Shown here piece by piece: positions 1 to 64,000 of a stretch of DNA of 64,000 nucleotides (the first letter of the stretch is position 1; every line of letters begins with the position of its first letter). The stretch is from Rhodocollybia butyracea (Eukaryota; Basidiomycota; Agaricomycetes; Agaricales; Omphalotaceae): the NCBI GenBank assembly GCA_015501585.1, contig JADNRY010000251.1:1-64000 (forward strand). The letters are read 5' to 3'. The notes beneath the pieces were generated by a model that saw nothing but the letters and a program-made list of their open reading frames with translations, made no database searches and was not told where the DNA came from. Made by a program: the position numbers and the translations under genes.

Positions 1-445
1 CTGGGTGACGCTGGGTTACGCCTGTTAGATTTATGGTCAGGCTATCTTTATGTTGATTACCCCTCATTTGACAAGTTCCTTTGGCCTCCATACAGCTCTA
101 TTATATATCTACTTAGCTTTGAATACACACTATCTCTTTATTAGTTATTTTACATGAGACAGTGCGAACGATGGGGTCCATTAGCTCCAATGACAGGGTT
201 GTGCTAACTACAACCTCCAAGTTTGTGCTAAGTCCTTGAAAGGTCGCACTAAGTATGTTATAAGGTTACGCTAAATGTAGCAAAGGTCACGCACAATATA
301 GCAATGGTCACGCTAAATCTACCAAAGGACACTTCAAGGTTACGCTAAATGTACATAAGGTTACGCCAGGGTGACGCTATATGTACATAAGGCTACGCTG
401 GGGTGACGCTAAATGTACATAAGGTTACGCTGGGTGACGCTAAAT
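1..445. repeat. Degenerate tandem repeat flanking CACTA-1 (left side)
   Basis: Short units of the type GGTTACGCTAAATGTACATAA and GGGTGACGCTGGGTTACGCC recur at 1-30 and more densely at 225-445. The same unit resumes at 47250-47400, directly beyond the other end of CACTA-1, so the array was probably continuous before the element landed in it. The stretch 35-220 has no clear unit and no confident coding potential. Confidence 0.75.
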
Positions 446-469
446 CACTACGGGAAGGAAAAACAATTG

Positions 470-1010
470 ATTTGATTGTCCAAAACACAATCTAAATGAT
501 TGTCTTGCACTCATATTGATTGTCTGAACCATTCTTAATGATTGTCCAGGTTACTCAAAAAGATTGTCTTATACCTTTATATTGATTGTCTGAACCAACT
601 TTATTGATTGTCTTATATCTTTATATTGATTGTCTGAACCAATTTTATTGATTGTCTGAACCAATCTTAATGATTGGCTAAATCACTCTTAAAGGTTGTC
701 TGAACTACTTTCAATGATTGTCCTAACCTTTCAATATGATAGTCTGAACCACTCTATATAACAGTTCTGAGCTATCTAAATCATTGTCAAAACCACTCCA
801 AATGATGGTATAAAACAATCAAATTGACTGTTCAGAACAATCAAAAAGATTGTTTTTGGAAATGGGTTCGCAGTGTCTTGAGACAATCATTTGGATTGAC
901 CAGCAATCACTCTGAGTGCCTTGAACAATCATTTGAACTGCCTTGGACACTCTTTCTAAGTGTCATGGGCAATCATTCTAAGTGTGTGTAACATTCATTT
1001 TGAGCATATC
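470..1010. repeat. CACTA-1 left subterminal repeat block
   Basis: The motif AATGATTGTCT, and variants such as GATTGTCTGAACCA, recurs many times in alternating orientation just inside the CACTACGGG terminus. Such subterminal motif clusters typically bind the CACTA-encoded DNA-binding protein. No ORF of note is present. Confidence 0.8.
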
Positions 1011-3416
1011 TAAAGGATCTTGTATAGCAATAAAAGTACATCTATGTACATCTACTACATGCTGATGCTTCTACTTATCCCCAATTCCCACTTAGATAAG
1101 AGGGTCAAGAGCAGAATCAAAGATTAAACACCTACAGGTGTCTTGCTGGAGTAACAATCAGCGGAAGAATGAATAGGAGATATATAAAGGCTTACTTGAT
1201 GCACGTAGCGAGTTTGTCAAACCATGGCTGCCAGAGGCAGCGGAAAGAATTGTCAACTGTCAACGGTCCAACCCCAGATGGGTAGATCAGTACAAAAAAA
1301 GTGAACGTGAGGAGCGGGAACTTACGGCGGAACTGTTGAATTTTTTTGTTGAGCTCATCGTGGAGACGTGGGCTACCTGACTGGTGACAGCTTACAGCTG
1401 TAGCCTACGCAGTGCTGCATCCACTCCTTCTCATCGAGCAACTCAACCGGCACCTCACCAAACCGACTGGCCACTCCTCCGCTGAACCTCTGCGTTCTAA
1501 CCGCGGTGGCACACCCGCATCTCCAAGTCCAGAATCATCGCGTGTCAGTATCGTTATCGAAATACAAAAGTTACGACTACGCTACGCCATTACACAAACC
1601 GTTGCCCGTACTGATGTCCACATTGAATGACCTTTCTGCAAACGAGTCGAAGACGCACTAACCTGCCACCTCAATGACGGAATCAATCTTTCTGCGAACG
1701 AGTCAAAGATGCACTAACCTGCCACCCTCGATGACACTGTCCAAACTGGACAGTTCCAGTGACATCATCAATATTGCAACTCTGACAGGATGTACAAAGA
1801 AGCCAGAAGGAAAGAAGTACGAGATGACAAAACAGGCAAAGGTATCTTCGAGACAAATGGCGAGCTGATGAACGGCGGTCAACAAGGGATGTTGCCAAAT
1901 TGGAGGGGTTACTGCCTTTGTCATTGCTAGCGTTGAGAGGAAGGGGCTACGCCGTCCCAACCGTGACGTGTCCCCTGATGAAGAGGTTGGGCATTGAGCT
2001 GAGGGACCAGAAGCGAGGAGAATGGTTGTAGCCTGATTCGAGTGGCCTCACAACGGCGGCTGGCACTATGTCAAGACAATCCAGCCGCCGATGGAGTTTA
2101 CTACCAGAGGAAGGAAAGGGATGGAGGAATGAGAGAGGTAAAGGAGGGTATTTAACCGGAAACACGTGCCTGAATGTGCTCAGAAGGATCCACGGTCGTA
2201 GACCCTGATTCAACGAGGCTTCGAGGCTGTTGAAGGAGAGGTTACGTTGGCCGGGGTGCTTGTGCAGTGGATTGAAAGGATGATGTCAAATCGTGTTCAT
2301 TATGGAGAAGCTCAAGTAAAAGCAAAGGTAACGTTCAAGGAAAAATAACTGATTTAACAATTTCCGACAAGTCTGAACGAAAAAACTCACCGCGATCAAA
2401 GACTTTGAATTGGTCAGGAAACCCTATTTTCATGTGAGAAATTTTGACTCGAAGATGGCTTCCTTTCCCAGCATGCAACAAAAAAGGGCGGCAGAGAGGG
2501 CAATGGGCGTTGGTGGTGGTGGTGGTGCTGCGGTAAGTTCAACTGACATGACAGTCATGTGATCTGTCAAACTCGTTCCGTTCATTCCGATTGTTCCGGT
2601 TGTCATACCGTCCAACTTTGACAGCTGAATACAAAATTGTTCTTATTGATCTCGTTTGCATGTAAATAAAGATGATGTCGGCACCATTTTCAGCGGCGCT
2701 GCTCAGTACTTGGTGCTTACGCTCACCATTGTTGTCAGTAGCGCGGTGAACGGCAGGGCCCGCTACCTCCAGAGGCAAACATTCAAATTCCTGTTATCAA
2801 CTTAATTGAATGAGGAATTCTCAATCTCTCATCAGCTAAGGACTAACTTAGACAGTAGGATCAACATTTAACGGCAGGCAAAAAGCAATTATATGCATAG
2901 TCAACCGTTGAAGCTCGGAAAGGGGGCATATTTGCAGCGGGTGCACATGCCCCTGCAAAAGGATCAATAGCTTTGTCTACCGAGTGTAAGCGGAACGAGT
3001 ATTTAAGAAGAGATCAGAGAATATCTTGATAAGCAGCTTCACCAGCATCGATGGAAGAGGGTTCCACTGTGATTAGAGTGGAGTACACTAACCTGAGTGC
3101 TTGAAAAAAAATGAATGAACCTGAACGGAAACCCGGATTCAACACCATTGCATGGCCTAGCTCCAGTAAAACCCTACCGCAGGAAATGCCCCAAACAACA
3201 TGCCCCTGGTCAAACTGGGGCGCCCGCCGCCCTATTCCAGCGATGTCATTGATTAAATAGTTCTGTGTACTTTAGCATCTGGAATATAAATTGAGCCTGT
3301 TCTTTCTTTTGTGCTCTCATTTTACTCCCTCTCTTCTCATTCTGTCTCTCTCTAACAGTCATTAATTCTGTACAATGGGTATGTACAAATCTAATCAGCT
3401 GCGGCCTAGGGCTTGC
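1011..3416. other. CACTA-1 left interior without a recognisable gene
   Basis: Only short ORFs in conflicting frames are present. A 47-bp direct duplication (TGCRAACGAGTCRAAGAYGC type) lies at about 1637-1730. A short coding-looking stretch on the plus strand at about 3120-3230 ends in a stop near 3231 and has no recognisable family. It may be the remnant of an element-encoded gene, but I cannot support a product. Confidence 0.4.
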
Positions 3417-3930
3417 GACCGTACTGTATACGGTCACGGCCGTGTGTTTTACGGACCGTTTCAAAAACGGAAGTACCTGTACCGTACCGTATAAGAAAAT
3501 TCTCAATGCCTTCATGTTACGTGACTGTATTTTACGGCCGTTAACGGTCACGCATGGTCGTAATAGATATTGTACTGCCTATAATTACAGTACATAATTC
3601 AATCTTGAATGAATTCAGCCTCGTAAGAAAGCTGGGGATCAAGAACTGTAGTTGTTCCAGGTTGTGCACAACTTACACAGCCCAAGTAAAGTAGCAAGGG
3701 CAAGGAGCAACATGCGCATGCGGTGGCGGCGGTGAATTCATAATCCTAAGTGTGTTCATGAATTTATTCCGGCGTGGCATGTCCATTGACTTGGGCGCTT
3801 GAAACGGTCCGTACTGGTACATACGGTACGGTCAAACACGGCGTTAACCGTACCGCAGACCGTCCCGTGGAACTTCAGAGCAAGAGGAAGTACCGTAGAC
3901 CGTAGGTTACGGTCACGGTGGTAAGCCCTA
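3417..3930. mobile_element. hAT-like MITE
   Basis: The left end reads TAGGGCTTGCGACCGTACTG and the right end, reversed, TAGGGCTTACCACCGTGACC. The interior is rich in ACGGTACGG and ACGGCCGT motifs. CAGCTGC stands next to the right end and four bases outside the left end, suggesting an 8-bp-type target duplication with small changes. The terminus closely matches the right end of the internal hAT at 28876 (TAGGGCTCTGCACC, reversed), so this MITE was probably mobilised by that family. Confidence 0.7.
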
Positions 3931-3950
3931 CAGCTGCCTCCTCTGATACA

Positions 3951-4133
3951 ATGATAGAACAAAATAGCGATGTCTCCTCGTCATCTTCAAATTTTGTGAA
4001 TGATGGACTCGCCTATTCTCAACTATTCAAAGAGCAACAACTTTCCCCTTCCCAGGTTTTTGACTCCTTTTGTGATATTCCTATGCCCTCCACACCATGC
4101 CGGAAAACTAACCCGGCGTCTCAACATCAGATA
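3951..4133 (+). pseudogene. Ser/Thr-rich coding-like fragment split by CACTA-2
   Basis: An open frame from the ATG at 3951 encodes 61 residues beginning MIEQNSDVSSSSSNF and running up to the CACTA-2 insertion point. Downstream of CACTA-2, at 40807-40870, the sequence continues as short open frames before stops. The composition is coding-like, but I recognise no family. The fragment may be part of a degenerate CACTA-1 gene or a captured host exon. Confidence 0.35.
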
Positions 4134-4199
4134 CACTGGATGCAGGTTCACGTGATTTGCTGTGATATATGCTGAACAAATGTGCAAATCTCACCAAGT

Positions 4200-5540
4200 G
4201 GGAATCACATAATTTTTGATGCTTTTGGTAAAATCATTGTAAAATCATGTCAAAGCTAAGATATATAGATTTGTCATTAGATATTTACAAGGGGCAGAAG
4301 TTATTCTGGAGGTATAATGGAAACATGGTGCTTAAAGTCAATATAAAATGCTTGTATGTCATCTGTTCCTAGTACAATATACCAAAAAGATACAGAAAAG
4401 TTATGCAAAACATCTTCACCTAACTTATGGGAAGTTGCTTTCTGGTTTTTTTACCTATAAGGTGCCAGAATTGTGAGAAATGTATGTTGAGAATATGATG
4501 ATATATAATATTTATATGTCATCCATTCCTTGTACTATATACAAGAAACATACAGAAAAGTTATGCAAAACATCTACTATAAAAGTTGCTTTCTGGGTTT
4601 TACCAATAATGAGCCAGAATTGTGAAGGATGTATGCTGAGCATATAAAGATATATAATGCTTATATATCACACATTCTTTGTGCTATATATGAAAAACAT
4701 ACAGAAAAGTTTTGCAAAACATCTCCTATAATTCCACTTAACTTACTGGAAGTTGCTTTCTGGGTTTTTACCTATAACAAGCCAGAATTGCAAAGGATGT
4801 ATGCTGAACAAATGAGCACAATTAATACTCAAACTATTCAAATGCATCTTCATAATTAATCACAAGAGCTGGTGATTACATTTTGAAAATATGCTAAAGA
4901 TAAATGTTAAAGTTATGTCAACACAGGCTCATGTAAGCTGTTTTATGAACAATGAAACTATAATGAACATATGAATGGTTAATATCACTGTTAATCCATT
5001 GTAAATGTGGCAAGTTTGGGTATAAATGTGGGGGAGCTATGATGTATGTGATTAGCATAATTTCACTGTAATCATTACCACATACAGGGAATACATCTGT
5101 AAACTATTATACCTATGATATCATACACATTTACTATCTGTTCACAATGAGGATACTGCATTATTAAAAAAACATGGGGTTTAAACACAATAAATAATGA
5201 GGAAACTATGATAACTTTGACATCTGCACTGATCTATATATTCATCATTACTTTAGCAGATTTGGATGATCTGATAGAAAATGTACAAAGGACAAGTGTG
5301 GATGTTATTGATTTTTGAGTTGCAAGTTGGGGTCTAATGATGTGGCAACATGGGGGATATATGAGTTGTCAATTATATGATAGAATTATGTTAAAAAGTA
5401 CATGAATGTGACAATGATTTTTGCAAACAATTGTGGGCAATGATATAGAAATAGTGTGCGAAGTATGCAAAAGGTGTAGCAAAGTGATACCAAATAAATT
5501 TTTGTAAAATTTCTACAAAACAAAGAAATAATGTTGAAGA
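4200..5540. other. AT-rich outer arm of CACTA-2
   Basis: This AT-rich stretch contains three or four diverged copies of a segment of about 120-150 bp (GTATGCTGARCATAT, TACAGAAAAGTTATGCAAAACA, GAAGTTGCTTTCTGGKTTTT) at 4320-4850. It is mirrored at 39400-40740. No gene is recognised. Confidence 0.6.
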
Positions 5541-5559
5541 AATGTTAAGTTGTGCACAT

Positions 5560-5977
5560 TGCTGGAGTATAATCTGGTATCTAGTGTTAGCCTGGATATT
5601 GCATATCTGGTGGCCATCTGTAGCCATGGTGGAGCATATCTCACACATGTGTATAGCCACAGCAGTGTATAGTGCTTTGGTTAAACATATCCAGTACATG
5701 TATGTTGCCTTGGTGTAATTTGACTGGTACATATTTGGTGCCTATCTGTAGCCTTGGTGGAGTGTATCCAGTACATATCTGGTGCCTTGGTGTAACATGA
5801 CTGATACCTATTTGTTGCTGCAGTGCTGTATACCTGGTGTGTATCTGGAGCCGTGGTGGGGCATATCTGGTACATATCTGGTGCCTTGGTGTAACATAAC
5901 TGGTACCTATGAGTACCCTCAGGCTGGTGGCTATCTGGTGCCTTGGTAGAACATATCCAGTACATGCATGTTGCCTT
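5560..5977. repeat. CACTA-2 subterminal minisatellite, type 1 (left part)
   Basis: The unit CATATCTGGTGCCTTGGTGTAA and its variant TGACTGGTACCTATCTGTAG repeat with little spacing. They continue at 16453-17340 after the copia insertion and are mirrored at 38080-39380. They are the likely binding sites for the element's transposase accessory protein. ORFs across them are low-complexity translations of the repeat, not genes. Confidence 0.7.
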
Positions 5978-6318
5978 TATTGAAGGTTGTGAAATACTTA
6001 GTGAATTATTGGTGGAGTTTAAGTGCTTGCTAGTTGTGGGGGTAGTTCTTAATTATCATGAACTGGGTCCCTCGAGCCTATATTTATAGGGATAAACTAG
6101 TACATGGGAAACTATGTAATAAGCTTGCTGCGGAATGCTGCGGAATGACTGTGCATTGCTGCGCATGACTCTACATGACTAGATATGACTCAATATGACT
6201 TTACTTAACTAGCTATGACTTATGTCCAATGTATCAAATACCGTGAACCGAATATGAGTCATAATGACTCGCCGTGATTCCACATGAGTTTAGGATAGTT
6301 TCCGTTGATATTACAACA
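5978..6318 (-). repeat. Copia-1 3' LTR
   Basis: In element orientation the LTR runs from TGTTGTAATATC to CCTTCAATA. It matches the other LTR over 341 bp except at 6028 and 6115. Both differences are T here against C in a CpG in the other copy. Confidence 0.95.
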
Positions 6319-6333
6319 CTCCCCCTCAAGCGG
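6319..6333 (-). promoter_or_regulatory. Copia-1 polypurine tract
   Basis: On the minus strand CCGCTTGAGGGGGAG directly abuts the 3' LTR. This is the usual position of the plus-strand DNA primer in copia elements. It overlaps the end of the RNase H coding frame. Confidence 0.85.
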
Positions 6334-8290
6334 AAATTAGTCCAAGACTCTTTGCAAAATACTTCACCTTTGAACTTGTCAAAGCTTTGGTGAAGATATC
6401 AGCTACCATTTCCTCTGTAGGACAATAGACCAATTGAATAGTGCCGTCTTGAATACATTGGCGGATAAAATGATATTGGATATCAATGTGTTTGGTCCTT
6501 GCATGAAATTGTCCAAGTTCAGAGTTGGCCAAAGCAATGGCACCTTGATTATCACCATAGATAATAAATGGCTGATCAATGGGATGGAATAATTCTTCCA
6601 GAAATTGACGAAGCCATAGTGCTTCCTTTGCTGCATATGTCAAAGCAACATATTCAGCTTCAACAGTTGACAGAGTGACAAGCTCTTGTTTCTTGTTACT
6701 CCAAGAAATAGCTCCCCCATCAATAATAAATGCATAACCAGAGATTGCATGCCGCATCTCCTGGCTCATGCCATCTGCATCACTGTATATTTCCAGTCCA
6801 GTTTTCTTACCTCCCAAGGTAAGTTTCCAGTGTTTTGTTCCCTGTAAGTAGTGGAATACCCGCTTGAGTGACTCCCAATGAACAGGTCCTGGATTATCTA
6901 GAAATTGTGAGTGTTGTGACACAGAAAAAGATATATCTGGTCGTGTTCCTCGCGCCAGCCAGTTTATCTTTCCGTTTCCTTTCCGGTATGGCACTTTTGC
7001 CATTTTGTTTATCTCCACTGGGTCTGTGGGACAATCATCCTTTGAAAGTCGCACATTTGGATCCATAGGCATAGACAATGGTTTGCAATCTGCCATGTTC
7101 ATTTCCTTCAATGCAGCTTCAATGAAAGCTTGCTGGGACAATGAAATGGTTTGGTTCTCTCGGTCTCTTTCAACCTTCATACCAAGCAACCAATTAATTG
7201 GGCCTAATTTTGTGATCTTGAATCGTTCTGCAACTAGGTCTTGTGTTTCCTGAATTAAAGCTGCAGAGTTCCCAGTAATGGTGACATCATCAACATGAAC
7301 AGCTAAAATAGCTATGTCATCATTGACAACTCGCTTGTAAACTGCATGATCCTTCTCCATAGGAGAGAATCCCAGCTCCACAAGGTTGTTTGTTAACATT
7401 TCATACCATTTTCGACCTGATTGTTTAAGGCCATATAAAGTTTTCTTCAGCTTCAGAACATATCTAGTTCTGTCAGCAAACTCTATGTCTGGTGGTTGAT
7501 CCATGTAGATTTGTTCATTGTCTTCAAATGTAGCATTTAAGTATGCTCCATGAAAATCAAAGACTTCAATATCCCAGTTGTTTCGGGCTGCCATGTTGAG
7601 AATTATCCTGAGTGATTCCATCTTTGCAACAGGTGCAAATGTTTCATAAAAATCTACTCCCTCAACTTGTGTGAATCCTTTTGCCACAAGTCTGGCTTTA
7701 TACTTGTCAATATTCCCATCCTTCAATTTGAGCTTCAGTGCCCATTTGCAGTCCACAACATTATGGTCTGCAGGTCTTCGGACAACTTCCCAGGTTCCTG
7801 CTTCCAATAGTGTCTTTAGCTCAATGCCTCGAGCTTCCTCCCATCTTTTCCTCTTCTTGGCCTCTTCATAAGTGGGATCAATGCTTACAGCTTCCATTGC
7901 TGCTGCAAGTCCAAAAACAGCTTGATTGAGTCCTCCTGCTATATCCTTTCCTATATCAGGGATTTGTACACCAGGAGTTACTAATGGTGCACTAGGTCTA
8001 TTATCAGTTCTTCCCTCTCCAGTAATAAGGTCCTGCACTTTGCGTGTTGCAGTGCGCTTGCGTTTCCCTTCCAGAATATTTCCCTCATCAACACTGGAGT
8101 TGATCAGTTTTCCTAAGTGATCTTTGGGTGGTGCATTTTGTGAAGTAGAAGTAGGATTTATTGTGGTAGTAGGAGCTGTTGTTTGAGAAGGTTTTGGAGA
8201 GTTTGGAATTTCTGTGTTGTCTGGTTTGGTGGGGTTCGGAATGAATCCTTCATTCTACCCCTCATACCGAATTCCACCAGGTACAAATGT
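6326..8290 (-). pseudogene. Copia-1 pol, reverse transcriptase and RNase H part
   Basis: The open frame from 8038 down to 6326 encodes 570 residues, and the homologous frame extends upstream to about 8290 past an in-frame TAG near 8256. RVT_2 motifs are in order: YKARLVAKGF, TFAPVAKMESLR, HGAYLNA, LKKTLYGLKQS and the catalytic VHVDD. RNase H follows with YSDAD, STVEAEYVAL and YGDNQGAIAL, ending close to the LTR as expected for Ty1/copia. It is separated from the integrase part by a frameshift, which lost a few codons before the WPDTQKISVER segment. The RT itself looks intact, but it could not be made as part of a normal polyprotein. Confidence 0.93.
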
Positions 8291-8322
8291 TGACGCGTCT
8301 TGATCAAATTTGATACTTCTTT

Positions 8323-8766
8323 CTACAGAAATTTTCTGAGTATCTGGCCACTTGACTCAAGATCAAATCCCAGCCAATGTCCAATATTTGCTTGGCCTTC
8401 AAGTTTTGTATTGCCATCTTCATATACCCATACCTTGGCTCCCCATTCCCGGAGATTTGATAAATTTGGCTTTTCACCAAACATAATCTCATAAGGTGTT
8501 TTATCCTTCAATGCTCTTGTTACTGATCTATTTTTCAACCAAATTGCATGTTTCAAAGCCTCTCCCCACAAGTTTTTGGGTAATCCACTTGCATGAAACA
8601 TTGCACGGATTCGTTCAAGGAGAGTCCGGTTAAGTCTTTCTGAGACTCCATTATGCTCTGGTGTATCATGAACAGTAAGGTTTCGAGTTATTCCTTCTTC
8701 AGCCAAATATTGATTGAATAATCTGCCCAGATATTCCCCTCCTCTGTCTGATCCTAACATTTTTAC
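8323..8766 (-). pseudogene. Copia-1 pol, integrase C-terminal part
   Basis: This frame begins just after the in-frame TGA at 8767-8769 and includes MLGSDRGGEYLGRLF, PEHNGVSERLNRTLLERIR and NLWGEALKHAIWLKN. These are the conserved end of the integrase core (with the catalytic Glu in EHNGVSER) and the copia integrase C-terminus. It is collinear with the upstream frame, so only the single stop separates them. It ends in a frameshift at about 8330. Confidence 0.9.
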
Positions 8767-9994
8767 TCAGATCTCTTTTTGTGTCCATAACCATGCACAA
8801 AATTGCTTAAATGCATCAAAAGTCTCATCCTTTGTTGCCAGAAGATAAGCCATGGACCATCTAGAATGATCATCTGTGAATGAACAGTAGCAATGTTTAT
8901 GACGAGGAGTTTGTACTGGGGATGGTCCCCATACATCAGAATGGATATGATCACCAATATTTGCTGCCCTTTTCTGATCCCTTTCCTTCTTGACTGGTTT
9001 CCGGGTCTTCTTTGCATATTCACATATATCACATGTTTTCACTGGTTCCTTTTCATCTAGTTCAATGCCTTCAATAAGACCATCCTGAACCATTTTTCTG
9101 CAAGCTTCTGGTGCAATGTGACCAAGTCGACGGTGTAATTCATTCACTGTCACTTTCACACTATTAGCTGCCATGCCATAGGTTTGATCAGGTTCATGAT
9201 GGACCTGATATAGCCCATTGTTGCAGTTTACTTGCCCCAACAATTTATCTTTCTCATCATATATTTTGCAAAATTGATTGCGGAATATGATAGAACATCC
9301 AGATGCTGCAATTTTGCCCACTGATATGAGTGTCACACTCAACGTTGGTGCATATAAAACATCTTTAATTAAAATTGTTGTCCGTTTCTTTTTACCAGGA
9401 ATTGTGATCCGCATGTCGCCTCGTCCAACTGCCTCAAAGGTTCCACTGTCAGCAGACCTAATATCTTTGGGGGCAATGGGAACAAAGTTGATAAACTTCT
9501 CCCTATATGGGGACATATGGCGTGATGCACCTGAGTCATAGAGCCCAGTAATACCTCCTATATTCTTGTCAGCATTTGCAAGATAACTAAAATTATACCT
9601 GGTCTGTGCTCTTCCTAGCACATCAATTTCCTGATATTCAACATCCCCTTGCTCTTGTATAGCATTTGGGTCAGGTACTTCAAGTTGAACTAGGATAGGT
9701 CCTTCCTGTGATTTTAGACAAGTTTCCTTCTTGTCATACCAATCCTCTACCTCTTGTAGGTCAGGGATTTCTTCTTCATCAATGTCACTGAACCATGCCT
9801 CATCATTGTCAGGCTCGGCTGTGCGCCAATCTCCCAAATCATCATCAATTGATGTGGAGATACTCTGAAGATCTGGCATTGAATTACCATCTTCAGACCT
9901 TGTTTCTTGGGTAAGCACTGTTTCAGCACTGGATTTACTGCCCTCTTCATTGAAGGCCCATAGGATCTCATCATTTTCATAGATGGTTCCCCAT
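8767..9994 (-). pseudogene. Copia-1 pol, protease and integrase N-terminal part
   Basis: The frame carries an aspartic protease signature (GLYDSGASRHMSP) and then the gag-pre-integrase zinc motif (ELHRRLGHIAPEACRKM ... TCDICEYAKK). The start of the integrase core follows (HIHSDVWGPSP, SFTDDHSRWSMAYLL). It stops at a TGA (8767-8769), consistent with a C-to-T change of an Arg codon, although the original codon is inferred. Upstream it is joined to gag across the foldback insertion: deleting 9995-14961 plus one AT gives an uninterrupted gag-pol frame. Confidence 0.93.
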
Positions 9995-10009
9995 CAGGAA
10001 AAGGCTAAT

Positions 10010-10290
10010 AGACTCAAGCCAACTTGAGCCAACTTGAGGCCAACTTGAGTATATTTGCCAACTTGAGGCCAACCTGAGTATATTTGTCAACTTGAGGTTG
10101 ACATGGGCCAACTTGAGTATATTTGTCAACTTGAGGTTGACCTGGGCCAACTTGAGTAGATTTGCCAACTTGAGGCTAACCTGGGTCAACTTGAGTAGAT
10201 TTGTTAGCTTGAGATCAACCAGGGTCAACCTCAGTAGATTTGTCAACTTGAGGTTAACTTGAGATTAACTGAAGTCAACTTGAGCTTAAC
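10010..10290. repeat. Subterminal CAACTTGAGG repeats of the foldback element (left)
   Basis: The decamer-like motif CAACTTGAGG, with variants such as GTCAACTTGAGGTTGACCTG, is repeated about a dozen times. A more diverged counterpart lies near the opposite end at 14680-14830 (GACTTGAGTTGCCTTGAAG). The 89-aa ORF across it is a translation of the repeat. Confidence 0.75.
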
Positions 10291-10469
10291 CTGGTATAAG
10301 GCATGTACTGAGCTCAACTGTAGAGTAGTAATGCCCAAAGTTGCTATTTGAGTTGAACTTGAATGAGGTGTAGGTTTAAAAAAGATCAATTGTGTAGACA
10401 GAGGTCAATAGGTATCTAGACAAATTCTATACAACTGGGGGTAGTGTGGGATGGGACCAGGGTAGGAAA

Positions 10470-12560
10470 GTGCAAAGACAGGAAGTGAATAAAGGAACAT
10501 AGAGAGGCTCCCTAGAGACTGTGAACGTGCCCTACATTGAAAATGAGTGAAAACCAAGGGAGAGATGGCAAAAAACATCAAAAATCACCTAAGTGAGACT
10601 GACCAGGGGGAGATGACCCAGATGGAAAGTGACCAGGAAGTGAGTAGAGGAGCATAGAGAGGGTCCTAAGCGAATGTGAATGGGCCCTACCTCGGAAAAA
10701 TTGAGTGAAAATTGAAGGAGTTATGGCAAAAACATTGAAAATCACCTATATGACGAGAGAGTGATGGAAAAAGTTGGGAATTGCTCTAGCGTGAGTAAGG
10801 CGATAGTGAGGGGGTACCTAGGGGATCTAAACGAGCCCTGGACGAAAGAAATCGAATGGAAACTGATGGAAATATGGCAAAAACAGCGAAAATCACCTAA
10901 GTGAGACTGACCAGGGGGAGATGAACAAGATGGAAAGTGACCAGGAAGTGAGTGGAGGAGCATGGAGAGGGTCCTAAGCAAATGTGAACGGGCCCTACCT
11001 CGGAAAAATTGAGTGAAAATTGAAGGAGTTATGGCAAAAACATTGAAAATCACCTATATGACGAGAGAGAGATGGAAAAAGTTGGGAATTGCTCTAGCGT
11101 GAGTAAGGCAATAGTGAGGGGGTACCTAGGGATCCAAACGAGCCCTGGACGAATGAAATCGAATGGAAACTGATGAAAATATGGCAAAAACAGCGAAAAT
11201 CACCTAAGTGAGACTGACCAGGGGGAGATGAACAAGATGGAAAGTGACCAGGAAGTGAGTGGAGGAGCATGGGGAGGGTCCTAAGCGAGTGTGAACGGGC
11301 CCTACCTCGGAAAAATTGAGTGAAAATTGAAGGAGTTATGGCAAAAACATTGAAAATCACCTATTGATGAGAGAGCGATGGAAAAGGTTGGGAATTTCTC
11401 TGGCGTGAGTAGGACGATAGTGAGTGGGTACCTAGGGGATCTAAACGAGCCCCGGACGAAAGAAATTGAATAAGAACTGATGGAAATATGGTAAAAACAG
11501 CGAAAATCACCTAAGTGAGACTGACCAGGGGGAGATGACCAAGATGGAAAGTGACCAAGAAGTGAGTGGAGGAGCATGGAAAGGGTCCTAAGCGAGTGTG
11601 AACGGGCCCTACCTCGGAAACATTGAGTGAAAATTGAAGGAGTTATGGCAAAAACATTGAAAATCACCTATTGATGAGAGAGCGATGGAAAAGGTTGGGA
11701 ATTTCTCTGGCGTGAGTACGACGATAGTGAGTGGGTACCTAGGGGATCTAAACGAGCCCCGGACGAAAGAAATTGAATAAGAACTGATGGAAATATGGTA
11801 AAAACAGCGAAAATCACCTAAGTGAGACTGACCAGGGGGAGATGACCAAGATGGAAAGTGACCAAGAAGTGAGTAGAGGAGCATGGAGAGGGTCCTAAGC
11901 GAGTGTGAACGGGCCCTACCTCGGAAACATTGAGTGAAAATTGAAGGAGTTATGGCAAAAACATTGAAAATCACCTATTGATGAGAGAGCGATGGAAAAG
12001 GTTGGGAATTTCTCTGGCGTGAGTACGAAGATAGTGAGTGGGTACCTAGGGGATCTAAACGAGCCCCGGACGAAAGAAATTGAATAAGAACTGATGGAAA
12101 TATGGTAAAAACAGCGAAAATCACCTAAGTGAGACTGACCAGGGGGAGATGACCAAGATGGAAAGTGACCAAGAAGTGAGTGGAGGAGCATGGAGAGGGT
12201 CCTAAGCGAATGTGAACGGGCCCTACCTCGGAAAAATTGAGTGAAAATTGAAGGAGTTATGGCAAAAACATTGAAAATCACCTATATGATGAGAGAGTGA
12301 TGGAAAAAGTTGGGAATTGCTCTAGCGTGAGTAAGGCAATAGTGAAGGGGTACCTAGGGGATCTAAACGAGCCCTGGACGAAAGAAATCGAATGGAAACT
12401 GATGGAAATATGGCAAAAACAGCGAAAATCACTTAAGTGAGAATGAACTGAGGAGTGCTGAACAACATGGGGAACTGATCATATGAGATCAAAGCAGCAT
12501 AGAGAATGTCTTTAGGCAATGTGAGTGAGCCCTACTTTGAAGAAATTGCATGAAAACTGC
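10470..12560 (-). repeat. 307-bp satellite array, left
   Basis: Tandem copies are spaced 307 bp apart (for example, the same frame starts at 11667, 11974 and 12281 on the minus strand). Each unit is a dimer of two related segments of about 150 bp, both ending GAAAATCACCTA. One half carries GTACCTAGGGGATCTAAACG and the other GGTCCTAAGCG...GGGCCCTACC. Outer copies are more diverged. The 88-121 aa ORFs in each unit are repeat-derived, with no known domain. Confidence 0.9.
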
Positions 12561-12954
12561 AGGAGATATAGTAAGAAGACAAAAAAAATGCCTAAGTCTG
12601 ATGGTCATGTGTTAACTTATGACAAATCATTCAACTTGCATGTTCTCGCTCCTCCACCATTGTCTCTGGGATTCCCTGCTGTGTTGCCAACAAATCCATC
12701 CACCATTAGTCTTTCTTTATTACCCATTTGTTTTGTTTATTTTCTCACTGTAACTGTATTTCTCGACCGGCCGAGCTTGGACATGGTTAAGATAGCACAG
12801 TTACAGGCAGCTGCCACCTTTCTCGAGGTTCTTTGGAACTGGTCATGATAGAGCGTTGCATTTTTACTCCTTCTTACTGTTCCTCTCTGCCTCTTTAATC
12901 TTGTCTCAGCAACTCCCCATACTGTCTGTCCCACTTAGGTGAGTTTTGGTGTTC
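12561..12954. other. Spacer between satellite arrays
   Basis: About 0.4 kb of non-satellite sequence, including a T-rich stretch at 12650-12760, separates the minus-oriented and plus-oriented arrays. No convincing gene is present. Confidence 0.6.
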
Positions 12955-14525
12955 TTGTCATATCTCCTTCAGTTTTCACTCAATTTCTTTGAAGTAGAGC
13001 TCATTTAGATCCCCTAGGGACCCTCTCCCCACCGCTTCAATATTGTTTGAATAGCTCCCCATCTTGGTTACTGTCCCCAGGTCAGTCTCACTTAGGTGAT
13101 TTTCGCTGTTTTTGCCATAATTCCATCAGTTCTTATTCAATTTCTTTTGTCCAGGGCTCGTTTAGATCCCCTAGGTACCCCTCACTATCGCCCCACTCAC
13201 GCTAGAGCAATTCCCAACTTTTTCCATCTCTCTCTCGTCATATAGGTGATTTTCAATGTTTTTGCCATAACTCCTTCAATTTTCACTCAATTTTTCCGAG
13301 GTAGGGCCCGTTCACATTCGCTTAGGACCCTCTCCATGCTCCTCCACTCACCTCCTGGTCACTTTCCATCTTGTTCATCTCCCCCTGGTCAGTCTCACTT
13401 AGGTGATTTTCGCTGTATTTGCCATATTTCCACCAGTTTCCATTCAATTTCTTTCGTCCAGGGCTCGTTTAGATCCCCTAGGTACCCCCTTACTATCGCC
13501 TTACTCACGCTAGAGCAATTCCCAACTTTTTCCATCACTCTCTCATCATATAGGTGATTTTCAATGTTTTTGCCATAACTCCTTCAATTTTCACTCAATT
13601 TTTCCGAGGTAGGGCCCGTTCACATTCGCTTAGGACCCTCTCCATGCTCCTCCACTCACTTCTTGGTCACTTTCCATCTTGGTCATCTCCCCCTGGTCAG
13701 TCTCACTTAGGTGATTTTCGCTGTTTTTACCATATTTCCATCAGTTCTTATTCAATTTCTTTCGTCCGGGGCTCGTTTAGATCCCCTAGGTACCCCTTCA
13801 CTATTGCCTTCCTCACGCTAGAGCAATTCCCAACTTTTTCCATCGCTCTCTCATCAATAGGTGATTTTCAATGTTTTTGCCATAACTCCTTCAATTTTCA
13901 CTCAATGTTTCCGAGGTAGGGCCCGTTCACACTCGCTTAGGACCCTCTCCATGCTCCTCTACTCACTTCTTGGTCACTTTCCATCTTGGTCATCTCCCCT
14001 GGTCAGTCTCACTTAGGTGATTTTCGCTGTTTTTACCATATTTCCATCAGTTCTTATTCAATTTCTTTCGTCCGGGGCTCGTTTAGATCCCCTAGGTACC
14101 CACTCACTATCGTCGTACTCACGCCAGAGAAATTCCCAACCTTTTCCATCGCTCTCTCATCAATAGGTGATTTTCAATGTTTTTGCCATAACTCCTTCAA
14201 TTTTCACTCAATGTTTCCGAGGTAGGGCCCGTTCACACTCGCTTAGGACCCTTTCCATGCTCCTCCACTCACTTCTTGGTCACTTTCCATCTTGGTCATC
14301 TCCCCCTGGTCAGTCTCACTTAGGTGATTTTCGCTGTTTTTACCATATTTCCATCAGTTCTTATTCAATTTCTTTCGTCCGGGGCTCGTTTAGATCCCCT
14401 AGGTACCCACTCACTATCGTCCTACTCACGCCAGAGAAATTCCCAACCTTTTCCATCGCTCTCTCATCAATAGGTGATTTTCAATGTTTTTGCCATAACT
14501 CCTTCAATTTTCACTCAATTCTAGG
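12955..14525 (+). repeat. 307-bp satellite array, right (opposite orientation)
   Basis: The same 307-bp unit as in the left array occurs here in inverted orientation, with repeated frames at 13554, 13861 and 14167 on the plus strand. The array breaks off abruptly at about 14520, inside a unit. The two arrays together could form a hairpin of more than 1.5 kb per arm. Confidence 0.9.
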
Positions 14526-14858
14526 TACCCCCTTACTATTGCTGTACTCACGCTAAACTTTGCTATTATCTTATGTTATTATCATTTATTTTGTACTTTG
14601 TTTGTATACAAATTACATCATTTGAACACTTAGTTGTTGTGACTTGAATGTTCTTGAAGTAATATGTTGCCTACTCACAGGTGGCTTGAGATTGACTTGG
14701 GACTACTCTAGCTGAGTTCAGGCTGACTTGAGACTGACTTGAGTTGCCTTGAAGTTGCTCAAGTTACCCAAGTTGGCTTGAAGTTGGCTTGAAGCTGGTT
14801 TGAAGTTGGTTTGAAGTTGGCTTCACTGGATTGAAATAGATCAACCTTGCATTGAGTG

Positions 14859-14893
14859 CTGTATGGCCCCCAATGACCATTGGGGCCATACAG
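14859..14893. repeat. Short perfect hairpin near the foldback right end
   Basis: CTGTATGGCCCC(C)AATG and its inverse ATTGGGGCCATACAG form a stem of about 15 bp with one bulged C. It lies about 70 bp inside the right end of the foldback element. It may be a terminator-like or transposase-recognition structure. Confidence 0.6.
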
Positions 14894-14961
14894 CCCTCAG
14901 GCTGGCTGAAGGGTCATCCAGGTTGGCTCAACTCTCCTTGAGTAAAGGGGGTATTTTCCTG

Positions 14962-15982
14962 ATGCCATCCCTTCCAGTTGCTCTGATTTGTCAGGTTCTT
15001 CATATCCCAACAGGTTTTCAGTGATTTTAGCTTCCCATTTCTCATCAGGGATTACACTTGCATACCATGCAAAGTCTTCATTGTCAATGGCTGCTTTGGC
15101 AGAGTAGGTCTTTCCCTTGCCTTTCCCTTTCCAGTATTTAGGCCACTGGCCCTCCTTTCCACCTCCTTCCTCAAAGCAATCCTGCTTCATGTGACCCATC
15201 TTACCACAATTAAAACACTTCACTGATTTCCTATTTCCTGCAGACTTCTTTGATGGTCCCACAGCATATGCTGCTTCTTTGGCTACATTTTTGGAATTTT
15301 GTTGTCCCAATTTCCTTCTATCTGCTTCATCTTGGATCCCACGAATATATGTATCCACTGTGAGTGTTGTGCTAACAAGTGTTGCCGTTGCAGTCAATGC
15401 TGCCAGGTAAGGGTCATATGATCTTGGAAGAGCGGTCATGATTATTGCAATGAAATTATCCTCGCCGGGATCTGCATTCATTGAAATCAAATCTTCTTGT
15501 AAGGCAATTACTCTGGATAAGTAATCCCGAACATCATTGTCACCCTCACAACGTTCATTCTGTAATTTACGCTGCAAGTCGACCACCATCATTTTTGACT
15601 TCATCTGATGTTCATCTACTAATTTCTTCCACATCTTTCCAACTGCTGTCTCCCCTTTAACCTTTAGGAATAAGGAATCAGGTATAGTGCTTGCAATTCC
15701 CTGCTTTAATATTGCTGATTCTGAATTCCATGTTTTCATTTCCTTTTCCCACTCTTCAATGGCTTTGGTCTCTGCTGCTGTTGGGCCAGCACTGGCATCA
15801 GCAACTGCTGGTTTCTGCTTTGGTGCAGCTGTGTCTTTCAAATACTCTTCAAGTCCTGCAGCTTCAGCAGCAAACATGAAGCGGTCCTTGTATATGACCC
15901 AATTTGATCCATCTGAATTGAGTTTTGGGAGTCTAAGGAAATAATCCCCAAGCTTTGTGTTACTTGAATGGTTGGTAGACAT
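14962..15982 (-). pseudogene. Copia-1 gag (5' part of gag-pol)
   Basis: The frame starts at the ATG at 15982 (MSTNHSSNTKLGDYFLRL) and encodes a Ty1/copia Gag: a UBN2-like capsid region (GSNWVIYKDRF, LQRKLQNERC, ALPRSYDPYLAAL) followed by a CCHC knuckle (CFNCGKMGHMKQDC). It runs through LLGYEEPDKSEQLEGMA into the foldback insertion at 14961, after which translation would enter insert sequence and stop at 14897. Without the insertion it is continuous with pol. Confidence 0.92.
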
Positions 15983-16090
15983 TATTGCTAGACTGGTGAC
16001 TGGGTTGTTGTTGGCTTCTTAGTGATGATAAAGTGTTGTGCAAATTGTTGTTTGTAATGTCAAAGATAATGTGTATTTAATTCAGCTAAG

Positions 16091-16106
16091 GTCGGGGCCC
16101 ATAACC
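16091..16106 (-). promoter_or_regulatory. Copia-1 primer binding site (initiator Met tRNA half-molecule type)
   Basis: Immediately inside the 5' LTR the minus strand reads GGTTATGGGCCCCGAC. This is complementary to the anticodon-arm region of initiator tRNA-Met, the half-tRNA primer used by Drosophila copia and many fungal copia elements. Copia-2 at 33932 has the same type of site. Confidence 0.85.
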
Positions 16107-16447
16107 TATTGAAGGTTGTGAAATACTTAGTGAATTATTGGTGGAGTTTAAGTGCTCGCTAGTTGTGGGGGTAGTTCTTAATTATCATGAACTGGGTCCC
16201 TCGAGCCTATATTTATAGGGATAAACTAGTACATGGGAAACTACGTAATAAGCTTGCTGCGGAATGCTGCGGAATGACTGTGCATTGCTGCGCATGACTC
16301 TACATGACTAGATATGACTCAATATGACTTTACTTAACTAGCTATGACTTATGTCCAATGTATCAAATACCGTGAACCGAATATGAGTCATAATGACTCG
16401 CCGTGATTCCACATGAGTTTAGGATAGTTTCCGTTGATATTACAACA
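16107..16447 (-). repeat. Copia-1 5' LTR
   Basis: This 341-bp copy is identical to 5978-6318 except at 16157 and 16244, where it keeps C in a CpG. It is followed by the target duplication GCCTT at 16448-16452. Confidence 0.95.
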
Positions 16448-16452
16448 GCCTT

Positions 16453-17340
16453 GTTGTCACATACCTGGTGCCTAGCTGTAGCCTTGGTGGAACATATTCA
16501 GTACATATCTGGTGCCTTGATACTACCTAGAAGTAGCCAAGTGGATCATATACAGTACCTGCATATCTTGCACCATCTGAACTGGTACCTATTGACAGCC
16601 TCCATGTTCTATGCTTGGTGCCTATCTAGAGCCTTGCAGGACAATATTGGGTACAGATGAGTAACAGGTATGTATCACTGAGGCTACTCATAAGTACTGG
16701 TCATGTTTCACCAAGGCACCAGATATGTATCAGAAATGGTCCACCAAGGCTACAGATAGATACCAGTCATGTTACACCAAGCGCCAGATATGTACCAGAT
16801 ACACTGCATCAAGACCCAAGATATGCACCCAGTATAAAACACGGAGGGTACAAATAGGTACCTGTTCCATTACACCAAGGCACCAGATATGTACTGAATA
16901 TATGTCACTAAGGATACAGATAGGCACCATGTATGTAACACTGAGGCCACAATTATGTACATCTTGTACTCCCTTGATAGGTGTGTACATGATTGTTGGC
17001 ACCTGTGGGTTACAGGTTTCCAGGTATTCCCACAGGAGTTGTGTCCATCCTTACAAATAAATAGGTGGGCCAAAGGCCCGCCGCGAAAATTTGTGACATT
17101 TTGAGAGATACCATGCTTGGACCCTCCTGTTATGCATTACAGATTGCAAAATGCCCCATGCTTGGGGGTCCCATTATGCATTATGCGGCATCCGGTCATA
17201 ATTATACAGTACTGAAACATGACTGGTACTTATAAGTAGCCTCAGTGATACATACCTGTTACTCCTATTTGTGCCCTCAGTGTTTTATACTGGGTGCATA
17301 TCTGTGTAACTGTGTATTTGGTACATATCTGGCACTTGGT
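16453..17340. repeat. CACTA-2 subterminal minisatellite type 1 (continued)
   Basis: The CATATCTGGTGCCTTGGTG-type repeats resume immediately after copia-1, in mixed orientation. A GC-rich insert at about 17060-17215 (GGGCCAAAGGCCCGCCGCG; CATGCTTGGGGGTCCCATTATG) carries no gene. The whole block is mirrored in the right arm. Confidence 0.65.
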
Positions 17341-17354
17341 GTAACATGACTGGT

Positions 17355-18060
17355 GGGTTGCGGATTGGTCCAGCCCTGCTGTTTCCCGGGTTGATGTGAT
17401 CAGGCAACCGAAACATAAATAAAGTCATCAGTTTGGGATTTTATGGCGCCTACCTGAGTGCGAAGCGCCCAACTGCGACTAGTGCATATCAACTTATGGA
17501 TCAATTTCCAAATTGATAGTAAATTCTAGCCTATTGTTTGAGTTCCTTGTCGATGGCAATGTTTGTATCTCTTTCAGCCAACAGGTGTAAAACATGAAAC
17601 ATGCTTAGAATCATTTTTTTGAATTAAGTTGAGTATATGAGGGTACAAGTGAAGAATGCACATAAAGTGGCCTCCTCTGTGTGCTGCAGATTTGCCAGTC
17701 ATTGATCAATTCTCACCTAATTTGGACCAATCAAATGGATGACCAAAGCTGGTATGTGATGTGGCAACATGGCGACTTCCCAGCACTCACACTGTTGTTG
17801 GAAAACAGCTCAGAGAAGTTGTAATTGTTTAATAGTAAACATTTTAGGATGCTGTTTGTTTTACTGGCTGAGATCTGCGCCAAAACTGCGGCAAAATTAT
17901 TCTTTGTTTGACAGCAAAGTGCCCTTCTTGCATCAGGAGCGCCCAATTGATCAATTGATCAGATCTGATGTGGAACTTGGATCTACCATGTTTTGTTGTG
18001 ACATGGGGCCTGTCCAGCCAATAGCATGGAACCTGGGCAAACCTGCATAAACCTGGGCAA
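17355..18060. other. Unique arm segment with no recognised gene
   Basis: This segment of about 0.7 kb is not composed of subterminal repeats. Its longest frame (17769-18050, 93 aa) has no recognised domain and is present unchanged in the other arm (37367-37648). It may be an older insertion or host fragment carried in both arms. Confidence 0.5.
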
Positions 18061-18139
18061 GCCTAGGCTTGCCTAGGATACTGAGGGAATCCTCAAGAGC
18101 CTTGACAGGCAAGGGACAAGCCAAAAATCCTTGGATGCC

Positions 18140-20110
18140 ATAGGATTCATAAGGGTTCTACCTGGATGCCTGGTCGAGGATAGCTGGTACATATCTGGGA
18201 TGTTGCTGATTCATACCTGGTCTGTACCTGTCCTGACTTCTGTCAGTAAATCACACTTTGGTTCTACCTGGATGACTGGTGCGGCATACCTGGTACACAA
18301 CTGGGCTCTTGCTGCTTTATACCTGTTCTGTACCTGTGGCCTCTGTGGATCAAACCTGGGTTATATCTGGATGCTTGGTGGAGCATAGCTGGTACATATC
18401 TGGGATCTTGCTGTTCTATACCTGTCCTCTCCTTAAATCACACCTGGGTCCTACCTGGAGGTGTGGGGCATCCAACCTGGTATGCAACTGGGCCTTGCTG
18501 CTTCATACCTGTTCCATACCTGTGGCCTCTGTGCATCATACCTGGGTTCTATCCAGATACATGGTGGAGCATAGCTGGTACATATCTGGGATTTTCCTGC
18601 TCCTTATCTGTTCCATACCTGTCCTGTCCATAGACTACACTCGGCTTCTACCTGGATCCCTGGTGGGGCATACCTGGTACACAACTGGGATCTTGCTGCT
18701 TTGTTCCGTACCTGTGGCCTCTGTGGATCATACCTGGTTTCTATCTGGATGCATGGAGGAGCATGCCTGGTATGCCACTGGGCTTCATACCTGTTCTGTT
18801 CCTGTCCTGTCTGTAGATCACACCTGCATTGTACCTGGATGCCTGGTGGGGCATCCCTGGTATGCAACTGGGGTCTTGCTGCTTCATACCTGTTCCATAC
18901 CTGTGGCCTCTGTGCATCAAACTGGGGTTCTATCTGGATACATGGTGGAGCATAGCTGGTACATATCTGGGATCTTGCTGTTTCATACCTGGTCCATACC
19001 TGTCCTGACTCCTGTCTGTAAATCACACTTGGGTTCTACCTGGATGGCTGGTGGGGCATACCTGGTACACAACCGGGGTCTTGCTGCTTCATACCTGTTC
19101 CGTACCCGTGACCTCTGTGCATCAAACCTGGGTTCTATCTGGATGCATGGAGGAGCATACCTGGTACATAACTGGGAACTTGTTGCTCCATTACGGCCAT
19201 AATAGTGTGTAATAAATCAGATATTGAAGCCATCAAATGCAACAATGTTGGTACCTGGTACAGTGGTACACAACTGTGGTCTTGCTGCCTCATACCTGTT
19301 CCATACCTGTGGCCTCTGTGGATCATACCTGGGATCTCTCTGGATGCATGGTGGAGCATCATCAGGAAAATGCCCCCTACACTCAAGTAACCTTAAGCCA
19401 ACCTGGCTGACCCCCCAGCCAACCTGAGGGCAGTGCATCCAGATAGAAACCGGGTGTGATCCACACCACAGATGCTACAGGTACAGAACAGGGATGAAGC
19501 AGCAAGGCTCCCATTGCATACAAGTTATGCCCCACCAAGCATCCAGATAAAAGCCTTGTGTGATCTAAAGACAGGACAGTTACAGAACAGGTATGAAGCC
19601 GCAAGATCCCTGATATGTACCAGCTATGATCCTCCATGCATCCAGATAGAAACCAGGTATGATCCACAGAGGCCACAGGTACAGAACAGGTATGAAGCAG
19701 GAAGACCCCAGTTGCATACCAGGTATGCCCCACCAGGGATCCAGGTAGAACCCAAGTGTGCCCTACAGACAGGACAGGAATGGAATACATAGGAAGCAGG
19801 AAGATCCCAGATATGTACGAGTTATGCTCCACCATGCATCCAGATAGAACTCAGGTATGATGCACAGAGGCCACAGGTATGGAACAGGTATGAAGCAGGT
19901 GTGATCTATGGACAGGACAGATACAGAACAGGTATGAAGCAACAAGACCCCAGTTGTGTACCAGGTATGCTCCACCAGCCATCCAGGTAGAACCCACGTG
20001 TGATTTACGGATAGGAGTCAGGATAGGTACCAACTAGGTATGAAACAGCAACATCCCCAGTATGTACCAACTATGCTCCACCATGCATCCTGGTAGAAAA
20101 CAGGTAAGGC
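18140..20110. repeat. CACTA-2 subterminal minisatellite type 2
   Basis: Units of about 100 bp alternate between two flavours: TGGTACATATCTGGGATCTT...CTGTCC and TGGTATGCAACTGGGGTCTT...CTGTGGCCTCTGTGGATCA. All share GGATGCMTGGTGGRGCATA. Long frames (such as 307 aa from 18279) are repetitive translations. The block is mirrored at 32570-33627 and 36905-37260, with further copies in the spacer at 28880-29220, 30060-30200, 30480-30870 and 31600-31800. Confidence 0.85.
19358..19436. repeat. Short copy of the foldback-element terminus inside the arm
   Basis: About 79 bp starting TCAGGAAAATGCCCCC and ending CCAACCTGAGGGC matches, with substitutions, the right terminal 79 bp of the foldback element at 9995-14961. 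Both ends carry TCAGG/CCTGA, so it may be a minimal relative. It is mirrored in the right arm at about 33244-33322. Confidence 0.6.
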
Positions 20111-20129
20111 CACAGGTACAGATACCTGC

Positions 20130-20688
20130 CTGCTTCCGTGAAGAGCCTGACATTGCCCCAGATCCTCCAGAAGCTGCACCAGGCAATAGACCAGATGTTG
20201 CAGAAGGTGTTGCCATGGCCTTTGTGGCCACTGTCCATGCTCAGGGAGCCTCAGAGCCCCGCACTCTGCAGGAAGCATTCCGCGGTCCTAACTTGGCCTC
20301 TTGGCTGAAGGCTGTAGACACAGAGCTCAAGTCTCTCATTGATTTGGGAGATTTTGAGTTTATTAACAATTTGCCTAAAGGTCACTGTGCTATTAGCTCC
20401 AAGCTTGTCTTTAACATTAAGCGCCTTCCTGATGGGACCATTGAGTGGCACAAGGCATGCTTAGTTGCTCAACATTTCTCCCAGATGCCTAGCTCAGACT
20501 TTGACAAGGTATTTTCCCCTCTGGTCAAACTTACCTCCATTTGTGTCCTTTGCGCCCTCGCTGTGCATCTAGGCCTTCACTTCCACCCTCATGATGTTGA
20601 TACCACATTCCTTAATGGTGAGTTGGAAGAGGAGCTCTATATGCGCCTCCCAAACAGCATTAGTGAACATTCTGGTAAAATTGTTTAA
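20130..20688 (+). pseudogene. Captured copia reverse-transcriptase fragment (left arm)
   Basis: Within the 208-aa frame ending at 20688, residues after about 23 match the N-terminal part of an RVT_2 domain (NLASWLKAVDTELKSL, NIKRLPDGTIEWHKACLVAQ, HPHDVDTTFLNGELEEELYM). The fragment lacks the catalytic DD region, LTRs and the rest of pol. It is embedded in subterminal repeats and occurs identically in the right arm, so it was captured before the palindrome formed or was homogenised between arms. It comes from a copia lineage different from copia-1. Confidence 0.85.
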
Positions 20689-20879
20689 CAGGTATGAAGT
20701 TTGGCCATAATAGTGTGTAATAAATCAGGCAGCCTGAGTGAAGTGCATCAAATGCAACAATGTTAGGGCAATGATTTGCATTTACATAAATGTTCTTCCT
20801 GGCATATCACCATGTTATCCTAGGCCCTATAATTTGTTGTTGAGCATGCCTGGTACACAACTGGGATTTTGCTGCTTCT

Positions 20880-22150
20880 AGCACTTCAGGCAACCACATA
20901 TTTGGTCTTATTAGTCTACACTTTTGTTACATTGACCTTACTAAAAAGACCCAAAAACCTAGGCAAAACCCGGGCAGCTAGGTCATCACCTTGGGATTTA
21001 GGTCATGACCTGGGAATTAGTAGGTCATGACCTAAAAGATTGGTCATGACCTAGGTCAGGTTGGTCTTTTCCTGGGGTTGAAAGGTCATGGCCTGGGGTG
21101 AGATAGGATATGGCCTAGGTGGGGCAGGGCATGGTCTAGGTGAGGGAGGGGATGGTCTAGGAGGAGGATGATATGGTCTAGGAGGGGGAGATATAGTTAG
21201 TTTAAGAGGTGTAGGGTGAGAGTGGAGGATGGTGAGATAGAGAATATAAGCAAGAATGAAATATCATAGAATCATGACGTGAAATGTGTAGTAACATATT
21301 GGGATTTTTTACATATCTGTAGATTATGACAAGATCAAGCTAAGTCACAGTGCCCTGTTCTGGGTTGTCAGGCAAGCATGTGACTTACCTGACCTAGCTG
21401 ATTCAGGTCATGACCTGCCTGACATAGGTCATGACCTGAGTGAACTAGGTCATGACCTGGGTGGACTAGGTCATGACCTACTTGGCCTAGGTCATGACCC
21501 AAGCCAATTTAAAAATTACTAAATTAGGAAATTTTTCCATTTTTGCAGTGGATGTGGTCAAAGCTGTTTTTATTACCAAATAAGGCAATTTTCAAACACC
21601 TTAACCGGTTTTATGTTTTTTTAATAGAGTTAGATACATTTTGAAATTTTTATAAATTACTATATTGGGCAATTTCATTTCAATAGACTTTTATTTCTTA
21701 ATTAGGCAATTTCAAAACTTTTGCAGTGGATGAGGCCAAAGCTGTTTTCATTGCCTAATTGGAAGTAACAAATTTGCAGTGGATGAGGTCAAAGCTGATT
21801 TCATTACTTATTTGAAAAATGACAAATCTTTTGCAGTGGATGAGGTCAAAGCTGTTTTCACTACCTAATTAAGAAATGACAAAACTGAACACACAAACTG
21901 TGTACACTCTTTTCCTAAGGACAATAGCTTGTGGTAGACATCCAGACCTTTTGTTTATACACAGAATAGGTTGCTCACCTAAAATGAAGCCAATCCTGTG
22001 GTGGGAAGGGGCTGGATTGCAAAATATTTTTTGGATAACCTTTGATTGTAGTGGATGAGGCCAAAGCTGTATGCCCATAAAAGGAAATCAATGAAAAGTG
22101 TTGAGTCTAAAGATTGCTTGATATAACATGCAGATTGGCATGGATAAGGG
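20880..22150. repeat. CACTA-2 spacer: palindromic AGGTCATGACCT cluster and a degenerate 60-bp repeat
   Basis: At 20985-21070 and 21400-21500 the self-complementary motif AGGTCATGACCT occurs about eight times, with GTC/GAC-rich spacing. From 21540 to 22070 a unit containing TTTTGCAGTGGATGAGGTCA and AAGCTGTTTTCATTACCTAA is repeated at least five times. Related copies occur at 23325 and 23660. No gene is recognised. Confidence 0.65.
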
Positions 22151-22850
22151 TGATCCTTTTCATCCCCTAATGCCCTGGTGTGCTGTCTACCCTTTCTGAG
22201 TCTCAGATATATTTAGATGGCCACTGGGAGATCAGTCTTTATTGATCTTTGAACTTTCTCATCAAAAACCCTCATTTTTTCGAAATTAGAGGATAAGTAT
22301 CAGAGCATCCAGGGCAGGGCAGGCCACAGGCTTGTAGGACATTGTACCCTGGTATAATAGTCTTATGGTTTCCATTGAGTCTAAATGTGATAGCCGTGGC
22401 ATACCATTTTCCGCCAGTGATTCCCGTCTTCGGTGTATGCCTCACACGGTGCATCTTGCTGCAATTAACGTATGTATTGCTTCACAAAAGGTAATATAGC
22501 ACTAAGAACCAATTTTGCCAGATGCTTGAGGCAATAGGTGCTATCTCTGATGCGGACAGCCGTAAAGCATCTTCAAAAGCTGAAGCATATCAAGAGACTG
22601 TCCGTGAGCAAGTTGAGCGCGAGAACGACGAAGAAGCAGTGCTTCGGGAAGATGAACCGGAAACTGAAAGCAATGCCGATGTTTCTTTGGCTATACATAA
22701 GGTAAGCTAATAATTCCCTACCTGTACACCATTTTCTTTGATGCACGTATAGCTTTGAAAAATCATCCGTTCAGTACGGTCTAGCCCACAGCGTCGCAAC
22801 ACATGGACAAGGGAGGTCACCAACACCTACAGCAACACTGCACCCATTGC

Positions 22851-24823
22851 AGTAGCATTATTTAAATACCCCCAGTACCTGTTGTGGAGATTATGATAAT
22901 AAACCCAGTAAGCTACTGTACAGTAAGAGTGTAGGGGCATTTTAATCCCTCTGTGTTGGCATTTGATGAGGTCATGTGACTCGTTCGTTGCAGCTTTTGG
23001 ATGGCTGGACAAAAATAGGTTATTTACGGGCCTATTTGGGCAATTTCTGGGATGATAGCTAGCCCAAAAAAGACTATATATAATGTATTAATATTTGAGC
23101 ACTACTCCGAGGTGGATTAGGCATTATAAGGGGATGGATTGCATCGAAAAATCTAGATGACGTTTGGTCAAAGCTGGCTGAGCATTACCCAATTGGGTAA
23201 TGCCATCAAAACAGTAAAAGCGGCCTAAAAAGCCTGCTTCTACATGGATATTCCACCCTATAAGAGTGTAGATAGTATCTTTATATATATAATAGGTCCC
23301 TGAAGTAAGATTACGGCGATAGCTGCGGTCAAAGCTGTTTTATTACCATATTTAGAATGCCAGCAAAGCGGCCTAAAAGCTTGTTTATGCATGGTTATTC
23401 TACCTAATAGCAGTCTATACAGTATTTATAGATGTACAGTAGGCACCTAAAGCAAAATTAAAGCAGGTATATGGTGTAATAGTAGCACTGCTTCGATGTT
23501 TGGGTCTGTGGCTGTGTTGTAAAAAATCGAAATAAAAGTAGGGATCTTTAATATACTAGGAGTACAGGCATGGTCTCTGCATAATATATATATGCCTGAA
23601 GCGAAATAAGAGCATTCTATAAAGAGAATAGGCTGTAATTGCCCGCTCTAGGCCGGAGGAGGTCAAAGCTGTATGACCAAATAGGGAAATATATGATTAC
23701 ATACAGGTGGTGTTGAGTTGAAGTTGGGCTCAGTAATGGCATGGCCTCTCAAGGTCTGAGGTCTGGAATACATATCTGAGTGCTGTAGTATACTAGCTAC
23801 GCCCTCCAGGTGTTATATTTAGTAATATGTGGGCAGGAGGATGTACATGGAGTGATCAATGGTGAGTAACCATCAAAACTCGCTTTTTTGAAGAATTAAA
23901 TACTAATAATGAGTGTCTAAGCGCAGGTAGGACCTCAAAGCTTGGTAGGTATACTTTACTACATAGTATACACTCGATCCGTGTCCAAGAACTATTAATC
24001 TGCAACCAGATGCAATGGTATACACTGATCTTTATTGATTTTCCAAATTATCATGGAATATTGGGGCCTTAAGAGTAGCCAGGGGGCTAAGACGTCGTAT
24101 ATAGACTGTACTATATGGTATCGGTCTTTGCCATATGCAAGAACAATTTATGCAGCACCTGAAGCGATGGTATTCCCTGATCTGTATGGATTCTGCCAAA
24201 AAATGCGATTTTCAGGAAATAAAACAGGCATAGAGTGTGCTACAAGTCTCAGATCATACTAAAAACTTGGGAAACATGTCTTCGAATTGAATTTAACGAC
24301 ACCCAGGTGTTATATCCACATCTGGGTACCTCCATGGGACGATACTGTTGTAAGTGCACACTAGGATATCTCTACTTGGCTCAAAGTTCAGATTGTGACA
24401 TTGAGATGTACATACTCAAATCTTTTGGTCTAGAGGGCCTCTATAAGATTCGAATACATGATTACCCAAGTTTGAGCATAGTCTGAGGTGTATAGCACGC
24501 TCTTATTTCGCTTCAGGCATATATATATTATGCAGAGACCATGCCTGTACTCCTAGTATATTAAAGATCCCTACTTTTATTTCGATTTTTTACAACACAG
24601 CCACAGACCCAAACATCGAAGCAGTGCTACTATTACACCATAGGCCCGTAAATAACCTATTTTTGTCCAGCCACCCAAAAGCTGCAACGAACGAGTCACA
24701 TGACCTCATCAAATGCCAACACAGAGGGATTAAAATGCCCTACACTCTTACTGTACAGTAGCTTACTGGGTTTATTATCATAATCTCCACAACAGGTACT
24801 GGGGGTATTTAAATAATGCTACT
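22851..24823. mobile_element. Long-TIR non-autonomous DNA element inside the hAT gene
   Basis: Both ends read AGTAGCATTATTTAAATACC inward. The inverted repeat covers 22851-23034 against 24641-24823 and then continues 23473-23619 against 24498-24640. The left copy therefore carries an extra insert of about 0.44 kb at 23035-23470. The central 0.88 kb has no recognisable transposase. A TIR of about 325 bp recalls MULE-type elements, but I could not identify a clear target duplication, so the superfamily is open. Confidence 0.75.
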
Positions 24824-25108
24824 GAAGCGGCTGAACACTGAGGGCCGTGCTGAAACCGCTCTCATGCTTATTCTTGATGTAAAAACACGATGGTCCTCTA
24901 CACATCAGATGCTACGTGTGTCCTTTCATTTGTTGTGTCCTCATACCCTGATATGCTTATCTAAATTTGCATAGGACGTGCACTTGATTATCATAAAGCT
25001 GTTGATGCCTTTGCAGCAAAAGATTGTGATCTGAGGGAGTATGAACTCTCAGATACTGAGTGGGACTCAGTACAGCTGGTATCCAACTGGCTGAAGCTGT
25101 TCCGGCTT

Positions 25109-25308
25109 TGTAATGGCTATGCCGTTACTGGTCTTAAGGCACTGCGTCGCCGTTTAATTTCTTTATATTCAATATATTCACTTTTTCTATATACTGCATA
25201 CCGTATGACTTACATAAGTAAGTCTTCTTTTATACTGGTACACTACATGCTATAAAGCTTGTCGTGTTCACTCGTGTGAATTAAGCAATGCCTTGTAGAG
25301 GCCTTACA
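25109..25308 (+). repeat. 5' LTR of the non-autonomous element
   Basis: This 200-bp LTR starts TGTAATGGCTATGCCGTTAC. It differs from the 3' copy at a handful of positions (for example TGGCTATG/CAGCTATG, CACTGCGTCGCC/CGCTGCATCACC and CAATGCCTTG/CAACGCCTCG), several of them C/T transitions. No tRNA primer site is recognised after it. Confidence 0.9.
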
Positions 25309-25481
25309 CTTTTTTGAACATCAAGTAGCATTATACACTTACCGTTGTTTAAAAGTAAAAGAGACAGTACGCAGTACAATATCAATCATATTCATCAAAC
25401 ATCCTCGCAATCAGCTTCTTTCGATCATTAAGAACTTCTGTTAAGAAATTCACTTCCATTCTAAGCCTTTAAAACGCTCAG

Positions 25482-26855
25482 ATGACTTCACCGAGTCCAG
25501 AGACAGCGAATAATTGCACGTCTGATAATAAGGACGCCACGTCACAGAACGATTCCCACACGGTCAAACCGTCAGAGGAAAAAACGAGTGAGCCTGAACA
25601 GCTCCTCATTCAATTAACAGAGGAAATACCTCAGGAAGGAAAAAATCCTACGACGACGACTGAAAACAACAGTCGATCAGAAGGCAGTCAAATGACTGCC
25701 ATAAAAGAACCAAGAGACGATGTCTCTATAAATGAGAAAGCAGCTAAAGCGCTGGATTCAATAACAGACCTTGCACAGGTCTTAGTAAATGCTACAGGGC
25801 ATATGCTGAAAATCACGGAAACGAATCAGCAATCCCTGAGCAAATTCACATCGGCAATGCATCAATTGAATGCACAATTAAACGAAGAAGACAAAGAGAA
25901 GTCTTCGTCCAAGTCATCGACAAAGTCGACAGACAGTAGTGATTGTACTGGAATTGCCATGCCAGTACCTAGACTGCCGGACGAACGCCCGCCAGTAGTG
26001 CCGGAAATCTATAGGAATACATTGTACTCGAACACCTCGACAGGAAAATGGAAAGATTCCATGCTCAATGTATTGCAGGCAATAGGTCCATCATCCATAA
26101 CACATAGAAACTATGTGGGATTTGGACAAGTAGGAGAATTACCTCCTACAATAGGCAAATTGCTATTAAAACAGCGAGGCTATACAGACTCACGTCAAAG
26201 ACGTCTGTCATCGCTACCAGATATGCCGACACCTATGTTCCTTGCAGGAACAGGATATACGCCTAAAATGAGACAAAGTCCCACTGGGAGAACTTCTCCA
26301 GCACCAAGAGGACCGAGGTCACTCCCGATACCGCCCAAATCCAGGGCTACAACACCGAAGTCAAATGACTTCATATTTGAAGAGCCAGAAATAATATCTG
26401 ACTCTGCGGCGCAACTTACGGATCACACTCGTAATGCATTCGGAGTGTTGGCGACACCGTCAACGCCCATAAATATATTGTCCACATTTGTGGATGACAA
26501 AGCTACCATTAAAATGGAATTCGTGCGTGAAGCAGCCACGGAACGCGAAGCTCAAGAAGCACTTGAGCGAGACAATGCTCATATCAACAACGATACAGCC
26601 AATCCAAGCGTGAAACCACACAAGACTAAAAACAAAGGCAAGGGCAAAGCCCCAGCCCCCATGCAGATAGTGGTAGAAGGGTCTCATGACACTACTGCCA
26701 ATATCAATGCACCTAGTGTGCGCAATCCAACGCGGCTGTCCTCACCTGAGGAATGGGCTGCTTACCTCGCTAGCCCCTCTGGGGCTAAAACTCCTCTAGC
26801 CGGCGTATACCGGCGCCGTTCTGATAGAGCTATCAGTATGCGTACTCATTGGTAA
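25482..26855 (+). CDS. ORF1 of the non-autonomous LTR element, Gag-like position, family unknown
   Basis: This 457-aa frame (MTSPSPETANNCTSDNKD) opens 174 bp after the 5' LTR, where gag would lie. It has an acidic Ser/Thr-rich N-terminus, a possibly helical segment at about 90-140 (EKAAKALDSITDLAQVLV), a Ser-rich linker, a Pro/Arg-rich basic stretch at about 255-300 and a Lys/Gly-rich patch (KTKNKGKGKAPAP). There is no CCHC knuckle or recognisable capsid domain. It could be a strongly diverged Gag or a structural protein for particles supplied by another element. It looks intact. Confidence 0.7.
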   Translation: MTSPSPETANNCTSDNKDATSQNDSHTVKPSEEKTSEPEQLLIQLTEEIPQEGKNPTTTTENNSRSEGSQMTAIKEPRDDVSINEKAAKALDSITDLAQVLVNATGHMLKITETNQQSLSKFTSAMHQLNAQLNEEDKEKSSSKSSTKSTDSSDCTGIAMPVPRLPDERPPVVPEIYRNTLYSNTSTGKWKDSMLNVLQAIGPSSITHRNYVGFGQVGELPPTIGKLLLKQRGYTDSRQRRLSSLPDMPTPMFLAGTGYTPKMRQSPTGRTSPAPRGPRSLPIPPKSRATTPKSNDFIFEEPEIISDSAAQLTDHTRNAFGVLATPSTPINILSTFVDDKATIKMEFVREAATEREAQEALERDNAHINNDTANPSVKPHKTKNKGKGKAPAPMQIVVEGSHDTTANINAPSVRNPTRLSSPEEWAAYLASPSGAKTPLAGVYRRRSDRAISMRTHW

Positions 26856-26872
26856 CCTCCCGCAGGCCAACC

Positions 26873-27487
26873 ATGCCTGCTAATACGCCACCTCATGTCG
26901 CTGCGCGATATTATTTGTTGGCGGCTGAAGTTATACTTCGGCCAAACTATTATAACAATTTGGTCACTAGTGGCCAAATTACTATTGCTACTGGGACACC
27001 TGTCCCTCCAATCGCGTTTGACGACTCGTTCAACGCCACCATGCTGTCTGTGGCAAGGTTCTTCGCTGAACAAGGGCTGACGGTCGCAGACATCGAGGAC
27101 GCAGCATTTTACGCTGCTAATTGGGTATATTCATACGCACCGAGTAACTCGGACGTAATATTCGCCGCTAACGCGTTACGCGCTAGCTTCACTTCAAATG
27201 TACACGTACCATTAGGGTACAACAAAGACTACTGGGTCCCTGGGGTAGGAATTGTTCCTGGCCCCGCACAAGTTATAAATGCACACATTCATAACAACGC
27301 TGTTTCAAATACAGCCTCTTCAAGCAACACGGGGGCAGTCGCTCCCCCAACTACATCCGCAACGACAACGTCGTTTGCACATAACGCCACCCCCGTCGTG
27401 GCAAACAATTCAGTCAGCGTTTGCATCTGCTGCAGTGCCCGCTACATCCATCGCTCCTTCCACCAAAGCAGCAACTATGTCCGCTGA
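26873..27487 (+). CDS. ORF2 of the non-autonomous LTR element, family unknown
   Basis: The frame overlaps the end of ORF1 by a few bases. It is open from 26849, with the first ATG at 26873 (MPANTPPHVAARYYLLAAEV). About 130 residues look globular and aromatic-rich (FDDSFNATMLSVARFFAEQG, YYNNLVTSG, YNKDYWVPGVG), followed by a low-complexity Ala/Thr/Ser tail. I recognise no domain. The overlap suggests translational coupling or a shared transcript, and the two ORFs together fill the element between the LTRs. Confidence 0.6.
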   Translation: MPANTPPHVAARYYLLAAEVILRPNYYNNLVTSGQITIATGTPVPPIAFDDSFNATMLSVARFFAEQGLTVADIEDAAFYAANWVYSYAPSNSDVIFAANALRASFTSNVHVPLGYNKDYWVPGVGIVPGPAQVINAHIHNNAVSNTASSSNTGAVAPPTTSATTTSFAHNATPVVANNSVSVCICCSARYIHRSFHQSSNYVR

Positions 27488-27627
27488 AGCCGTTCAGCAG
27501 ATGGATGAGACGTGAGTCTTGAAGGTTATGCCAACCTTCGAGGCGCCCCGCGTTACGCCAACACTGGAGTCTCCTATCCACCTATATCATCGCCTCGCTT
27601 CTGCGAAGCTTGTCTTGCGGGGGAGGG

Positions 27628-27827
27628 TGTAACAGCTATGCCGTTACTGGTCTTAAGGCGCTGCATCACCATTTAATTTCTTTATATTCAATATATTCAC
27701 TTTTTCTATATACTGCATACCGTATGACTTACATAAGTAAGTCTTCTTTTATACTGGTACACTACATGCTATAAAGCTTGTCGTGTTCACTCGTGTGAAT
27801 TAAGCAACGCCTCGTAGAGGCCTTACA
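27628..27827 (+). repeat. 3' LTR of the non-autonomous element
   Basis: This 200-bp copy starts TGTAACAGCTATGCCGTTAC and ends GAGGCCTTACA. It is preceded by the polypurine tract and followed by the GCCTT flank and resumed hAT coding sequence. Confidence 0.9.
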
Positions 27828-28729
27828 GCCTTGCAACTACTGACATGTCCCGTACAAGCAAGCCCATGCTCTCCATTGTACACAGCATATTTCGAGAGCT
27901 CCAAGCTGATATCCAGAATAACCTACGCAACCTTCCAGAAAATACACCCCATCAAATCAAAACTGGCATGCTAGCTGCTCACCGAAAGCTCAGCGACTAT
28001 TACACCAAGTTTGATGAGTCGCCGTTCTACCTGTGGTCTAGTCGCGAGTATTTTCATTTAACTATATGCATTTTTCTTACATTGCTTGGCAGTTCTCGAT
28101 CCAAGGATTATGTACATCAGACTTGCAGAAGACTTCAGAGATGATTTCACCCTTGCTGCCTTCGTTGAGGATTCAAAGAAGGGCCTTCAGGAGTACTACA
28201 AACGCCACTATGAGGGCACAGTTCAGCCAGCTAGCACAGGACGGGGTGTTGAGCCGGATATCCGTTCAAATCCAAGTTCTGGATCGCCACAGAAGCGGAG
28301 CTTTATCTCACGTTACAAGGGACTTACCATTGTTAAAGATGAGCTTGATGAGTTTTTCAAGCTCTCACCTGAAGATATTGACCGCTGTGACCCCATCCAA
28401 TGGTGGTTTGCTCGCCATGCACAATTCCCAAATCTTTATCACTTTGCTCATGATATTTTGGCCATTCCAGGTACATTTCTCTAAACTTTATCTACAATGA
28501 GCTTATCATAATAATTAGGCTCTGCCGTTGCTGTTGAGCGAGTTTTTTTGGGTGGGCGAGATACTATTTCATTGCGCCGAGCTAGCCTCAAGCCTGAAAC
28601 TATTTGTGCACTTATGGTTGTGAAGCATAGGCTTTGTTTGGTACGTAATGCGGTTCTTGAGCTGACTAGAGAAGAATAGAAGTATGTAAGGTTAAATTTC
28701 TGCAGTACAATTGATCCGTATTTATCGTA

Positions 28730-28876
28730 TGACCGGATTACGGCCGTATTTGTATGGTTACCGTACCGTTTTGGTTTTGAAAGTAAAATATACGGTACGG
28801 TGACAGCACTCACTGCCACCATATTTATCCGTACATTATACGGCCGTCACCATATACGGTATGGTGCAGAGCCCTA
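28730..28876. repeat. Right terminal region of the internal hAT element
   Basis: An ACGGTACGG/ACGGCCGT-rich segment ends in GCACCATACCG...AGAGCCCTA. Reversed, it reads TAGGGCTCTGCACC, matching the MITE at 3417-3930. CACTA-2 subterminal repeats begin immediately after it. The matching left end was not found, so the hAT is truncated on that side or its end was lost. Confidence 0.65.
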
Positions 28877-29227
28877 ACCTGGGTGTGATCTTTGGACAGG
28901 ACAGGTATGGAACAGGTAAGAAGCAGCAAGATCCCAGATATGTACTAGCTATGCTCCACCAGGCATCCCAATAGAAACCAGGTATGATCCAGAAAGGCCA
29001 CAGGTATGAAGCAGCAAGGCCCCAGTTGTGTAGCAGGGATGCCCCACCAGCCATCCACATAGAACCCAGGTGTGATCTAAGGACAGGACAGGTACAGAAC
29101 CAGTATGAAATAGCAAGGTCCCAGATATGTACCAGCTATGCTCCACCAAGCATCCAGATAGAAACCAGGTATGATCCACAGCGGCCACAGGTACAGAACA
29201 GGTATGAAGCAGCAATGTCCCAGGTAG

Positions 29228-30055
29228 GTAAAGATGCACACGGGTCCGAGTCCAAGTCGACTTGGACTCGTCAGACAGGTACCTGAAGCTCAAAAAAGTT
29301 GACCTGTGACTTGGCAAAGACCCGTGAGAACCTTGACTTGGACCTGCAAGTAATTTACACAAGTAGACCCACAGGTACCTGTGACCCAAGTCAGCACAGG
29401 TACCTGCAAGTATACTTGCAAGTATCTGGAAGAATTAAAATAAGAAAAGTAATTATATAGTACAACAACAAACAAACTGTAATTGATACAAAGTATTAGC
29501 CAAACTACAATAGCTCAATCTCGGAATCTGACTTGTCAGCATCAGCAACACTCTTTCCTTTTCCCTTGTGACGGCTTTTCAAATTACGCAGATATGCAAG
29601 AACCTCATCAATAGGAACAAGACCAGCATCAATCCAGGAGTGTAAGACCATTCAACATCGCACAGTTTCAAACTCCAAGTTATGACATCTTTTGGAAACT
29701 TGAAGTCCACCATGCGAAAAGAGACGTTCAACAACAGTTCATGTAGCTAAAGGTTCGGAATCAAGATCAAAGAACAATAAAATGTAGTGCAAAAATAATC
29801 ACCAGGTGCAGTAAGATAATCTAAGCCCATACAAGCAAAGGCACATCAAGGTGTAATTTTTGCACCTGGCTTGTCTAATCGGGAGGCATGATACTTGATT
29901 GGGTCAGTCTCAGCATCAACAGCACTGTTAAGAAAAGATTCAACAACATCCAAAGCAGCAGTACGTCCAAACTGATCAAGCTCTTTAAGGAGGCCATCAA
30001 GATCCTGAAAATAAAATTAGAAGCAATAGTGAAATAAGAGTAAAACATACTATCC
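29228..30055 (-). pseudogene. Second hAT remnant (transposase C-terminal fragments)
   Basis: The left border TAAAGATGCACACGGG resembles the terminus of the hAT at 30215. On the minus strand, fragments such as VESFLNSAVDAETDPIKYHA (upstream, about 29885-29955) and DYLTAP (about 29810-29830) resemble the hAT C-terminal dimerisation region, with stops and frame changes between. CACTA-2 subterminal repeats flank it on both sides. Confidence 0.55.
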
Positions 30056-30214
30056 ACAAAGGCCACAGGTACAGAACTGCTATGAAGCAGCAAGACCTCA
30101 GTTGCATACCAGGTATGTCCCACCAGGCATCCAGGTAGAACCTGGGTGTGATCTATGGACAGGACAGGTACAGAACAGGTATGAAGCCCCAAGATCCCAG
30201 ATATGTACCAGCTA

Positions 30215-31591
30215 TAAAGATGTCCACAAGTCCAGATCCAGGTATACCCGGATCTGTTTCACAGGTACCTGTGGACCTCAAGGGGCTACCCGTGACCCGC
30301 ACGGATCTGTGGGGAACAGATATCGGGATCCGCAGGTATTTTAACACAGGTACTTGCAGATACTTGCGGATCCCAGTCAACACAGGTACTCACAAGTAAC
30401 TTGTGAGTACCTGCAAGTATTTAGTACTTATACATGTAAGGTATGAGTGTGAGATATAGTACATAGAATAGAGCATGATGTGGTATGGAACAGGTATGAA
30501 GCCGCAAGATCCCAGATATGTACCAGCTATGCCCCACCAACCATACAGGTAGAACCCAGGTTTGATCCACAGGGGTCACAGGTATGGAGCAGGTGTGAAG
30601 CAGCGAGACCCCAGTTGTGTACCAGGTAGACCCAGGTGTGATTTACAGACAGGAGTCAGGCCAGGTATGGACCAGGTATGAAACAGCAAGGTCCTAGATA
30701 TGTACCAGCTATGCTCCACCAAGCATCCATATAGAAACCAGGTATCATCCACAAAGGCCACAGGTACAGAACTGCTATGAAGCAGCAAGACCTCAGTTGC
30801 ATACCAGGTAGAACACGGGTGTGATCTATGGACAGGATAGGTATCGAACAGGTATTTTGAAGCAGCGAGATCCCAGTATGGCCGTAAAAGTGTGTAATAA
30901 ATCAGGGGTCTTTCCATTTGTTGCAATGTTCTCAAGTCCTGATGCACTCCAGTTCAACACAGCTGAATTGGCTACACAATGTGCCATAATAGAAAAAAAT
31001 AAACCTCTCAGGCCAAGTTAGTGACCTGGTCATTGGAACTGTACTAGCACTACAAAGTAGTCTCCTATACATTTGCATACATAATTTCAACTTCAGTGAA
31101 GGACTCAAAGCTTGGGTCTCAGGAGTGGCAAGTTTCATGCTCACAGTCAGCTGTGATTGGGTGTGGGTGGGGCTGGGTGGGCACAATATGGCTACTGCAG
31201 AGCCTTTCCCTGTGCTTGGATTGCATGTTTTGGCACTGGCACTTGGTGCTGAAGAACTAATATTTATTCATGCTGCCACAAACCTAAAGTGATGGTAGCA
31301 TACATAAGCAATACTAATGCAGCTATAACCTCAGAAGGGGAGGTTGCTTTTGGGTGTGAGCATCTGGTGAGTATGTCCTTTGTAGCTGTGGCGCAATTCT
31401 GCCAATCTTGCCCTCCCCACAAATACTTGCAGGTACCTGCATGTAGCTCAAATTTCCTTGGATCAATACCAGTGACCCACACGGATCCGTGGGAAACAGA
31501 TACCGGGATCTGCAGGTAGACATACCTGCAAGTATTCTCATGGTCATACCTGCGAGTACCTGCAGATAACCCGGACTCATGGACATCTTTA
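30215..31591. mobile_element. Non-autonomous hAT element with 8-bp target duplication
   Basis: The ends are inverted: TAAAGATGTCCACAAG on the left and ACTCATGGACATCTTTA on the right. The 8-bp sequence ACCAGCTA stands on both sides (30207-30214 and 31592-31599), the hAT signature. Subterminal regions carry CAGGTACTTGCAG and CACGGATC motifs. The interior contains a block of CACTA-2 type-2 minisatellite (30480-30870), so the elements have inserted into or exchanged with each other. No intact transposase is seen. Confidence 0.85.
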
Positions 31592-31991
31592 ACCAGCTAT
31601 GCTCCACCATGCATCCAGATAGAAACCAGGTATAATTCACAGAGGCTAGAGGTACTATTAAGCAGCAAGAGCCCAGATAGGTACCAGGTATGCCACACCA
31701 AGCATCCAAATAGAAGCCTCGTGTGATCTAAGGACAGGCCAGGTATGAAACAGGTATGAAGCTGCAAGATCCCAGATATGGACCAGCTATGGATCAGGTA
31801 TGAAGCAGCAAAATCCCAGTTGTGTACCAGGCATGCTCAACAACAAATTATAGGGCCTAGGATAACATGGTGATATGCCAGGAAGAACATTTATGTAAAT
31901 GCAAATCATTGCCCTAACATTGTTGCATTTGATGCACTTCACTCAGGCTGCCTGATTTATTACACACTATTATGGCCAAACTTCATACCTG

Positions 31992-32550
31992 TTAAACAAT
32001 TTTACCAGAATGTTCACTAATGCTGTTTGGGAGGCGCATATAGAGCTCCTCTTCCAACTCACCATTAAGGAATGTGGTATCAACATCATGAGGGTGGAAG
32101 TGAAGGCCTAGATGCACAGCGAGGGCGCAAAGGACACAAATGGAGGTAAGTTTGACCAGAGGGGAAAATACCTTGTCAAAGTCTGAGCTAGGCATCTGGG
32201 AGAAATGTTGAGCAACTAAGCATGCCTTGTGCCACTCAATGGTCCCATCAGGAAGGCGCTTAATGTTAAAGACAAGCTTGGAGCTAATAGCACAGTGACC
32301 TTTAGGCAAATTGTTAATAAACTCAAAATCTCCCAAATCAATGAGAGACTTGAGCTCTGTGTCTACAGCCTTCAGCCAAGAGGCCAAGTTAGGACCGCGG
32401 AATGCTTCCTGCAGAGTGCGGGGCTCTGAGGCTCCCTGAGCATGGACAGTGGCCACAAAGGCCATGGCAACACCTTCTGCAACATCTGGTCTATTGCCTG
32501 GTGCAGCTTCTGGAGGATCTGGGGCAATGTCAGGCTCTTCACGGAAGCAG
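31992..32550 (-). pseudogene. Captured copia reverse-transcriptase fragment (right arm copy)
   Basis: The encoded sequence is identical to the fragment at 20130-20688, as expected from the palindrome. It contains the N-terminal half of an RVT_2 domain without the catalytic aspartates. It is not an independent gene. Confidence 0.85.
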
Positions 32551-33627
32551 GCAGGTATCTGTACCTGTGGCCTTACCTGTTTTCTACCAGGATGCATGGT
32601 GGAGCATAGTTGGTACATACTGGGGATGTTGCTGTTTCATACCTAGTTGGTACCTATCCTGACTCCTATCCGTAAATCACACGTGGGTTCTACCTGGATG
32701 GCTGGTGGAGCATACCTGGTACACAACTGGGGTCTTGTTGCTTCATACCTGTTCTGTATCTGTCCTGTCCATAGATCACACCTGCTTCATACCTGTTCCA
32801 TACCTGTGGCCTCTGTGCATCATACCTGAGTTCTATCTGGATGCATGGTGGAGCATAACTCGTACATATCTGGGATCTTCCTGCTTCCTATGTATTCCAT
32901 TCCTGTCCTGTCTGTAGGGCACACTTGGGTTCTACCTGGATCCCTGGTGGGGCATACCTGGTATGCAACTGGGGTCTTCCTGCTTCATACCTGTTCTGTA
33001 CCTGTGGCCTCTGTGGATCATACCTGGTTTCTATCTGGATGCATGGAGGATCATAGCTGGTACATATCAGGGATCTTGCGGCTTCATACCTGTTCTGTAA
33101 CTGTCCTGTCTTTAGATCACACAAGGCTTTTATCTGGATGCTTGGTGGGGCATAACTTGTATGCAATGGGAGCCTTGCTGCTTCATCCCTGTTCTGTACC
33201 TGTAGCATCTGTGGTGTGGATCACACCCGGTTTCTATCTGGATGCACTGCCCTCAGGTTGGCTGGGGGGTCAGCCAGGTTGGCTTAAGGTTACTTGAGTG
33301 TAGGGGGCATTTTCCTGATGATGCTCCACCATGCATCCAGAGAGATCCCAGGTATGATCCACAGAGGCCACAGGTATGGAACAGGTATGAGGCAGCAAGA
33401 CCACAGTTGTGTACCACTGTACCAGGTACCAACATTGTTGCATTTGATGGCTTCAATATCTGATTTATTACACACTATTATGGCCGTAATGGAGCAACAA
33501 GTTCCCAGTTATGTACCAGGTATGCTCCTCCATGCATCCAGATAGAACCCAGGTTTGATGCACAGAGGTCACGGGTACGGAACAGGTATGAAGCAGCAAG
33601 ACCCCGGTTGTGTACCAGGTATGCCCC

Positions 33628-33931
33628 TGTTGAGTAAGTACAAACGTGTTCCGTGTAAGATAGCCTGTAGTATTTGATTTTCATTTTGGCTATTATCTAA
33701 CTTACTTGTACTTGTAGCTACTCACGTATGTAAGCTACCTCAGACGTTTACTCCGACTAGTATTCGCGCTGAGGTTAGCCTTTCTTTTATTCTCTTTGTA
33801 TATTAGTTTACTTACTTATCCTGTACTAGTCCGTACATTTACTTTACAGGTATATGAGACGTTTACTCCGACTAGTATTCGCACTGAGTCCGTACATTTA
33901 CTTTACAGTGCTATAAGAAATTACTACAACA
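33628..33931 (+). repeat. Copia-2 5' LTR
   Basis: The LTR begins TGTTGAGTAAGTACAAACG and ends TTACTACAACA. It holds an internal duplication of a segment with ACGTTTACTCCGACTAGTAT and a second short repeat (GTCCGTACATTTACTTTACA). The 3' partner is absent. Confidence 0.85.
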
Positions 33932-33948
33932 GGTTATTGGGCCCCGAG
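33932..33948 (+). promoter_or_regulatory. Copia-2 primer binding site
   Basis: GGTTATTGGGCCCCGAG follows the LTR directly. It matches the half-initiator-tRNA type of copia primer site, as in copia-1. Confidence 0.8.
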
Positions 33949-33994
33949 TTACCCTCCGTTCTGCTGCGTCTCCAGATAAAACAACCTGTTTACG

Positions 33995-34722
33995 ATGTCC
34001 TCCGTATCCCGCCAGGCTAGTCGTGCCGCTTCCCATGACCCTGAGGTCAATATTGAGGAAGAAGAAGAATTTACCCCTATTCATGAAACACCCCAAACTC
34101 CTATTTCTACCCGTATTCGTGCTACCGCGACCTCGAAGGCTGCGCCGAGCACACCCTTTTTGAATCCCGTTGAACCTCCTTCAAGCTTACAGCTCTTTAC
34201 TCAGTGTACCGACCACTTCGCTCAGGTTCCACAACTTGATCCTAAAGGAAAAAATTTTACCCTCTTCAAGCAGCGATGGCATATTGCTATTGCCGCTGCC
34301 GGTATTGCCCATCTCTTCGACAAGAAATACAAGCCCCCCTAGTCAACCAACTGATCCGTCAGACCCGAATTACGAGAAAATCAGACTTACATGTACTACA
34401 CCAGAGTAGAAAAATCAGGCCCGTTCAGTCTTGGTTTCACGTCTTGGTGACCGCTTGATGCGCAAGGTCACTAGGAAATCCACTCGCGTATATGACATTT
34501 GGTTGAATTTAGTCGAGGAACTGCAGGTAAAATCAGAGGTCATGATTCCGGATATGAAACAGAAATGGGAGCAAAATACCTTTGACCCAAGGACTATGGA
34601 GCTCCCAGACTTCTTGGATTCTGACGTCGAGATGGTAGAAGAGATAGAAAATTGCGGTGGTTCAGTCTCTGATACAGAATATCGTTCCCATGTTTCTGAA
34701 AATCCTGCCAAACTCCTATAAA
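33995..34722 (+). pseudogene. Copia-2 gag, N-terminal part
   Basis: The frame from 33995 (MSSVSRQASRAASHDPEVNI) has the copia Gag segment NFTLFKQRWHIAIAAAG and stops at 34342. Gag continues in other frames (VTRKSTRVYDIWLNLVEELQ at 34455-34515, MKQKWEQNTFDPRTMELPD) up to 34720. At least two frameshifts separate these from the downstream zinc-knuckle frame. Confidence 0.8.
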
Positions 34723-36141
34723 GACTACATCAACACAATCATCCAGGTTTATGACCTGAAGGGCGAAGTGTTGAAGACCGAAATGCTTATTTGTCTTCTC
34801 AAGAGTCACTGGAAGTACAAAAATCCCGAAGGAAGAGTCCGTAACAAGTCAGTATCAGCGAAGGACAAAGAAAAAGATGCAAAAGATACCGCACTTACCG
34901 CTGAAGCCTCCTCCGCTAATGCTTCTGGGAATACACCAAATCGAGGAGGGCGAGGGGGCGGTCAACGTGGTTGTGGAGGACGTCGAGGTGGTGGTACCGG
35001 ACAGGGACCTCGTTGCTATAATTGTAACGAATATGGTCATATTAGTCGCAACTGTCCAGCAAAAGGGTCAAAAACTAACTCACCTACAGGCAACAAGAAA
35101 AACTCCACTAGCACTAAGGCACCAGAGAAGAAAAAGGACAAATCCGCCAATACTGTTGACGACTTCGCCTACCTCGCAGAGGATGATTCCGACTCAGACT
35201 CTGACCTTGATAGCCTATTCGATACTCCACCAGCGAGCGACTCCGAAAGTGATGAAGACCCATTCGAAAGTCTCATCAGCAATGACGATATGCCAGGGCT
35301 TGTACCCATTTCTGATTCGGACTCTGAGGAGGAATATCCCGAGTTTGAATTTGTACCAGCTCCCGCACCTTATTCAGAGTCAGACCCTGAAGAAGAAAAA
35401 GGAGAGACCGTACTCGAGAAGGCCAATTTTCGTGACCTCTACATCCTCTCCACAGACATTCCCTTTGCCGATCTTGATGCTGCTAAACACGTTAGCGGAG
35501 AAAGTGATGAGAAGGTATTCTCTCACATTCTCGACACTGGATGCACCAAGCATATGTCCCCTGATGGGACAATCTTTGATTCGGCACCCAGTGCTTGCCC
35601 TGCAAGACGTTTCCGTACAGCTACTAAAGGGGAATTCAGTGCGAATTTACGCGCTGATGCGAACGTTCGAGTAGGAGAGAAGAATGTACCGCTACCAAAT
35701 GCGTTGTATGTTCCCGAGCTTTCTAACACATTGATATCAATTGGAAGTCTTGATGATGCCGGATACACGATTACCTTTGGGGGTGGTCAAGCTACCATTG
35801 TCAATGCTGATGGTGACCTTGTAGGTTGCGTCCCGAAATCCAATGGATTATATCGCATTGTTAGTGATATTACACCTGGGGAAGTCAATGCCGTGGTTGA
35901 GAAAGTCACATTGGAGGAAATGCACCGACGTATGGGCATATCTCCTATCCCACTGCGAGAAGGATGGTTGAAAACAGATTTGTTGAGGGAGTCGAACTTG
36001 AAAACATCGATGTTGACCAATGCGAGACTTGTATCTTCGCAAAACAATCTAGGAAACCAATTCCAAAGGTACGCCAAGGTGAACGTGCACAAAGTCTTGG
36101 AGAACACGTACACTCTGATGTTTGGGGTCCAGCATCGATAG
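34657..36141 (+). pseudogene. Copia-2 gag C-terminus, protease and pre-integrase
   Basis: A 494-aa frame includes SYKDYINTIIQVYDLKGEVL (Gag), a Gly/Arg-rich stretch, a CCHC knuckle (CYNCNEYGHISRNC), a long acidic Asp/Ser region, and the protease signature ILDTGCTKHMSP. The start of the gag-pre-integrase domain (TLEEMHRRMG) follows, after which the frame is lost. A final tail is out of frame with integrase. Confidence 0.88.
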
Positions 36142-36690
36142 AATCTAAAGGCGGAAAGCGTTACTTTGTTACTTTCACTGATGACAGTACACGCCTAACT
36201 CACCTCTTGCTGCTCCGCTTGAAAAGCGACACGTTCCGAGCTTACCAGCAATACGCGGCGCTCATGAAAAAATCTTTTCGGAGTAACTATCCAGATTTTC
36301 CATTCAGATGGAGGTGGCGAATATATGAGCAAGGAATTTATAACTCACCTACGTGATAATGGAATAGTCCACCGAGTCACTATACATGACACTCCCGAAG
36401 AGAACAGCGTTGCGGAACGCCTAAACCTCATACTACTTCAGCGAGTCTGAGCTATGCTTCATGCTAGCAATCTACCAAAGTCTCTATGGGCCGAATGCGT
36501 AACTCACGCTGTTTGGTTGAAGAACCGCACGCCGACTCATGCCCTAGCCGACAAAACTCCCTATGAAGCGGCATATGGAAAGAGGCCAAATGTTGCTAAT
36601 ACACCGGAATGGGGAGCAAAGGTCTTCGTGCTAAAGAAATCCATTTCTAAACTCGACATTAGAAACCAGAGTTGGACGATGGGTTGGCCA
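35964..36690 (+). pseudogene. Copia-2 integrase fragments
   Basis: Frame 35964-36356 gives CETCIFAKQSRKP, EHVHSDVWGPASI and FTDDSTRLTHLLLL, the zinc-binding end and the first part of the core. After a frameshift, HDTPEENSVAERLN (about 36388-36426) and LHASNLPKSLWAECVTHAVW (36454 onward) cover the end of the core, with a TGA between. The element stops shortly after WGAKVFVLKKS. Confidence 0.88.
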
Positions 36691-36904
36691 TAATGACAGT
36701 ACCAAAGAAATTGAAGTCAGTCAGGGGCACAGAATCTGGTGGCCGGACACGAAAACAGTTGGAATTGAGCGGTCTGTTATTTTTAGGCGCGAAGATAATG
36801 AGATTCGAGGTTTCATTGAGGTGGAAGAGAGAGAGAGTGATGTTGGACTTGAGGGGGAGAGAGTTGAAGTTGAAAGGGCCCCAATCAACGTTGACAAGCC
36901 CGAC

Positions 36905-39380
36905 AGGTATGAAGCAGCAAGGCACCAGTTGCATACCAGGTTGGATGCCCCACACCTCCAGGTAGGACCCAGGTGTGATTTAAGGAGAGGACAGGTATAG
37001 AACAGCAAGATCCCAGATATGTACCAGCTATGCTCCACCAAGCATCCAGATATAACCCAGGTTTGATCCACAGAGGCCACAGGTACAGAACAGGTATAAA
37101 GCAGCAAGAGCCCAGTTGTGTACCAGGTGTGCCCCACCAGTCATCCAGGTAGAACCAAAGTGTGATTTACTGACAGAAGTCAGGACAGGTACAGACCAGG
37201 TATGAAATCAGCAACATCCCAGATATGTACCAGCTATCCTCGACCAGGCATCCAGGTAGAACCCTTATGAATCCTATGGCATCCAAGGATTTTTGGCTTG
37301 TCCCTTGCCTGTCAAGGCTCTTGAGGATTCCCTCAGTATCCTAGGCAAGCCTAGGCTTGCCCAGGTTTATGCAGGTTTGCCCAGGTTCCATGCTATTGGC
37401 TGGACAGGCCCCATGTCACAACAAAACATGGTAGATCCAAGTTCCACATCAGATCTGATCAATTGATCAATTGGGCGCTCCTGATGCAAGAAGGGCACTT
37501 TGCTGTCAAACAAAGAATAATTTTGCCGCAGTTTTGGCGCAGATCTCAGCCAGTAAAACAAACAGCATCCTAAAATGTTTACTATTAAACAATTACAACT
37601 TCTCTGAGCTGTTTTCCAACAACAGTGTGAGTGCTGGGAAGTCGCCATGTTGCCACATCACATACCAGCTTTGGTCATCCATTTGATTGGTCCAAATTAG
37701 GTGAGAATTGATCAATGACTGGCAAATCTGCAGCACACAGAGGAGGCCACTTTATGTGCATTCTTCACTTGTACCCTCATATACTCAACTTAATTCAAAA
37801 AAATGATTCTAAGCATGTTTCATGTTTTACACCTGTTGGCTGAAAGAGATACAAACATTGCCATCGACAAGGAACTCAAACAATAGGCTAGAATTTACTA
37901 TCAATTTGGAAATTGATCCATAAGTTGATATGCACTAGTCGCAGTTGGGCGCTTCGCACTCAGGTAGGCGCCATAAAATCCCAAACTGATGACTTTATTT
38001 ATGTTTCGGTTGCCTGATCACATCAACCCGGGAAAACAGCAGGGCTGGACCAATCCGCAACCCACCAGTCATGTTACACCAAGTGCCAGATATGTACCAA
38101 ATACACAGTTACACAGATATGCACCCAGTATAAAACACTGAGGGCACAAATAGGAGTAACAGGTATGTATCACTGAGGCTACTTATAAGTACCAGTCATG
38201 TTTCAGTACTGTATAATTATGACCGGATGCCGCATAATGCATAATGGGACCCCCAAGCATGGGGCATTTTGCAATCTGTAATGCATAACAGGAGGGTCCA
38301 AGCATGGTATCTCTCAAAATGTCACAAATTTTTGCGGCGGGCCTTTGGCCCACCTATTTATTTGTAAGGATGGACACAACTCCTGTGGGAATACCTGGAA
38401 ACCTGTAACCCACAGGTGCCAACAATCATGTACACACCTATCAAGGGAGTACAAGATGTACATAATTGTGGCTCAGTGTTACATACATGGTGCCTATCTG
38501 TATCCTTAGTGACATATATTCAGTACATATCTGGTGCCTTGGTGTAATGGAACAGGTACCTATTTGTACCCTCCGTGTTTTATACTGGGTGCATATCTTG
38601 GGTCTTGATGCAGTGTATCTGGTACATATCTGGCGCTTGGTGTAACATGACTGGTATCTATCTGTAGCCTTGGTGGACCATTTCTGATACATATCTGGTG
38701 CCTTGGTGAAACATGACCAGTACTTATGAGTAGCCTCAGTGATACATACCTGTTACTCATCTGTACCCAATATTGTCCTGCAAGGCTCTAGATAGGCACC
38801 AAGCATAGAACATGGAGGCTGTCAATAGGTACCAGTTCAGATGGTGCAAGATATGCAGGTACTGTATATGATCCACTTGGCTACTTCTAGGTAGTATCAA
38901 GGCACCAGATATGTACTGAATATGTTCCACCAAGGCTACAGCTAGGCACCAGGTATGTGACAACAAGGCAACATGCATGTACTGGATATGTTCTACCAAG
39001 GCACCAGATAGCCACCAGCCTGAGGGTACTCATAGGTACCAGTTATGTTACACCAAGGCACCAGATATGTACCAGATATGCCCCACCACGGCTCCAGATA
39101 CACACCAGGTATACAGCACTGCAGCAACAAATAGGTATCAGTCATGTTACACCAAGGCACCAGATATGTACTGGATACACTCCACCAAGGCTACAGATAG
39201 GCACCAAATATGTACCAGTCAAATTACACCAAGGCAACATACATGTACTGGATATGTTTAACCAAAGCACTATACACTGCTGTGGCTATACACATGTGTG
39301 AGATATGCTCCACCATGGCTACAGATGGCCACCAGATATGCAATATCCAGGCTAACACTAGATACCAGATTATACTCCAG
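36905..39380. repeat. Right-arm subterminal minisatellites and shared unique segment
   Basis: This mirrors 16453-18512 plus 5560-5977. It contains type-2 units at 36905-37260, the 0.7-kb unique segment at 37360-38060 and type-1 units at 38080-39380. The junction of 16448 and 5973 is continuous here, giving the empty copia-1 site at 38965-38969. Confidence 0.85.
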
Positions 39381-40957
39381 CAATGTGCACAACTTAACAT
39401 TTCTTCAACATTATTTCTTTGTTTTGTAGAAATTTTACAAAAATTTATTTGGTATCACTTTGCTACACCTTTTGCATACTTCGCACACTATTTCTATATC
39501 ATTGCCCACAATTGTTTGCAAAAATCATTGTCACATTCATGTACTTTTTAACATAATTCTATCATATAATTGACAACTCATATATCCCCCATGTTGCCAC
39601 ATCATTAGACCCCAACTTGCAACTCAAAAATCAATAACATCCACACTTGTCCTTTGTACATTTTCTATCAGATCATCCAAATCTGCTAAAGTAATGATGA
39701 ATATATAGATCAGTGCAGATGTCAAAGTTATCATAGTTTCCTCATTATTTATTGTGTTTAAACCCATGTTTTTTTAATAATGCAGTATCCTCATTGTGAA
39801 CAGATAGTAAATGTGTATGATATCATAGGTATAATAGTTTACAGATGTATTCCCTGTATGTGGTAATGATTACAGTGAAATTATGCTAATCACATACATC
39901 ATAGCTCCCCCACATTTATACCCAAACTTGCCACATTTACAATGGATTAACAGTGATATTAACCATTCATATGTTCATTATAGTTTCATTGTTCATAAAA
40001 CAGCTTACATGAGCCTGTGTTGACATAACTTTAACATTTATCTTTAGCATATTTTCAAAATGTAATCACCAGCTCTTGTGATTAATTATGAAGATGCATT
40101 TGAATAGTTTGAGTATTAATTGTGCTCATTTGTTCAGCATACATCCTTTGCAATTCTGGCTTGTTATAGGTAAAAACCCAGAAAGCAACTTCCAGTAAGT
40201 TAAGTGGAATTATAGGAGATGTTTTGCAAAACTTTTCTGTATGTTTTTCATATATAGCACAAAGAATGTGTGATATATAAGCATTATATATCTTTATATG
40301 CTCAGCATACATCCTTCACAATTCTGGCTCATTATTGGTAAAACCCAGAAAGCAACTTTTATAGTAGATGTTTTGCATAACTTTTCTGTATGTTTCTTGT
40401 ATATAGTACAAGGAATGGATGACATATAAATATTATATATCATCATATTCTCAACATACATTTCTCACAATTCTGGCACCTTATAGGTAAAAAACCAGAA
40501 AGCAACTTCCCATAAGTTAGGTGAAGATGTTTTGCATAACTTTTCTGTATCTTTTTGGTATATTGTACTAGGAACAGATGGCATACAAGCATTTTATATT
40601 GACTTTAAGCACCATGTTTCCATCATACCTCCAGAATAACTTCTGCCCCTTGTAAATATCTAATGACAAATCTATATATCTTAGCTTTGACATGATTTTA
40701 CAATGATTTTACCAAAAGCATCAAAAATTATGTGATTCCCACTTGGTGAGATTTGCACATTTGTTCAGCATATATCACGGCAAATCACGTGAACCTGCAT
40801 CCAGTGATAGCTCACTTCTACCTGAAGAGGGCATCAGTCTGTTAACACCATCCAAAATCTTTAGACTTTGATTCATTGTTTGGCATTGCTACTTGCTACA
40901 GGCCAGTGCTCACCACAAGGAGCACCCCACTGCGGTGCAGTGGGCCTCCGCGGCAAG

Positions 40958-42268
40958 TAGTGCACAAAAAGTCCGGTTCGGTCCGGTTCACAGTAAATTT
41001 TTGAGGACTGAGGACCAAACTTCTGGTCCGGTTCAGAGAATTGTCGGACCAAAAGACTGGACCATTGGTCCGCCGGACCTCCGTCCGGTTCAGGTTCTGA
41101 ATGCGTCCGGACTCTGAACGCAAAATTTATTGTGATTAAAACCCTATTGTGAGCCGCGAAATCCCAGTAAATTCTTTAAACCAAAGCTAGCAGTAGGAAT
41201 AGAGTGAATCCTTTCATAGCAATGGAGAATCTTACAACTGACCAGATAAATAGGGAAGCTATTCCAGTTCATGCTCCCTACATAGCAACTTATCTGTAAA
41301 ACTATTACAGAGTGGCATCCTGGCTAACTCTGCCATAGCTTGGACAGAATTGGCACTTTAAGTTTTGAGTCAGGTACTGTTTCAGAGCTCTGATGCTCGT
41401 TCAATACCTAACATATGTAGCAATATATCAAGCTTAACTGGTGGTCACAGCTCACAGCCATGGATTCAGTTCTCGTTGCTCCTCAAGAGTGATAGAATCA
41501 CTTCAGATGGATGGCAACATGGTCAGCTTGATGGCGCGTCCGGACGCGTCCAAACGCGTCCTAAACTTCTGAGATTGGCTGGACGCTGGACGGGACTTTA
41601 GGTCTGGTCCGAAAAATTACTGGACCATTAGTGATAGGGCTCTGAGCCCTCGAGCCCTCTGAGCCCCAGCCTGAGCTGACCTTGGCAAGGCTCAAGCAGG
41701 GCTCAAGGCCGGGCTGAAGATTTCTCTGAGCCTTCAGCCGAGGCTTGAGCCGGGGCCATCAGCACTGGGATTAATGAGTGAGTTCAAGGATTATCGTGGC
41801 CTAGATATCATACAAACCTTCTATATTCCATTAAATCTGGGTCTATTTGACTATTCCCTCTATACATGGGCTCAAACTAGATAATCACAAGTGTATATTG
41901 GGTTTTGATGGAACAGATGTCACTTTATGTGACTCCCTATGAGCTTATACTGGCATAATTGTGAGGTGTATGACTCTGATAATATGTTTGTGAGTGAATT
42001 ACTTACTAATACTCACCGCAATGTACCTGTTTTTCACCAATACACCAACAAAAAGGACAAGGCATTGAGCCGCGGCCTGAGCCTCTGCCCAGCCCTGGCC
42101 GGCCTTGGCCCTGGGGAAAGGCCGGGCTCAGGATTTTTGTCAGCCCTGGCCGCGGCTCCTGAGCCCGGCCCCAGTCCGCACATCACTATGGACCATGAAC
42201 CAGACTTTGAGTCCCGTCTCAAAAAGTTCAGTCCGGACGCGGTTCAGGACTGAACTTTTTATGCACTA
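40958..42268. mobile_element. hAT-like element in CACTA-1 with nested GC-rich hAT-like sequence
   Basis: The ends are TAGTGCACAAAAAGTCCGG and, inverted on the right, GAACTTTTTATGCACTA. The flanks are GCGGCAAG (40950-40957) and GCGGCGAG (42269-42276), an 8-bp duplication with one mismatch. Subterminal regions are rich in GGTCCGGTTC. Two GAGCCC/CTGAGCC-rich blocks at 41636-41770 and 42070-42175 look like the ends of a second nested element. No transposase is recognised. Confidence 0.75.
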
Positions 42269-42419
42269 GCGGCGAGTGGTAAGAAGGGGTCTGCATTTCC
42301 CCAGCAAATGAAACAATGCCCTCTGCATAGTGGGCCTCCAAGGCGAGCTAACAGAGAACATCACAGTGACATTGAGCACCTGGGTTCTTGCCACCGGTTA
42401 ACCCAGGCGAGCTAGGAGG

Positions 42420-43680
42420 GATGGAGAAAGAAAATAGTAATAGTTGTCAGCGCTGTAAACAGCACATAACCTATAATCACAAATCTGGACGTGGAGATGA
42501 AGGAGAAAGATAACAGGTTTACCAACTCTCATCTAAGGCCATCAGCAAAACGTGGGTGAGCTGGCGCCGTTGTCAGGCACTCTACAGCCGTTTCCAGCGG
42601 CTCCCAGCACTGTACAGTGCCGGAAAGCGGCTTCCCGTGCACCCACATTTTGCTGATGAAAGTGTTGGACACATCACTATCCCCAGGCATGCAGACCTAC
42701 AGTACTGAAAGCACGCAGGCTGTTTCCTTTCAAGATATACAGATCCGTTAGCGATGATGGACCGCAAAATAACTTGCTAGTGGCAGCAGATTTCAAGGTC
42801 TCTTCCTTTCTATACTTACTCTTCTATAGAACCCGGCTGTGACACCATTGGTCCTCGCTAGGACAATAAGTTCCCTTATTTCAGGTAAGAGGCATTTTGG
42901 ATCTTTTTACAGTTACGGCTCTACCTTCTACTGTAAAATTTACGGACATAACCATATCTATAATCTTGCATATTCTTTGCAGTGGCTTCTCTTCCGCCCC
43001 ACTTCTAAATCAGACACAGCATACTATACCTTTTTCCATGTGAACAGCTTGGTGCCCGCCAATTACATGAGTTGCTAGTGATCACCACAGGGTACCACGG
43101 GTCAAAAATTCTAACCCGCACCTGGCCCGCCATGGGTTGTTGAACCATGTCAGCATGGTATGGGATTGCCCACTGGTCTGTGGGCACGGCACTCCCGCTA
43201 CCTTGTACTGTATTGATAATAACAACTTAGTAGTGCAAAGCAGTACAATTCTCCATGATGTCATGCAATGTTTATGAAATTGCATGACATCATTGAGCAA
43301 ACCCGCTACTAGTAGTAGGAAATCTGGATAATGTTACAAGAACAATTCAATTCCCTTCCACTTCAGCTGCTAGCCTGGTGTGTTACAACGGGATCAGCCG
43401 AGTCATGACATCTGACCCATACTTGTCCTGCCGATTCCCGATTCTGGCTATTAACAGTATTTAGGTTTCGTCGCTTGCCCGCACTTCCCAGATAATGGGA
43501 GGTGACGATGTGAGTTTTGCTGAGTCAAACCCAGGAGCGTAGAACACAGATTTTATATATTTTCCGTTGATATAACAATGGATCAGTAATTTATAATTCC
43601 TTGCATCTATCTACCAGCCAGAATATAATCAACCTTGTTATTAGGAACTCCGGTGTTTATTAATTATGTAACTGTAAGTG
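42420..43680. other. CACTA-1 interior with gene fragment; no intact gene
   Basis: At 42770-42895 the plus strand shows a splice-like context (TTTCAG|GTAAG) and encodes PLVLARTISSLISG. This resembles PPVLARTNISSLTIPG, encoded on the minus strand at about 44320-44380. The rest has only short ORFs. It is probably a degenerate element-borne or captured gene present as two inverted fragments. Confidence 0.4.
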
Positions 43681-43870
43681 ACGCGTAAATTTCGGGCCCG
43701 CCTCCGCTTCCCTCCCCTCCCTCGCAAGCTCGGGGGTCCCCCAAGCCGGGAAGTCGTCGGCGGGCACCCTAAAGCCTCATTTACGCAGGATATATATGCG
43801 GAGCGCCTGCGGCGCACCCTAACCCTAACCCTAAACCCTAACCAAACCCAAACCCTAACAAGTCTTACCG
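43680..43870. repeat. Dispersed GC-rich repeat with telomere-like tract
   Basis: The segment contains GCCGGGAAGTCGTCGGCGGG, then AAAGCCTCATTTACGC and three perfect CCCTAA units followed by degenerate ones (43817-43860). A copy in the opposite orientation lies at 63115-63250, also next to GGTTAGGGGTTAGG. This looks like a dispersed element carrying telomere-like sequence, not a chromosome end. Confidence 0.7.
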
Positions 43871-43878
43871 CACTTCTG

Positions 43879-43946
43879 GCAATGCCAACGGTTACTCTGT
43901 TAGGGTTAGCTAAAGCTAACCCTAACGAGAGTAACCTCGGCATTGC
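43879..43946. repeat. 68-bp near-perfect hairpin
   Basis: GCAATGCC..GGTTACTCT.GTTAGGGTTAGC is followed by TAAA and the inverse GCTAACCCTAAC.AGAGTAACC..GGCATTGC. This gives about 29 paired positions with short bulges. It contains the TTAGGG unit on both strands and directly follows the telomere-like tract. Confidence 0.75.
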
Positions 43947-44109
43947 TTAATACTAGCTTTAGCTCACAAATACAAGAGGGAAACTTGAGCACAATGACCA
44001 CTATAAAGGGACTTAGGATAGAAAATTAAGAGCGCCTCACACTGTAGCCTTGATATTAACAACAGTAATAATATTTTACCCTTTGATAATAGCAAGGGAT
44101 TATAAATTC

Positions 44110-44548
44110 TCAACCTGTAGGTATTAACAACTTTGCTGATATATTATCAGTGTTTCTAGTTGAACCCAGGTAGTTCAGAAACCTCTGTGTTTCCATTGTA
44201 GCTGTCATGATTGGCGGATAGGCGAGGGAAATATCTGGGATCCTGTTTACTTGGTGACAGTGTTTCCTCTGTTTCTTTTTTTGAAGACTGATGCTCACTA
44301 CTTTCACTGCTGTCTCCAGGTATGGTCAAGGAAGAGATATTGGTCCTAGCAAGGACCGGTGGGATCTTCCAGTTGGGTCCTACTTGAGAGTAAGTAAGAA
44401 AAGATGATTGGGGACTTAACTTGACTCTTCTGCATTCGCTTGTAGTACAGTATTCATGATCCATCTTTGCTAATGGAATAGGATGATTCAAAAGGAGAAG
44501 TCCTGTAATTTCTGTACCTACAAGTGATACAGGCACATACTCTCGCAC
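44110..44548 (-). pseudogene. Unidentified coding-like fragment in CACTA-1
   Basis: A 130-aa open frame (MREYVPVSLVGTEITGLLLL) includes CTTSECRRVKLSPQSSFLTY and IPPVLARTNISSLTIPG. It ends in a Ser/Glu/Lys-rich tail. Similarity of one part to the plus-strand fragment at 42839 suggests duplicated remnants of one gene. There is no known domain. Confidence 0.35.
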
Positions 44549-44779
44549 TACCTGACTTGTACATGTAGTACATAATAAATCAATTAAGAAAAATAGTCTA
44601 AGAGAAATTGAAATGCCACCTTCAAGTACATTAGTCTAAGGCTTTTGTAGAACAGTGCAGGCAACATACAAGACTAAATTGAGACTAAATTCTAAATCTC
44701 TCACCTACAACCATTAGCAAGGCAACCGTCGAACCATGAAACTCGTTGGAAGCGGGAAGGAATAGTGATGAAGTAAAAT

Positions 44780-45060
44780 GGAAATCAAAAAAATCAAATT
44801 AAGGAACAATTTATATCAAAGATAAACCGAGCCCATAAAACGGTTACAGCCGTCCCGTGGCTAAACTGAAGAGTGGGATTGATAGAGGACATGCTGAGGG
44901 TCCTGCAGAAATCTATTTTGAGTGGATAAGGTGCGTCAATAGGTGACTGAGGAATGGCCAGCAAAGTCAACGTGAATTTGTAATAATAGCCATCAGTGAT
45001 TTTGATGTGCCAAATCACTGATAGCCAGTTCTGGCTTGCTGAAAGTGTCGTGTCTTTGTG
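44780..45060. repeat. CACTA-1 internal repeat shared with the second CACTA copy
   Basis: A segment with GAGGACATGCTGAGGGTCCT and CAGAAATCTATTTTGAGTGG recurs, diverged, at 63560-63680 and again at 63690-63960. This places both CACTA copies in one family and shows a tandem duplication of the segment in the second copy. Confidence 0.8.
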
Positions 45061-45109
45061 TCAAGGAAGCAGCTAAATTGTATCTGAGGATTGAATAAAT
45101 TACCTTTGC

Positions 45110-45397
45110 TCAACCCTGACATTAGTCAAAATGATTTTCCTAATTCTTGGCACTCTAAGTGATTGTTTGCTCAAGGGCAATCCAAATGATTGTCCTCAAT
45201 AGGAGACAATCTCACTGATTGTCTTGGGTTGGGCACTCTAAATGATTGTTTGCTCAAGGCAATCATTTTGATTGTCCTTAATAGTATGCAATCCAAATGA
45301 TTGTCTTAAATTGAGCACTCCAAATGATTGCTTACTTAAAACAGTCATTTAGAATGCCCACAACTTAGGACAATCATTTGGATTGTCCTAAGTTGTG
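45110..45397. repeat. CACTA-1 right subterminal repeats (first part)
   Basis: CAATCCAAATGATTGTCYT-type motifs in both orientations, continued at 47113-47245 after a hAT insertion. The innermost part (CTGACATTAGTCAAAATGAT) matches 62640-62665 of the second CACTA copy in reverse. Confidence 0.8.
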
Positions 45398-47112
45398 GGG
45401 TGGGTGACAAAGGTACTTGTCGGACTTTAAATTTTCGTACTTGTCCTTACAAAAGGTACTTTAAAGGTACTTAAGGTACTTAAGTTACTTTGTCACATAC
45501 AAGTACGACAAAGTAACTTAGTGTACTTTGATGGTACTTGGCTACTTAGGTACTTATATTGATGATTGTGATGTATTTCCTATAATTTTGCAATTCTTAA
45601 GCTTGAGCAAGCCTGGCCTAATCGTAGTAACCTTCAAGCACCCTAATTGATTATGTAGAGCATCGAGGGTAACAAAATAACATGTCAGCATTACATGTCA
45701 AGAAGTTCCCAAGTAGCGGAGTTTGAATTTATTGATGCGGCCAAGTACCCGCCAAGTACTGGTCAAGTACACTTATGGGGCCATTGCAAATGTGCACAGC
45801 CCAGATAGCAAATCTATGGACCGCAAAAATGTTGAAAAAAAGTCAGAGCATGATGCTCGCTTCCCAGATCAGGTGCTCAGAACAACAGTGCTCCCAGCAC
45901 ACTGCTCCACCCAGTTTCCCGTTCCGTCCTTACCACTATCACACATACTTTGTACCCTCAAGTAGCTCATTAGTGCTATGTAACTTACTTTCTCCAAGCT
46001 GTATGTACATAATTAGACGCAAAAATGACAATGTACACTCAGAATGCGATAGAATCAAGTCATATCTTATTATTGATGCAGACATCATGCTGATATCCAT
46101 TATCTTCAAGTTGGCTCTTGGCGTCTACTTCTGCGCACAATCAACTAGCCAGTTGGGGCACAGCCAATTTTGATCTTGACCATTGACATCCACCTCCGCC
46201 ACTACGCAGCTAGCAATACTACCGTTCCTAGTAGCCGTTTTTGCGACTTCCAACTTGCTGAATTGGCTGAAGAGCCTCTTCTCAAGGAAAAGGCACCCAA
46301 TGATAGTTGAACAGATGTTGGCTGAGCTCAACTCAACCCCAACGGTGCCGACTTTCTGGCTGCAGGTGGTACCGCCCCGTTTCCACCTCCCAGGTCTTTG
46401 TTTGCACCACAAGCCCTTCTTAGAATCCCAAATCAATGCTTTTATCCCGGCTATGGCGTTTACTTACTTTGTTGCTTCTAACATGGCATACTGGCCATAC
46501 CATTTTGGTGAGGGAATTCATGGTCCTAGATAACAAATAAAGGAAGAAGAGGTAGAGGTCAAGGCAGAGGCAGAGTTTTTTTTTTTCTATATCTACCTTC
46601 AGAATTGTATATCAAAACCAAATTCTACTTATATTGAAATGAGCTCATATGTATGGTGTTCAGTGTGAGACTTCAATTGAGTCTGTACTCGGATTGAAGA
46701 ATCGAGTTCGACGGGGGATCTGCCTGAGATATAGCCAGTCCCTATGCATCTCTGAGAGGTATCTCCAAGGTACCGAAGTAGTGGTGACTGTTGGGAAGAA
46801 AGAGATCTCTATGCTGTCTCAGTATGAGTATGTAGTTATATACTGCAGAGATACTTAGATAATATGACGAGTTTCGTGCATAGACATGCATGAAGCTCGA
46901 CATCAGTGGTGGTGAGCTTATATAAACACAGTCCGAGGTGTGCAAAAGGAGAGGTATAACATGCTATTAGTACATCCAGTACTCAAGTACTCTGCCGAAG
47001 TATGGCATCAAGTACCTGTCAAGTACCTGTCAAGTATGTGAAAATAAAGTAACTTGATTATATTGATAAAAGTACGATAAAAGTACGAAACCCAGTACCT
47101 TTGCTAACACTC
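45398..47112. mobile_element. hAT-like element with 8-bp target duplication in the CACTA-1 subterminal region
   Basis: The ends are imperfect inverted repeats, GGGTGGGTGACAAAGGTACT on the left and, reversed on the right, GAGTGTTAGCAAAGGTACT. AAGTTGTG flanks both sides (45390-45397 and 47113-47120). Near both ends, AAGTACTTTGTCAC/GTACTT motifs repeat. Interior ORFs of 116 aa or less (such as 46183-46533) have no recognised domain, so the element appears non-autonomous. Confidence 0.85.
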
Positions 47113-47249
47113 AAGTTGTGGGCATTCTAAATGATTGTTTGCTCAAGACAATCAAAATAAGTGTTTGGCAAAAAAACATCTAAATGATTGTTTTTTCAAA
47201 AAATGATTGTCTCAGACAATCAAATTCATTGTTTTTCCTTCCCGTAGTG

Positions 47250-47410
47250 AAATGTAGTACAAGGTTACGCTAAATAGCACAAGGGTTACGCCAAATATAA
47301 TAAAGGTCACGCTAAATAGCACAAAGGTTACGCCAGATATAAGAAAGGTCACCCAAATTGTAGTAAAAAGTTACGCTACATATTTCAGAGGTCACGCCAG
47401 GGTTACATAG
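47250..47410. repeat. Tandem repeat flanking CACTA-1 (right side), probably intronic
   Basis: Units such as GGTTACGCTAAATAGCACAA and GGTCACGCCAGATATAAG continue the array at 1-445. The next exon-like sequence starts after TTACATAG at 47410, so the array plus CACTA-1 may lie in an intron of the gene that follows. Confidence 0.65.
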
Positions 47411-49546
47411 TCTATGAGCTTGTGGCCCGTATTTTCTGCAGCAATAATCATTTTATCTCACATCTTGTTGTGCCTACAACTTCGCGTTCTTCGGCTGTTT
47501 TTTCCCATGATGGCTTGCGGTACAATGGATATAGTCAATTGTTAACCGGAAAAGTAGTTGAATTGATGAGTGGTGCCTATCCAAAGTGCCGATCACGATT
47601 CCGCCCTCATTCTGTCATTTACAAACTCAAAGGAGGATTGCAAGCTCAGAAGCGCTTTCAAACCCTCCAAAATGACGCCGCCAAATCACTACTAGGCTTG
47701 GATTTATCCTTGGATGCTGCAGGAGCTCTTGATTCCTCAAATGTCCTTGACAGTACTCGCTGGACAAAGGAAAATGCCAAGAGTAATGGATTGGTCCGTG
47801 AATATGTTCTTGCTAAGAACTGGGGGATTGAATCCACAAGGATTGGAAAAAGTTTGTCTGCAGTTTTAGAGTCAGTCGATGACCAGGAGTCTTTAGGGGA
47901 TGATGTGGCAAGTGATGAGTTGCATAAACCTAAACAATCCCCAACAGTGGAGGAAATGTTATTGGGCACCATCGTAGACATAAGTATGTGCTCAGATGGT
48001 GATTCAGTAGCTCCAATCAGCCCAATCAGTTCATCCCCCCACCATCAACTCCGCAGCATGTGTTTTGCAGATGTGGTGTTGAGTCTGATGGGTATCGTGA
48101 GCCCATGCTGCAGGATATAGTTCAATGTGACCAGTGCAAACGCTACACTTATACTGGATGTCTAACTATGCGACTGAAGAGCTCATTCCCACGAAAGTTC
48201 TATTGCCATGTGTGCAGTGATCATGAGCAAGATTTCAATACATACAAGAACCTATTTCCCCAAATTACCAAGCCACAAGAGCTGGAAATGGTTGAGAAGC
48301 GCCCATTGTGAGTACTGTCCTATCTTTCAGATTTGGAATCAGCTACTGACTATTTATGACAAGTGCGGGGAAAGGGGTTCTGGTTAAACATAGCAATAAC
48401 TTTTATTACCCTGGCCGCATGATATACTGGGACAAACATGCAAAGCATGGAAGTGTACAGATGTGGCGGGGAATTCAGAATGATCTTGCTGGAACAATAA
48501 TTGAGAAAATTCCAGTCAAAAATATTGTGGATGGGTTGTCGATGGATCAAAAGGGTCGGCGAAAAATTCAAGTAAGTTCTTATATATTACTGTTTTTCCT
48601 TCCTTTTATGAATGTACTTTGCCTATTCATAGCTTGGATATTACACACGGCCACTCCTGGAACATGTGAGAAAGCTTGAGGAAGAAGATGGTTCTTTGTT
48701 GAATTTTGGAGACATCCATTGTCCTGCTGAAATCCAGAATGTACTCATGCCTCACAGGAAAGTACTTCTTGAGCTGGCTATAGATCCCACCAGATTGGGG
48801 TGAAACAAATACCTGCACTTTCTTTGCAGAGTGGCAGACATCTGATGGCCAATCCACTGGTTTACACAGGAGGATTATTGGATACCGAGCTTGCAGCCAT
48901 CAATGCATGGGTTCACACCCGATTCCCAAAGTCGGTGGAGATGGATCACCTCACAATGCTTCATAATAGCATTACCCATGCTCGCACCCTCCTTGTTGCT
49001 CACAAATTTCATAGTGAGCTGGCCGAAGTGGCCGCTGATGCTGATAATCTGCATCTGAAGGCCTGGGAGAGATTGACTGAGTGGACTGGGCTCACTGCAG
49101 ATGGAAAGGCCAAGAAAGTCAGGGGAGCAGATGTAAATTTCGAGGCCATTGCACTCTTGGCCAAGGTGATGTTTGATGAGTCGGTCAATGCAGGCATGGC
49201 AGGTAACCATCAATGGGGACTTGGTGTTGGCCCGCATGAGTTGGCTTGGAGTCCAAATATGAGTGGACCGAGTGTGACCAATGCTCCACTTAGGGATGGG
49301 GATGATGAAATTGAACTTGCAGTATGATGTTTCGTTCTTTTTCTTCAATACATTTCTAACCAAATGAATTTATGTAGAAAGGGGCCAATTATGATTATGC
49401 GGCAGAGCTCCAAGAGGAGGAACGCCGTAAAGCAAAGAACCCGCCGGCGCCTCTCTTGAAGCAGGCAAGGCCACAGCCAAAACTCCGGAAAAGAGTATTT
49501 GATGAAGATTTTGCCGAGGAATTGAGTACGTTCCAAAAAAGGTAAA
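47411..49546 (+). pseudogene. PHD-finger protein gene, 5' end missing, three homopolymer frame breaks
   Basis: The gene opens at a splice acceptor (TTACATAG|TC) with YELVARIFCSNNHFISHL...FSHDGLRYNGYSQLL. This recalls the His-box end of ubiquitin-hydrolase-like domains (inference). Next come a linker and a PHD-type Cys/His cluster (FCRCGVE...VQCDQCKRYTYTGC...FYCHVCSDH). Introns fit at 48308-48363, 48572-48632 and 49322-49377. The frame is lost at C6 (48035-48040), G4 (48797-48800) and A6 (49535-49540). In each case one extra base would restore the frame, and the last would extend the C-terminus to a TAA near 49599. The C-terminal 240 residues are unrecognised. Upstream exons may lie before position 1. 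Confidence 0.7.
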
Positions 49547-49599
49547 AATACTGCCTACAGCACCCAGGTCAAAGAAGGGCTCTGGGTCAAGAAAGTAAA

Positions 49600-50794
49600 G
49601 ATGATATTGTATGTATGTATTTGAAACTTGTAGCTACAGAGCTACCAATTGTCTGTAGGTAGGCAATTGGCTTCTACATCTACCTACGGACTTTAATATT
49701 ATAATACTCATGTAACTCCACTATTTATATCAAGCTGTAAAGTACTTAGGAATGTTTTAAGCAAGATTTGTACTGGTTCAAGTTTTCAAACCCACAATGA
49801 TATGGAGAAGGCATATACTCCACCTGTTGAAAACCACTGTATAGAACCGAGTGTGCACTCACGCATCACCTTGGCTTGTGAACAATGTGACAGCCAAGGT
49901 GAAGAATAACAGTAGTGCAAGACTTGAGTAAGACTTGAGCACAACGTGAGAAGACTTGACTTAGACTTGACTTAGACTTGACTTAGACTTGACCAAGACT
50001 TGAGTAGACTTGAGTTGAGTGAATTAGACTTGACCAGATTTGTATGAAGTTTCTCAATATATGTCCTTAGTTCAACATTAAAGTAGTATAGGTAAGATAT
50101 TTTCATGGTGGTGTGTTGACTTAGACTTGTTTTTGATTGCCATCACTGTCCAACACCAATAATGTCAATTCGTTGTAAGAACAACATCATTATAGGAGCT
50201 CTAGTGTATGTTAATGTATGGTAGTATCATATTCAAGTCTTACTGAGCCGTATCTCAGCTATATATACCGTGCGAACTGCAATCAAACTCACATCAGTCA
50301 CTTAGATGATCGATGTAAATGACAGCATTTACATTGAACAATACATTAGACTTGAGACTTGGGCTAGACTTGGAATTCTATGTGCCGGAGGGGATACCAT
50401 CAAGAAGACAACAATTCACTGTTTGGTCAATGATCATGCATATTTGGAAACTTCGATGCCATGAACGTTGCCGATGGATACTTTACACGATGCAGCCTGG
50501 CAATACAAATCCTCCTGAGCCATGAAGCCTAATGAATGCCTTGAACATGCGGCAGAATTGGGTAGCATCTGCGATCTGAAAAGCAAAAATGGTATGTATC
50601 AATGTATGGCTTGTTTTTGGCTCAATTCTACTGCAGTTTGGTAATATTGGTAACCAGAAAGAAGGTCTTCTTAAATAACAGAGAGATGCTACTGTACTGT
50701 AGTAAGTACGGGGAAAGCTACATGGGCTTGGGCTACACTGTGTGATTGAAATGATACAGTAGTAAGTATGTAGCAATACACCCATGCGATAGAA
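49600..50794. other. Intergenic region with AGACTTGACTT minisatellite
   Basis: At 49920-50040 the unit AGACTTGACTT is repeated in tandem, with variants such as AGACTTGACC. Elsewhere only short, overlapping ORFs are present and none has a recognised domain. Confidence 0.6.
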
Positions 50795-51537
50795 TCAGTC
50801 CCAGGCTGAAGTTAGCTGGTTTTGATGAACAAAATCATACACTGTCTCCCAGTTCCGGCAAATATGGGTCTGCCCTATCCCGTCTGTCCCTCGCAGAGTC
50901 CCATTGGCCTCAATATTCAATGGGTCGAGCGTGGTATCTGATGCGCATAGCACCGCCTAACAGTCATTTCAGTAATTTCAATACAGTTATCGGATTAGAG
51001 AGAAAAAATTATTTGCCTGTCTAAGGAAGTTTAAACAGTGCTGAGTATGTTCAGATACATCATTCAGGAGGATAGAGCTACGAAGGATCTGGAGACAATG
51101 CATCTGATGAAACATGCTGATACCAAATGCACGCCCTGCAATGATATTGAGCACTACCACGTCTTTGTAACAGATAAGGCGCACCTTTGGAGCCCAGTCT
51201 AACAAACCCGTTTCCCTTCGGAAATGCATCCATTGCGCGCCACTCCGCCCAGGACTCGAATCCTGTGAGGGAGAACTGCGCCGAATTCTCAAATGTTAGT
51301 GCAACAGGGGGAACATGAAGAGGTAGCAAGGTGGGGTAGTCGTTTCCTTCGTAGCCTGCTGTAATGAAAAACTTGGATTTCCTAGTGAGAAAAGAACATA
51401 CTGTAATCACCCGCATTCTCTGAGGTTTCCCGAAGAAGCTTGAGAGTGACCCAAAGGTTCATGCTAAAGCTTGCAAACAGAGAGAAAATCAAAAAAATGA
51501 CAACAGACTTTGGGAGGGCCCAAAATTTTTGAGTCAT
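50795..51537 (-). CDS. UstYa/DUF3328-like oxidase
   Basis: Four exons give a 196-residue protein: 51537-51402, 51358-51185, 51135-51017 and 50956-50795. An N-terminal transmembrane anchor (SVVIFLIFSLFASFSMNL) is followed by the family blocks GNDYPTLLP, FESWAEWRAM, GNGFVRLG and FGISMFHQMHCLQILR. The second conserved block is HTQHCLNFLRQ, and then LCASDTTLDPL and HICRNWETVYDF. Two HxxHC motifs (HQMHC, HTQHC), diagnostic of UstYa proteins, are present and intact. The third intron uses a GC donor (CAG|GCAAAT), while the others are GT-AG. Family members oxidatively cyclise or modify peptide cores in fungal RiPP pathways such as ustiloxin. A repeat-precursor gene lies 3.8 kb away. No disabling change is seen. 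Confidence 0.9.
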
Positions 51538-52057
51538 GATAGTTTCAAATGGATCAGAGACCGATAACGACTAAAAAACAGGTAGGGTATAGGGCTTAAC
51601 TATAAGATTTCACACGTTGTTTGAGTTGACCAAACCTTCCAAAATCTGCTCAGTTCTAGTCGTGTGTCACGCAGAACATATTATACACACACGGGAAGGG
51701 AAGTAAAGGAAAGAAGCCGGCAGGCAAGGGCTCTCTGTTTAAGGTTTAAGGAAACAGTCCAAAGTAAACATGTGAGTTTTGTTTAGAACACAAGTTTCCC
51801 CGGGAGAAGCCTATATTAAAAAAGTGACAACATCGATCCGGACAGGCTCAATGATTGAATAATTTACCAATCGGTTGGTAATGTTGATTTCATATCCTTC
51901 TCCAAACACGAAGGTCAGAGAAATAGGTTCTTCCCCTTTTCTCAATACAACCACATAAGCTCCCAACAGGTCATTATCCACAACTGGCGACTGTCTCTGT
52001 CTCATTTGCTACCCCATCTCCCTCAGTACCTGAATTGGTATCCAAACAAGTCCGAGA
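51538..52057. promoter_or_regulatory. Divergent promoter between the UstYa-like and membrane-protein genes
   Basis: The two flanking genes start 520 bp apart on opposite strands, so this interval must hold both promoters and could co-regulate them. A 64-codon minus-strand frame (52005-51811, MRQRQSPVVDNDLLGAYVVV) has a coding-like look but no family. I leave it unassigned. No clear TATA box was located. Confidence 0.5.
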
Positions 52058-53159
52058 ATGCGTCGCTCTAGAAACTCATCTGTCGAGGACTATATTCCAC
52101 TCATACCAGAAGACCCAGGGGACGGCTGGCAGTCATTGCATATCGTACCCGTGCCGACACATCGCAGGATCATATTCATAATTTCAGCTGTCCTGTCGAT
52201 CCTGACCGTCTCAGTTTCATTCTGCCTTGTCGGGACTTCTTTCAAGAGGAACATGTTTCCCAGAACGCTTGACGGCCTCGCAATTCTCTCACCGTATCCC
52301 AACAGAGATGAAGCAAACATATTGAAGGCCTCAAGGAATGGTCTGTGTGCCTTCATTTTCTTGTACCAACTCACATATGTTTGTTTCAAGCTCCAAAGAT
52401 GTGGTTTCCTAATTGGATTGTCAATGTCAACTCAAACGAACCTAACAGAGTGAAAACTCCAGGAAGTCATGTTGTAATCGGTAGTACCGTACGCCACTCC
52501 CCTCTCATACACCATTCCAGCTCATTTTGAGGTCCGGGAGTATAGGATTCTACTTTTTTCCACTGGGTGACCAATCTTTCTCCTACGGCATCCTGTTACA
52601 TCGAGGCCGTAGTGAGTAATACCTCTGCCCTTGCGGCTGGTGGGAAATCTTCGTACGCTTCTACTGGTAACATATCTGCGCTCGAAGTATGGAACGTCAC
52701 TGCGCTCCCAGAGTCCGGAATTACATGGAGTACCCGTCCGCAGCGGCTGAATCTTTTGGGAACAATAAATTTCACAGAAGATATACTTAGATCTTACGAT
52801 ACAGGGTGGCAACTAAGAAATCCAACACCGAGGTTTGGATGTGAGGGCAAGAGAGAGACAGTTGTTGAAGTTGCTTGTCCTGTGGATGCGGTGGAGGATA
52901 CTGGATGCTGGTTAGAGTTTGAGCAAGTGTTTTTCAACTCCCCCTTTGTGTGAGTTGTGCCATTTTTCGAAATTGAGTGCCTTAAGTTAAATATTTTGTG
53001 CAGCGTTTGACTTGCAAGAACTTCGTTAAATACGACGAAGCACAGAAGGAGCTATATTTCTCCCTGTTTATTGCCTGTTCCATATGTATCTCAATCGTCT
53101 CCGGTGCTGCTATACTAAAATACACTTTGGTTTATGAAATAACAATGGACATCTACTAA
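52058..53159 (+). CDS. Two-TM membrane glycoprotein of unknown family
   Basis: The proposed exons are 52058-52340, 52391-52473, 52546-52947 and 53004-53159, giving 307 residues. The N-terminus (MRRSRNSSVEDYIPLIPEDP) precedes a TM segment at about 37-58 (RIIFIISAVLSILTVSVSFC). The central region has many N-glycosylation sequons (NTS, NIS, NVT, NFT, NLS) and paired Cys residues (SCYIEAVV, RFGCEGK, VACPVD, GCWLEFEQ). A second TM lies near the C-terminus (YFSLFIACSICISIVSGAAI). The outside-facing domain between the TMs suggests a surface or secretory-pathway protein. The gene is divergent from the UstYa-like gene. The second intron has an unusual acceptor context and is the least certain. Confidence 0.6.
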
Positions 53160-55229
53160 TCCTTCCGGGGGCCGCCATTGCTTCTGTTTAGGGCCCGTGA
53201 TTGCTTGCACTTGATTTTCATATCTGAGATTCGTTCTTACAGCTAGCAAGGGGGCATGGAGATAGTTAGAGTTTAAAACAATCCAACTGAACGACTGCCA
53301 AATCACACCAGAAAGCACTGAAAAGTTGCAAAAAGGTGCTGGGTGGGTTTGTGTACTGATAAGATCAGCGGTGGGTTCCAGTTTGCCCGGAATGGTCATT
53401 AAAAATTTCAGTACACATTTCTACCGGACAGTGTTTTGGAACTTTACTGGCTGTATTACTGCTGGTTGCAACGTGTCCTTTTACTTGGAAAGAAGGATTG
53501 ATCACACAGCTGCCTGTCACGGTCCAAGAGTTGGACACCGGTTTCCTCAGAATGCTACAAGATCAGCTTTGAGGGTTCTTTTATCCCCATTTCTGCTTTG
53601 GTTGCCCTAACCCGGCCCCTAACAGCACCAGCCCCAGGGCTTACCAATTGATCAACATCTCTTCCATCTCTTACTACTTTATATGACCATTGATGACTCG
53701 GATGTCAGTAAACCAAAACAGATCTAGGTACTGTCTGGTGTGAGTAGAGAAGTGGACAACAGAGAAGAGGAAGACAGATTCTCTGAACAATGGGAGTGGC
53801 CCGGCGGAAGTCGCATCTGATGACCCATAGTAAAGCTTGAGAAATTTCTTGGTGGCCAGATCACAGAACCATTTGATTAACTTGTGACATCATGTACAAC
53901 GAGGGAGGTGAAGCGGGGCTACGGATGGAACTTATTGCAGCAGAGTATTCTGTTGTACTGCCGGTCTGAAGGATTGGACACTGAATCACACTCGTAATAG
54001 GGAATATTCTGCTATCTATAGCTAAGTTTCATCTTCGGCCCTATTAAGCTTGGCTTGGTCCACTTAGCGCCGCTATCTGATATCGTTATCGACGACTATC
54101 TCTAGTTTTTTCTAGTTTTTTGATCCACCATATACCTTGGCAGAAGATTCACTGGTGAGTAGTTGCTAGTGGGAGCAAAGTAGGAGCGAGTATTTTCACT
54201 AAACTTTGAACTTCTGGAATCAGGTACAGTCAGGACTCAGGGAATAAGTGGATGAGCTTCTATATTGCAATTTGTTCCGCCCCCAGGCTCCGGCCACATC
54301 TACACAGCATAGCTGTGAGTTAGGCTTCATGTCTTGGTTATTTTTGCTATCTGATTTTGTCAGCAGGGATATGGTAGCCGTCAACACGATGCAGCCTGTT
54401 GGTGGGCATCCATCAGCGGCTTCTCTTTCACACTTGACTTCTTTGGCCCCCCTCGTTGATCGGCGTCTTGTCAATTCAGTAGCAGGGGATCTGAGCACTG
54501 CAGTCCTCAGGAGTTTATGGCCTTTGGCTGGGACACTGGGCCTCAAATTGCAGCCGGTGCAATAACGCATCGCAGAGTTGCGCTGGAATTTCCAGTAGCC
54601 ATGCATGCATCACAATATCTAGTATCCAGGTCCAGTCACGAGTAGCCTAGTAGAGCTACTTATAGCCACTTCGGGGGACATCCGCCTTTCGTTTACTCAC
54701 TGAGAAGTAATACAGGGCAGTAGAAGGTGACGGAAATAAGACAAGTAGCGGGAAGCAGACAGTTCCCTATTGTGGGATGATTGGATAGCCTTCACACGTT
54801 CTCTGACTTCTAGGCCCATTAGGGAAAACTCCTCGTGGTGCGAAGTAGTGGCCGTAGGTACTGTACGATTACGACCGTAAGTTCAACCCTCTGGAGCATT
54901 ACGGGCTAGGTTTAGGTCACACGCAGTTTAAGGCCCAATTTTTTGCGTTACTCCTTGGTTCAGGCTCCGTAGGCGCCGCTAAAATTGCATATCAAAGCAC
55001 AAAAATACAGTTTTAATACCTTATGACGAGAATTTTTACAGTTCAGGCAGCTGCGCTATCATTACAGATCTGGAATTGTCTGAGTTCAGAGTGCTTGCGT
55101 AACGCGTTACTGAACTTACGATCGTGATTGTACAGTAATTTGCTAAATTAACTCTTACCCAAATGTCCTGCGAGACTATAGCCAATATCAGACAAGGAAC
55201 ACATGCCAGCATAGAAAAACTTGAGAGTG
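53160..55229. other. Region without a supported gene
   Basis: Short ORFs exist on both strands (for example 53326-53610 plus, and the overlapping pair 54220-54606 minus / 54248-54565 plus), but none has a recognisable domain. A partial plus-strand stretch at about 53435-53560 encodes a hydrophobic segment followed by a charged tail and could be an exon of an unidentified gene. Confidence 0.45.
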
Positions 55230-55240
55230 TATATAAAAGG
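55230..55240 (+). promoter_or_regulatory. TATA box of the repeat-precursor gene
   Basis: TATATAAAAGG lies about 90 bp upstream of the ATG at 55322. This is a strong consensus TATA element at a normal distance for a fungal gene and suggests high or inducible expression. Confidence 0.65.
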
Positions 55241-55321
55241 GCAAGCCCCAAGAATGAACTGCCAAACTTCCAGAGTCAAGCCACCTCCTTGATACCACTT
55301 CTAAAAACTACTCCCTTCGCC

Positions 55322-56295
55322 ATGCGTTCCAACGTCGTCATGACTATCCTTCCTCTTGTTCTTGTTGCTGTTCAAGCAGCTCCTCTTGTAAACCGTGAGT
55401 TTGGCCATCTCCCAATATTTGTTACTTGCTATCCATCACTTTGCTGATCTCATGCCCGTATTCCAGGCATCAATGATGGTAATAAAACTACTGTACTGAG
55501 CTCAATAACCGTCCTGCGCAAGCTTACCAACATGGAAATGTAAGGGCACAAACAAGAATGGCTACGAAGTCACCGTACCTGATATCACCGTACGCAAGAC
55601 TGTATGCCTACTATTCAGATCATTCTCTGCTAGAAACTTACACATCGTCAAAATGCTAGGGCACAGACAAGGAATTCTACGAGTTCATCCCTGATGTTAC
55701 TGCACGCAAGACTGTATGTCTCACTACTCATTCTCTGCTAGCTTACAAACTTACACATCGTCAAAATGCTAGGGCACAGACAAGGAATTCTACGAGTTCA
55801 TCCCTGATGTCACAGCACGCAAGGCTGTATGTCTACTACTCATTCTCTAGATCTCTGCCGGCTTACAAACTTACACATCGTCGAAATGCTAGGGCACAGA
55901 CAAGGAGTTCTACGAGTTCATCCCTGATGTCACAGCACGCAAGACTGTATGTCTACTACTCATTCTCTAGATCTCTGCCAGCTTACAAACTTACACATCG
56001 TCAAAATGCTAGGGCACAGACAAGGAGTTCTACGAGTTCATCCCTGATGTCACAGCACGCAAGACTGTATGTCTACTACTCGTTCTCTAGATCTCTCTAG
56101 ATCTCTGCTGGCTTACAAACTTACAAACTGTCAAAATTCTAGGGCACAGACAAGGACTTCTACGAGCTCACCGTCCCTGATGTCACTGCACGCAAGATTG
56201 TACGTCTCACTACTCATTTTCTACAGACTTAGTAACCCTCAAAACCCAAGGGCACTAACAAGAATGGCTACGAAGTCACCGTGCCTGCAATCTGA
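55322..56295 (+). CDS. Secreted tandem-repeat peptide precursor, one repeat per exon (putative RiPP/KEP precursor)
   Basis: Exons: 55322-55394, 55467-55492, 55545-55601, 55660-55713, 55773-55826, 55893-55946, 56013-56066, 56143-56199, 56251-56295; about 157 residues. A signal peptide (MRSNVVMTILPLVLVAVQAA) comes first. Then come seven repeats, each a single phase-0 exon of 54 or 57 nt starting at GGC ACA/ACT. Repeats 2-5 read GTDKEFYEFIPDVTARK(T/A), repeat 1 GTNKNGYEVTVPDITVRKT, repeat 6 GTDKDFYELTVPDVTARKI, and repeat 7 is cut short by a stop after GTNKNGYEVTVPAI. Every full repeat has a Tyr, a Pro-Asp and a dibasic RK. Most differences among repeats 2-5 are synonymous, supporting this frame. 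Introns (51-76 nt) are also near-identical. The design matches substrates of UstYa enzymes, although RK is a weaker Kex2 site than KR. Confidence 0.82.
55602..56142. repeat. Tandem exon-intron duplication unit (113-130 bp) of the precursor gene
   Basis: Whole exon-plus-intron units repeat. The intron parts share GTATGTCTMCTACTCATTCT and GCTTACAAACTTACACATCG and end AAATGCTAG. The unit starts repeat with spacings of 113, 120, 120 and 130 bp. Near-identity of non-coding introns shows recent unequal exchange. Confidence 0.9.
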
Positions 56296-57010
56296 TATCA
56301 CTGTAAGTTTTTCTCAAGGTTTTTTTTTCTGGGCATTCTTGACCAACTTACAGCTAAATTTGCAATATTTTGAAACAACAAGCATGAAGGTACTAGGAAT
56401 AATGATGATGTGGTCAAATAACAATTAGGTTATGTAGTAACATGTGACTAGTGCATAAGCAGCAGAACAAATGAGCAATAAACTCTCACAGCAAGGATTT
56501 TGGCAAGGATGGGAGACAACAAAGAGTCAAGGAGAGCATGATATGAACATAGTGCTGTTTGTTTAATACTCTTTATTCCTGAAGTGAATAGTTTTCTACC
56601 CAATGTGAGTCGTGACCATTGTTTATACCACTCCTCAATTGCTCCTCAAACCATTATCATGGAGTGTGAGCAAATGTCCTTATTTGATTACATTTTCAAC
56701 CTTCCTTCAGTATAAATCAATATTCAGGGCTTCTTATTCTTTACCGCTTGGACACTGACTGGACAGTGGGCACTTATGCTGAACTTGTACATTGAATGTT
56801 TAATTTTAAGACCACCAGCAATATTCCGCCAATAGATTCAAATATAGCAATTCCTTGCCTTCCTGGTGTCCACATCAAGGGGTCTTCAAAAATTTAAGTG
56901 CTGACATGACCTTAGGGGATGGGGGTCTAAAGTTGACTTATGGCCAAAAGCTCCAACCCATGTTAACTTCTAATGATGATTAAATGATGCAAAACTTTTA
57001 ACTCATATTT
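56296..57010. other. 3' flank of the precursor gene, no gene recognised
   Basis: The start resembles a continued repeat: after CCTGCAATCT, the sequence GATATCACTGTAAG matches the core of repeat 1. A 7-bp insertion in the last repeat may thus have created its stop. The remainder is AT-rich and lacks supported ORFs. Confidence 0.5.
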
Positions 57011-57059
57011 GGGGCTAACCTGTCCAAAATGCGGTCACAAAGGCAAAATACTAAGTTTC

Positions 57060-57205
57060 CCTCTCAGCTGGGCTCAGGAACTGGGTAGACCCAAAAATAA
57101 GTTTCATTCATATCTCCACCAGTTTTCCCTCAATTTTGACAATATAGGGCGCGTTCAGAATTGCCCATAGGCCATCTCTATACTCTATAAGTTTCAGGCC
57201 TCCTC
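57060..57205 (+). repeat. Diverged monomer related to the 307-bp satellite
   Basis: ATATCTCCACCAGTTTTCCC followed by TCAATTTTGACAATATAGGG, GCGTTCAGAATTGCCCATAG and ACCATCTC-like sequence aligns with 12959-13030 of the foldback satellite (ATATCTCCTTCAGTTTTCAC). It sits outside the transposon stack, so the satellite family is dispersed. Confidence 0.6.
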
Positions 57206-57273
57206 CTCGGGCCTCAGGCTTCTTGAATTCCGAAATAAAGCACTCATAGTACTCACTTGGATTCACGAATTTA

Positions 57274-57520
57274 TTATTTCACAGTCTTTGCCTCCCTAAT
57301 CAAGTGTGTAAAAAGGGCCCAGCAATACAGAAGTACCTCGCAAGGGTCATTCGAGCCTATGATTACCGCAGACAGGAATTTAGCACCACCCCTTTCATCC
57401 TTGAAGATCTTTTTGCTCAATCTCTGAAACGTCTCGGATGATTCTAGGTCTTTCTCCAAATGATAGATGATAGGCTGTTTGGGCTTTGGCGATGAAAGAG
57501 AGAACTTGCAAGGACATGAT
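57274..57520 (-). CDS. Possible 3' exon of an unidentified gene
   Basis: The minus-strand frame ending at 57274 encodes SSPKPKQPIIYHLEKDLESS and continues ETFQRLSKKIFKDE...CEVLLYCWALFTHLIREAKTVK. The composition looks like a real folded protein tail. I do not recognise the family and could not define upstream exons, since overlapping plus-strand ORFs (57486-57893) are less convincing. Confidence 0.35.
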
Positions 57521-57939
57521 GGCTACGAAGGATAATTTTACCGCCGCCTTGCGGCACGTTGGCCACCGTGACGCTCAAGCCCAACAGTATCAACTGAGCC
57601 GAATCCTAAGCGAATGGATGGAATTATGCGTCCAAGAAAGCACTCATGCGACATCTGCGAGGAAGGCGAGCCGTGGAACGAGACGTTCAAGGCTAAAATC
57701 GCAATGTAACATTGATAATGAGCTAAAGCGCATTGCATTGATTAGCGGTTCGGTGGGGCTCGGATATGAAAGGTTGGACAGAGCGGTCACGTCCGAAGCA
57801 TACTTGGTGTCCAACCAAGCAAAAAAAAAAAGCAGTCAACGGTACAAGGTATACTTATGTGTAAGCTATATGTCCAGACAGTATCCAGTGTGAAGCCCGC
57901 ATAAAAGGAGTCGGTGCAACTGAGAAGCTGACGAGAGGT

Positions 57940-58930
57940 ACTAGCATTAGCCATCGATGGATTTTTAGGTGTCAAAATGCGCAACAGTATAGGTCGGAAG
58001 GGTAATAAGAGACGGCCTGGATCAGCTGGGGATAGATAGATAGATAGGTAGATGTGTACACGGCTCCGCCACTGAGCGGGGTCCCGTTTGGGACAGCTGG
58101 CTCCACACGGCCACACCGCAGCAAGCTCCTTATCATTGCATCAGCTTCCTGTCGTTGTTAACCATGCAACCCAACAGCCTGCCCATCCATTCCATTACAA
58201 TTCATCTCATTCCATCAAAATGATCAGCTACTATCAAAATCCTGTCCATAATGGGTGGAGCAAGTGAAGTACTGTATATCGTGTGGATGAATAACAACGA
58301 GAGTAGGACCAGTCATATGAGAGGTAGAGCGAGGATTCAAGATACAGGTCGAATGGACAAGCTTTGATTCCTGCGAATCAAGCACTGCTAGTAGCTCTCC
58401 AGAGGCTCCCAGCGCCGTTCATACTCAAGTCAACATCGATGTGAGAACTATCAGCCGTGTGTTAAAGCGTCTCCGAAAGTCCAAACGCTACCCAGGTGTT
58501 TATGGCGCTCGATCCGGTCTGCAACTCGACCAAAAACCAGAAGACAACACCAATAGTCCTGTCAGCCGTCGATGGATTTCCGGGTTGCAAAGTGCGCAGA
58601 GGGGCATTGGCCGGAAGGGTAATAAGAGAATATGGTTCGAGTACAACAGATTGTCAGATCGCTACCACGCAACCTGACAGTGCACGAGGCTCATTCCACC
58701 ATTGCGATTCATCTCACCACACCGAAACGATGAGCTACCGCCAAAAGCTATCGTAACACTGTCCACGACGTGTACAGCTAGTGAATGAGATGAATAAGGA
58801 CCAAGCCAAAACAAATCAGTCGTACGGCAGGTGGAACGAGGAAGTGTGAAAGGACAGGCCCCAGGGAATTTTCGATTCCTGCGAATTAGGCGTTGCCAGA
58901 GTATCTCCCAGCGCCGTCTAACAATGACAG
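57940..58930. repeat. Diverged direct duplication (two copies of roughly 0.4-0.5 kb)
   Basis: Copy 1 (57945-58435) and copy 2 (58562-58925) share, in order, CATCGATGGATTT...GGAAGGGTAATAAGAGA, then CATTCCA..CATTGCGATTCATCTC-like sequence, TTTGATTCCTGCGAAT and CTCCCAGCGCCGT. Copy 1 has a GATA microsatellite at 58031-58050. ORFs differ between the copies, so the conserved blocks are more likely regulatory or RNA-coding than protein-coding. Confidence 0.65.
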
Positions 58931-60080
58931 AGCAATAAATCGAGTCTGAACGCTGCCCGGGTTTTTTCGCGCGTGAGGTAAGAATGCCGGAACTCCTCCA
59001 AATTCATCAATATATCTGCGCGTTTAGTGAGTAACACTTTCTGTGCAATATCGTCAAAAACGCACCTCTGTTATCACCACCACCAGCAACAAGGGTCCGT
59101 CCTGTTCCGTCCATTTCCTCTGAGGCATAGAGATTGACTTCAAGCGACAGTACCGATTCGCATGGGAAGGGATATGGAAGCAGAGTCTGGGGTTGTAGTG
59201 AAGCGGTTGGAAAATGGATCGGGAGAAAAGGCGGTTGGACTTTGTAGTGGGAGCCGATGACATGCGAAAGAAGACATAAGACTGGAAAGATACGAAGAGG
59301 GAAACCTACCTTGTCAATTACATCCTGCACTCAGAGTTCTAATTTCGCTTCTATCCATTGGCCCATGTTCTATAGATTGGCAGCACACCGAGAAAGAATC
59401 AGTGGAGGTTTAGTCTTCCTGAGATCGGATAATTTGTGGTGTCACTGCAGAGGATATAGGGGGCGCGTCAATGGGGTGAGTCAAAAGGAGGTTTGGATCG
59501 GTGAAACAGGGCACAGACTCATTAGATGTGTAGATATGGATACGGGGCCTGTACGGTACAGGTATGGTAGATATATGATACAAGATCGTCATAGAAAAGT
59601 TTATTCGAGTTATTTAGTTGGATAAGTGTAGGAAGTAGGTAACCTGGTATCCCCGCAACCCCCTTTTTAAGGAACACCGATACCAGGCTCTAACGTCTGG
59701 TCTGATCGAGAGTCTGAGACCAAAACCTGTTCATTACTTCCAATTTCTCGGAGCCAGGTAACAAGTTCTTGCCTTCAGGTCAGTCTGAATCTCGGGACTT
59801 TACACTCTTCTCTGGTGGGTCATGAGGTCAAGTATGCATCTTCCAAGGTACTTACTATGCAGTGTAAAGGCACGATACAATGGAACTGAATATTGCTGAA
59901 ACATGGCTTGCCAGTGACTGTTTCCGTCAGTCAAATTATTGATCAACCAGCATTAAATTGTATGATACTCGTTTGTTCTTGAAGAACAAAGACGAACTCA
60001 AGTTGAGCACCTGGAAACAATCAGTTGTTTGGTCTCCGCAAGACATTGAGGGGGAGGGCTGTCCGTTCCTCCTATCATCT
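58931..60080. other. Region without a supported gene
   Basis: Opposed ORFs (59007-59330 minus, 59257-59625 plus) have no recognised domain or plausible gene structure. Confidence 0.4.
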
Positions 60081-60084
60081 CTCC

Positions 60085-60200
60085 TCTGTTCAGCCTACTC
60101 CTCTCTGTTCAGTTTACTCCTCTTTGTTCAGTCCACTCCTCTTTGTTCAGTCTACTCCTCTTTGTTCAGCCTACTCCTCTTTGTTCAGTCTACCCCTCCT
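60085..60200. repeat. 19-bp minisatellite
   Basis: About six copies of TACTCCTCTTTGTTCAGTC with small variations. Because 19 is not a multiple of three, all three frames give repetitive Ser/Leu/Phe-rich ORFs, which are not genes. Confidence 0.9.
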
Positions 60201-61097
60201 TTCAATCTGCATGCCCACCCCCGCCGATGAAGGAATGCTATATTAGATATGAAGCCCAAGGTCAACCAGGTACCTTGATGCTCTTATGCTTAGTGTGTCA
60301 GACAAGCTGGTCTTGCTTGGGCCTTGCACAGGGGCAAGGGCGATAATAATAGGGGCCAAACAAAGTCCACATGTCCGTTTCATTCATGAGTCTTACTATG
60401 GTATAGAAAAGTTAAAGTTGATGATCATGGCACATTGGCACCGCTTGTGATAGGAGAAACTCTTTGAAAGGCTGTCTTCAGTATTGTGTCGGCGATTCGG
60501 AGATCAAACAACACTGACTTGAAATGAGAATTAGACTGCAGTTGATCGCTTCTGCTAAGTTACACTATTGCAGACAGAGTCGCGTAGTGCTCAACCTTAT
60601 CTATCCCCCACTCAGCTAACGTGTAAGGTAGAGATGAACAGTCAGGTTTTCGTAGTACTAATCAGTAAAGGAGGCTTATCACTTCGTATGTATCAAGCCT
60701 GAGAGATAATGATGTTACAGTGTGATAATACGATAGATTTTTGCGGCTGTGTTTCACAGTGCTGTATAGCCTACTCCATCATAACCTGTTCCCATGGAAT
60801 GATCATGAACAAACACAGTGTTGTTGACTACAGTCCGGTGTATTGATGAGCAGCTAGAAATATCACGTCTTTTGGATCAATCATACCTCCTATAGGGCCT
60901 TTACACCGGAATAAAAGCAGCTTGTGGATGGAAATATTCTAGCAGTTCTGCTGGTCAGTCCCCTACTCAAGTACAGCTTTCTGGAAAATCTGTATCCATT
61001 TCTATCGCCTGTAAAATCCATATCAAAAACGCACTCTGCTCTTCTTCTTCTCGCGCTTATAGTTAGCTCCATACTTTCTGTATGTTCTCCCAGGCCA
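60201..61097. other. Upstream region of the two-domain gene
   Basis: No domain-bearing ORF is found. An open frame from 60924 runs in frame into the start at 61098, so a longer N-terminus is possible. Confidence 0.4.
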
Positions 61098-62274
61098 ATG
61101 CCAAACGAAGCAGCCGGATCTTCAGGCCAACCGCAGGGTCCATCAGCGCCGCATCCACCAGCGCTCCCTCGATCTGTAAATCTTTGCTGACTTGGTAATC
61201 ACAATATACCTAATTACCACATGTTGCCAGAACAATAGATATGCTGTGACCTTCCTTGATGTCGATGGTCAAGGCAGGAGCCCTACTCGAGAACCTCCAG
61301 ATACACAAAAATCCAGTATCAGTAAGATGATCAACATAGCCTTGAAGACGCCAGGAAATAAGGTGTACTACGAAGGTGTATATGAGCCAGATACACAGAA
61401 TAACAACATGCGCTATTTCAAATTGATAGGGGGGGGATGTTATCCATGTTTCGGGTGGATGGTACGAGGTCGTGGGTACTTGTTCGCAGATTTAGTTTTC
61501 CTTGTGTGCCTCATATGCCTTGCAAGGTAGTATCCTTAAGACCAGATGGCCGGACGAGGATGAGGTCTTATGTTGGTATTAGCATCGGCGCGCCAAGCCC
61601 AAATCGGTTCGAAGAGGCGGTTCATTCTCATGGGGTCTATCCACAGCAGATGACGGGGAGCCTAAAAATTGAGTGGAATGTACATATGCGGGACGCAAAC
61701 TTAAAGTTCATGGCACAGGTACGTGTTTGCTACTGAATAACTTTACTGTTATATCCAACCTACATATTACAATGCAGCCACCTACCATACAGCCACCTAC
61801 CATACAGCCACCTATCATACAGCCGCCTATCATACAGCCACCTACCATTACATTCCTGACCATCGAAGGACAAACAATATTGGGAGACCACGTCCATGAT
61901 CCAGTGGTCGCGAAAGACATAACCGAAGCGATCCAGGAGATCTTCCACATACACTTCCCAGTAACCGTGACATACCAGGGTTCAATGACTCCACATGATC
62001 CGCTGGATTATCAGGATCAACGGCTTTATTTCAAGTTTGTCGAAGGGAACTCGGGCTCACAACGCTGTACAACTCAGAACACATGTTTTGGGTGGACAGG
62101 GATAGGTGGTGAGCACTTGCTCTTGAATCTAGTTTTTTTTGTGTTCCTCATACATCCCGGCCCCTTGGCAGCGAACGCAGCGAATGGAGGCCTCCCGCCT
62201 AAACGCAGATATCTGGTAGCTTATCACCCAAACCCGACGCCAGCCCACGGCGAGAACCGGTTCAAACTAGTGGG
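61098..62274 (+). pseudogene. Two-domain tandem-duplicate gene, 3' end cut off by a CACTA element
   Basis: The proposed exons are 61098-61175, 61231-61461, 61527-61718 and 61778-62110 or so, then about 62172 onward. After a Pro-rich leader (MPNEAAGSSGQPQGPSAPHP) come two related domains. Domain 1 has AVTFLDVDGQ...MRYFKLIGG...PCFGW...SPNRFEEA. Domain 2 has TITFLTIEGQ...RLYFKFVEG...TCFGW...GENRFKLVG. They are joined by a PPTIQ/PPIIQ linker encoded by a 15-bp minisatellite (61778-61850). The intron after CFGW is conserved between domains, showing duplication of an exon-intron block. The CACTACGG terminus at 62275 interrupts domain 2. I do not recognise the family. Confidence 0.6.
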
Positions 62275-63012
62275 CACTACGGAAAGGAAAAACAATTAAT
62301 TTGATTGTCTGAGACAATCATTTCTTGAAAAAACAATCATTTAGATGGTTTTTTGCCAAACACTCATTTTGATTGTCTGCTCAAGCCAATCATTTAGAAT
62401 GCCCACAATTTAAGACAATCATTTGGATTGCCTACTATTGAGGACAATCAAAATGATTGTCTTGAGCAAGCAATCATTTGGATTGCCTACTACTATGCGC
62501 AATCAAAATGATTGTCTTGAGCAAACAATCATCTAGAGTGCCCAAATTAAGACAATCATTAGGATTGCCTTGGGCAAACAATCATTCAGAGTGTCCAAAA
62601 ATTTGGAGAAGTTTTTCAAGACAATCATTTTGAAAGAAACCATTTTGACTGATGTCAGGCTCAGTAGACTAAAGGTAAATTTTATCTATTCCTTAGTGAA
62701 AATAGGATCTAATGTTGAGAAACAAGCAGTGGGGAAACCTCTATAGACTCTAGAGAGGGGATCTCAAGAGTGCAATGAAAACAGATGGGAAAGAAGATCA
62801 GATAATGAGTAATACAGTAGTACAAGTATATATAGACAAATGGAAGCATATATGAGACAAGCAGAGTGGCCGGACAACCCATTACCCAGCACGCTTTTAA
62901 TAATTATTGACTTGTTACAACAAGTCCAGAGATTTTACAATTATTTATTGTTAGTAACAACAGATATCAATGACAGGTGGCACATAATTAAATGTCAATC
63001 AAAGATTATCAT

Positions 63013-63250
63013 GTGCATATGGCAGAGTGGTTCTTCCGCTGCCACGATGTGGCTGTTGATCGGGAGGCTAATGGTTCAATCCCGCCTGGTAATGTTTTAT
63101 TATTTCTCCGTTTTATTCTCGCGCGAAGCGCGAAATTTAGCGGTTAGGGGTTAGGCATATTTTGATAGCGTAAACGAGGCTTTAGCGTGCCTGCCGACGA
63201 CTTCCCGGCTTGGGAAGCGGAGGCAGGCCGAAGTTTACGCGCCTGCGGGA
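63013..63250 (+). repeat. SINE-like repeat: tRNA-like promoter boxes plus dispersed body
   Basis: TGGCAGAGTGG (63020-63030) and GGTTCAATCCC (63073-63083) match pol III A and B boxes at a usable spacing, but tRNA stems do not pair well. Downstream, GCGTAAACGAGGCTTTAG... and TGCCGACGACTTCCCGGCTTG match 43680-43830 in reverse, and GGTTAGGGGTTAGG recalls the telomere-like tract there. Confidence 0.5.
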
Positions 63251-63559
63251 TTACAATAGAATAATTATTGCATGGTCTTGTTATAACAATAAATAATCAT
63301 ACAATCTAGTCACTTATAATAACAAGTAGATAATTATTAAATCTGTGTCCTGAGCTCGGTATATTTAGAATCCACTAGGACAGCACTATTGAACAGCCAT
63401 GTTTGTAGAGCATGTGAATGGTACTGGTGAAAGAGGTACAATGAGAGGAAGGGAGGACAACAGGAGAATGAGGGAGTCAGAAAACAGAAATGAAACAGAA
63501 ATGAAAAAATAGGAATACAGAGTATAACAAATAAAACTGAATCCATCTGACTGCTACAG

Positions 63560-63960
63560 TCCATCTGTGCTCACACTGAGATATAAAAGTGAAAGAGGAC
63601 ATGATAGGGGCCCTGCAGAAATGTATTTTGAGTGGATAAGGTGGATTGATACATGTTGGCAAGTGATCAAGTGAAGCCAGAATCAAAAGAAATCAAAATC
63701 AAGGAACAAAACATACCGAGAATAAACTGAACCGCTAAAATGGTTACAGCCTTCCCGTGGCCAAACTGAAGAGTGGACTCGACAGAGGACATGCTGAGGG
63801 TCCTGCAAAAATGTATTTTGAGCAAGTAAGGTGTGTTGATGCATGAAACATTGACAAGCGAAGCTGGTTGAATTTGTACTAATGGCTACCAATGATTTTT
63901 GATGTGCCGAAATTACTGATAGCCATTCCCGGTTTGCTGAAGTTATTGTGCGGTCATGTC
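63560..63960. repeat. Tandem pair of the CACTA-family internal segment
   Basis: Two diverged copies of the segment seen once at 44780-45060 (AGAGGACATGMTGAGGGYCC; ATGTATTTTGAG; GATGTGCCGAAATTACTGATAGCC in the second copy). No intact ORF is present. Confidence 0.75.
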
Positions 63961-64000
63961 CAGAGGTGTGGAAAATAGAGGTAAAGAATGAAGAGGAAAG

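What the first reader, a model, noticed from the sequence alone, without database searches (positions are those of the whole stretch)
50795..56295. Candidate UstYa-linked secreted peptide (RiPP) locus
A UstYa/DUF3328-like oxidase with both HxxHC motifs lies 3.8 kb from a gene encoding a signal peptide and seven Tyr-containing repeats, each full repeat ending in a dibasic RK. In dikaritin pathways (ustiloxin, phomopsin, asperipin) UstYa proteins modify repeats released from exactly this kind of precursor. The repeat sequences (NGYEVTVPDI, EFYEFIPDV, DFYELTVPDV) match none of the dikaritin cores I know. A divergent two-TM glycoprotein shares the UstYa promoter region. The link between the genes is inference from proximity and family knowledge.
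Basis: partly seen in the sequence, partly recalled or inferred. Interest (0 to 1): 0.92.

Follow-up and report, generated by a model that had tools for sequence, protein, structure and literature searches.

The report
Exon-per-repeat UstYa peptide clusters
A mushroom genome carries small clusters in which a gene for a secreted repeat peptide, each repeat on its own tiny exon, lies beside a UstYa-type oxidase gene, so cyclised peptides may be commoner in mushrooms than gene catalogues suggest.

Summary
The host is the mushroom Rhodocollybia butyracea. 50795-51537(-) encodes a UstYa protein identical to a public 195-aa protein. 55322-56295(+) encodes a signal peptide and seven Tyr repeats, one phase-0 exon each (57, 54 or, last, 45 nt). 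The link is more than proximity: paralogous loci C509/C427 and C1161 carry the same three genes. Their precursors have Kex2 sites (KR/RR) and a core DRKGYDIT (DSKGYDIT in C1161); over 29 copies 46 of 47 variant letters are third codon positions. A Mycena polygramma precursor shares DRKGYDI, and its contig length equals that of a UstYa contig of that species.

Corrections: the window precursor has no KR, RR or KK, only RK, so it is a diverged member, not a textbook dikaritin precursor. The 'two-TM glycoprotein' is But2-like; its second TM is not supported. Of 11 UstYa loci counted in this genome, 7 have a repeat precursor nearby, 6 with one exon per repeat; in 4 none was seen.

Verdict: a basidiomycete variant of a known kind (UstYa-linked repeat peptides). 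Cyclisation is inferred, not shown.

The parts
50795..51537 (-). UstYa-family (DUF3328, PF11807) oxidase gene; exons 51402-51537, 51185-51355, 51017-51135, 50795-50956; last intron GC-AG
   Evidence: PF11807 E 1e-16; identical to P0001 (195 aa); paralogs in C509, C427, C1161
52058..52953 (+). But2-like membrane protein gene with one N-terminal TM stretch (by eye); exons 52058-52340, 52391-52488, 52546-about 52953 (ends read off the sequence); divergent from the UstYa gene
   Evidence: the public partial protein P0073 equals the model over its 217 aa; PF09792 below cut-off in three relatives (15.5, 21.7, 16.1 bits against 24.2); P0074, P0075 and P0076 end in S[IF]DLQELR; the window copy differs by one base in a T run near its C-terminus, which shifts the frame
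55230..55237 (+). TATA-box-like TATATAAA 92 nt before the precursor ATG
55322..55394 (+). precursor exon 1: signal peptide MRSNVVMTILPLVLVAVQAAPLVN
   Evidence: 75% DNA identity to the C509 precursor over the first 154 nt, intron 1 included
55467..55492 (+). precursor exon 2: short linker RINDGNKTT
55545..55601 (+). repeat exon 1: GTNKNGYEVTVPDITVRKT (57 nt; AAG acceptor)
55660..55713 (+). repeat exon 2: GTDKEFYEFIPDVTARKT (54 nt)
55773..55826 (+). repeat exon 3: GTDKEFYEFIPDVTARKA (54 nt)
55893..55946 (+). repeat exon 4: GTDKEFYEFIPDVTARKT (54 nt)
56013..56066 (+). repeat exon 5: GTDKEFYEFIPDVTARKT (54 nt)
56143..56199 (+). repeat exon 6: GTDKDFYELTVPDVTARKI (57 nt)
56251..56295 (+). terminal exon: truncated repeat GTNKNGYEVTVPAI and stop (45 nt; AAG acceptor)

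Best explanation
The locus is a small UstYa-linked repeat-peptide (RiPP-type) cluster of a mushroom and a diverged member of a three-gene family in this genome: But2-like membrane protein, UstYa oxidase, secreted repeat precursor. Proposed mechanism: the pre-mRNA of the precursor is spliced so that each core arrives on its own phase-0 exon (supported by sequence). The protein enters the secretory pathway by its signal peptide (sequence, judged by hydropathy). Kexin cuts at basic pairs; KR/RR is clear in the paralogs, while in the window copy only RK is left, so cutting there is uncertain. The UstYa protein, membrane-anchored near its N-terminus and with two HxxHC motifs, oxidatively crosslinks the Tyr side chain of each repeat to a residue after it in the motif Y-D/E-[I/V/F/L] (inference from ustiloxin and phomopsin). 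The But2-like protein is a helper of unknown action in the same compartment (inference). The products are short secreted peptides.
For: UstYa identity and motifs. The three genes recur collinearly in C509/C427 and C1161, with the window copy rearranged; C24 holds a second copy of the C1161 precursor and a UstYa piece at its contig end. Core conservation: minority letters by codon position 0/1/46 in 29 copies. The independent annotation P0077 equals the exon-per-repeat model of C1161. UstYa dN/dS window against C509, C427, C1161: 0.235, 0.234, 0.178; But2-like exon 3, window against C427 and C1161: 0.104, 0.147 (C509 left out for a length difference). Mycena polygramma P0078 has KR-flanked DRKGYDILYDEVE repeats and is listed with contig length 720900, as is UstYa P0051 of that species; Stereum hirsutum UstYa P0007 and But2-like P0076 are both listed with 1715195. 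Repeat precursors lie near 7 of 11 distinct UstYa loci counted here.
Against: The window precursor has 0 KR, 0 RR, 0 KK and 6 RK. No Pfam hit in 51 of 65 ORFs of window 40-64 kb; in 88 of 120 ORFs around C509 and C1161 only GT15, actin and GH123_N_2: no tyrosinase, P450, methyltransferase or peptidase, though single-frame ORFs are a poor probe of intron-rich genes. In window repeats 2-5 the residue two after Tyr is Phe, not the Ile of ustiloxins. The window But2-like gene has a shifted C-terminus. No precursor was seen near 4 of 11 UstYa loci. One UstYa-linked array (C921) is not split by introns. No expression or mass data.
Confidence: 0.66

Rival explanations
1. A repeat precursor whose peptides are secreted linear and unmodified (an ordinary KEP); the UstYa gene beside it acts on something else.
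For: The KEP peptides detected in four Agaricomycetes by Vogt 2022 are linear or minimally modified (PMC9769878, abstract and discussion). R. butyracea has a homologue of one of them: C495 and C939, with no PF11807 hit listed on those contigs.
Against: The three genes are kept together in C552, C509/C427 and C1161, with both partner genes under purifying selection, and a Mycena precursor and UstYa are listed with one contig length. The unlinked KEP arrays are uninterrupted frames, unlike six of the seven UstYa-linked precursors.
Confidence: 0.2
2. The window copy is a decaying paralog: the cluster moved into a transposon-rich region, lost its Kex2 sites and is on the way to a pseudogene, while C509/C427 and C1161 are the working loci. 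This concerns the window copy only and is compatible with the main reading of the family.
For: No KR/RR/KK; frame shift near the But2-like C-terminus; GC donor in the UstYa gene; Copia-type remnants in the left of the window; no second full copy of the window precursor in a search of the genome.
Against: The UstYa frame is intact with both motifs, at dN/dS 0.18-0.24; nine precursor exons stay open and in phase; a TATA-like box remains.
Confidence: 0.35
3. The repeat is a non-coding minisatellite with a chance open frame.
For: The window is full of tandem arrays, and SP-like starts near arrays are not rare.
Against: Repeat exons of 54/57 nt while intron lengths of 51-76 nt leave every remainder on division by three; 46 of 47 variant letters at third codon positions in the paralogous core; P0077 annotated identically; core shared with Mycena.
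Confidence: 0.03

Closest known systems
Dikaritins (ustiloxin, phomopsin, asperipin-2a clusters of ascomycetes)
   Same: Signal peptide, repeated Tyr cores, UstYa/DUF3328 gene near the precursor; Tyr-x-Ile/Val order in DRKGYDIT and in YEVT, as in YAIG, YVIG and YVIP (cores from a passage of PMC7329392).
   Different: Basidiomycete; each core on its own exon; window copy without KR/RR/KK; one UstYa gene per locus seen; no tyrosinase or other tailoring domain found in the ORFs scanned; But2-like partner.
KEPs (Kex2-processed repeat proteins) of Agaricomycetes
   Same: Secreted repeat precursor; paralogs with KR/RR between repeats.
   Different: The KEP peptides detected by Vogt 2022 are linear or minimally modified (PMC9769878, abstract and discussion); the unlinked KEP of this genome is not split by introns in its array.
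Epichloecyclin gigA cluster
   Same: Small cluster: repeat precursor, one DUF3328 gene and a hypothetical protein (PMC7317419, passages).
   Different: The gigA cluster has its own kexin gene kexB; no peptidase domain was seen in the ORFs scanned here; different core; ascomycete.

Membership tests
UstYa family (PF11807) | Pfam profile above its curated cut-off | tested here: met
   61.9 bits against 25, E 1e-16
UstYa family (PF11807) | two HxxHC motifs | tested here: met
   HQMHC and HTQHC; near-invariant in 54 aligned rows
KEP (Kex2-processed repeat protein), window precursor | signal peptide and tandem repeats | tested here: met
   signal peptide judged by eye and hydropathy, not by a predictor
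KEP (Kex2-processed repeat protein), window precursor | KR, RR or KK between repeats | tested here: not met
   KR 0, RR 0, KK 0, RK 6. The window copy is therefore not filed as a KEP.
KEP, related precursors C509, C1161, C431, Mycena P0078 | KR, RR or KK between repeats | tested here: met
   C509 KR6 RR3, C1161 KR2, Mycena KR3, C431 KR4 RR1; not at every repeat: 4 of 13 C509 repeats have QR
Dikaritin | precursor gene near a DUF3328 gene | tested here: met
   window: ATGs 3785 nt apart; C509 and C1161: precursor ATG 1441 and 1250 nt beyond the UstYa stretch
Dikaritin | Kex2 sites flanking the core | tested here: not met
   window copy: none of KR, RR, KK; met in the paralogs. The window copy is therefore described as dikaritin-like, not as a dikaritin.
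Dikaritin | Tyr crosslinked to a later residue of the core | not testable with these tools
   needs mass spectrometry or NMR
Dikaritin | tyrosinase (needed for ustiloxins and phomopsins, PMC7329392 passage) or other tailoring genes | tested here: inconclusive
   none in 51 of 65 window ORFs and 88 of 120 paralog-locus ORFs, but genes split into small exons can be missed
But2 (PF09792) | profile above curated cut-off | tested here: not met
   15.5, 21.7, 16.1 bits for P0074, P0076, P0075 against 24.2; none for the window exon 3. Hence 'But2-like' only.

The most novel reading that the evidence does not exclude
Mushroom-forming fungi hold a large hidden class of UstYa-modified peptides. Their precursors are missed because every core is a separate phase-0 exon of some 42-57 nt, which gene predictors drop. 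Since each exon can be skipped without breaking the frame, splicing can set the number and mix of cores per transcript, as a splice-tuned peptide library. The reported rarity of UstYa-linked KEPs in Basidiomycota (6.1% against 30.1%) would then be partly an annotation artefact.
Probability: 0.3. Interest if true: 0.85.

Novelty: new variant of a known kind. Interest (0 to 1): 0.62.

Why it matters
Umemura 2020 (PMC7329392, passages) reported DUF3328 genes near 1647 of 5372 ascomycete KEPs (30.1% as printed) but 103 of 1680 basidiomycete KEPs (6.1%), and suggested that cyclisation may hardly occur in Basidiomycota or that the motif differs. Here 7 of 11 UstYa loci counted in one mushroom have a repeat precursor nearby, 6 with one exon per repeat. 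The window and C509/C427 precursors were not returned by the protein search, while that of C1161 was (capped list). That turns the puzzle into a test: re-search mushroom genomes at exon level around UstYa genes. The DRKGYDI core, shared by Rhodocollybia and Mycena, is a concrete peptide to look for by mass spectrometry.

Tried and rejected
Chance minisatellite: rejected. Two-TM protein: rejected in favour of one TM; relatives P0074, P0075 and P0076 end in S[IF]DLQELR. Three of 32 KGYDIT-coding matches lie outside the arrays (C468, C497, C1160:657024): C468 and C1160:657024 were read and show no array; C497, with the same matched word as C468, was not read. AlphaFold model of the But2-like protein: unusable, mean pLDDT 32, so no fold search was made. 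Solved structures: no credible relative of UstYa (2 matches, best E 0.64) or of the But2-like protein (11 matches, best E 0.29). UstYa tree of 30 of 72 hits: 14 of 27 inner branches open, not used as evidence. Literature: one search was swamped by unrelated 'giga' words. Searches (no paper; 20 of 106 listed; 11 listed; 10 of 30 listed) gave, in listings and in the passages that I read, no description of exon-per-repeat fungal RiPP precursors; search 58 (3 listed of 4) no paper on this core. Only open-licence papers are held, and supplements could not be read.

Full report
What is there. The window (64 kb, GC 0.437) is contig C552 of a 95.6 Mb assembly in 1381 contigs. Public protein records name the organism: Rhodocollybia butyracea, a basidiomycete. 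On the minus strand, 50795-51537 encodes a UstYa-family protein (PF11807, 61.9 bits, cut-off 25). My four-exon model is identical to P0001, BDP27DRAFT_1494225, 195 aa. Its last intron starts with GC; C509, C427 and C1161 have GT. HQMHC and HTQHC are present; in 54 aligned rows (window included, 54 of 72 hits) the four His are H in 53, 53, 51 and 53 and the two Cys are invariant. The hits that bear an organism name are from basidiomycete genera (my reading of the names).

The repeat gene. 55322-56295 gives a 157-aa protein: signal peptide, a short linker and seven repeats. Each repeat is one exon (57, 54, 54, 54, 54, 57 and 45 nt), the full ones phase 0-0; the eight introns are 51-76 nt and their lengths leave every remainder on division by three. 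Two of the eight introns end in AAG. In the paralog C1161 the same kind of splicing (four of four introns AAG) yields exactly the public protein P0077, 82 aa, so the model agrees with an independent annotation. The precursors of the window and of C509/C427 were not among the two hits of the profile search (E up to 10; 7994 candidates scored, a stated cap).

Evidence for the link. Searches of the genome with the window UstYa and precursor led to further loci. C509 and its partner C427 (94.5-96.7% identical in the long matches) carry But2-like gene, UstYa and precursor, all codirectional, plus a second precursor start cut off by the contig end. C1161 has the same order. C24 holds a second copy of the C1161 precursor and a UstYa piece at its contig end. 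In the window the order is changed: UstYa is inverted against the But2-like gene, and the precursor ATG lies 3785 nt from the UstYa ATG. UstYa dN/dS, window against C509, C427 and C1161, is 0.235, 0.234 and 0.178; But2-like exon 3, window against C427 and C1161, 0.104 and 0.147, with C509 left out for a one-base length difference. Outside the genus, Mycena polygramma P0078 has four DRKGYDILYDEVE-type repeats and is listed with a contig of 720900 bases, the length also listed for its UstYa P0051; Stereum hirsutum UstYa P0007 and But2-like P0076 are both listed with 1715195. Equal contig length suggests one contig; the distance is not known.

The core. The C509 and C427 precursors have 13 repeats each, C1161 three; the remnant FYGVA at the end of C1161 exon 1 is not counted. 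Over the 29 copies of the eight-residue core, minority letters by codon position are 0, 1 and 46. The pattern used to collect them fixed some positions, but the exon models show no repeat exon of these three arrays left out. Three of the 46 third-position letters (AGC in C1161) change Arg to Ser; the one second-position letter gives GYGIT in C1161. All 26 C509/C427 copies read DRKGYDIT. C509 and C427 are partners and repeats share history, so these are not 46 independent events; C509 alone gives 0, 0, 18. In the window, the four 54-nt exons give 1, 0, 4, while the two 57-nt exons differ at 12 sites in all three positions, so the window repeats are less constrained. Of 32 genome-wide matches to a KGYDIT-coding pattern, 29 lie in these arrays. 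Predicted product after KR cleavage: DRKGYDITGGDVE; the Mycena counterpart has the same length.

The window copy is odd. It has no KR, RR or KK and six RK, while C509 has KR 6, RR 3 and RK 13, with QR at 4 of 13 repeats. Vogt 2022 names KR, RR and KK as Kex2 sites (PMC9769878, passage). Its repeats read GTDKEFYEFIPDVTARKT and related forms. The But2-like gene has a one-base difference in a T run that moves its C-terminus out of the frame that ends in S[IF]DLQELR in the relatives. So the window cluster may be a diverged or decaying member; the UstYa frame is intact.

Other UstYa loci in the same genome. From the PF11807 and UstYa searches, which list lower bounds, I count 11 loci after pairing contigs with matching copies and taking the two C921 hits, 6 kb apart, as one: C552, C509/C427, C1161a/C24, C431, C1160/C305, C14, C921/C1161b, C517, C827a, C827b, C223. 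Split-repeat precursors lie in six: the first three; C431, exon KRSSDVDDAFPGWN four times; C1160, repeats GTDMDKVAAPGGEVWIKR and GADFDEAAGPSDQTWNKR on successive exons, with further copies read by eye, one of them partly deleted; C14, AKRGEVDMDAAAANGPDTFWG and AKRAESGDQSGEVDTDVVGANGPDSWWG, by eye. C921 has an uninterrupted 17-residue array with RR after a signal-peptide-like start, by eye. None was seen in the flanks read of C517, C827a, C827b and C223; that scan looked for tandem repeats and signal-peptide-like starts and would miss diverged arrays, as its repeat part missed C14. There is no transcript for any of these. A control matters: in the window 8 of 28 array rows have an SP-like start within 400 nt, 7 of them not this gene, so SP plus array alone means little. 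KR in frame and phase-0 exons carry the weight, and I had no random-locus control for the 7 of 11.

A contrast. Vogt 2022 reports a Lentinula edodes KEP whose peptide was seen by mass spectrometry and a homologue in R. butyracea (PMC9769878, passage). Matching arrays are at C495 and C939 (SGTGESSAADW and AGTGESSGADW repeats with RR or KR): each is one open frame, and those contigs have no listed PF11807 hit. One-exon-per-repeat is thus not simply how this genome builds every KEP, though the sample is tiny and C921 is an exception on the other side.

How it most likely works. Shown by sequence: the gene family, exon structure, a secretion signal (by hydropathy), Kex2 sites in the paralogs, a conserved Tyr core. 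Inferred: kexin cleavage, UstYa crosslinking at Tyr, a helper role of the But2-like protein. Tyr-x-Ile in DRKGYDIT and Tyr-x-Val in the window's first repeat match the Tyr/Ile positions that are linked in ustiloxins and phomopsins (PMC7329392, passage); repeats 2-5 of the window have Phe there.

Novelty. UstYa-linked KEPs in Basidiomycota are on record in numbers (103 of 1680), and Pleurotus has 16 UstYa-like genes described as probably involved in dikaritin production (PMC8893723, passage). In my ten literature searches, judged from listings and the passages read, I found no report of exon-per-core precursors, of the DRKGYDI core or of the But2-like partner (no search was aimed at the last). 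Papers outside the open library and supplements were not seen. I file it as a new variant of a known kind.

Noticed in passing
window 6329-36138: Copia-type retrotransposon domains (RVT_2, gag, Pol_BBD) in the left of the window; RVT_2 pieces at 20044-20685(+) and 31995-32636(-) give the same profile score, as if in an inverted pair.
   Followed up: partly
window 10565-12446 and 13059-14520: Two arrays of a 307-base unit, 6.1 and 4.8 copies at 95% match, whose listed units look like reverse complements of each other.
   Followed up: no
window 43816-43859: Short interstitial telomere-like stretch of CCCTAA units.
   Followed up: no
L021:1-340 (C509); C427:241-339: A second precursor-like gene with a similar signal-peptide exon and a KR followed by ITALYYIT, cut by the contig end in C509; C427 has a matching stretch by search, not read.
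   Followed up: partly
C431:20122, C1160:358518, C14:113244: Trp-bearing repeat precursors (D-x-D, P, W, KR) beside other UstYa genes, recalling the W-with-P type that Umemura lists as DUF3328-linked.
   Followed up: partly
C509/C1161 flanks (L021, L022, L025, L026): GT15 mannosyltransferase and actin domain hits (5 and 4 of 88 ORFs scanned); no role assigned.
   Followed up: no
introns of the precursors in C509, C427, C1161, C431 and the window: Many modelled introns end in AAG (C509 13 of 14, C427 13 of 14, C1161 4 of 4, C431 1 of 6, window 2 of 8); A at position -3 is recalled as uncommon.
   Followed up: partly
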